33,424 nt of DNA from a bacterium. GTDB lineage: Bacteria; Bacillota_I; Bacilli_A; RF39; UBA660. Where the stretch lies: NCBI GenBank assembly GCA_029100545.1, contig JAQXPH010000025.1, positions 1 through 33,424 on the forward strand. The letters run 5' to 3'. The notes under the pieces are model-generated. The model ran no database searches, had not been told where the DNA came from, and saw nothing but the letters and a program-made list of their open reading frames with translations. Of this stretch, positions 1 to 33,424 are shown piece after piece (positions within the stretch are counted from its first letter, which is position 1; every line of letters begins with the position of its first letter). The translations under genes were made by a program, and so were the position numbers.

Positions 1-1
1 G

Positions 2-103
2 TTTATAGATGATATTGTATATGACAATAATTATTATAGACCATCATTTGCTTTAAATTATAAAACCCCAATTGAGTACAGAACTCAACTAGGGTTTAAA
101 TAA
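2..103 (+). CDS. IS3-family transposase, C-terminal end only (cut by window edge)
   Basis: An open frame from base 2 to a TAA at 101-103 reads as the last 33 residues of an rve-type integrase domain. It contains NNYYRPSFALNYKTPIEYR, the typical IS3-family ending (YNxxRPHxALxxxTPxEYR). The start lies left of the window, so it cannot be judged whether the element is intact. The frame is undamaged to its stop. In the family this is OrfB, the DDE transposase made by frameshifting from OrfA. It faces the 3' end of ileS. Confidence 0.8.
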   Translation, partial: FIDDIVYDNNYYRPSFALNYKTPIEYRTQLGFK

Positions 104-108
104 ATATC

Positions 109-140
109 TTTTTACTGTCTACTTTCTATTGACAAGTTCA
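109..140 (+). repeat. Probable right terminal inverted repeat of the IS3-like element
   Basis: Directly after the transposase stop lies a segment ending in ATTGACAAGTTCA. Read from outside on the minus strand it begins TGAACTTGTCAATAG, the usual TG...CA style of IS3 ends. The left end is outside the window, so the repeat cannot be confirmed by pairing. The exact end could be a few bases away. Confidence 0.45.
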
Positions 141-223
141 AGTTAGCTCTCTAATCCACTTTTTTAGCTGCCATTTAAGGCTGGCTTCACCTGCTTTTTT
201 TGCTAATAATAGCATTATTATTA

Positions 224-266
224 TATGCATGAATACAAATTGCATAACACAATTTAATCATGCATA
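224..266. repeat. Long interrupted stem-loop between IS end and ileS
   Basis: TATGCATGA (224-232) pairs with TCATGCATA (258-266), and inside it AAATTG pairs with CAATTT around a 7-nt loop. It lies 30 nt beyond the ileS stop. No U-run follows in either direction, so it is not a classic intrinsic terminator. It may still protect or end the ileS mRNA. The surrounding 141-295 contains no gene that I can see. Confidence 0.55.
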
Positions 267-295
267 GTTAATATATCATAAATATTTTAAAGTGC

Positions 296-3200
296 CTATA
301 TTTTTCTTTCAATATTAATACCAACATTTGCATCATTTAATTTCATATCTTTTGAAATATTTTCATCGAAATTTATTTCTAATGCTAATGTTTCATTTTT
401 TACATAGTCAATATTATCTTTAATAGAACTAGAAAATTCTTCATCAGCATTCATATTAATAATAATTCTATCGGCTATATCAAAATCTTTTTCTTTACGC
501 ATAGCTTGAACTTTTGATACAAATTCTCTAGCATTACCTTCTTTTTTTAGTTCATCAGTAATAACTGCATTTAAAATAACAAAATTACCATTTTCCATGC
601 CAATATCAAAGCCTTCTTTAGCACTATAACGAATATCTACAAGTTCTGGTGTTATATTATAATTTTCATTATTTATATTAAGTTCAATACTTTTTCCTTG
701 TTGAAGTTCATTAATTTCTTTTGAAGATAAATTTAATAATGCTTCTTGATATAATTTCATATTTTTACCAATTACTTTTCCTGCTTCTTTAAAATTTGGT
801 AAAACTTTAAAATTCATATATGTATTAATATCATTAACAAATACTACATTTTTTACATTTAATTCTTCTTTAATTAAATTTACTAAATCACTAAGTATAT
901 TTTCATTTTTACCATCTATTAATACTTCAGATAAAGGTTGACGTACTTTTATTTTATTTTCTTCACGTACAAATCTTCCGATACTTATTAACTGTCTTAC
1001 TAAATCCATTTTTTCCTCTAAAACAGGATTAATTAGCTTTTCATCACATTTTGGATAAGTACTTAAATGAACTGATTTTTCATTTGTTAATTTTTGATAT
1101 ATTTCTTCAGATATAAATGGAGCTAAAGGTGCAATTAATTTAGAAAGACTTACAAGAACTTCATAAGTTGTTTTATAAACAGCTTTTTTCGAAGTACTAA
1201 ATTCACTTCCCCAGAATCTTTTTCGACATCTTCTTATATACCAATTTGATAAATCATCAGAAACAAATGAAGTAATAAATTTAACTACTTTATTTAAATC
1301 ATATTCTTCAAAAGAAGAGTTTACATTTTTAACTAAATTATTATATTTTGAGAGTAACCATTTATCAATTTCTTCAAGTTCATTAAAACTAACATCGCAT
1401 TTTCCAATATCTATATTATCAACATTAGCATATAGACAAAAGAATGAATATGTATTTTTTAATGGATTAATAAATTTAGAATATACTTCTTTTACTCCTT
1501 CTTCATCAAATTTAAGTGGTGTCCAAACTGGTGATGCATAAAGCATGTACCATCTTATTGCATCAGCACCATATTCTTGCATTATATTAATTGGGTCAAT
1601 AATATTACCAGTTGATTTACTCATTTTTTTACCTTTAGCATCAAGCATCATATCATTTACAACTACATTTTTAAAGCTTGATTTACCAGATATAATTGTA
1701 GAAATAACTAATAATACATAGAACCATCCTCTTGTTTGGTCTATACCTTCCGCTATAAAATCAGCAGGAAATTGACTTTCAAAAAGTTCTTTGTTTTCAA
1801 ATGGATAATGATATTGAGCATAAGGCATAGCTCCTGAATCAAACCAAACATCCATAACATCTTTAACTCTTGTCATAGTCTTACCACATTTTGGACAAGT
1901 TAAATGGATATTATCAACATAAGGTCTATGAAGTTCCAAATTTTTGACATCAATATCTTTTTCAACTTTTCTATCATTAAGTTCTTCAACTGAACCAATT
2001 ACATCAAAATGATTACAACTATCACAAACCCAAATAGGAAGTGGACAACCCCAATATCTATTTCTTGAAATTCCCCAATCTATCATATTTTCAAGCCAAT
2101 TATTAAATCTTTTTGTTCCAACATAATCTGGATACCAATTTATGCTTTCATTAGCTTTAATAATTTTATCTTTATATGCAGTTGTTTTTACATACCATGC
2201 AGGTTTTGCATAATAAATAAGTGGGCTTTTACATCTCCAACAATGTGGATAATCATGAGTTAATTTGATCTTTTTAAATAATTTATCATTTTCTTTTAAA
2301 TATTTAATTATTTCAATTTCAAGATCACTATCAGTTACTAGTCTTCCTTTCCAAGGACCAATTTTATAGCATCCATCTTTGCCAACACTTTGAGAAAAAG
2401 ATATACCATTTTCATTACATACTCTATTATCATCAGCACCATAAGCTGGAGCAATATGAACAAGTCCTGTTCCATCTTCTGCGGTAACATAACTATCACA
2501 AACTACTTCAAAAGCTTTACCAGAAACTTCTGCAAAAGGCATTAGTTGTTCATATTTTGTACCTTTTAAATCTATACCTTTAAAAGTTTTAAGGACTTTA
2601 TATTCATCGCCAAGAACTTTTTGAGCAAGAGTAGAACAAACAATAAATTTATATCCCATAGACTCTACTAAAATATAATCATAATCTGGATTTACACAAA
2701 CTGCAACATTATCAATAAGTGTCCACGGAGTTGTAGTCCATACAAGCATATATTCATCTTTACCAACAATTTTAAATGGCACGATTACTGTATTTACTGT
2801 ATCAGATTGATAGCCTTGCGAAACTTCATGACTTGCAAGTTCTGTTCCACATCTTGGGCAATATGGTAAAACTTTAGAACCATAATAAACTAAACCCTTT
2901 TCATGCATTTGTTTTAAAATCCACCATTCACTTTCAATATAATTATTTTCACAAGTAACATATGGATTTTTAGTATCAATAAATTGGCCCATCATTTTTG
3001 TAACTTTATCTACTTCATTAATATTAGTTTTTGTTTCTACATTACATTCTTTACAAAAATTTTCTACACCAAATTTTTCAATATCTGCTTTACCAGAAAA
3101 TCCTAATTTCTTTTCAACATTTACTTCAATAGGTAGACCATGTGTATCTAAACCAATTTTACGTAAAACTTTATATCCATTCATAACTTTATATTTACAA

Positions 3201-3397
3201 AATGAATCTTTAATAGTTTTAGCAAATACATGATGAATTCCAGGTTTTGCATTAGCATATATTGGTCCATCATAAAATACCCAAGTTTTATCTCCTTTAG
3301 TACTTTCCTTTAAAATGTTTTCTTTTTCCCACTTTTCTAAAATATCATTTTCAACTTTAGAAACTTCTCTAGTATCTAGTTTTTTAAATTTTTCCAT
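296..3397 (-). CDS. ileS: Isoleucyl-tRNA synthetase, type 2, with GIHH signature motif
   Basis: Charges tRNA-Ile with isoleucine in the cytoplasm. About 1033 residues, normal length. The N-terminal catalytic core has FYDGPIYANAKPGIHH near residues 41-56, the CP1 editing domain has TTPWTLIDNVAV, and the KMSKS loop is intact (GKKMSKSTGN). The C-terminal anticodon domain is present. Overall the protein resembles the eukaryote-like IleRS2 rather than the usual bacterial IleRS1. The HxGH position reads G53-I54-H55-H56, so the first and third positions are swapped relative to HxGH. The ORF track begins four codons upstream at a TTG; the ATG at 3397 is preferred because GGAGGT lies just before it. 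A T-box leader controls it. Stop is TAG. Confidence 0.96.
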   Translation of the reverse strand: MEKFKKLDTREVSKVENDILEKWEKENILKESTKGDKTWVFYDGPIYANAKPGIHHVFAKTIKDSFCKYKVMNGYKVLRKIGLDTHGLPIEVNVEKKLGFSGKADIEKFGVENFCKECNVETKTNINEVDKVTKMMGQFIDTKNPYVTCENNYIESEWWILKQMHEKGLVYYGSKVLPYCPRCGTELASHEVSQGYQSDTVNTVIVPFKIVGKDEYMLVWTTTPWTLIDNVAVCVNPDYDYILVESMGYKFIVCSTLAQKVLGDEYKVLKTFKGIDLKGTKYEQLMPFAEVSGKAFEVVCDSYVTAEDGTGLVHIAPAYGADDNRVCNENGISFSQSVGKDGCYKIGPWKGRLVTDSDLEIEIIKYLKENDKLFKKIKLTHDYPHCWRCKSPLIYYAKPAWYVKTTAYKDKIIKANESINWYPDYVGTKRFNNWLENMIDWGISRNRYWGCPLPIWVCDSCNHFDVIGSVEELNDRKVEKDIDVKNLELHRPYVDNIHLTCPKCGKTMTRVKDVMDVWFDSGAMPYAQYHYPFENKELFESQFPADFIAEGIDQTRGWFYVLLVISTIISGKSSFKNVVVNDMMLDAKGKKMSKSTGNIIDPINIMQEYGADAIRWYMLYASPVWTPLKFDEEGVKEVYSKFINPLKNTYSFFCLYANVDNIDIGKCDVSFNELEEIDKWLLSKYNNLVKNVNSSFEEYDLNKVVKFITSFVSDDLSNWYIRRCRKRFWGSEFSTSKKAVYKTTYEVLVSLSKLIAPLAPFISEEIYQKLTNEKSVHLSTYPKCDEKLINPVLEEKMDLVRQLISIGRFVREENKIKVRQPLSEVLIDGKNENILSDLVNLIKEELNVKNVVFVNDINTYMNFKVLPNFKEAGKVIGKNMKLYQEALLNLSSKEINELQQGKSIELNINNENYNITPELVDIRYSAKEGFDIGMENGNFVILNAVITDELKKEGNAREFVSKVQAMRKEKDFDIADRIIINMNADEEFSSSIKDNIDYVKNETLALEINFDENISKDMKLNDANVGINIERKI

Positions 3398-3409
3398 TTT
3401 TACCTCCAA

Positions 3410-3620
3410 TAAAAAAAGGTAGTAACCAAAGGGTGCATTAGCACGGTACCACCTTTATATTTAACTTTTTATGTTAACGCCATTATACGTCCTATTCTAT
3501 TTACTTAAATAGGAAACTAGCAAGTGATCTAAATTATTATCAATTATTAATTTTCACCAACCATTAACTCTCTAAAAATTAAATAATAATTCCGTCTTGT
3601 TCATAATCTTTTAAAACTAT
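3410..3620 (-). promoter_or_regulatory. T-box riboswitch (Ile) in front of ileS
   Basis: On the minus strand the leader contains the T-box sequence AAAGGTGGTACCGTGC followed by GCACCCTTT. A terminator helix then forms between AAAGGTGGTA and TACTACCTTT, ending in a U-run just before the ileS ribosome site. Stem I is full length: its base pairs CAAG with CTTG, and a long AATTATTATT/GATAATAATTT helix and AGAGAG/GGTTGGTGAAA elements follow. The specifier loop holds ATC (3528-3526), an isoleucine codon, followed by A as expected. Uncharged tRNA-Ile should favour the antiterminator and switch ileS on. Confidence 0.93.
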
Positions 3621-3626
3621 AAATAA

Positions 3627-3655
3627 ATTATATGATTTTTATTTTTAATTGTCAA
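3627..3655 (-). promoter_or_regulatory. Consensus sigma-A promoter for the ileS T-box transcript
   Basis: TTGACA (3655-3650) and TATAAT (3632-3627) are perfect hexamers separated by 17 nt. Transcription should start near 3620. It sits only about 30 nt after the stop of the neighbouring 131-aa gene, so ileS has its own strong promoter. Confidence 0.88.
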
Positions 3656-3687
3656 ATAATTATTTTCAATTCCAATTTTTTTATTAT

Positions 3688-4083
3688 TCATACTTTCTTC
3701 TTATGAAATATAATACAAAATAATGCTAAAATTGTAAAAAAACATAATGTTCCAATTAATGGTGTTATATAACTTTTATCACTTATATCTTTTATTTCTT
3801 TAGCACTATTTACATCTTTAAAAACTGGTGTTTCACTTGTATATTCTTTATTAACAACTAATGTATAAGTTGTAACTTTGTCATCATAAACCTCAATTAA
3901 AACATGATTTTCTCCAGGTGTTAAATTATTATTTCCATAAACAGTTACTGTGCAATTATCACAAGTATCATAGTTAAATACAAGTGTTAATATATCTTTA
4001 TTTACATTTACTACATAATTAAATACTTCACTACTAAAGTCTGGTGAAATTTCACCATTTAATACTTCAAGATTATAAAGCAT
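3688..4083 (-). CDS. Small tail-anchored protein with one cadherin-like beta-sandwich domain
   Basis: 131 residues. Residues 2-80 match the cadherin-like beta-sandwich repeat pattern: LYNLEVLNGEISPDFSSEVFN, then YVVNV, and ending VTTYTLVVN. A single hydrophobic segment (about 104-125) follows with a KKK tail, so the C terminus anchors the protein in the membrane. There is no N-terminal signal peptide, which is odd for a domain usually found outside the cell. The start is supported by AAAGGAG nine bases upstream. It follows hemW by 14 nt and is probably the last gene of the spoIIP-lepA-hemW run. CDNC is a possible disulfide or metal pair. Function unknown. Confidence 0.7.
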   Translation of the reverse strand: MLYNLEVLNGEISPDFSSEVFNYVVNVNKDILTLVFNYDTCDNCTVTVYGNNNLTPGENHVLIEVYDDKVTTYTLVVNKEYTSETPVFKDVNSAKEIKDISDKSYITPLIGTLCFFTILALFCIIFHKKKV

Positions 4084-4097
4084 TTTTCTTTTCTCCT

Positions 4098-5186
4098 TTA
4101 AATTAGTTTTATTAATATTTCATTTTGTACATAAATATATTTTTCATTTATAAATATAAAATCATTTTCATAAATAAGTTCATTTAACTTAATTAATTTT
4201 TTTACTTTTTCATTTTCTAATATATTAGTATGATATTTTTCATTAAAATTATTTACATTTATTCCATTTATTTTTCTAAGTCCTAATATAAGACCATATT
4301 TAAAATTATCTTCATTAGTAATTATTTCTTTATTTAATAAATATATTCCTTTTAAATAATCATTTAAATTTCTTGTATTATTATATCTAATATTAGATAT
4401 ATATCCACTTGCCCCTAATCCGAAACCATAATAATATTCATTATTCCAATATACTAAATTATGCTCTGATTCATATCCTTTTTTTGCAAAATTACTTATT
4501 TCATAATGATTAAAACCTTTTTCCTTTAAAAATTTACAAATTATTTTATACATTTTATAATCTAATTTTTCTTTAATTGGTTTTATATTATTAATATAAA
4601 GTACAGTATTTTCTTCTATCATAAGACTATAAGTACTAATATGAGTTATATCTAAAGATGTTAAAAGATTTAAATCATTTAAAAGTATTTTTTCATTTTC
4701 ATTAGGAACTGCATATATTAAATCAACATTGATATTATTAAAGCCAAACTTTTTACATAAATTTATTTTATTTTTTACATCTTCATAATCACAAGTTCTA
4801 TTTAATAATATTAAATTATCTTTATTAAATGATTCAATTCCAATACTTAATCTATTTACTTTACCTTTTTTTAAAATATTTAACAAATTAGAATTTATAT
4901 CATTAATATTACATTCAAAAGTAAATTCATAATTTTTTATAAAATTAAATTTATTAATAATAGTAAATAATTTTTCTAAACATTTTTCACTTAATGAAGA
5001 TGGAGTTCCTCCTCCAATATATAACGTTTTTACTTTAGAACTAATATTATAACTTTTAATTTCTTTTTCTAAAGAATCTAAATATAAATCAACCCATTTT
5101 TCATTATATAAAAGTTTACAAAAATCGCAATATGAACAAATTGATTTACAAAAAGGAATATGGATATAAATACTTACATCATTCAT
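4098..5186 (-). CDS. hemW: HemW-like radical SAM heme chaperone (HemN-related)
   Basis: 362 residues. The radical SAM cluster motif is near the N terminus (C13-x3-C17-x2-C20, in IHIPFCKSICSYCDFC), followed by the SAM-binding glycine motif YIGGGTPSSL and a HemN C-terminal region. In this family the protein binds heme and hands it to target proteins; it is not a true coproporphyrinogen oxidase. The Bacillus order lepA-hemN/hemW supports the call. Its ATG overlaps the upstream HTH gene's TGA as ATGA, indicating translational coupling. An extra Cys at position 23 (CDFC) differs from the common CDF-N/S ending. Confidence 0.9.
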   Translation of the reverse strand: MNDVSIYIHIPFCKSICSYCDFCKLLYNEKWVDLYLDSLEKEIKSYNISSKVKTLYIGGGTPSSLSEKCLEKLFTIINKFNFIKNYEFTFECNINDINSNLLNILKKGKVNRLSIGIESFNKDNLILLNRTCDYEDVKNKINLCKKFGFNNINVDLIYAVPNENEKILLNDLNLLTSLDITHISTYSLMIEENTVLYINNIKPIKEKLDYKMYKIICKFLKEKGFNHYEISNFAKKGYESEHNLVYWNNEYYYGFGLGASGYISNIRYNNTRNLNDYLKGIYLLNKEIITNEDNFKYGLILGLRKINGINVNNFNEKYHTNILENEKVKKLIKLNELIYENDFIFINEKYIYVQNEILIKLI

Positions 5187-5491
5187 CTTTTTTTACAACC
5201 TGAAAATCTACCATCTTCACCTTTAAGTGCTATATTATTCATGGCAAAATTTTTACCACCTTTAATTTTAGCATTATAAAGGTTTTGTTTTCTTTTTTGC
5301 GCTATTACATTATAAGTTTCATAGCCAAGGACTTCCATAGCAAGAGGACAAGTTAAATATCTTCCTACACTTGTTGAACTAATGCCGGTAATATTAGATA
5401 GTTCTATATCAGAATAATTACTTTTCAAAAATAATTTACTTAAAAAAAGAATTTTTATTTTCATTTCTTCTTCTTGTTTTTTACTTCTCAT
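5183..5491 (-). CDS. Small helix-turn-helix protein, SpoIIID-like in layout
   Basis: 102 residues. A predicted HTH lies around residues 30-47 (DIELSNITGISSTSVGRYL), followed by a basic helix and a KGG motif (KIKGGKNFAMNN). Sporulation regulator SpoIIID has the same plan: an HTH with GVSKSTVHKDL, then a basic segment ending RGGEATKLKY. The similarity is by eye only, so the family assignment is tentative. The gene lies between lepA (2 nt away) and hemW (4-nt overlap), so all three are one operon. In B. subtilis no gene lies here; hrcA follows hemN instead. Ribosome site GAGGAG lies inside the lepA stop region. It could also be an unrelated DNA-binding protein. Confidence 0.65.
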   Translation of the reverse strand: MRSKKQEEEMKIKILFLSKLFLKSNYSDIELSNITGISSTSVGRYLTCPLAMEVLGYETYNVIAQKRKQNLYNAKIKGGKNFAMNNIALKGEDGRFSGCKKR

Positions 5492-5493
5492 TT

Positions 5494-7287
5494 TTACTCC
5501 TCATCACTTAGAATACTTAGAAAGGCTTCTTTTGGTACTTCAACAGAACCTATCATTTTCATTCTTTTCTTTCCTTCTTTTTGTTTTTCAAGTAATTTTC
5601 TTTTTCTTGAAACATCGCCACCATAACATTTAGCTAATACATTTTTTTTCATGGCGCTAACATTTTCTCTTGCAATTATCTTTGACCCAATACTTGCTTG
5701 AATTGGAACTTCAAACATTTGTCTTGGAATTGTTTTTCGTAATTTATTTACAATATCTTTACCCTTTTGATAAGCAAAATCTTCGTGAACTATAACAGAT
5801 AATGCATCAACAATTTGGCCATTTAATAAAATATCCATTTTAACAAGTTTACTTACTCTATAATCACTTATTTCATAATCAAAAGAAGCATAACCTTTTG
5901 TACTACTTTTAAGTTTATCATAAAAATCATAAATTATTTCACCAAGTGGGATATAATAATGAATATTTACTCTAGTTTCATCTATATATTCCGTTGTATC
6001 ATATATACCTCTTTTATTTTGACAAAGTGTCATTATTGGTCCAATAAATTCAGTTGGGGCAATTATATTTGTATAAATATATGGCTCTTTAATATATGAT
6101 ATTTTTACTTTTTCAGGCATTTCATTAGGACTAGATATTTCAATTTCTTCACCAGATGTAAGCATAACTTTATAAACAACTGAAGGACTTGTTGCAATTG
6201 TTTCAAGATTAAATTCTCTTTCAAGTCTAGTTAATATAATATCCATATGTAAAAGTCCTAAAAAACCTACCCTAAAACCAAAACCAAGAGCAATTGATGT
6301 TTCTGGGCTAAAAGTAAGTGCAGCATCATTTAATTTTAACTTTTCTAAAGCTTCTTTTAATTCATCATATTTATTTGTTTCGGTAGGAAATATTCCTGAA
6401 AATACCATTGGTTTCATCTTTTTATAACCTTTTAAAGGTTCAAGTGCTTCATTATTTTCAAGAGTAATTGTATCTCCAACGGCAACTTTTGTAATATCTT
6501 TTATTGCGGCGCAAACATAACCAACCATACCACTGGAAAGTTCAGTTTGACTAATATTTGTTAGACGATTAATTCCTAATTCAGTTACCTCAAAAACGGA
6601 AGATGTTGCCATCATTTTTATTTTATCTTTTACTTTAATTTTTCCATCAACAACTTTAACAAGTAAAACTACTCCCTTATATGGGTCATAATGACTATCA
6701 AAAATTAATGCTCTTAAAGGTTTATCTTCATTAATAACAGGTGCTGGTACTTTTTCAATGACAGTTTCTAAAATTTCTTTTACTCCTAAACCTGTTTTAG
6801 CGCTACAAAGAAGTATTTCATTTTCTTTAAAACCTAAAGAATTTATTAATTCACTTTTTACTTTTTCAACATTTGCATTAGGAAGATCAATTTTATTAAT
6901 AACAGGAATAATTGTTAAATCATTTTCAAGAGCAAGATATAAATTAGCAAGTGTTTGAGCCTCGATTCCTTGAGAAGCATCCACTACTAAAATAGCACCT
7001 TCACAAGAAGCAAGTGAACGTGATACTTCATAAGAAAAATCAACATGACCTGGAGTATCTATTAAATTTAAAATATAATCATTTCCTTGATAATTATAAT
7101 TTAAACTAACTGCATTAAGTTTTATTGTAATACCTCTTTCTTTTTCAAGTTCCATATTATCAAGTATTTGAGTCTCATTATTTCGATTACTATAAGCATT
7201 TGTAAGTTCCAAAAAACGATCTGCTAAAGTACTTTTACCATGATCAATATGAGCAATAATTGAAAAGTTTCTAATATTTGATTTCAT
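5494..7287 (-). CDS. lepA: Elongation factor 4 (LepA), ribosome back-translocase GTPase
   Basis: 597 residues, the normal length. GTPase motifs are all present: AHIDHGKS (12-19), [23 protein letters not shown] and SAKTG. The LepA C-terminal domain ends with [16 protein letters not shown], which is typical. It acts on stalled or mistranslocated ribosomes. GGTGG precedes the ATG. It lies downstream of spoIIP and the yqxA-like gene as in Bacillus and overlaps nothing, with 29 nt on the upstream side. Confidence 0.97.
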
Positions 7288-7316
7288 TTAACCACCAAAT
7301 ATTATTATACATAAAG

Positions 7317-7643
7317 TTAAGAAATAAATAAAGACCGTATGAAATCCCAAACATTTTTTACTTTTGAAGAAAAAATACTACTTAATTTATTTGATACTGC
7401 ATTTGCAGTTTTTGTATAAATATTTGAATAATCTTCTTCTTTAGGCAAATATGATATAACATTTACTTCTTTACCATCAGCAATATCTTTTTCAAATTCA
7501 TTTATTTTATTTTGGGTAAAAATAACTTTTTCTCTTATTTTTTTATCATAGTAACCAGTTTCTTTAGCAATAAAAAGGCCACAATATATTAAAAATAATA
7601 ATATTAAAATTTTTGTAAAAGGACTAGTTTTTTTCTCTTTCAT
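7317..7643 (-). CDS. yqxA: YqxA-like small membrane protein between spoIIP and lepA
   Basis: 108 residues with one N-terminal transmembrane helix (about 10-28) after a lysine-rich start, then a polar extracytoplasmic region of about 80 residues with a hydrophobic patch at the C terminus. No catalytic motif is visible. B. subtilis has YqxA (about 110 aa, DUF3679) at exactly this place, between spoIIP and lepA. The call rests mainly on position, length and topology rather than on clear sequence likeness. Its ATG overlaps the spoIIP stop by one base, so it is probably translated with spoIIP. Confidence 0.6.
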   Translation of the reverse strand: MKEKKTSPFTKILILLFLIYCGLFIAKETGYYDKKIREKVIFTQNKINEFEKDIADGKEVNVISYLPKEEDYSNIYTKTANAVSNKLSSIFSSKVKNVWDFIRSLFIS

Positions 7644-8485
7644 TATCCCTCCATTATATATCCCACTAAAATTTTAGCAAAAATTTCTAAAGTATTATTT
7701 ACTTCTGTAATAGTATTATATTGACCTCCAACTTCTATTAAAATTGCATTACTACTAAAATCTTGATTATATACTCCGTCTACTCCTACTCCACTTTTTT
7801 TAGTTATACCTCTAGAAAGACAACTATTTATTTTTATTAATCTTTCATTTAAAGAATTAATCATTTTTTCATTTTCTAAATAATTTTTATTTTCTAAACC
7901 TAATACAAATAATATTTTGGCATAACTTTTATTATCAATTACACACGTAGTTTTTTCATAAACTGAAGAATCTCGATGTAAATCAATAAAATATATAAGA
8001 GTAGGATAATTTATTATGCTTTGTTCTAAAAGAATTCTACTTGCCTTATAACTATCTTTATAAGTTAAATTATTTTCATTTAAAATATTTTTTAAAGATT
8101 CATTTTCTACAATTGCTTTAATATCATAATCATTTAAATATTCTTTTAAAATATAACTTGCAAACATTACATTATAATCAAGATTATAACTATTTACTTT
8201 ATCATATAAATAGTTTTCTGTTTGATGAGTATTATAAATATAAACTGTTGGAGATCTTTGATTAGTACTTTCCTCTGTTTCTTTAAAAATAGTTTTTTCA
8301 TTATTTTCTTTTTTTTGAGCTTTACCTAAATAAGTATATGTTAAATATATTAATTTATCTTCATTTATTTTATAATTAGTACGAATTATTTTAATAATTA
8401 TAAGAATTAATATCATTTCTAATAAAAAAATAATAATTTTTCTTTGTATTTTTTTCTTTTTACTTAAACTTTTAAAATGTCCCAT
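7643..8485 (-). CDS. spoIIP: Stage II sporulation protein P, amidase/endopeptidase
   Basis: 280 residues, shorter than the roughly 400 of B. subtilis; the loss is mainly in the N-terminal linker. A lysine-rich start and one transmembrane helix (about 16-35) anchor it. The catalytic domain shows the family motifs NTHQTENY (His87), DLHRDS (His170) and EVGG (Glu251). In endospore formers SpoIIP works with SpoIID and SpoIIM to cut septal peptidoglycan during engulfment. B. subtilis has gpr between rpsT and spoIIP; here rpsT faces directly away from spoIIP and gpr is absent. GGTGA precedes the ATG. Confidence 0.93.
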   Translation of the reverse strand: MGHFKSLSKKKKIQRKIIIFLLEMILILIIIKIIRTNYKINEDKLIYLTYTYLGKAQKKENNEKTIFKETEESTNQRSPTVYIYNTHQTENYLYDKVNSYNLDYNVMFASYILKEYLNDYDIKAIVENESLKNILNENNLTYKDSYKASRILLEQSIINYPTLIYFIDLHRDSSVYEKTTCVIDNKSYAKILFVLGLENKNYLENEKMINSLNERLIKINSCLSRGITKKSGVGVDGVYNQDFSSNAILIEVGGQYNTITEVNNTLEIFAKILVGYIMEG

Positions 8486-8584
8486 ATAATCACCAATAAA
8501 ATATTAACAAATATTTTTTATATATTTTGTCGAATAATATCACTATTTTATTAATAATTATATTTTAGATAGAAACAAAAATGC

Positions 8585-8613
8585 TTGCTATTTCATAGTA
8601 CATTTGATAAAAT
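8585..8613 (+). promoter_or_regulatory. Promoter of rpsT
   Basis: TTGCTA (8585-8590), 17 nt, then TAAAAT (8608-8613). Transcription should start near 8620, leaving a 5' UTR of about 24 nt that carries the ribosome site GGAAGGA. Confidence 0.75.
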
Positions 8614-8643
8614 ATTTACGTACAAAAAAGGAAGGAAGAAAAA

Positions 8644-8904
8644 ATGGCAAATATTAAAAGTTCAAAAAAAGCAATAAAAGTTATCGCAAAGAAAACTGAA
8701 AATAATCATGAAACTAAAGCTCAAGTTAAAAATTTAATTAAAGATATCGAAAAATTAATCGCTTCAGGTGATAAAGAAAAAGCTACTGAAGTATTTAAAG
8801 TTTTTCAAAAATCTTGTGATAGCGCTGTAAGCAAAGGTTTAATTAAATCTAATACTGCTGACAGACAAAAGAAAAGAATATCATCAAAAATTAAAAATAT
8901 GTAG
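8644..8904 (+). CDS. rpsT: 30S ribosomal protein S20
   Basis: 86 residues, the normal size. It begins MANIKSSKKAIKV, is rich in Lys, and ends with the S20 pattern IKSNTADRQKKRISSKIKNM. It binds 16S rRNA early in 30S assembly. GGAAGGA is placed well before the ATG. It is a single-gene unit with its own promoter and terminator, divergent from spoIIP; in Bacillus rpsT also neighbours gpr-spoIIP. Confidence 0.97.
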   Translation: MANIKSSKKAIKVIAKKTENNHETKAQVKNLIKDIEKLIASGDKEKATEVFKVFQKSCDSAVSKGLIKSNTADRQKKRISSKIKNM

Positions 8905-8925
8905 TATTTATTTACTACTTTTTTT
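8901..8925 (+). terminator. Rho-independent terminator of rpsT
   Basis: GTAGTA (8901-8906) pairs with TACTAC (8913-8918) around a 6-nt loop, followed by seven T. The TAG stop of rpsT lies inside the left arm. Confidence 0.8.
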
Positions 8926-8938
8926 ATTTTCTAATATT

Positions 8939-8947
8939 TGTTAAAAT
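8939..8947 (+). promoter_or_regulatory. Extended -10 promoter placed for a leaderless transcript
   Basis: TG-T-TAAAAT at 8939-8947 is an extended -10 element. Six bases follow, and base 8954 is the A of the next ATG. No Shine-Dalgarno sequence precedes that ATG. The predicted transcript therefore begins at the start codon. Confidence 0.55.
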
Positions 8948-8953
8948 AAAATT

Positions 8954-9937
8954 ATGAAAAAGATTTTTGTAACAATTATTTGTGTTGTATTTTTATTAAT
9001 TATTTCTTATAAAGAAAACTTTATAAGTGATTTTATATCTAAAAAAATAACTGAAAGTCCAAATCTTATTATAAAAGATAAAAATAAATATTATAAAAAT
9101 GATAATTATTTATTTGTTCAAAATACAGATAACTTTGTTCCTTATTCTTATAATGATTTATTAAATATTATCTATACTTCAATTAATAGTGGTTGGGATA
9201 CTTTTACTTTTTATTGTCCTAGTGAATATACTTCTTGCTTAAAAGATATTGAAAATATTAGTAAAGATGATATTACATTAACACATATTAATAATTATGT
9301 TCATCCATATAATAGTTTTACTAATATTAAAACAAGTATATTAGAGTCTGGCGAGATAACAATTGAAATAAATTATTTATATACTTTAGATCAAATAGAA
9401 AAAATAGATAGTGAAGTTGATAAAATAATAAGTAATCTTATTACTTCAACTCAAACTGATTATGAAAAAATAAAAGTAATTCATGATTATATTATAAATA
9501 ATACAAAATATGATGTTGAAAGAAATCAAAATAAAGATAGTAATTATTTATCATATATTGCTTATGGGCCTTTATTTGAACATATGGCAACATGTAATGG
9601 ATATACAGATTTAATGGCAATATTTTTAACTAAATTTAATATAAAAAATTATAAAATTGCTACAACAAAAGAAAGCATTAGTTCATCATCTAATGGACAT
9701 ATATGGAATGCTGTTTATTTAAATAATCAGTGGCTTCATTTAGATTTAACTTGGGATGACCCAGTAAGTGATGATGGTAAAGATTATTTATATCATAAAT
9801 ATTTTTTAATTGATACAACTACTTTAAATAAAGTTGATTCAGGTAAAGTTGAAATTGAAGAACATAATTTTGATAAAAATTATTATTTAGAATTTAATGA
9901 ATCTATAAATGAACTTATTTCTTCTTCTGTTTCCTGA
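8954..9937 (+). CDS. Membrane-anchored transglutaminase-like protein
   Basis: 327 residues. An uncleaved signal or anchor helix (about 4-18) comes first. The catalytic triad of a transglutaminase-like (papain fold) domain is visible: Cys214 in ATCNGYTDLM, His249 in NGHIWNAV and Asp264 in LHLDLTWDDP. The preceding helix reads IKVIHDYIINNTKYD, also typical. It acts outside the membrane, probably as a peptidase or amidase on surface proteins or wall peptides; the substrate is unknown. There is no lipobox. The start has no ribosome site; a promoter six bases upstream suggests a leaderless mRNA. Its 3' end overlaps the convergent miaA by 55 nt. Confidence 0.85.
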   Translation: MKKIFVTIICVVFLLIISYKENFISDFISKKITESPNLIIKDKNKYYKNDNYLFVQNTDNFVPYSYNDLLNIIYTSINSGWDTFTFYCPSEYTSCLKDIENISKDDITLTHINNYVHPYNSFTNIKTSILESGEITIEINYLYTLDQIEKIDSEVDKIISNLITSTQTDYEKIKVIHDYIINNTKYDVERNQNKDSNYLSYIAYGPLFEHMATCNGYTDLMAIFLTKFNIKNYKIATTKESISSSSNGHIWNAVYLNNQWLHLDLTWDDPVSDDGKDYLYHKYFLIDTTTLNKVDSGKVEIEEHNFDKNYYLEFNESINELISSSVS

Positions 9938-10737
9938 AAATTATCAAAATTTACATTAAACCAATTAACATTAAGTTGATTATTAAACCAGGTATATTGT
10001 CTTTTGACATAATGTCTGGTATTTTTTTTAATATTTTCAATTGCCTTTTCATAAGAAACAAAATTATTAAAATAATCAATTAATTCTTTATAACCAATAG
10101 CTCTTTTTAAGATATTACTATTTGGATATTTTAAATATAAATCTTTAACTTCTTTTTCAAGACCATTATTTAGCATTTTATCAACCCTATTATTAACAGT
10201 TTCATATATTTTTTCTCTAGGAGCAGTAAGTCCTATATATATAACATCATATAAACTTTTATCTTTATTATTTTTATTATCATCTCTTTTTAAATAATTT
10301 ATAAGTCTTACTCTATTATTTTGATGAATATTATTACATCCTTTTTGTTTAGCCATTAAATAAAGCTGTTCATTAGAATATTTTTCAAAGTTTTCCTCAT
10401 TTAATTTATTAAACTTATAATCATAAAATAATGCTTTAATATAAAGACCAGTTCCTCCAACAACGATAATATTTTGGTTTTCATATTCCTTTAAAAGTTT
10501 TCTGGCATCAATTTGATATTCCATAACGCTATAATCTTCATCAGGATTTTTTATATCAAAAAGAAAGTGTTTTCTTTCTCCCATTTCTTCATTTGTTATT
10601 TTAGCACTACCAATATCTAAATATTTATAAATTTGAGTTGCATCAGCATTTAACACTATACCATTATATTTTTCAGCTAAAAACTCACTTAATCTAGTTT
10701 TTCCAATACCTGTTGGACCACACACACATATTATCAT
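9883..10737 (-). CDS. miaA: tRNA dimethylallyltransferase
   Basis: 284 residues, slightly short for the family (about 300). P-loop GPTGIGKT (7-14), the NADATQIY region that corresponds to the usual DSxQVY, and the motif GERKHFLFD are present. The C-terminal helices include RRAIGYKE-like KRAIGYKEL and RQYTWF. It adds a dimethylallyl group to A37 of tRNAs that read codons starting with U. GAGGAAAA precedes the ATG. The gene stands alone, divergent from tmcAL and convergent with the transglutaminase gene, with which it shares 55 nt at the 3' ends. Confidence 0.95.
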   Translation of the reverse strand: MIICVCGPTGIGKTRLSEFLAEKYNGIVLNADATQIYKYLDIGSAKITNEEMGERKHFLFDIKNPDEDYSVMEYQIDARKLLKEYENQNIIVVGGTGLYIKALFYDYKFNKLNEENFEKYSNEQLYLMAKQKGCNNIHQNNRVRLINYLKRDDNKNNKDKSLYDVIYIGLTAPREKIYETVNNRVDKMLNNGLEKEVKDLYLKYPNSNILKRAIGYKELIDYFNNFVSYEKAIENIKKNTRHYVKRQYTWFNNQLNVNWFNVNFDNFQETEEEISSFIDSLNSK

Positions 10738-10767
10738 AATTTTTCCTCTTTTTTATTATAATATAAT

Positions 10768-10796
10768 TTGACAAATAAAGAAATATTTTATATATT
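10768..10796 (+). promoter_or_regulatory. Consensus promoter giving a leaderless tmcAL transcript
   Basis: TTGACA (10768-10773), 17 nt, TATATT (10791-10796), then six bases and the ATG at 10803. No ribosome binding site is present. The expected transcription start coincides with the A of the start codon. Confidence 0.75.
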
Positions 10797-10802
10797 AAAT
10801 GC

Positions 10803-11906
10803 ATGGAAATAATAGGTATAATCGCAGAATATAACCCACTTCATAATGGGCATATTTATCATATTAATAAAATAAAAGAAAAATACCCTGATAGTTTAAT
10901 TATTCTTGCTTTAAATGGTTATTTTATGGAGCGTGGTGAAGTATCAATATTATCTAAATATGATAAAGCATATTTATCTGTTTTATGTGGTGTTGATATA
11001 GTTATAAGTATACCAACTTTATTTGGAGTTCAAAGTGCAGATACTTTTGCACAAACTGCAGTTAAATTATTAAACTATTTAAATGTAAATAAAATTATAT
11101 TTGGAAGTGAATCAAATAATATAGAATTACTTACAAAAATTGCTAAAAAATCACTTGAAAATGATAAAAATGAAATGATTTCTTATTATATAAAAAAAGG
11201 ATTAAATTACCCTACTGCATTAAGTAAAGTTATTAATGAAAAATTTGATTATAATCCTAATGATTTACTTGGTATATGTTATATAAAATCTATTTTACAA
11301 AATAATTATAAAATTATTCCTGAAACTATTTTAAGAACTAATAATTATTTAGATATTAAAAGTAATGATAATATAATAAGTGCTTTAAATATACGAAATA
11401 AAATTAAAGAAAATGAAAATATAAGTAAATATGTTCCAGAAAATGTAATAAATAAAATTAATTTAATTAATAATGATTTATTATTTAATTTAATTAAAAT
11501 TCAAATACTTAATAATGATATTAGTAATATTTTAGATGTTGATGAAGATATGGTATTTTTATTACAAAAAAATATTTCGAAAGTTAATAATTTAAATGAT
11601 TTAATAAACAAATTAAAATCAAAAAAATGTACTTATAATAAAATTAATAGAATGCTTATTCATATTTTGTTAAATATTAAAAAAAATGATGTTAAAACTC
11701 AACTTGATTATATTAATATAATAGGATTTAATAAAAAAGGTAAAAATTATTTAAATAGTATTAAAAAAAATATTAATATTTCTACTAAAATAAATAAAGA
11801 ATCCATTATTTATAAATATGAATTAAAAAGTGCTATTATCTATGATATGTTAACAAATAAAAATGAATTAAAAAAAGAGTTAGAAAATAAACCAATTATT
11901 CTTTAA
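10803..11906 (+). CDS. tmcAL: tRNA(Met) cytidine acetate ligase (TmcAL, YlbM family)
   Basis: 367 residues. The N-terminal nucleotidyltransferase-like domain has GIIAEYNPLHNGHIYHI (HxGH-type motif), followed by NGYFMERGE and GVDIVISIPTLFGVQSADTFA, all characteristic of YlbM. In B. subtilis this enzyme uses acetate and ATP to make N4-acetylcytidine at the wobble base of elongator tRNA-Met. The C-terminal half is very Asn/Lys/Ile rich, in line with the base composition. The start is fixed by a promoter rather than by a ribosome site. Its last 11 nt overlap the convergent membrane protein gene. Confidence 0.92.
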   Translation: MEIIGIIAEYNPLHNGHIYHINKIKEKYPDSLIILALNGYFMERGEVSILSKYDKAYLSVLCGVDIVISIPTLFGVQSADTFAQTAVKLLNYLNVNKIIFGSESNNIELLTKIAKKSLENDKNEMISYYIKKGLNYPTALSKVINEKFDYNPNDLLGICYIKSILQNNYKIIPETILRTNNYLDIKSNDNIISALNIRNKIKENENISKYVPENVINKINLINNDLLFNLIKIQILNNDISNILDVDEDMVFLLQKNISKVNNLNDLINKLKSKKCTYNKINRMLIHILLNIKKNDVKTQLDYINIIGFNKKGKNYLNSIKKNINISTKINKESIIYKYELKSAIIYDMLTNKNELKKELENKPIIL

Positions 11907-13698
11907 CTCTTTTTATATTTAATAAATATATTGTAACTAAAGGCATTGAAAATATATAAGGCATAGCATAACGATAATAATTATTCGCAGGACCTAAAAC
12001 ACAAAACAATAAAGAAAAATATAAAGGTAATAAAATTACTAAATAGTCATATTTTTTATTTTTTATTAAATACACAAGTAATACTATAAGTAACCATGTA
12101 TTAAATCCCGGACTTACAATTAATCCTAATACTGGTATAGCTCTAAATGCATAAGCATAACTACTTAAAAAATTTCTTAAACCCTCTAAATTATTATAAT
12201 GATAATCAACTAAATTATTATCTGTTATAGGATCATAATATTTAAAATATATATACCAATGAATATCACTTGGATCAAAGAAACCATAAATATTATTAAG
12301 TGTTGCATCAATATAAGTAAAAGGATAAGATATTAGTCCATTAAACCAAGTTTTGAAATAATTTGTTAAATCTTTTTTAGTAGCATATTTATTAAAAGTA
12401 TTTTTAACTGGATCTGATAAAACTGGATTATAATTTTTCTTTATTGCTTCATAATCTAATACTTTACTTATATTTTTTTTATCATTTTCACTAAGACTAT
12501 CTTCATGATATTGAATAAGTCTTGCTGTTTGTTGAAAAGGAATACTTAATGCCTCTCTTATGCTTGTACCAGTTATTCCTAGTTTAGGAAGAAGTATTTT
12601 TGAATATGATAAATATAAACTAGTTATAATAAATGTAATCACTATTATTTTTTTGATATTTTTTCTACTAAATAGACATAAAAAAGGTACAAGTAATATA
12701 ATTAAAAATACTCCATTATTTCTAAATAAACAAATAAATATTGAAAGTATAAAAAATAAAATAATACTTTTCAAAGACCAATTAGTACTTTTATATTTTT
12801 CAATAAAATTAATTATAAACATTATAAGAAGTATTACTAAAGTTGTATAATAAACATCTTTATTAGTATTAATTGCATAAAACGGAAAGCTAGGTACTAA
12901 TGCATATATAAATATTAAAGGAATTAAAAATTTATTTTGAACTTTTCTTTTCTTTAAAAAATTAATTGTATAAGCAAGAGTAATTGCTAAAAACAATCCT
13001 TGAATAAATGTATAAATAAATAAGCCAAAATTATCATTTAAGATAAGTCTTCCTAATTTTATACAAGAACCTAAAAGCATGGTATGAAATACAGGATGAT
13101 GATTAGTAATATTTACATTTGGATTAATTTGAACTGAATAATTTACATATTTAGTTTTTACATTAAAAAATTGTTTAATTTGATTACTAGGATCTGGGGA
13201 TAATACGGCAGGATAAAATGCAATATAATATATACTCCAACAAAGAATAATTATAATTAAAGATATTAAAAATGGGTGTTTATTAAAAAGTTTTATAAAC
13301 TTATTTTCTTTAAAATCTTTTTTATTTAAATAATATTTAATTACTTTTTTTGTATATAAAATAATATATAATAAAATTAAACTTAATGATAAAAATCTAT
13401 ATATTGTAAATATAAACATAAAATTTTTAAATAAAATACTTAAACTAGATATACTACGATAACTTTGTCCAACAAGTAAAAATATTGAAAATAATCCCGT
13501 TAGTATTATATCTTCTTTAGTTATTTTTTCTTTATTATTCTTTATGAATAAATATAATATTATAGAAAAAATCAAAGCAATAATTATACCATTTAAATTA
13601 ATAAAATTACCTTTATTTAAATAAATATTTTTATAATTTATAAAAAGTGAAAATGATGATAATACCGCAATTAATATATTTAATAATTTCTTTTTCAT
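11896..13698 (-). CDS. Multi-pass membrane protein, DUF6020-like (GT-C fold family candidate)
   Basis: About 600 residues with roughly a dozen hydrophobic helices. A large loop near residue 170 has YPAVLSPDPSNQIKQF, followed by NHHPVFHTMLLG and AINTNKDVYY. This fits the DUF6020/lipid-linked sugar transferase type of membrane protein, where an acidic residue after the first helix binds the lipid phosphate. The donor and acceptor are unknown. Two ATGs are possible (13704 and 13698). The second is preferred because TATACT ends six bases upstream of the first and would place the mRNA start at 13698; no Shine-Dalgarno is present. It stands alone and faces tmcAL tail to tail. Confidence 0.72.
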   Translation of the reverse strand: MKKKLLNILIAVLSSFSLFINYKNIYLNKGNFINLNGIIIALIFSIILYLFIKNNKEKITKEDIILTGLFSIFLLVGQSYRSISSLSILFKNFMFIFTIYRFLSLSLILLYIILYTKKVIKYYLNKKDFKENKFIKLFNKHPFLISLIIIILCWSIYYIAFYPAVLSPDPSNQIKQFFNVKTKYVNYSVQINPNVNITNHHPVFHTMLLGSCIKLGRLILNDNFGLFIYTFIQGLFLAITLAYTINFLKKRKVQNKFLIPLIFIYALVPSFPFYAINTNKDVYYTTLVILLIMFIINFIEKYKSTNWSLKSIILFFILSIFICLFRNNGVFLIILLVPFLCLFSRKNIKKIIVITFIITSLYLSYSKILLPKLGITGTSIREALSIPFQQTARLIQYHEDSLSENDKKNISKVLDYEAIKKNYNPVLSDPVKNTFNKYATKKDLTNYFKTWFNGLISYPFTYIDATLNNIYGFFDPSDIHWYIYFKYYDPITDNNLVDYHYNNLEGLRNFLSSYAYAFRAIPVLGLIVSPGFNTWLLIVLLVYLIKNKKYDYLVILLPLYFSLLFCVLGPANNYYRYAMPYIFSMPLVTIYLLNIKRVKE

Positions 13699-13704
13699 AA
13701 ACAT

Positions 13705-13733
13705 AGTATAACAAATATATATATATAAGTAAA
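13705..13733 (-). promoter_or_regulatory. Promoter of the DUF6020-like gene, placed for leaderless mRNA
   Basis: TTTACT (13733-13728), 17 nt, TATACT (13710-13705) with a TG one base before it. The next six bases are ATGTTT, then ATGAAAAAG. The expected start falls on the second ATG. Confidence 0.65.
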
Positions 13734-13813
13734 TTATTAGAATTTAATAAATTATCAATAAGCTAGTTTTTATTAAAAAACTATCAACACCATCTTGTAC
13801 AAAAGGATGTAGA

Positions 13814-13897
13814 ATGATGAGAACTAAAACTTTTATCGTAAAATTACTTAGATACATCTTTATAATTTTACTACTATATACCTTATTGGTACTATAG
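13814..13897 (+). CDS. 27-residue hydrophobic peptide, possible type I toxin
   Basis: Too short for the ORF track. It begins MMRTKTFIVKLLR and continues with one hydrophobic helix rich in Leu/Ile, ending at TAG. AAAAGGATG lies seven bases before the first ATG. A hairpin-rich 3' region follows, with a U-run terminator at about 13949-13983. A second transcript on the opposite strand ends under the same region. Basic start plus membrane helix, tiny size and a facing antisense RNA are features of Fst/TxpA-like toxins. No sequence likeness to a known toxin is claimed. It may also be chance coding. Confidence 0.45.
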   Translation: MMRTKTFIVKLLRYIFIILLLYTLLVL

Positions 13898-13898
13898 T

Positions 13899-14108
13899 TA
13901 AAAAATAGACACTCTGCTTTTGTAGAGTGTCTCACACTTTGTGAGGTGACATTCACTTACGCAATTGAATGTTCCTCTTTTTTATTTTATGCTATTTTTC
14001 TTGCCAAAAACATAATAACATTTAAAAAAACTTTTTACAAGTTATCTTTTTATTTAAATCAAACTTTTATTCACAAATTTGAAATTTTATAGTTTTATAT
14101 CAATCTCT
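13899..14108 (-). ncRNA. Antisense RNA candidate, about 210 nt, facing the peptide gene
   Basis: A minus-strand promoter TTGCTA (14143-14138), 17 nt, TAAAAT (14120-14115) predicts a start near 14108. No coding frame of interest follows. The RNA then forms three hairpins (arms ACATTCA/TGAATGT, CTCACA/TGTGAG, GACACTCT/AGAGTGTC). The last is followed by TATTTTTT, a clear terminator near 13900. About 85 nt overlap the 3' part of the peptide mRNA on the other strand. The track's 70-aa ORF here (13744-13956) runs straight through the terminator and is probably false. Confidence 0.5.
13949..13983 (+). terminator. Terminator of the small peptide transcript
   Basis: ACATTCA (13949-13955) pairs with TGAATGT (13966-13972), followed by TCCTCTTTTTT. 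Two further hairpins (13908-13931 and 13931-13945) precede it, so the plus-strand 3' UTR is highly structured. Confidence 0.6.
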
Positions 14109-14188
14109 AATAATATTTTAACAAAGTATGAAAAACGTAGCAATAATTATCACACTACTTTTGAAATTTTTTTTTTTAGATATTTATT

Positions 14189-14902
14189 TTAATGTTTTAT
14201 ATAAAATCCTTTTTCAAAATCTATATTAAAATAATGAGACTTATTTTTAACTTTGCATATTTCTTTATTATTTTTATATACCGAAATACTATTATCTTCC
14301 CAAGAATCATTAAATATTATTTCATAATCAGTAACATTTAAATCATTTATCTCTACTGCATTTACAGGTAAAAATTTTTTCAAATCATAACCACCAATGT
14401 CAATTCCTAAATCAAACTGTTTACAGAAATCTTTTCCTATAGCATACGCAAAAGTCTTACTATCTCCAAATCCTCCGTTTCCATCCGATTTATAAACCAA
14501 TACTAAATCACTATTGTTAATCAAAAGTTTATTTTCGACAACAAATGTTAAAAAAAGAATTATAGGAAATAACAAAAAAATTATTGTTGCAAATATAACT
14601 TTATTATTTTTAGTATATATCAGTTTTTTTCTTTTAATTAAGTTTAATATAGTTGATGATACATACAATATTCCTGCAACAAACTCAATTAAATATATAA
14701 ATAACACTTCTAACCCAACTGGTATATATAAAACACCTATCATGATTAAATTTATAATTAAATATAATATATAAATTATATCAATCAAAATGATCCAATT
14801 ACAAATATACTTATTTTTATTTTTTATAGAATACACTAACGTTATTATTGAAAATAAACCAATCAAAATTGATATACAATAAATACAATTTTTTATTAAC
14901 AC
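14189..14902 (-). CDS. Unknown membrane protein with C-terminal soluble domain
   Basis: About 237 residues. Four hydrophobic helices (N-terminal 120 residues plus one near 110-130) are followed by a polar domain of about 100 residues beginning SDLVLVYKSDGNGGFG. I do not recognise the family. The start is uncertain: GGAG lies eight bases before GTG at 14902, while the longer ATG at 14920 follows TATAAT (14931-14926) by five bases and could be leaderless. The frame is intact although it sits among wrecked genes in the island. AT content is even higher than in the neighbouring genes. Confidence 0.6.
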   Translation of the reverse strand: MLIKNCIYCISILIGLFSIITLVYSIKNKNKYICNWIILIDIIYILYLIINLIMIGVLYIPVGLEVLFIYLIEFVAGILYVSSTILNLIKRKKLIYTKNNKVIFATIIFLLFPIILFLTFVVENKLLINNSDLVLVYKSDGNGGFGDSKTFAYAIGKDFCKQFDLGIDIGGYDLKKFLPVNAVEINDLNVTDYEIIFNDSWEDNSISVYKNNKEICKVKNKSHYFNIDFEKGFYIKH

Positions 14903-14952
14903 TATTACTACTCCTATCATATAAAATTATATCACAAAATTCTTTATTTTTA

Positions 14953-15834
14953 TTATTTATTTTCAATTAAATATTTATTATCTTCATTTACTTGTTGTTG
15001 CAATACTTCTAGTTCTTTAATATTTTTATTATTCCTTAATGCGATTTCTTGCTTATTCATTTAACCTAATTAATCTATAAGGTTGCTTCACATTCATTCT
15101 AATTAGTTCTGCATTAGTATTCTCTAAATTATTTAAAATAATTAAATGAAGTAAATCGGTATAATCTCTCATGTTACCATTTTTAGCAAGTTCAAGATTA
15201 TCTTTTCACCATTCTTTAACTGTCATACCAAATAAAGCAACATTTAATACATCTGCCTCATTTGCATATACAAAATTAATTTGTTGTTCTGTTAAAGTAG
15301 GAACAATATATTTCTTTATTGCATCTGTATGAACTACATAATTTAATTTAGATAATAATCTATTAGCATGCCACTCTATTTTTTCTTGATATGTTTCATT
15401 TCGTTTTAATCTTTAAAATTCTTTAATTAAATCAATTTAAACTCTGGACTAATCCAACTAGCAAACTCAAATGCAATATCACTTCTTGCAAAAGTTCCAC
15501 CACCATATTTACTAGATTTTGAAATAATACCAATAGCATTTGTTTCTCTAATCCATTTTTGAGGGGACATAATAAATGCATGTCTTCCTGCTTCATTTTT
15601 AAACTGGTCGAATTCGACCACTTTAAAATTTTCATTATTTAATTCTTCCCATACACCTAGAAAAGAAATTGTTTCTTTATTCCTTAATCAATTTTTAACA
15701 ACATCTGCTGGTGCTTCATCATTTTGTGTTTTTGCTAAATCAGTTAATGATATATATTCATATCCATCGACTCTAACAACATTTATTTTACTACCTTTAA
15801 CATCCATCTCTGATTGTATTATATTATTTTTCAT
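14953..15834 (-). pseudogene. Decayed KilA-N domain protein
   Basis: Joined frames read as one KilA-N family phage-type protein: start MKNNIIQSEMDVKGSKINVV after AAGGAG, then YISLTDLAK, LRNKETISFLGVWEELN, NAIGIISKSSKYGGGTFA, DIAFEFASWISPEF, then LNYVVHTDAIKKYIVPTLT, NEADVLNVALFGMTVKEW and RLIRLN. Lesions visible: TGA where the family has Trp (KNW), a one-base loss after SWISPEFKL, TAA at a Gln position, TGA after MTVKEW, and a further frame change near the end. The track lists only a 64-aa piece (15427-15621). Typical of prophage or mobile-element antirepressor-type genes. Confidence 0.85.
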
Positions 15835-15884
15835 AAGATTGCTCCTTTCACATTAACATTGTCTAACAATATTTTAACATAAAT

Positions 15885-16205
15885 TTATCGTTCTAAATCA
15901 TCATCTTTACTGTATTCATTCCTAATCGTACACATATCGTCATTATCTAAAATTTATTCTTCATATAATTCTTCAATTATATCATCATAATTATTATCTT
16001 GTAAGGACTTAACAAGTTTATCCCATAACTCTTTGAAATAATCAAGTGTCTCTTGAAATTTTATAATCTATTTTCTAAATCATTAATTCTATCTTCACTA
16101 GTGATTTTTTTCTTTAATTCTTTCACTTTATTAGAATGATTTTTAAATCTTGCTTATGTTTACCTAGTTGGCATTAGAAATAGTATAATTATTTTTATTT
16201 ATCAT
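15885..16205 (-). pseudogene. Remnant resembling the C-terminal part of a MobV relaxase
   Basis: Pieces in different frames read MINKNNYTISNA, LGKHKQDLK, NHSNKVKELKKKITSEDRIN (coiled coil) and FQETLDYFKELWDKLVKSL, then NNYDDIIEELYEE-stop-ILDNDD and finally SKDDDLER before TAA. The last residues resemble the end of the intact MobV at 32035 (SFSDLER), and the acidic tail after a FKELWDK segment is common in MobV proteins. At least three frameshifts and one in-frame stop destroy it. No relaxase N-terminal domain remains. Together with the KilA-N remnant it marks an old mobile element beside the tRNA. Confidence 0.55.
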
Positions 16206-16316
16206 TGTTGGCTAAACCTGCCCTTTCTTTAACTAATAAAAAAATACCACTTCTTTTAGAAATTGATATTTTCTATATTAAATAAAAAACTTTAAAAGTC
16301 TAGACAGATTTACCTA

Positions 16317-16393
16317 TGGTGCCCTCGATGGGATTTAAACCCATAGCCTTTTGCATCGGAAACAACTACTCTATTCAATTGAGCTACGAGGGC
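16317..16393 (-). tRNA. tRNA-Arg (anticodon CCG), CCA encoded
   Basis: Acceptor arms GCCCTCG and CGAGGGC pair fully, the D stem is GCTC/GAGT, and the anticodon loop TTCCGAT gives CCG (16359-16357), reading CGG. The T stem ATGGG/CCCAT is perfect, the discriminator is A, and CCA is encoded. Oddities: the T loop is TTTAAAT (C56 replaced by T) and the D loop has GA instead of GG (G19 replaced by A), so the tertiary G19-C56 pair becomes A19-U56. The anticodon stem has one mismatch (27-43). It follows rseP by 18 nt. The decayed element begins just past its 3' end, as with tRNA-targeting integration. Confidence 0.85.
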
Positions 16394-16411
16394 ATAAAAA
16401 ATATAATTAAG

Positions 16412-17482
16412 CTAGAATAACTTAATTATATCATTAATTGTAACAATTATCATTAAAAGAAATACTAAAATAAATCCTATTAAATGACAAGTACTTTCAA
16501 ATTTAGCATTAACTGGACTTCCTTTAATCTTTTCAATAATTAAGAAAAGTACATGCCCTCCATCAAATGCTGGGAAAGGTAAAATATTTATAAATCCAAC
16601 ATTTATTGATAAAAATGCTAAAATATATAAGAAATATTTAACACCATAGTTAAGTGAATCACCTACTACTTCATATATTCCAACTGGACCAGAAAGAGCA
16701 GAAATTCCTATTTTACCACTCATAAGTCCCCATATAGTATAAATCATTGAACTAACAGTAGAATTAAATTTTTGAATACTATATTTAAATGCTTTGAATA
16801 TATTTGAAGTATCAGCTTCTTTAATCATTATTCCAAATAATTTATTTTCAGTTCCAGTTTCTTCATCTTTAATAATTTCAGGTTTAATCTTAATAGTTTC
16901 TTTTGTACCATCTTCATGCTTTACTTCAAATGAATAAGTATCACTATTATTTTTATAATATAAAATTATTTGAGCCTTATCCCATGAATGAACACTATAA
17001 CCATTTATACTAATAATTTCATCATTACTTTGAAGATTAGACTCTGCAGCAGGAGTACCTTCAACAGTTTTGTCAATTATTGGTGTAATTGCTCCACCAC
17101 CCCAAATTAATGTGTAAACAAATAAGATAACTATTGCTAAAATAAAATTATTTACAACGCCTGCCACCAAAATTATTAATCTTTGATACCATTTTTTATT
17201 ACACATTAATTTATCTTTTTTTACTTTGTCATCATCTGCATATACTTCTCCAGCCATTGATACAAAGCCACCAATTGGAACAAGTCTAATATTATAATTT
17301 ATTTTATCTTTTTTACCTTTATGTGTATGAATAACTGGTCCCATACCAATTGAAAATTCATAAATATGAACACCAAACATTTTAGCACAAATAAAATGAC
17401 CAAACTCATGTACTAAAATAATAATTCCTAAAATTAAAAATAATAATAATAATTTTAATAAAAATAAACCTATACTTGCCAT
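16412..17482 (-). CDS. rseP: RseP/RasP site-2 intramembrane zinc metalloprotease
   Basis: 356 residues. Zinc motif HEFGH (His25, Glu26, His29) lies in the first transmembrane helix, a PDZ domain is in the middle (AAESNLQSNDEIISINGY), and the second metal motif is NILPFPAFDGGH near the C terminus. It cuts membrane-bound anti-sigma factors and leftover signal peptides. AAAGGAGG precedes the ATG. It follows cdsA by 11 nt. In B. subtilis dxr lies between cdsA and rasP; it is absent here. Confidence 0.95.
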   Translation of the reverse strand: MASIGLFLLKLLLLFLILGIIILVHEFGHFICAKMFGVHIYEFSIGMGPVIHTHKGKKDKINYNIRLVPIGGFVSMAGEVYADDDKVKKDKLMCNKKWYQRLIILVAGVVNNFILAIVILFVYTLIWGGGAITPIIDKTVEGTPAAESNLQSNDEIISINGYSVHSWDKAQIILYYKNNSDTYSFEVKHEDGTKETIKIKPEIIKDEETGTENKLFGIMIKEADTSNIFKAFKYSIQKFNSTVSSMIYTIWGLMSGKIGISALSGPVGIYEVVGDSLNYGVKYFLYILAFLSINVGFINILPFPAFDGGHVLFLIIEKIKGSPVNAKFESTCHLIGFILVFLLMIIVTINDIIKLF

Positions 17483-17493
17483 AAAATCCTCCT

Positions 17494-18288
17494 TTATAAT
17501 AATATTAATGCTAAAGCAATATATGTCATAAATATAACCAAAGAACTATCCAATCTATCTAAAGCACCACCATGCCCTGGCATAATATTTGAAAAGTCTT
17601 TAATATCATTTTCTCTTTTTAATTTACTAAATATTAAATCACCAATTTGACCCATAATAGTTAATATAAATGTAATTAACACCATAATAAATGGTAATTT
17701 ATGAAATAATATTAAATATAAAATGCTTGGTATAATCGTTCCTAAAATTGTACCAATAAGAGCACCCTCCCATGTTTTTTTAGCACTAATTGTAGGACAC
17801 ATTTTATTTTTTCCAAATAATTTTCCTCCAAATAAAGCAAAAGAATCAGTTATCATAGGAATAGATACTAAATATAAAAATAATTTTAAATCTATATTTC
17901 TAACTAATATAAAACTATTTAATCCAAGCCCAATAAATAATACTAAACCGATTAAATGAAAAGCATCTTTAATAGTATATTTATCATTTTCATAAAAAAG
18001 AGATGGGATAATAAGGGAAAGACATAAAAATACAAGATATATATATGACATTCCACTATAAAATAAATAATTTGTATTTGCAAAAACTATTAATAATAAA
18101 CTTGTAAGGCCTAAAATCATTGGTATATAAGGAATTTTTTTAAGTGTCTTTTTTAAATCCATTATCTCTTTAAATGCCCAAATTGCAATTAACCCAATGC
18201 CTAATTTAAATAAATATCCTCCAAAATATACAAAAGGTATTGCAATTATTATTGCTACAATAGCACTAATTATACGTATTTTCATCAT
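17494..18288 (-). CDS. cdsA: Phosphatidate cytidylyltransferase
   Basis: 264 residues with about seven to eight membrane helices. The C-terminal CdsA signature is clear: SAKKTWEGALIG, then GQIGDLIFSKLKRENDIKDF and PGHGGALDRLDS. It makes CDP-diacylglycerol from phosphatidate and CTP for phospholipid synthesis. It starts in an ATGATG overlapping the TGA of the divIVA-like gene, so the two are translationally linked. uppS and frr, which precede cdsA in Bacillus, are not here. Confidence 0.95.
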   Translation of the reverse strand: MMKIRIISAIVAIIIAIPFVYFGGYLFKLGIGLIAIWAFKEIMDLKKTLKKIPYIPMILGLTSLLLIVFANTNYLFYSGMSYIYLVFLCLSLIIPSLFYENDKYTIKDAFHLIGLVLFIGLGLNSFILVRNIDLKLFLYLVSIPMITDSFALFGGKLFGKNKMCPTISAKKTWEGALIGTILGTIIPSILYLILFHKLPFIMVLITFILTIMGQIGDLIFSKLKRENDIKDFSNIMPGHGGALDRLDSSLVIFMTYIALALILL

Positions 18289-18713
18289 TTCAACCTTTCA
18301 TCAAATTTATCCATCTCATCAACTTGAGATTCCACTAAAGCAATAAATCTTTTTTTATAACTAATTACTTTTCTTTGTAATTCTTCAGCTTCTCTTTCAA
18401 TATTTTGGGCTTTGATAAGCGAATTATTTACAATTTTTGAGGCATTATTTTTAGCATCTTCTACAATTAATTTACTTTGAGCATAAGCTGCTTTTTGAGC
18501 ATTCGCACTAGTTTCTTGGGCAAGCAAAAGAGTGTCATTCAAAGTTTTTTCAAGATCTTTATATCTTTCAAGTTCTTTGTTAAGACTTTCAATTTGAATA
18601 GTAGCATTTTTTAATTTATTATAAATACTTTCATACTCATCAGCTACCTCATTTACAAACTTAATAACATCACTTTTATTAAATCCATAGATATTTGTAC
18701 GAAATTTAATCAT
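18285..18713 (-). CDS. DivIVA-like coiled-coil cell division protein
   Basis: 142 residues. The N-terminal block FRTNIYGFNKSDVIKFVNEVADEYE fits the DivIVA membrane-binding head (…GYxxxxVxxFLxxVxxxYE) but is shortened at its beginning. The remainder is a predicted coiled coil with the ending KRFIALVESQVDEMDKF seen in DivIVA proteins. It would mark septa or poles and organise division or secretion factors. It lies just after sepF (10 nt), as part of the division cluster, with ylmG and ylmH missing. GAAAGGG precedes the ATG. Confidence 0.82.
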   Translation of the reverse strand: MIKFRTNIYGFNKSDVIKFVNEVADEYESIYNKLKNATIQIESLNKELERYKDLEKTLNDTLLLAQETSANAQKAAYAQSKLIVEDAKNNASKIVNNSLIKAQNIEREAEELQRKVISYKKRFIALVESQVDEMDKFDERLK

Positions 18714-18723
18714 AAAGCCCTTT

Positions 18724-19134
18724 CTACCAATCTATTTCTTCAGTATCTTTTTCGTCTTTTTTATCAGTTTCATCACTTATTTTACCTTGAACATTAACAT
18801 TTTTTGGTGTACATAAATAAATTCCAACACCAATTTTTTGCATAGAACCACCAATTGCATAAATACATCCACTTAAAAAATCTATAATTCTTTTAGCTTG
18901 TGCTGATGTAACTCTTTTTAAATTAACAACAACAGAATTACGACTTTTTAGATGATCAGCGATTTGTTGAGATTCAGAATAGGCTCTTGGTTCAAGTAAA
19001 ATCATTTTATTTCCAGTTTTATCTGCTTCTTTAACAGCATCTTCTTTACTTATTGTGTAAAACTCATCTTCACTAACATTTTGTAAAGAATCATCATCAT
19101 TATCTTCAAAAAGTTTTTTTAATTTTAATCCCAT
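18724..19134 (-). CDS. sepF: Cell division protein SepF
   Basis: 136 residues. The SepF core is present: RAYSESQQIADHLKSRNSVV, then NLKRVTSAQAKRIIDFLSG and the glycine-rich GGSMQKIGVGIYLCTP. The amphipathic N terminus MGLKLKKLFED would bind membrane. SepF tethers FtsZ and promotes Z-ring bundling. AGGAGGG precedes the ATG. Its own promoter lies inside the terminator of proS, and it heads a sepF-divIVA-cdsA-rseP transcript. Confidence 0.93.
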   Translation of the reverse strand: MGLKLKKLFEDNDDDSLQNVSEDEFYTISKEDAVKEADKTGNKMILLEPRAYSESQQIADHLKSRNSVVVNLKRVTSAQAKRIIDFLSGCIYAIGGSMQKIGVGIYLCTPKNVNVQGKISDETDKKDEKDTEEIDW

Positions 19135-19161
19135 ACTAATCCCTCCTAGTATTCCTTATTA

Positions 19162-19201
19162 ATTGTATCAAAAAAAAAACTATTATGCAATTGCATAATA
19201 G
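19162..19201 (-). promoter_or_regulatory. Composite element: proS terminator containing the sepF promoter
   Basis: CTATTATGCAA/TTGCATAATAG (19201-19180) is an 11-bp palindrome followed by ten T on the minus strand, a strong terminator after proS. The TTGCAT of its right arm (19190-19185) is 17 nt from TACAAT (19167-19162), preceded by TGA as an extended -10. Transcription for sepF should start near 19155. The terminator hairpin and the -35 box share bases. Confidence 0.72.
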
Positions 19202-19214
19202 AAAAAATTAAAAA

Positions 19215-20651
19215 TTAATATGATTTACCCCAAATTACATTATGTTTAGCGTCCTTACCACAGCAAATACATTTTCCAGTAAGAAGTTTATCATCAAAAG
19301 GAATACATCTACTTCCTGCACCACCAGTAATCTCTTTTATTTTATCTTCACATTCTTCACTTCCACACCAATCAGCCTTTATAAAGCCTTCTTTAGTGCT
19401 TGCAAGTTCAATCATTTCATCCTTTGTTTTTGCTTCATAAATATGACTATTTACAAACTCAGTTGCTTTTTCAAGCATTCCCTTTTGAATTACCTCAAGT
19501 TTAGTATTTACTTCCTCACAAATATTTTCAAGTTTTACATTTTCTTTTTCGTGAGTAAATCTAATTGCTAATGTAACTTCTCCATTTTCTAAATCTCTTG
19601 GGCCAACTTCAATACGAAGTGGAATACCTTGAACTTCACTTTCGTTAAATTTAAATCCAGGAGTTTTATCACTATCATCAAGTTTTACTCTAATTCCTTT
19701 TGCTTTTAAATCTTCATAAATCTTTGTAGCATTTTCCATAACACCATCTTTATGAGATGCTATTGGAACTATAACAACCTGTGTAGGAGCAATTTTAGGA
19801 GGAAGTACTAAACCATTATCATCTCCATGAACCATAATTAAAGCCCCTATAAGTCTAGTAGAAGTTCCCCAAGATGTTTCATAAACTGTTTCAAGTTTAT
19901 TTTCTTTATTTAAAAATTTAATATTAAATGCTTGTGCAAATCCTTGACCAAAATAATGTGTTGTTCCAGATTGAAGAGCTTTTCCATCGTGCATCATTGC
20001 TTCCATTGTATAAGTGTTTTCAGCACCTGCAAATTTTTCAGATGGAGTTTTTTGACCTGTAACCATTGGAATTGCTAAGTAATCTTTACAGAAATTTGTA
20101 TAAAGATCAAGCATTTGTAAAGTTCTTTCCATAGCTTCTTTACTAGTTGAGTGAATTGTATGACCTTCTTGCCATAAAAATTCTCGACTACGAAGATATG
20201 GTCTAGTTGTTTTTTCCCATCTAAGTACAGAACACCATTGATTATATATTTTAGGTAAATCTCTATATGATTTAACTTCCTTTTGCCAATAGTTACAGAA
20301 AAGTGTTTCACTTGTAGGTCTTATACACATTCTTTCTTCAAGTTCTTCATTACCACCCATTGTTACCCAAGCAACCTCTGGAGCAAAACCAGCAATATGA
20401 TCCTTTTCTTTCTGAAGTAAACTTTCAGGAATAAGCATAGGAAGATATACATTTTGAACACCTGTTTTCTTAAACATTCTATCCATATTATTTTGAATAT
20501 TTTCCCAAATAGCTTGTCCTAATGGTAAATAAATCATACATCCTTTTACATCCGTATAATCACATAATCTAGCTGCTTTTACAACATCAGTATACCATTG
20601 TGCAAAATCAGTATCTCTTGGAGTAATCTTTTCTGTCATTTTATTATTCAT
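19215..20651 (-). CDS. proS: Prolyl-tRNA synthetase, eukaryote/archaea-type without INS domain
   Basis: 478 residues, the size of the short ProRS type. Class II motifs are seen in RPTSETLFC and the YNQWCSVLRWEKTTRPYLRSREFLWQEGH block, and GTSTRLIGALIM supplies motif 3. There is no editing INS insert between motifs 2 and 3. The C-terminal zinc-binding domain has CGSEEC and CICCGK. It charges tRNA-Pro. It follows glyS by 14 nt, so the glyS T-box may also control it. AAAGGA precedes the ATG; a second ATG four codons in is less well placed. Confidence 0.96.
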   Translation of the reverse strand: MNNKMTEKITPRDTDFAQWYTDVVKAARLCDYTDVKGCMIYLPLGQAIWENIQNNMDRMFKKTGVQNVYLPMLIPESLLQKEKDHIAGFAPEVAWVTMGGNEELEERMCIRPTSETLFCNYWQKEVKSYRDLPKIYNQWCSVLRWEKTTRPYLRSREFLWQEGHTIHSTSKEAMERTLQMLDLYTNFCKDYLAIPMVTGQKTPSEKFAGAENTYTMEAMMHDGKALQSGTTHYFGQGFAQAFNIKFLNKENKLETVYETSWGTSTRLIGALIMVHGDDNGLVLPPKIAPTQVVIVPIASHKDGVMENATKIYEDLKAKGIRVKLDDSDKTPGFKFNESEVQGIPLRIEVGPRDLENGEVTLAIRFTHEKENVKLENICEEVNTKLEVIQKGMLEKATEFVNSHIYEAKTKDEMIELASTKEGFIKADWCGSEECEDKIKEITGGAGSRCIPFDDKLLTGKCICCGKDAKHNVIWGKSY

Positions 20652-20665
20652 AAATATTATCCTTT

Positions 20666-22045
20666 CTAAAATTTGATTTTATCATTAATATATGAAGCAA
20701 CCTCTGAAATATTTAATGTAATTTGCTGCATTGTATCACGATTTCTTAAAGTTACGGTTCCATTATTTATTGTTTCATCATCAATTGTTATTGCAAAAGG
20801 TGTTCCAATAGCATCTGATCTTCTGTAACGCTTTCCAATATTACCAGTTTCATCATAACTACAATTAAATTCTTTAGTTAAATTCCTATAAATTTCTTTA
20901 GCCTTTTCACTATGAAATTTCTTTACAAGAGGAAGCACTGAAACTTTATAAGGTGCTAAGTATGGATGAAGTTTAAGAACTTCACGAATAGAACCATCCT
21001 CTAAAGTTTCTTCATTATAAGCATCACATAATATTGTTAAAAATAATCTTTCAACACCTAGTGATGGCTCTATAACATAAGGAATATATTTTTCATTAGT
21101 TTCTGGGTCTAAATATTTAAGACTTTCGCCAGAAAATTTTTCATGTTGACTTAAATCATAATCAGTTCTTGATGCTATACCCCAAAGTTCACCAAATCCA
21201 AAAGGAAAATTATATTCAATATCAGTAGTTGCATTACTATAAAAGCATAATTCTTCAGGACTATGATCTCTTGTTCTTAAATTTTCGTTTTTAATTCCTA
21301 AGTTTATTAAGAAGTCTATACATTTTTGTTTGTAAAAATTAAACCATTCAAGTTCAGTTCCCGGTTTACAGAAAAACTCTAATTCCATTTGTTCAAATTC
21401 TCTAACTCTAAAAATAAAGTTACCTGGAGTTATTTCATTTCTAAAACTTTTTCCGACTTGACCTATTCCAAATGGTACTTTTAATCTCATACTTCTTTGA
21501 ACATTTAAAAAATTAACAAATATTCCTTGAGCAGTTTCAGGTCTTAAATATATAGTACTTTTTGCTTCTTCAGTAACTCCTTGAAAAGTTTTAAACATTA
21601 AATTGAATTGTCTAATATCAGTAAAATCACTTTTGCCACATTTTGGACATGTAATATTATTTTCTTTAATAAAATCTACTAGTTTTTCATTACTCCAACC
21701 ATCACCAGTTTCACGTCCTTTGGTAAAATCTTCAATTAATTTATCAGCACGATATCTTGATTTACAATGTTTACAATCTACTAAAGGATCTGCAAAAGTT
21801 TTTAAATGACCTGATGCTTCCCATACTTTTGGATTCATTAAAATACCACTATCTAAAGAAACATTATTTTCATCTTCTTGAATAAATTTTTGCATCCAAG
21901 CATTTTTAATATTCTTTTTAAGTTCTGCTCCTAATGGGCCAAAATCCCAACTATTTGCAAGCCCTCCATAAATTTCGCTACCTTGAAATATAAAACCATA
22001 TTGTTTGCAATAATTTGTTAGCTTTTCCATTGTTAATTTTTCCAT
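20666..22045 (-). CDS. glyS: Glycyl-tRNA synthetase, single-chain dimer type
   Basis: 459 residues, the alpha2 (eukaryote-like) GlyRS. N-terminal [23 protein letters not shown], an insert with CxxCK and CPKCGKSD zinc-type cysteines, and the class II motifs [22 protein letters not shown] and [15 protein letters not shown] are present. The C-terminal anticodon domain ends near [15 protein letters not shown]. It charges tRNA-Gly. GGAGGAAATT precedes the ATG. The Bacillus cluster has glyQ-glyS (two-subunit type) next to recO; here the single-chain type sits at the same locus. A T-box leader precedes it. Confidence 0.96.
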
Positions 22046-22184
22046 AATTTCCTCCTATAATTAAAAAATTCCTTTAAAAAAATAATATAGGGACGAATTT
22101 TAATCCGCGGTTCCACCCTAATTATTCCTTAAAGGAATCACTTTTATTTAATTATCGCTCTAGGATTCCAACCCCGTCATCGCT
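22046..22184 (-). promoter_or_regulatory. Very short T-box leader in front of glyS
   Basis: The canonical T-box sequence AGGGTGGAACCGCGG (22119-22105) is followed by AATTCGTCCCTAT and a U-run, which form the antiterminator/terminator pair. Upstream there are only about 65 nt to the predicted transcription start. These hold a small hairpin with GGA in its loop region (GGGGTTGGAATCCT; GGA is a Gly codon) and a stem ATTCCTT/AAGGAAT before the T-box. A standard Stem I (about 90-100 nt) does not fit. Confidence 0.85.
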
Positions 22185-22190
22185 AAAAAT

Positions 22191-22219
22191 ATTATAAACT
22201 AATATTTTATATTTTACAA
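22191..22219 (-). promoter_or_regulatory. Promoter of the glyS T-box transcript
   Basis: TTGTAA (22219-22214), 17 nt, TATAAT (22196-22191). It lies directly after the tdk terminator, which supports a start near 22184. Confidence 0.7.
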
Positions 22220-22240
22220 CAAAAAACACTATTTATTTAG
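22215..22240 (-). terminator. Terminator of tdk (end of the yqfC-tdk run)
   Basis: AACGCTA pairs with TAGTGTT (one G-U pair) around AATAAA, followed by TTTT. The TAA of tdk lies in the left arm. Confidence 0.65.
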
Positions 22241-22863
22241 CGTTTTAGTATTCTTTTGTATTCAATTACTTTATCTTTTTCTTCTTTATTTATAACCTCA
22301 TTTAAATAACATGTAGAACAAAGGGGTACATAACTAACATCATTATCACCATCTATTGCTACTATATCACCATCATAAACAAATCTACCATTAACTTTTC
22401 TAGCATTAAATACTGCCGTTTCACCACATTTACAATTTACAGTTAATTCATTTTTACGATCAGAAAAACCTATTAAAGCCTCTGTCCCAGGAAAAAGCCT
22501 TCCTCTAAAATCACTTTTTAAAGCATAACATATTACCGTTATACCTACTTCATGAGCAAGCATCCAAAACTCAATTATTTGTTTTTCTGATAAAAATTGT
22601 GCTTCATCAACTAAAATTACTTCCGTATTTTTTATAAGGGAAATATAATTATCATCAAAAATAGAATCTTCACTACCAAGTAATATATCAACATTTGCAC
22701 TATCATTTGTTCTATTAATTACTGTATTTCCACCTTTTGTATCAATTAAAGGCTTTATAATTAAAACTTTGTGTCCATGTTTACGATAATTAAAGTTATC
22801 TTGTAAAAGTTTTGTTGTTTTACCACATTCCATTGTGCCATAAAATAATGTTAAATCTGTCAT
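22237..22863 (-). CDS. tdk: Thymidine kinase (type II, zinc-containing)
   Basis: 208 residues. P-loop GTMECGKT (9-16), the catalytic Glu in LVDEAQFL, YALKSDFRGRLFPG and the lasso/thymidine-binding part GRFVYDGD are present. Four zinc cysteines are seen in the pairs CKC and CSTC. It phosphorylates salvaged thymidine to dTMP. Its ATG abuts the recO stop, with AAGGAG inside recO, so the two are co-translated. Confidence 0.95.
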   Translation of the reverse strand: MTDLTLFYGTMECGKTTKLLQDNFNYRKHGHKVLIIKPLIDTKGGNTVINRTNDSANVDILLGSEDSIFDDNYISLIKNTEVILVDEAQFLSEKQIIEFWMLAHEVGITVICYALKSDFRGRLFPGTEALIGFSDRKNELTVNCKCGETAVFNARKVNGRFVYDGDIVAIDGDNDVSYVPLCSTCYLNEVINKEEKDKVIEYKRILKR

Positions 22864-23589
22864 TTAATACTCCTTATAATCTAGCATCTTTTTATCTAAG
22901 TATAACCCCGTAAAAGAATCATAATAATCAGTTATAAATTTGTTAATAACTTTTTTATATTTATCTTCAACCTTAATTGAAGTTATTGATCCTATATCTA
23001 TATAATAATACATTCTAATAAGTTTTACTACTTTTAAATCAACAATTAATTCATTTTGATAACAATCTTTACATATTAATCCACCATAAGATGCATCAAT
23101 TGTAACAATATTTGTTTTATTACCACATTTATTACAACTATCTAAGTTTAGTCCTACTCCTAAAAAAGGAAGAAGTTTTAATTCTAAAATATTGCAAAGT
23201 GTTAAAGCATCTAAATTATCATTTATTTTTAAAATAGTACTTATAAATAAATCATATATTTTCTTATTATTATTTTGTTTAACTACTTGAATAATAAGTT
23301 TAGTTAAATAAGAAACAATTACCATTTTATCTAAATCATTATGAATTTCTTTTAAAGGATTAATAATATCAACACTTCTTAAAGTTGATATTTTTCCTTC
23401 TTTATAACTCAAACAAAAAACGCCATAGGATAAAGTCTGTGTTCCCGCTCTAAAAGGAGATTTAAGTGATTTTGCACCTTTACACATTATTCCTATAAGC
23501 CCTTTTTCTTTTGTATAAACATTAATAATTTTGCTTGTTTCACCATAAGGTGTTTCACTTACAATGAAACCTTCTACTTCTATAAGCAT
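22864..23589 (-). CDS. recO: DNA repair protein RecO
   Basis: 241 residues. N-terminal OB fold with GFIVSETPYGETSKIINVYTKE and GIMCKGAKSLKS, a helical middle, and a zinc finger with CNKCG and CKDC. It loads RecA onto SSB-covered single strands together with RecR. Located between yqzL and tdk, as in the era-yqzL-recO order of Bacillus. GAAGGAAA precedes the ATG. Confidence 0.95.
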   Translation of the reverse strand: MLIEVEGFIVSETPYGETSKIINVYTKEKGLIGIMCKGAKSLKSPFRAGTQTLSYGVFCLSYKEGKISTLRSVDIINPLKEIHNDLDKMVIVSYLTKLIIQVVKQNNNKKIYDLFISTILKINDNLDALTLCNILELKLLPFLGVGLNLDSCNKCGNKTNIVTIDASYGGLICKDCYQNELIVDLKVVKLIRMYYYIDIGSITSIKVEDKYKKVINKFITDYYDSFTGLYLDKKMLDYKEY

Positions 23590-23591
23590 AA

Positions 23592-23681
23592 TTATTTTCC
23601 TTCTTTAATTTTTTTATAATTTAAATAATCTTCAACTGAGCCACTTTCTTTAAACTTATCCCAAGCTTCTTTAGTAGTCAA
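23592..23681 (-). CDS. yqzL: YqzL-like 29-residue protein between era and recO (not in ORF track)
   Basis: A TTG-started frame reads (M)TTKEAWDKFKESGSVEDYLN and continues YKKIKEGK before TAA. Bacillus YqzL, which lies at the same place between era and recO, has the matching core TWKVFSQTGNIDTYLLFKE. The frame has a TAG a few codons upstream and no ATG, so TTG at 23681 is the only reasonable start; AAAGGA lies nine bases before it. The protein is a member of a tiny conserved family of unknown role. It ends 2 nt before the recO ATG. Confidence 0.8.
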   Translation of the reverse strand: MTTKEAWDKFKESGSVEDYLNYKKIKEGK

Positions 23682-23727
23682 CCTTTTCCATCCTTTCTAA
23701 TTATATAATGGAAAAAAAGATTATTTT

Positions 23728-24615
23728 TTATTCATCTTCATTTAAATATCCTAAATCTAATAAATATTTTTCTTTATCTTTCCAATTTTTGATAGTTTTT
23801 ACATAAAGTTCTATATAAACTTTTTTACCAACCATTTTTTCAATTTCTTCACGTGCTTCTATCCCAACTTTTTTTAGTCTACTACCATTTTTTCCAATAA
23901 CAATTTTTTTAATTGAATCACGATCTACAATAATATCTACTAAAATATTTACAATATCTTTTTTTTCATGATATCCAACACAATTACATGCAATACTATG
24001 AGGTACTTCTTCAATTGTATCATTTAAAAGTTTTTCTCTAACTATTTCCGAAACCATAAATCTCATAGAACTTGAAGTAATCATATCATCATCATAATAT
24101 TTTACATCATCAGTTAAATATTTTTTTATAACTGTAATTAATCTATCAACATTATCATTTGTCATCGCTGATACTGGAACTATTTCTGAAAAAGGATATA
24201 AATCTTTATATTCATTTATTGTATAAAGTAATATTTCATCAGTAATTTGATCAATTTTATTAATTACTAATATTACAGGTATTTCAACTTTTTTAAGCAT
24301 ATTTAAAATATATTTATCCCCAGGTCCTATACCTTTTTTACCATCTATAACAAAAAGAATACAATCAACATCATTAGTCATTTCTTTAGCTTTTTTATTA
24401 AGAAGTTTTCCTAATCGATTTATAGGTTTAGATATTCCTGGAGTATCTACAAAAACAATCTGATAATCTTTTTCATTATATATTCCTTGTATAACATTTC
24501 TAGTGGTTCCAGCTTTATCTGAGGTTATTGCAATTTTTTGAGTAATTAATGTATTAAGCAAAGTAGACTTTCCTACATTTGGTCTTCCTATTAAACTTAC
24601 AAATCCACTTTTCAT
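23728..24615 (-). CDS. era: GTPase Era, 16S rRNA-binding ribosome assembly factor
   Basis: 295 residues. G1 GRPNVGKS (10-17), G3 DTPGI, G4 NKID and G5 VSAMT are present, and the C-terminal KH domain has VIGKNGSRLKKVG. It binds the 3' end of 16S rRNA and helps 30S maturation. It follows dgkA with 7 nt between; cdd, which lies there in Bacillus, is absent. Confidence 0.97.
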   Translation of the reverse strand: MKSGFVSLIGRPNVGKSTLLNTLITQKIAITSDKAGTTRNVIQGIYNEKDYQIVFVDTPGISKPINRLGKLLNKKAKEMTNDVDCILFVIDGKKGIGPGDKYILNMLKKVEIPVILVINKIDQITDEILLYTINEYKDLYPFSEIVPVSAMTNDNVDRLITVIKKYLTDDVKYYDDDMITSSSMRFMVSEIVREKLLNDTIEEVPHSIACNCVGYHEKKDIVNILVDIIVDRDSIKKIVIGKNGSRLKKVGIEAREEIEKMVGKKVYIELYVKTIKNWKDKEKYLLDLGYLNEDE

Positions 24616-24622
24616 AAACCAC

Positions 24623-25021
24623 CTATTTAAATAAAGCTAAAAAATATGGAACAAAAATAATTAAATTTACAATTAAGGCCATAAATGTAGCTACACATGT
24701 TGAAGCAGAACCACAATCTTTAGCTATTTTAGCAAGTGGATGATATTCTTTAGTTACTAAATCAACAGTTGCTTCAATTGCAGTATTTAAAAATTCTATT
24801 TCCATTATTAAAAGCATACTTAATAAAGAAAATATCCATTGCATAAAAGTAATTTTAAAAATTATTCCTAATATAATAATACCAATAACTCCAATTGTTT
24901 CAAATATAAAACTTGTTTCATGAGTATAACAATATACAAAACCTTGAAAAGAATATTTAAATTTATGTAATACATCTTTTACAGGTCCTACTTTTTCACC
25001 TTTTTGTTTGATTAAATCCAT
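24623..25021 (-). CDS. dgkA: Diacylglycerol/undecaprenol kinase (DgkA family)
   Basis: 132 residues with three to four membrane helices. The family signature is clear: EIEFLNTAIEATVDLVTKEYHPLAKIAKDCGSAS. Gram-positive members phosphorylate undecaprenol to recycle the wall carrier lipid. Its start lies inside the 3' end of ybeY (26-nt overlap), with AGGAG placed 10 bases before the ATG. Confidence 0.93.
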   Translation of the reverse strand: MDLIKQKGEKVGPVKDVLHKFKYSFQGFVYCYTHETSFIFETIGVIGIIILGIIFKITFMQWIFSLLSMLLIMEIEFLNTAIEATVDLVTKEYHPLAKIAKDCGSASTCVATFMALIVNLIIFVPYFLALFK

Positions 25022-25439
25022 TTAACACCAACTCCTGCTTTCCAAACATTACTTTTTCATCTTCTTTATTCATATGATCATAGCCAAGTAAATGAAGTAA
25101 TCCATGAACCGCTAAAAAAGCAAGTTCTCTAGTTTCACTATGTTCATATAAAATTGCTTGTTCTTTCATTCTAGGAATACATATATAAATTTCTCCTAAA
25201 ACTCTAGTATTATTATACATCTTTTTATCATTATCTTCAAAAGCAAATGATATTACATCAGTTACTTTATCAATTCCTCGATAATTCTTATTTATTTCTT
25301 GTATTTTTTTATCATCAACAAGTACTACACTAAAAAATGCATTCTTTACTTTTTCCATCTTTAATGTTTTCTTTAATACTTTATTAATAATTTTATAATC
25401 TTTATAATTAACTAAATCATTTATTTCAAATTTATTCAT
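24996..25439 (-). CDS. ybeY: Endoribonuclease YbeY, 16S rRNA 3'-end maturation
   Basis: 147 residues. The zinc-binding motif is H112GLLH116LLGYDH122, preceded by DVISFAF and LGEIYICIPR. It takes part in rRNA processing and ribosome quality control. It ends with TGA inside dgkA; readthrough would give a frame overlapping dgkA further, so this UGA is a genuine stop. It begins 2 nt after the VanZ-like gene and has only a weak ribosome site, suggesting coupling. Confidence 0.95.
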   Translation of the reverse strand: MNKFEINDLVNYKDYKIINKVLKKTLKMEKVKNAFFSVVLVDDKKIQEINKNYRGIDKVTDVISFAFEDNDKKMYNNTRVLGEIYICIPRMKEQAILYEHSETRELAFLAVHGLLHLLGYDHMNKEDEKVMFGKQELVLNGFNQTKR

Positions 25440-25440
25440 T

Positions 25441-26064
25441 CTATGCTCTTACTGCCCCCAAAACAATACATAATACTATTATAACTAAAATACCTATACA
25501 AAGCAAATTATTAAATAATTTTGTTTTAAATATATTAGGTAAATATTTATACAATTTATTAAATATCAAATATAATATATATCCTATAGAACAACCAATT
25601 GTATTTAATAAAATATCATCTATATCAAAACTTCTTCCAATATTAAGTTGAACTATTTCTATAGTTGTACTAACACATATTGCAATTAATAAAATATATA
25701 AAATATTTTTAGGTTTAATATATTTTGAAATAATATAGCCAAATGGAATAAATAATGCAATATTTCCAATTACATTTAATAAAAAATATTCACTTGTTAT
25801 TTTATAACGCATAATTTCTGCAAAAGGAATAATATTAATTCCTCCTCCTAAAGTATTATAATCTACTCTTGTAACAAGTTCATAAAGCAAAAGTAAATAA
25901 AACACGGAAAATAAAGTCCAAAACTCTTTATAAAAATCAAACTTTATTTTATTTATTTTTAAGTAAGCAAATCTAATACTTATAATAGTTACTAAAATTA
26001 TAACAAGCGAAGGCCAAATATTTACAATACTATTTTTTAATATATTAAAAATCAATTTAATCAC
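25441..26064 (-). CDS. VanZ-like membrane protein
   Basis: 207 residues with five or so membrane helices. The VanZ family pattern is visible: NIIPFAEI, then NVIGNIALFIPFGYII and the acidic SFDIDDILLNTIGCSIGY. The family is linked to teicoplanin resistance in VanA operons, but most chromosomal members are of unknown function. It starts at GTG (26064) within the end of yqfD (8-nt overlap), where AAGTAGAAGG acts as ribosome site. In B. subtilis phoH and the HD phosphodiesterase gene yqfF occupy this place. Confidence 0.85.
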   Translation of the reverse strand: MIKLIFNILKNSIVNIWPSLVIILVTIISIRFAYLKINKIKFDFYKEFWTLFSVFYLLLLYELVTRVDYNTLGGGINIIPFAEIMRYKITSEYFLLNVIGNIALFIPFGYIISKYIKPKNILYILLIAICVSTTIEIVQLNIGRSFDIDDILLNTIGCSIGYILYLIFNKLYKYLPNIFKTKLFNNLLCIGILVIIVLCIVLGAVRA

Positions 26065-27187
26065 CTTCTACTTTTTGATATCCTATTTGCTGATTAGCTA
26101 TAATAAATACATCCATCTCCATTGTACTATTATTTATACTTTTTTGCAAAACTTTTTCATATATTATTTCTTCATTTTCTAAAAGGCGCAAATTTATTTT
26201 CTCTTTGGCAAGTTCTACTGCCCTTTTTAATATTTCTTCTTGTGTATAAGTATGCTTAATTTTTTTTACTTCATAATCTTTTCTTAAAAAAATTTTTATA
26301 CCTAAGCCTTCGAAAATTAACTTTTTTTTGGATTCAAAATTTTCAAGTCTATTAGTAAATATTACATAATCTTTATCATTAATATTAATTACTATATTAT
26401 TTCTTTTTTTATTTGTTTTTTCTTTTTCATAATATGTAAAAGGAATACTTACTTTAACATTATACCAAACCTGAGCATAAACCTCTCCTTCTGCACAAAC
26501 CTGATTTTTTATTTCATCATTTAAAGTAATATCACCAGATATTAATAAATCACCCTCTTTTACATAATTATTAATTTTAACTACATTTTGACCTTTATAA
26601 GTATCAATATTTTGAATAAGTCCAGACTTTTTAGCATAGACATTACAATAATTATTTTTATTTTCTTTTTTATTTATTAAACGTTCTTCAACTTTAATAA
26701 TATATTTCATTCCTTTAACTTCTATTTCAAGCCAATCAATATCTTCTTTATTATTTTCTTTAATTATATCTTTTATTTTATTTAGTTCATTAAAATTTTT
26801 TCTTATAGTAAATTTTTTTATTCCAAAACTTTCAAGTTCTTCATTTAATAATTTAACTATTTTTTCATTTTCATGATCTATTTTAATATCTACTATTACA
26901 AATGATGAAAAATATAAAAAAGAAAAAATTAATATAATACTTAAAAAAATTAAATAATATTTTTTTAAAATTGTAATAAAATACTTTTTTCCATAATATC
27001 TTTCTATTTTAAAATTTAAATATTTATAATATTTTACTACTTTTTTATAATCTAAATAATCTATTTTTAAATATAAATAATTATTATTTATATAAGATAA
27101 ATAAACATTTACATTTATTTGATTTAATTTTAAAACTATTTCATTTATATTTAAGTTTTTTGTTTTAATTAATATATAACTTTTCAT
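26057..27187 (-). CDS. yqfD: Sporulation protein YqfD
   Basis: 376 residues. An N-terminal region of about 80 residues is followed by one membrane helix (about 79-95), then an extracytoplasmic part with the typical DIDWLEIEVKGMKYIIKVEE-like block, CNVYAKKSGLIQNIDTYKGQ and VKEGDLLISG. In Bacillus yqfD is made in the mother cell under sigma-E and is needed for sporulation. It overlaps yqfC by ATGA, as in other endospore formers. Confidence 0.9.
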   Translation of the reverse strand: MKSYILIKTKNLNINEIVLKLNQINVNVYLSYINNNYLYLKIDYLDYKKVVKYYKYLNFKIERYYGKKYFITILKKYYLIFLSIILIFSFLYFSSFVIVDIKIDHENEKIVKLLNEELESFGIKKFTIRKNFNELNKIKDIIKENNKEDIDWLEIEVKGMKYIIKVEERLINKKENKNNYCNVYAKKSGLIQNIDTYKGQNVVKINNYVKEGDLLISGDITLNDEIKNQVCAEGEVYAQVWYNVKVSIPFTYYEKEKTNKKRNNIVININDKDYVIFTNRLENFESKKKLIFEGLGIKIFLRKDYEVKKIKHTYTQEEILKRAVELAKEKINLRLLENEEIIYEKVLQKSINNSTMEMDVFIIANQQIGYQKVEGD

Positions 27188-27432
27188 TTTTTACCTATAT
27201 TTTTTATATTACCTTCTATAAGAAGTTCAATATTATTCATTTGCGTAATTTTTAAGTTATTTCCAATTATATCTATTGTAAAATTTTCTATTTTTAGAGT
27301 AATTTTATTTTCAGAAAGATTTATTATTCTTTCATAGTTATAAATATATATACTATCTTTGAAAAAAGAAATAAAATAATTATTATCATATAAAAAGTTT
27401 ATGATAGCATTCTTTATATTCAAAAATATCAC
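27184..27432 (-). CDS. yqfC: Sporulation protein YqfC (YabP/YqfC family)
   Basis: About 82 residues. The core ISFFKDSIYIYNYERIINLS, then ITLKIENFTIDIIGNNLKI and IELLIEGNI has the YabP/YqfC beta-strand pattern. The pairing with yqfD by a four-base overlap supports the call. The start is uncertain: the track uses TTG at 27435, GTG at 27432 lies exactly six bases after a TATAAT (27444-27439) and could be leaderless, and TTG at 27423 has GGTG upstream. It heads the yqfC-to-tdk run. Confidence 0.82.
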   Translation of the reverse strand: MIFLNIKNAIINFLYDNNYFISFFKDSIYIYNYERIINLSENKITLKIENFTIDIIGNNLKITQMNNIELLIEGNIKNIGKK

Positions 27433-27446
27433 CAATTAATTATATG

Positions 27447-27475
27447 AAAAAAGATAGATTTTAATTATCTATCTT
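27447..27475 (-). terminator. Terminator between tex and yqfC
   Basis: AAGATAGAT (27451-27459) pairs with ATCTATCTT (27467-27475) with a 7-nt loop, followed on the minus strand by TTTTTT. The tex stop codon lies in the hairpin. A TATAAT for yqfC begins a few bases later. Confidence 0.8.
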
Positions 27476-29626
27476 CTCATCTTCCTTAAGTAAAGAAAGC
27501 GAAACCTTTTCTTTTTCTAAGTCAATACCTACTACATAACAATCTACTATATCACCTACAGATAAAACTTGACTTGGATGAGTAATATAATTTTTACTCA
27601 TTTTTGATATATGAATAAGTCCAGCATTATGAAGTCCAATATCTACAAAAGCACCAAAATCAACAACATTTCTTACTGTTCCTTGTAAATGGTCACCTAT
27701 TTTTAAATCTTTAATATCTAAAATATCACTTTTTAAAATTGGTTTAGGCATATCATCTCTTGGATCACGATGTGGTTTAGCAAAAGATGAAAGTATTGTC
27801 TCAATTGTATACTCATCACTTTTAATTTCGTCTTTTAATGAAATAATATCAACATTATTTATTTTATCTTTTACTTTTTCACTGCCAATTTCTTCGGTAC
27901 AAATATTTAGTTTATTCATAATCTTTTTAGCTATATCATAACTTTCTGGATGAATATCTGTTGTATCTAAAATATTTGTTCCACCTTCAACACGCATAAA
28001 ACCAATTGCTTGTTCATAGGCTTTTGCACTTAATAATTTATTTTTTAATATTTCATCTCTTGATAAAATTTTGCCATTTTTCTCACGATAGTTTATGATT
28101 TTATCAATATATGTTTTTGTCATACCAGAAATATATTTTAAAAGTGATGGACTTGCGGTATTTATATTTACTCCTACATCATTAACTACTTTCATAACTA
28201 CATAATCAAGTGACTCAGACAATTTTTTATCATTAACATCATGCTGATATAAACCTACGCCAATGCTTTCAGGATCAATTTTAACAAGTTCTGATAAAGC
28301 ATCTTGTAATCTTCTTCCAATACTTATTGCACTTCTTTCTTCAACTACTAAATTAGGAAACTCACTTATGGCAAGTTTAGAAGCACTATAAACAGAAGCT
28401 CCTGCTTCACTTACAATAATATAATCAACTTTTCTATTAATATTTTTTAATACATCTACTATAAATTTTTCACTTTCTCTTGAAGCAGTTCCATTACCAA
28501 TTGCTACAATATCAACATTATATTTATTAATTAAATCAATTGTTTTTTTCTTTGCTTCTTCATATTTATTAATTGGTTCATGAGGATAAATTTTTTCTAT
28601 AGTTAAAACTTTTCCTTGAGGATTTAATACTGCAAGTTTACAACCAGTTCTAAATGCAGGATCTAAACCTAGGACAATTTTATCCTTAATTGGTTGAGTC
28701 AATAGTAAATTATTTAAATTATCACAAAAGTTTTTTATTGCTACTTCTTCTCCTTTTTCAGAAAGCTGTGCTCTAATTTCTCTTTCTACACTAGGAAATA
28801 TTAATCTTTTATAACTATCTTTAATGGAATCCTTTACTATATCTACTACAAAACTATCTTTATTTTTAATAATTTTTTCTTCAAGAAATGAAATAATTTT
28901 ATCATTATCTATTTCTATTGAAACACTTAATACTTTTTCTTTTTCAGCTCTATTTATTGCTAGAATACGATATGGTTTTATTTCACATACCTTTTCTTTA
29001 AAATCATAATATATTTCATAAACTTTTTTTTCATCAACTGCATCTTTTTTTATTTTAGATACCAAAAGACCATTTTTATAAATATAGCTTCTTATCCATT
29101 TACGATAATATGCATTATCAGAAATATATTCTGCAATTATGTATCCTGCGCCAGTAATAGCCTCATTTACATCTTTAACTTTATCATTAATAAATTTACT
29201 TGTAAGTGCATTTATATCTCCTTTAGTAGGAAATGACATAATCATTTTAGCAAGTGGTTCAAGTCCATTATTAATTGCATCTGTAGCTTTAGTTTTTTTC
29301 TTTTCTTTATAAGGTCTATATAAATCCTCAACTTCGACTAATTTTTCAGCGCTCATTATTTTTTCTTTTAATTCATCAGTTAATAAACCTTTTTCATTTA
29401 TTAAATTTATAACTGCTTCTTTTCTAGAAAGTAAATTTTGTTCATATGCATATATTTCATTAATCTGTCTAATTTGATTTTCATCAAGACCACCAGTTAC
29501 TTCTTTTCTATATCTAGCTATAAATGGTATAGTATTACCATTTTCAAGTAATTCTAAAGTTTTTTGAACTTGATTTTCTTTAATATTTAAATCATTTGCA
29601 ATATTTTTAATTATTTTATCATTCAT
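27461..29626 (-). CDS. tex: Tex-family RNA-binding transcription accessory protein
   Basis: 721 residues, normal length. N-terminal helical region with NTIPFIARYRKEVTGGLDE, a YqgF-like nuclease fold (VLGLDPAFRTGCKLAVL), the HhH region (DVGVNINTASPSLLKYISG), and a C-terminal S1 domain (GDHLQGTVRNVVDFGAFVDI). The protein contacts RNA polymerase and nucleic acid; in other bacteria it tunes transcription. GAGGTATATT precedes the ATG. It appears to be transcribed alone. Confidence 0.95.
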   Translation of the reverse strand: MNDKIIKNIANDLNIKENQVQKTLELLENGNTIPFIARYRKEVTGGLDENQIRQINEIYAYEQNLLSRKEAVINLINEKGLLTDELKEKIMSAEKLVEVEDLYRPYKEKKKTKATDAINNGLEPLAKMIMSFPTKGDINALTSKFINDKVKDVNEAITGAGYIIAEYISDNAYYRKWIRSYIYKNGLLVSKIKKDAVDEKKVYEIYYDFKEKVCEIKPYRILAINRAEKEKVLSVSIEIDNDKIISFLEEKIIKNKDSFVVDIVKDSIKDSYKRLIFPSVEREIRAQLSEKGEEVAIKNFCDNLNNLLLTQPIKDKIVLGLDPAFRTGCKLAVLNPQGKVLTIEKIYPHEPINKYEEAKKKTIDLINKYNVDIVAIGNGTASRESEKFIVDVLKNINRKVDYIIVSEAGASVYSASKLAISEFPNLVVEERSAISIGRRLQDALSELVKIDPESIGVGLYQHDVNDKKLSESLDYVVMKVVNDVGVNINTASPSLLKYISGMTKTYIDKIINYREKNGKILSRDEILKNKLLSAKAYEQAIGFMRVEGGTNILDTTDIHPESYDIAKKIMNKLNICTEEIGSEKVKDKINNVDIISLKDEIKSDEYTIETILSSFAKPHRDPRDDMPKPILKSDILDIKDLKIGDHLQGTVRNVVDFGAFVDIGLHNAGLIHISKMSKNYITHPSQVLSVGDIVDCYVVGIDLEKEKVSLSLLKEDEKIDN

Positions 29627-29652
29627 AATATACCTCTATGTGATTATAGCAT

Positions 29653-29672
29653 AAAAAAAATAGCATTTGCTA
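29653..29672 (-). terminator. Terminator-like hairpin upstream of tex
   Basis: TAGCA/TGCTA (29672-29661) followed on the minus strand by eight T. It ends any leftward transcription that reads out of the accessory region before the tex promoter (TATAAT at about 29649-29644). The 29627-30009 gap holds this, the small RNA candidate at 29816-29921, and a possible plus-strand promoter TTGACA-17-TATCTA near 29688-29716 with no gene that I can see. Confidence 0.5.
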
Positions 29673-29815
29673 CTTTCTTTTACTTATTTTGACACAATTT
29701 ACTTAAACAACTATCTAAATTTATTGTGTGTTCATTGGTAAGAAACATTACATTAGAAATAATTAAATCAATTATTAAATATTTTTAAGTATAAATTAAA
29801 ATAATATATTTGCAT

Positions 29816-29921
29816 AAAAAAACGAACTAAAAAAGTTCGAACTAATATCAATCTGGTGCCCTTTTGGTGGAAGTATAACAACCACTAGGCATAAATTTAT
29901 AGGTAGTAATAACTACTAACT
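29816..29921 (-). ncRNA. Small structured RNA candidate, about 105 nt
   Basis: A minus-strand TATAAT (29933-29928) with a weak -35 predicts a start near 29921. The RNA has a hairpin GTAGT/ACTAC, a second larger one closed by TGCC/GGCA with GTGG/CCAC inside, and ends in a strong terminator (CGAACT/AGTTCG, then seven T). No open frame of interest. It contains AGGGCACCA, the same nine bases as the 3' end of the tRNA-Arg in this window. I do not recognise the RNA family. Confidence 0.4.
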
Positions 29922-29974
29922 AGTCAAATTATACTACAAATTACTGATTTTTGGAAGAAAAAAATTGTTTTCAT

Positions 29975-29983
29975 GATATAATA
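29975..29983 (+). promoter_or_regulatory. Extended -10 promoter for the HD-domain gene
   Basis: TG-A-TATAAT is an extended -10 element about 27 nt before the ATG at 30010. The -35 region is not convincing. A ribosome site AAAGGAG lies between. Confidence 0.5.
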
Positions 29984-30009
29984 TTTTTATAAGAAGAAAG
30001 GAGAAAAAA

Positions 30010-31104
30010 ATGGAAAACTATTTACAAAAATTAAATCCAACATTAAGAGAATATTTTAGTATTTTATCAGAAGATTTTCCTGAATTTTTATTAGAATATA
30101 TAAATACACCAGCTATGCAAAAACAAGATAAAATTAGCATTTCATGTGGAACTTATTACTCAGAAATGTTTGATACAGAATTTTGGTATTCGAGTTTAGA
30201 ACATAGTATAGCTGTTGCGCTTATAATATGGCATTTTACAAAAGACAAAAAACAAACATTGTCAGGCTTATTTCACGACATTTCAACACCTGTTTTTAAA
30301 CATTGTATAGATTTTATGAATGGAGACCACGAAACACAAGAATCTACAGAAGATTTAACAAAAACATTAATTTTAAAATCTGATGAAATAATGACATTGT
30401 TAAAAAGAGATGGAATAGATATTGATGAAGTCGCAGATTATCACATATATCCTATTGCAGATAATGATACACCAATGCTTTCAGCAGATAGATTAGAATA
30501 TACTTTATCTAATGGGCTTGGCGCTGTAAAAAAAGTATGGGATTTAGATGAAGTAAAAGAAATTTATTCTAATATTGAAGTTTTTGAAAAAGAAAATGGA
30601 ATATTAGAAATGGGATTTACTGATATAGAACTTGCTAATAAGTTTGTAGAGAAAATGAGTGAACTATCAATTTATTATATGGATGATAAGAGAAGATTTT
30701 CAATGCAATTTTTAGCAGATATTATGAAAATAATGTCAGAAAACAATCTAATTACAATTAATGATTTATATAATATGTCAGAAGAAGAAGTTGTTAAGAA
30801 AATTGAAAAATGTGATTTATTTAATATTTCAGAATGTTTTAAACTTTGGAGAAATGCTTGTAATGTTAAAACAAGTTCTTCACAAGTTGCTGATGTTTAT
30901 AGTACAAATATAAAAGCTAAAAAAAGATATATCAATCCTTTAGTACAAACAAATAATGGTTTATTTAGAATTAATGAAATTTCACAAGAAGCAAATAATT
31001 CTATAAATAAGTGTATGGAATATGATTTTGATAGATATTTATATATAGATTTTAATTTTGATAATAAGGAAAAAGCAAAATCATTATCGCTTTCAAAAAA
31101 ATAA
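30010..31104 (+). CDS. HD-domain phosphohydrolase-like protein
   Basis: 364 residues. HD superfamily metal ligands are visible: His65 (LEHSIAVAL), His89-Asp90 (SGLFHDIS) and an Asp in LSADRLEYTLSNG near 160. The rest is helical and unfamiliar. HD proteins hydrolyse nucleotides or cyclic nucleotides; the substrate is not readable from sequence. AAAGGAG precedes the ATG. It is the only plus-strand gene of the second accessory region. Its stop codon lies in an inverted repeat. No toxin or defence partner is adjacent. Confidence 0.75.
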   Translation: MENYLQKLNPTLREYFSILSEDFPEFLLEYINTPAMQKQDKISISCGTYYSEMFDTEFWYSSLEHSIAVALIIWHFTKDKKQTLSGLFHDISTPVFKHCIDFMNGDHETQESTEDLTKTLILKSDEIMTLLKRDGIDIDEVADYHIYPIADNDTPMLSADRLEYTLSNGLGAVKKVWDLDEVKEIYSNIEVFEKENGILEMGFTDIELANKFVEKMSELSIYYMDDKRRFSMQFLADIMKIMSENNLITINDLYNMSEEEVVKKIEKCDLFNISECFKLWRNACNVKTSSSQVADVYSTNIKAKKRYINPLVQTNNGLFRINEISQEANNSINKCMEYDFDRYLYIDFNFDNKEKAKSLSLSKK

Positions 31105-31273
31105 TGATTTGATAAAGGCCGTGGCACGTTTTGCTCGCTTGCGAGTGAAAGTGGCGATAGGCTTTTTCTTTTATTTTCATTACGAAGTTTTGAAAATAAA
31201 AACATAATTTTTGCTTGGCTTTATGCCTTTCTAAAATTATGCTATATGGGGTTTCAAAAGGGATTTTCCCTTT
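31078..31273. repeat. Chain of five stem-loops leading to oriT
   Basis: Five inverted repeats in 196 bases: AAATCATTA/TAATGATTT (31078-31110), a G+C-rich stem around GCTCGC-TT-GCGAGT (31125-31153), TTTTATTTTC/GAAAATAAAA (31169-31201), CATAATTTT/AAAATTATG (31203-31241), and AAAGGGA/TCCCTTT (31257-31273). Track ORFs at 30897-31297 on the minus strand read through these arms and are probably false. The segment is less AT-rich than its surroundings. Confidence 0.75.
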
Positions 31274-31320
31274 GCACACCGTTATTGGCTCTGCCAATAG
31301 CGTAGTGTGTTACTCTTTTG
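31274..31320 (+). other. Putative origin of transfer (oriT) of MobV type
   Basis: CACAC-CGTTATTGGC (31275-31289) pairs with GCCAATAGCG-TA-GTGTG (31293-31309), a 15-bp stem with a TA bulge and a three-base loop. The right arm runs into TAGTGTG|TTACTCTTTTGG. The pMV158 oriT has the same plan, an inverted repeat whose arm ends TAGTGTG at the nick, then TTA. The nick is expected between 31309 and 31310 on the plus strand. The intact MobV relaxase gene is 0.7 kb away. Confidence 0.75.
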
Positions 31321-31351
31321 GATAAATCACAAAAATGTCATATAAAAATAA

Positions 31352-31963
31352 TTATGTGATTTTTAAAACAATTAAATCATAATCTTCTTTTTTGGGATAT
31401 GTATTTTTAACTATCTTAAATATTATTTTAATTTTTTCGTTATCTAGTTTTTCAATTATATTATAATCAACTTTATAAAATAATCTAATAAACACATTTG
31501 TGCCACTCTTGCATGTATCTATAATTCTATTTAACATTTTAATTTTATTTTTTACCATAGCGGCAATTAAAATAGTGTCAGCTTTTTTATAATTATATTT
31601 GAGCCCATTTTCACACTCGAATAATACATTTTTAATATTTAACATAGTTTTCAAATTATTGCTACATAATATCGCCTTTTTATTAATATCTAATCCTATA
31701 AATTTTTCATTAGGATAAAAATTGCAATATGATATAAGACTTAATGGCAGATAACCACACCCAACCATAATCATATATTTTTTATTGTTATAAAATTTTT
31801 TCGTTGTACTTATTTCATATTGAATATTATTATAGAAATCTTTGTTACAAGTTAAATATAAAAAGTTTTTTAAATTATCGAGATTTATATTCTCAATTTT
31901 TTTTATAGAATTTACTTCTTTGATTTCTGCGTCTAAAATAGTTTTCAAATGATAATTTCTCAT
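31352..31963 (-). CDS. Nicotianamine-synthase-like SAM-dependent enzyme
   Basis: 203 residues. Rossmann-type SAM site: MIMVGCGYLPLSLISYC (about 64-80), acidic FIGLDINKKAI (about 88-98), then ADTILIAAMVKNK (about 128-140) and SGTNVFIRL. The GxGxLPLS motif and the hydrophobic LIAAMV strand resemble nicotianamine synthases and bacterial CntL enzymes, which transfer aminobutyrate from SAM to make metal chelators. At 203 residues it is shorter than those (about 270), and no opine dehydrogenase or metallophore transporter is nearby. It could also be an ordinary methyltransferase. GGAAAAT precedes the ATG. It lies downstream of the relaxase gene. Confidence 0.6.
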   Translation of the reverse strand: MRNYHLKTILDAEIKEVNSIKKIENINLDNLKNFLYLTCNKDFYNNIQYEISTTKKFYNNKKYMIMVGCGYLPLSLISYCNFYPNEKFIGLDINKKAILCSNNLKTMLNIKNVLFECENGLKYNYKKADTILIAAMVKNKIKMLNRIIDTCKSGTNVFIRLFYKVDYNIIEKLDNEKIKIIFKIVKNTYPKKEDYDLIVLKIT

Positions 31964-32020
31964 ATTATTTTCCTTTTTTATATTTTATTAATAATTAAAA
32001 TTTGTTTAAATATATTAAAT

Positions 32021-32029
32021 ATTATATCA
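32021..32029 (-). promoter_or_regulatory. Possible promoter between mobV and the NAS-like gene
   Basis: TG-A-TATAAT (extended -10, TATAAT at 32026-32021) lies just after the relaxase stop and about 60 nt before the next ATG. The -35 is weak. No terminator separates the two genes. Confidence 0.4.
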
Positions 32030-32034
32030 TACTT

Positions 32035-33294
32035 TTACCTTTCTAAATCACTAAAACTATTTTCTTTAGTATAAAAATTATCAATATCAGCATACTCAAA
32101 TAGTTCATCTTCTTTTGTAGTATCTATTGCTATATCATAAATATCATCTTTATCAAAATCATTGTTATCATAATAATCCTTTATTTCGTTTGTAGTGGCT
32201 TCTTTCGTCTTCTCATTACCAATTTGTAGTAAATGCCTAAAGAAGTCCTTAATTGCCTTTAAAATGGCTTTTATGTATGAAATAAGGTTATCATTTTCTT
32301 TCTCTAGTTTTTGATTTTTAATTCTTAAATATTTAACTTCTTTTTGTATATTTTCATTTTCTTTTTCTAGAAATCTATATGATTTAGCATACTCACCAAC
32401 TTCTTTATAAACTTTTTGAATTTTAGGTTGTATTTCCATAACTTTTTTAGTTTGCTCTATAACTTTATTCATAGAGTCAAATGTATCTTTTTTTACTTTA
32501 ACATATTCTTTATCAAAAATGGTTTCTTTGTTAGAGCCCATTTTTTGTTCTAACTCTAACATAGATTTATTTAATTTTTCGTTTTTAGAAGTAAGTTCTA
32601 TATTTAGTTTTCTAGTAATCTTTTTATATTGTTTTATATCAATGTGTTCATTATCACTATTTTTAATACCACGATCCAAATCATAACCATTATTAATCAT
32701 TCTTTCGTGGTATTTATCTTGTAGTGTAGATAAATAATTTTTATCTTTCATATAATATTTTTTAGATATAGTCCATTTTTCTTTATCACTTCGTTTATCA
32801 TATTTTTTAATTAAAGGAACAACTACACAATGCAAGTGTGGTGTTTTTTCATCTAAATGAATTGTAGCATTTAATACTTGCCATTTCTCATAACCAACAT
32901 CTTCATAAACAAAATCCATACAACAATTAGCCCATTTAACTATTTCATCTTTAGTCATATCTTTAAAGAATTCTTTATCACTTGTAAATAATAATTCATC
33001 TGCTATAACACTATTAGAATCATCTAACATTTGACTAAAACTTTTCTTTCTATTTTCTCTTTCAGTCTTTTGTTTTTCATCGTGTTGTTTCTTATAATCT
33101 TTAACTAAATTCATATAAGAATTATAATAGTCTTTATGTAGGGGTGAAATTAAGTGTATATTATTAACTGATTTACTTTTATCTATATCAGGATTAGACT
33201 TATAAGCTTCTTTAGTTCTTGTGTTATGAGCACCAATTTGTCCTAAGTCTTTTAATTTATTTATTGGCTCAACTCTAAATATTGCATAACTCAT
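32035..33294 (-). CDS. MobV-family relaxase (Pre/Mob)
   Basis: 419 residues. Motif I has AHNTRTKE, with His23 where MobM of pMV158 uses its catalytic His22. Motif III HLDEKTPHLHCVVVP supplies the metal-binding histidines. A long coiled coil (about 230-340) and an acidic tail ending SDLER complete the protein. It would nick oriT, stay bound to the 5' end and lead transfer with help from a resident conjugative element. GAGGT precedes the ATG, and the upstream gene overlaps the start by 20 nt. No integrase is visible in the window, so plasmid and IME origins both remain possible. Confidence 0.93.
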   Translation of the reverse strand: MSYAIFRVEPINKLKDLGQIGAHNTRTKEAYKSNPDIDKSKSVNNIHLISPLHKDYYNSYMNLVKDYKKQHDEKQKTERENRKKSFSQMLDDSNSVIADELLFTSDKEFFKDMTKDEIVKWANCCMDFVYEDVGYEKWQVLNATIHLDEKTPHLHCVVVPLIKKYDKRSDKEKWTISKKYYMKDKNYLSTLQDKYHERMINNGYDLDRGIKNSDNEHIDIKQYKKITRKLNIELTSKNEKLNKSMLELEQKMGSNKETIFDKEYVKVKKDTFDSMNKVIEQTKKVMEIQPKIQKVYKEVGEYAKSYRFLEKENENIQKEVKYLRIKNQKLEKENDNLISYIKAILKAIKDFFRHLLQIGNEKTKEATTNEIKDYYDNNDFDKDDIYDIAIDTTKEDELFEYADIDNFYTKENSFSDLER

Positions 33295-33424
33295 TTTTAT
33301 ATACCTCTTTTGCTTTCTCTAAAACTTCTTTATAAAGTGAATTACCATTTTTATCTTTAATATCTGACAAATCTATTGTTATAACTCCTAATCTTAAATT
33401 TTGCTTTTTATAGTTTTTGTCATT
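33275..33424 (-). CDS. Unknown gene, C-terminal 49 residues only (cut by window edge)
   Basis: An open frame enters from the right edge and reads NDKNYKKQNLRLGVITIDL and then SDIKDKNGNSLYKEVLEKAK before TAG at 33277-33275. It overlaps the mobV start by 20 nt, so the two are probably translated together. The start lies outside the window. I do not recognise the family. Confidence 0.6.
   Translation of the reverse strand, partial: NDKNYKKQNLRLGVITIDLSDIKDKNGNSLYKEVLEKAKEVYKNELCNI

Follow-up and report, generated by a model that had tools for sequence, protein, structure and literature searches.

Type 2 isoleucyl-tRNA synthetases (IleRS2) carry the class I signature motif in two published forms, the canonical HXGH and a form, G/AXHH, in which the first and third positions are swapped. 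The swap was described by Brkic et al. in 2023 (PMC10485003), who counted 86 G/AXHH against 77 HXGH enzymes among bacterial IleRS2, found none in IleRS1, and recognized at least two origins. Its effect on inhibition by mupirocin is large: Ki changes roughly 200- to 800-fold. Swapping the motif raised Ki from 0.20 to 35 µM in the enzyme of T. thermophilus (TtIleRS2) and from 1.08 to 460 µM in that of P. megaterium (PmIleRS2); in the reverse direction, the D. radiodurans enzyme, whose natural motif is ALHH, fell from 6.6 mM (6600 µM) to 8.1 µM when made canonical (PMC10485003). Natural cases of hyper-resistance come from Streptomyces griseus and Deinococcus radiodurans, and for the former an earlier paper gives a Ki of 10 mM (PMC4861432). 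In these enzymes the third His replaces the first in catalysis, and its clash with mupirocin has been modelled. The authors favour antibiotic pressure as the cause, the swap costing natural enzymes little activity (PMC10485003).

An earlier note on the DNA analysed here had referred to published work as reporting hyper-resistance from a GXHH variant in some Bacilli. The hyper-resistance is as stated, but the organisms are not: the natural cases are the two just named, and the Bacillus-group enzyme studied there, that of P. megaterium, is naturally HVGH and was mutated. The note had also taken HYGH as the norm for type 2 enzymes; in fact Ile, Val, Leu, Met and Tyr can all occur as the second residue.

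The window, by which we mean the whole stretch of 33,424 nucleotides, contains one complete ileS gene, whose features are collected in the table. The protein scores 926.9 bits against the TIGR00392 ileS model, above the cut-off, and contains the Pfam domains tRNA-synt_1, Anticodon_1 and DUF5915. We place the start at the ATG at 3397-3395, which has GGAGG ahead of it; the open reading frame list runs on to a TTG at 3409.

Features of the ileS locus (window coordinates)
Feature	Position	Strand	Basis
ileS, type 2 isoleucyl-tRNA synthetase by sequence, 1033 aa, complete	296..3397	-	TIGR00392, PDB and Pfam matches
Ribosome-binding region, GGAGG closely 5' of the ileS ATG	3398..3410	-	Sequence
Class I signature motif, swapped, G53-I54-H55-H56	3230..3241	-	Direct reading and alignment to solved IleRS2
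KMSKS motif, residues 591-595	1613..1627	-	Coordinates computed from residue number
T-box leader of ileS, specifier AUC (isoleucine)	3426..3613	-	Rfam RF00230, 86.1 bits, E 1.6e-19

On the minus strand the codons at the motif read CCT GGA ATT CAT CAT GTA, that is, GIHH instead of HIGH. Counted from the ATG, the four residues fall where the earlier note had numbered them, within 3227-3245. They represent a true change in the signature motif, not an error of placement, because the alignment with P. megaterium IleRS2 passes through this region without gaps and sets GIHH on the column occupied by HVGH in the wild type and by GVHH in the engineered mutant. The other hallmarks that the note had called intact are so: besides KMSKS and the T-box, WTTTPWT and GTGLVHIAPAYGADD were found as motifs of the editing domain.

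By sequence and phylogeny the enzyme is of type 2 (the eukaryote-like kind), as had been proposed. Its closest solved structures are those of Priestia megaterium IleRS2, among them 8c8u (HVGH) and 8c8w (GVHH), which align over the full length; the four entries for this enzyme are the best PDB matches, at 956-950 bits, and the mutant 8c8w ranks first, above the wild-type entry. They are followed by T. thermophilus IleRS2 (751 bits), by eukaryotic enzymes, and then by IleRS1 (367 bits or less), so that within P. megaterium itself the comparison stands at 956 bits for PmIleRS2 vs 367 for PmIleRS1. A maximum-likelihood tree, which carries flagged long branches and whose deep joins are to be read with care, places the window protein among type 2 enzymes, well separated from the type 1 enzymes that occur in its own family. 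Its nearest outside group there consists of P. megaterium IleRS2 (support 88/72, moderate) together with two type 2 enzymes from other families of the class, both bearing HIGH.

The window enzyme thus has every sequence feature of the G/AXHH kind: type 2 by sequence and phylogeny, with Gly first in the motif and His third and fourth. Like the enzymes of D. radiodurans (ALHH) and S. griseus, it has positions 1 and 3 of HxGH swapped, the fourth His and KMSKS kept, and it appears to be a sole housekeeping enzyme. Unlike them, it is known here from sequence, its host belongs to an uncultured, Bacilli-like family, and its X is Ile. P. megaterium differs in having HVGH as its natural motif and both types of IleRS in one organism. 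MupA and MupB, the mobile mupirocin-resistance enzymes of staphylococci, are type 2-like, as is the window IleRS, but the latter scores 887 and 876 bits against the NCBIfam MupA and MupB models, far under their cut-offs of 1900, and is encoded by a single chromosomal gene with a T-box, not by an extra copy beside a native ileS.

A DNA scan for P-G-x-H-H, correctly spaced relative to the GP of DGP, found this pattern in 199 of the 241 genomes of the window's order, and the canonical type 2 pattern, PHxGH, in 0 of the 241. Among the loci retrieved, 99 have GxHH at these positions, a count that takes in L134 and the locus of the window itself, and one has GLNH. Of the genomes without a pattern match, 43 were examined, and in 10 of them, including one (G003) of the window's own genus, a search at E 1e-80 found no IleRS; these may be assembly gaps. 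The others mostly carry IleRS1; those read have HIGH, HLGH, HVGH or HCGH. One holds an IleRS fragment without its N-terminus. Beyond the family, a class-wide scan for xxHH yielded a single match that looked IleRS-like by eye, in G403 (GMHH in a GPITANN context); the remaining matches did not look IleRS-like and were attributed to chance. When proteins were searched across the phylum, the only type 2 relatives from outside the family were L169 and L170, both with HIGH. The swap is no peculiarity of the window genome, since roughly half of bacterial IleRS2 have it and most of the order is fixed for it. Very probably it was passed down in the family, and this genome did not acquire it recently as a resistance trait. 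The GLNH locus (L149, G200:C56) is a fragment of a window-type IleRS at a contig end, in which the third His is replaced by Asn, one base away from His; the copy may be decaying, or the assembly may be wrong at this point.

Taken as a whole, the account we consider very probable, which in essence upholds the earlier note, is that of a housekeeping type 2 IleRS that naturally bears G/AXHH, is controlled by an isoleucine-specific T-box, relies on His55, resists mupirocin, and inherited its motif within the family. The third-position residue, His55, most likely stands in for the usual first His in the transition state, a catalytic function that we infer from the characterized enzymes. The side chain of His55 would also block mupirocin, giving very high resistance, probably with a near-millimolar Ki. 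Hyper-resistance is predicted here by analogy with the measured G/AXHH enzymes, and its degree is uncertain because the published Ki for GXHH spans 35 µM (engineered) to 6.6 mM. If the prediction holds, most members of the order would be intrinsically insensitive to mupirocin. A published, resistance-linked variant is here extended across an entire order whose members are uncultured bacteria. The window gene itself is well explained and largely ordinary: the type of swap is already published and is the normal state of the lineage, and the gene adds a record of distribution and no new mechanism.

Whether mupirocin had anything to do with the motif is a separate matter. The motif may have arisen, or been kept, for some other reason (another inhibitor, altered use of ATP, or drift), with resistance as a by-product. 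We hold this to be possible but somewhat unlikely. It would suit a motif that is nearly fixed across the family, in which the window and the searches gave no sign of current mupirocin exposure, and where a second clade of type 2 enzymes tolerates both HxGH and KxHH; against it stand the preference of the published authors for antibiotic pressure and the small loss of activity in natural enzymes (PMC10485003). Such an origin is in any case compatible with the prediction of resistance.

That the window ileS is a degenerate or resistance-only duplicate, with housekeeping left to another ileS, we judge very unlikely. Its assembly (1.13 Mb) is 92.8% complete, so a second gene could be missing, but the search for one that the earlier note had proposed returned a single IleRS, and most complete relatives likewise have one. 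The other matches in the assembly score weakly, at 23-139 bits, in line with what other class I synthetases should give, and are presumably ValRS, LeuRS and MetRS matching part of the query. Moreover, the gene is intact, has its T-box, and is conserved across the family. We rejected the duplicate reading on these grounds; as the sole IleRS found, the window gene very probably encodes the organism's housekeeping enzyme, presumably active in aminoacylation. That the motif is an artefact of sequencing or assembly is hardly conceivable and was also rejected, because the same motif recurs in many independent assemblies (the 199 genomes and 99 loci given above).

The isoleucine-specific T-box that would regulate ileS matches RF00230 over its full length, upstream of the gene, and its AUC specifier triplet was read by eye from the alignment. 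The default Rfam scan missed it because its score lies slightly under the gathering score of 93; a search by E-value recovered it. A second T-box-like leader, at 22086-22249 (-), scores 52.2 bits, also below gathering, and is also missed by the default scan; it precedes an open reading frame (20666-22045) that looks like a glycyl-tRNA synthetase.

Other kinds of IleRS occur in the same family. Many of its genomes have a type 1 enzyme in place of the GXHH type 2 (L137-L148, L150-L154, L158-L164). Because type 1 and GXHH type 2 are found in species of the same genus (e.g. g6, g14, g31 and g73), the type used for housekeeping, an essential enzyme, has been exchanged more than once. Six genomes without a pattern match encode a second type 2 enzyme that is distant from the window protein (36-38% identity). 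Its motif is KIHH in four genomes, all of one genus, and GIHH and HVGH in one relative each. The KIHH enzymes (L135, L155, L156 and L157) belong to genus g17, and KIHH is present in all four genomes where they were found; at E 1e-80 no other IleRS appears in their genomes, and the three enzymes checked have KFSKT in place of KMSKS. Since their close relatives L134 and L136 have GIHH and canonical HVGH, respectively, the motif has switched within a small clade. KIHH lies outside the published definition of G/AXHH, and the literature searched yielded no paper that applies the term KXHH to an IleRS.

There is about an even chance that the family has three interchangeable kinds of housekeeping IleRS: GxHH type 2, HIGH type 1, and the second type 2 clade with its GxHH, HxGH and previously undescribed KxHH forms. 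If so, the first position would be free to vary once the third-position His is in place, and the family would offer a natural set of variants in which to examine how the most conserved motif of class I enzymes can be altered. As leads, the KIHH genus and the exchange of one IleRS kind for another in this family are more novel than the window gene; the genus would also matter more than that gene, as it would test whether position 1 tolerates anything besides Gly or Ala.

At 32035-33294 (-), close to the contig end, the window encodes a Mob_Pre plasmid recombination/mobilization protein (PF01076, 111 bits), which suggests the boundary of a mobile element.

Follow-up and report, generated by a model that had tools for sequence, protein, structure and literature searches.

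Three neighbouring genes, for a transglutaminase-core protein, TmcAL and a DUF6020 membrane protein, start without a Shine-Dalgarno (SD) sequence and with a −10 box only a few bases before the start codon, which raises the question of whether their mRNAs have any leader at all. The genes lie in contig JAQXPH010000025.1 of assembly GCA_029100545.1 (33,424 bases, the whole stretch analysed and hereafter the window), which belongs to a 1.13-Mb draft genome in 57 contigs from the RF39/UBA660 lineage (Bacilli_A, Bacillota_I in GTDB). The G+C content is about 24% across the window and about 19.5% around the three-gene site (about 80% A+T). Leaderless mRNAs are bound directly at their 5′-terminal AUG by 70S ribosomes, or by 30S subunits with initiator tRNA, without SD pairing. 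Leaderless starts are usually surveyed one species at a time; where sister species differ in whether the same gene has a leader behind the same −10 box, the stepwise gain and loss of this mode can be traced.

Calibration of the transcription start

Profiles of the −10 box alone, our first attempt, were too noisy, and a promoter matrix was used instead. The matrix was built from 504 SD-led genes, each with one clear −10 box at a distance of 13-28 nt upstream of its start, which came from stretches of four genus members and one other genus and from loci of 55 relatives; these genes were aligned on the −10 box, and the SD-less genes that were scored lie outside this training set. The aligned set (n = 504) contained a −35 TTG at 17-nt spacing, an extended −10 TG and TATAAT, and its G/purine enrichment, corresponding to the SD, started exactly 6 nt past the −10 box. 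An SD works only if it is transcribed, so that enrichment from this position onwards is consistent with a transcript beginning there. With the start calibrated in this way, a −10 box located 6 nt before an ATG puts the A of that ATG at +1.

In the whole sample, the commonest distance between the −10 box and the start of SD-led genes was about 15-17 nt, which means that the ordinary leaders of this lineage are only about 9-11 nt long. These Bacilli seem, as a rule, to use very short leaders, and leaderless starts may represent the extreme of such a compact design. Throughout the sample, very little of the mRNA precedes the SD of an SD-led gene.

Start regions of the three genes

The preliminary description of the window had reported that all three genes lack an SD and have the −10 box exactly six bases before the start codon; all of these elements were found where they had been placed, in the DUF6020 gene by way of its second in-frame ATG. 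The transglutaminase gene (8954..9937, plus strand; Pfam PF01841, E = 1.2 × 10−9) has no SD and is predicted to be leaderless, with its ATG at +1. Its start region (8939-8956, plus strand) reads TGTTAAAAT-AAAATT-ATG, with the ATG at 8954, and the extended −10 box TGTTAAAAT (8939..8947, plus strand; hexamer 8942-8947) has a matrix score of 8.8, the best among spacings 0-39. A hairpin resembling an intrinsic terminator of rpsT (8901..8925, plus strand; GTAGTA-6-TACTAC and then a T run) ends about 29 nt before this ATG, the end of its stem being placed 33 nt upstream of the ATG by an automatic hairpin scan, and a comparable hairpin is present behind rpsT in most sister species.

The tmcAL gene (10803..11906, plus strand; HIGH nucleotidyl transferase family, Pfam PF05636, E = 2.2 × 10−96) also has no SD and is predicted to be leaderless. 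Its start region (10768-10805, plus strand) reads TTGACA-17-TATATT-AAATGC-ATG: the −35 box TTGACA (10768..10773, plus strand), which is kept in all six leaderless members of the genus, is followed after a 17-nt spacer by the −10 box TATATT (10791..10796, plus strand), 6 nt before the ATG at 10803. Divergent promoters of miaA and tmcAL are packed within 65 nt (10738-10802), with the −35 box of tmcAL adjoining the −10 box of miaA; miaA itself is leadered, its own −10 box standing 17 nt from its ATG.

The DUF6020 gene (11896..13698, minus strand; Pfam PF19484, E = 4.3 × 10−65) has no SD either, and its start region (13733-13696, minus strand) reads TTTACT-17-TATACT-ATGTTT-ATG, in which the −35-like TTTACT (13728..13733) and the −10 box TATACT (13705..13710) are separated by a 17-nt spacer and TGT precedes the latter, giving an extended −10. 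The 6 nt are counted to the second in-frame ATG (13698), at which distance the box has a matrix score of 10.4. The first in-frame ATG (13704) touches the −10 box, so that the predicted transcript starts at the second ATG, from which the gene would be leaderless. In these uncultured Bacilli, annotation that relies on an SD search will put such starts in the wrong place, as the first ATG of the DUF6020 gene, lying off the predicted transcript, illustrates. Nearby, at 13804-13980 on the plus strand, is a very short hydrophobic open reading frame (MMRTKTFIVKLLRYIFIILLLYTLLVL) with an SD-like AAAGGATG and with inverted repeats after it, an arrangement resembling that of a type I toxin-antitoxin peptide and an antisense or terminator region.

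Enrichment of promoters 6 nt before the start codon

The genus pool comprised 1741 genes from five genomes (the window's genome, G003, G004, G007 and G008), of which 415 were SD-less. For the enrichment and ortholog counts, start codons were picked by simple rules without a gene finder, and the SD criterion was a match of at least 5 nt; for the three main genes, every start in the first 30 codons was checked. In the SD-less genes of the genus, matrix matches at 5, 6 and 7 nt numbered 3, 18 and 4, respectively, with an average of about 2.6 at the other spacings from 0 to 14 nt and a far background of 4.25. This one-base peak at 6 nt was significant in the genus (P about 6 × 10−7) and also when the window's genome was left out (P = 3 × 10−4), and it stayed under a looser filter that excluded only an SD of the start itself (18 vs. 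a near background of 4.3, still significant). Internal in-frame ATGs showed no special peak at 6 nt, only the periodicity of the reading frame. A bump at 4 nt before GTG and TTG starts consisted, on inspection, mostly of codons within the leaders of other starts, and counts of TGNTAWAATN(6/4/8)ATGAAA in 117 family genomes were dropped because coding-frame effects make the spacings non-comparable. Terminators stood ahead of 7 of 25 leaderless genes vs. 115 of 742 in the comparison, a difference that is not significant (P = 0.10).

The genes at exactly 6 nt were distributed unevenly: 7 in the window's genome, which shows the excess by itself, 5 in G004, and 3 each in G007 and G008, where the excess is marginal when each genome is taken singly. 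Of the 7 cases in the 563 kb sampled from the window's genome, 3 are the three neighbours. There was no excess in the held-out test genome G003, where none of the 64 SD-less genes had a match at 6 nt, or in the pooled other genera (0 of 129 under the strict filter; 3 of 206 vs. 1.8 expected under the loose one); given the loose-filter count, we do not conclude that other genera lack leaderless starts. The count of −10 boxes 5-7 nt before starts in relatives, which had been suggested as a check, thus yields a peak in the genus that extends neither to G003 nor to the pooled other genera, and what had been described as a regular second mode for first genes is retained as a small minority mode, with about 1% of genes at exactly 6 nt and uneven use between species.

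Conservation of the spacing between orthologs

Reciprocal best pairs within the genus numbered 964, including 203 pairs that were SD-less on both sides and 411 with an SD on both. A promoter at the same spacing on both sides was found in 13 of the 203 SD-less pairs at 5 nt, in 6 at 6 nt, and in 0-3 at any other spacing; among the 411 SD-SD pairs, spacings below 15 nt were shared by one pair at 0 nt and one at 9 nt, and otherwise by none. The pairs with shared spacing stem from few families, namely tmcAL and a pilin-like gene at 6 nt and, at 5 nt, a ytaF-like gene, a CotS-like kinase and one more, plus GTG pairs, some of which look like short SD leaders (the labels pilin-like, ytaF-like and CotS-like come from reading the sequences alone). 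The ytaF-like gene, the source of 6 of the 13 pairs shared at 5 nt, has no SD and a −10-like box at 5 nt in each of the nine genus genomes where it is present, with weaker boxes in G004 and G005, and in the other genera examined it mostly has an SD. In G008 it lies 13 nt behind a same-strand gene, so that coupling is possible there.

At three loci of the CotS-like kinase (L077, L166 and L229) the −10 box is 5 nt before the ATG, and at L077 and L229 it directly abuts the T run of the upstream gene's terminator hairpin, with no room for a leader. The 6-nt leaderless arrangement of the pilin-like gene is kept in G004, G007 and G008 (loci L186, L142 and L159), where a conserved GTCGCTTTTTAAATTGAAAA, resembling a terminator end, precedes it by about 25 nt.

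Loss and gain of leaders within the genus

Across relatives, the start of tmcAL is nearly fixed relative to a conserved EYNP motif, and in the window, as in most relatives, the ATG is 7 codons ahead of it. The arrangement TTGACA-17/18-TATATT-6-ATG without an SD is present in six genus members (the window, G001, G006, G007, G008 and G009), among which TmcAL protein identity is 51-60%. In G002 and G004, TATATT is separated from a TTG start by ten more bases, GGTGA among them, with a similar arrangement in G003, and an SD is found at tmcAL in nearly all of the 55 relatives from other genera. The tmcAL tree places the window's species as basal in the genus and G002-G004 as nested, for which the simplest account is a leaderless tmcAL ancestral to the genus and a leader regained later; tmcAL was, then, probably leaderless in the genus ancestor and became leadered again in G002-G004. 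Every leaderless tmcAL begins with ATG and the leadered sister genes with TTG, in line with a preference of leaderless initiation for AUG that has been reported (PMC9031893).

The leaderless arrangement of the transglutaminase gene is limited to the window's species; in the sisters, the rpsT terminator is followed by a matching box, TGnTAAAAT or one like it, and then by an SD leader, and the gene appears to be newly leaderless in the window's species. For the DUF6020 gene, conservation of the start position is weaker than for tmcAL: among the sisters, the gene is again leaderless in G003, with TATAAT-6-GTG, has TATAAT-9-ATG in G002 and G004, and is leadered in G006-G008. The three neighbours have different histories, and no common cause of their clustering is apparent.

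Matching −10 boxes with and without a leader in sister species indicate that leaders have been lost and regained. We lean towards the view that, in this one genus, individual genes moved in both directions between an SD leader and none, the −10 box being retained while the 10-20 nt separating it from the start codon were lost or gained, and the leaderless state then being held to one base. A short SD leader between the −10 box and the start codon would have been removed by deletion in a compact, AT-rich lineage, leaving a leaderless gene, and an SD leader would have been regained later by insertion. If such switching took place, the evolution of leaderless initiation becomes directly traceable, gene by gene.

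Alternative explanations for the three genes

That the three genes have leaderless promoters, as the preliminary description had proposed, is the best reading of the exact spacing, the −10 boxes that fit the matrix, the missing SD, the rpsT terminator upstream of the transglutaminase gene and, as the strongest evidence, the comparison across species, in which the arrangement is either conserved or replaced by a leader. We consider it likely that these genes have sigma-A-type promoters from which transcription would begin at the first base of the start codon, so that the mRNAs would be leaderless and carry a 5′-terminal AUG, and that leaders were lost and regained in the genus. Translation would then rely on 70S ribosomes, or 30S subunits with initiator tRNA, binding directly to this AUG. 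The genes might instead be leadered but independent of an SD, with upstream promoters and AU-rich, unstructured leaders, or be translated by coupling from an upstream gene, as could be expected from the fact that about a quarter of the genes in the genus sample have no SD of at least 5 nt and from the position of the ytaF-like gene in G008 just behind its neighbour. This explanation, however, gives no reason for a −10 box to stand at one exact spacing, and it conflicts with the rpsT terminator about 30 nt upstream of the transglutaminase start and with the divergent orientation of tmcAL and miaA, 65 nt apart, which leaves no upstream cistron that could couple; we regard it as unlikely.

It is very unlikely that the starts were misassigned, with the true starts lying downstream behind an ordinary SD and the −10 boxes serving short leaders. 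This explanation is likely for yqfC (GGTGA and TTG) and possible for the gene of a 14-kb membrane protein (AGGAG and GTG), two genes considered below, but no SD of at least 5 nt precedes any start in the first 30 codons of the three main genes, the ATG of tmcAL keeps its usual distance from EYNP, and the transglutaminase and DUF6020 proteins open with MKK and a hydrophobic stretch, like most of their orthologs. Chance is scarcely credible as the source of the boxes, even though TATAAT-like hexamers are frequent in DNA of about 80% A+T and hexamers resembling a −10 box form a high background at 20-29% G+C, since chance would produce neither a peak confined to one base, with or without the window's genome, nor an exact spacing that is kept between orthologs.

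Comparison with known leaderless systems

Leaderless genes of this kind are already known; what is new is the lineage and the proposed switching within a genus with retained −10 boxes. In TA-led genes, the first T of the −10 box is about 12 nt before the start codon, with a TG extension in low-GC Firmicutes and no SD (Zheng et al. 2011, PMC3160421), and the genes described here share all three traits, a first T at about −12 being equivalent to the 6-nt gap. The same survey places the leaderless genes of Firmicutes in Lactobacillales (Lactococcus and Streptococcus) and Mycoplasma, whereas the present genus of Bacilli is separate from these lineages and has about 1% of such genes vs. an average of 18.3% in five Mycoplasma genomes. 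In Streptococcus pneumoniae D39, also of the class Bacilli, 9% of operons are leaderless and pbp2A is efficiently translated (PMC6212727); the starts were mapped experimentally there and are predicted here. Mesoplasma florum has nine genes transcribed only from start sites at the start codon, as mapped by 5′-RACE (PMC7745072), and although it belongs to another lineage, and mapping sets it apart from our predictions, it is like the present case in having a small genome and promoters that combine a weak −35 with a conserved Pribnow box and its extended element. The geometry of the present genes is identical to that in Deinococcus-Thermus, where an ORF-adjacent −10 motif acts as a promoter according to its spacing requirement and expression tests (PMC12340547), but that phylum is unrelated and about one third of its genes are of this kind. 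A text search of the literature for leaderless genes together with RF39 found no paper.

Two further candidate genes

The genes yqfC and that of the 14-kb membrane protein had been put forward as possible further cases, and neither is accepted here as clearly leaderless, since each has a downstream SD and an alternative start. In the start region of yqfC (27421..27444, minus strand), TATAAT is followed by 15 nt containing GGTGA and by a TTG at 27423, and the reading TATAAT-6-GTG overlaps this GGTGA, a good SD for the TTG. GGTGA with a TTG 15 nt from the −10 box is the commonest leadered arrangement, for which reason the leadered reading is preferred and yqfC is probably leadered rather than leaderless. 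The start region of the 14-kb gene (14900..14931, minus strand) is ambiguous: TATAAT-5-ATG (ATG at 14920; extended −10, score 9.1) is followed downstream by AGGAG-8-GTG, with the rival GTG start at codon 7 (14902), and the start is possibly a leadered one. At the end of the contig (32035-33294, minus strand), a further gene appears, from a reading of its sequence, to encode a protein like the Mob/Pre plasmid mobilisation relaxases.
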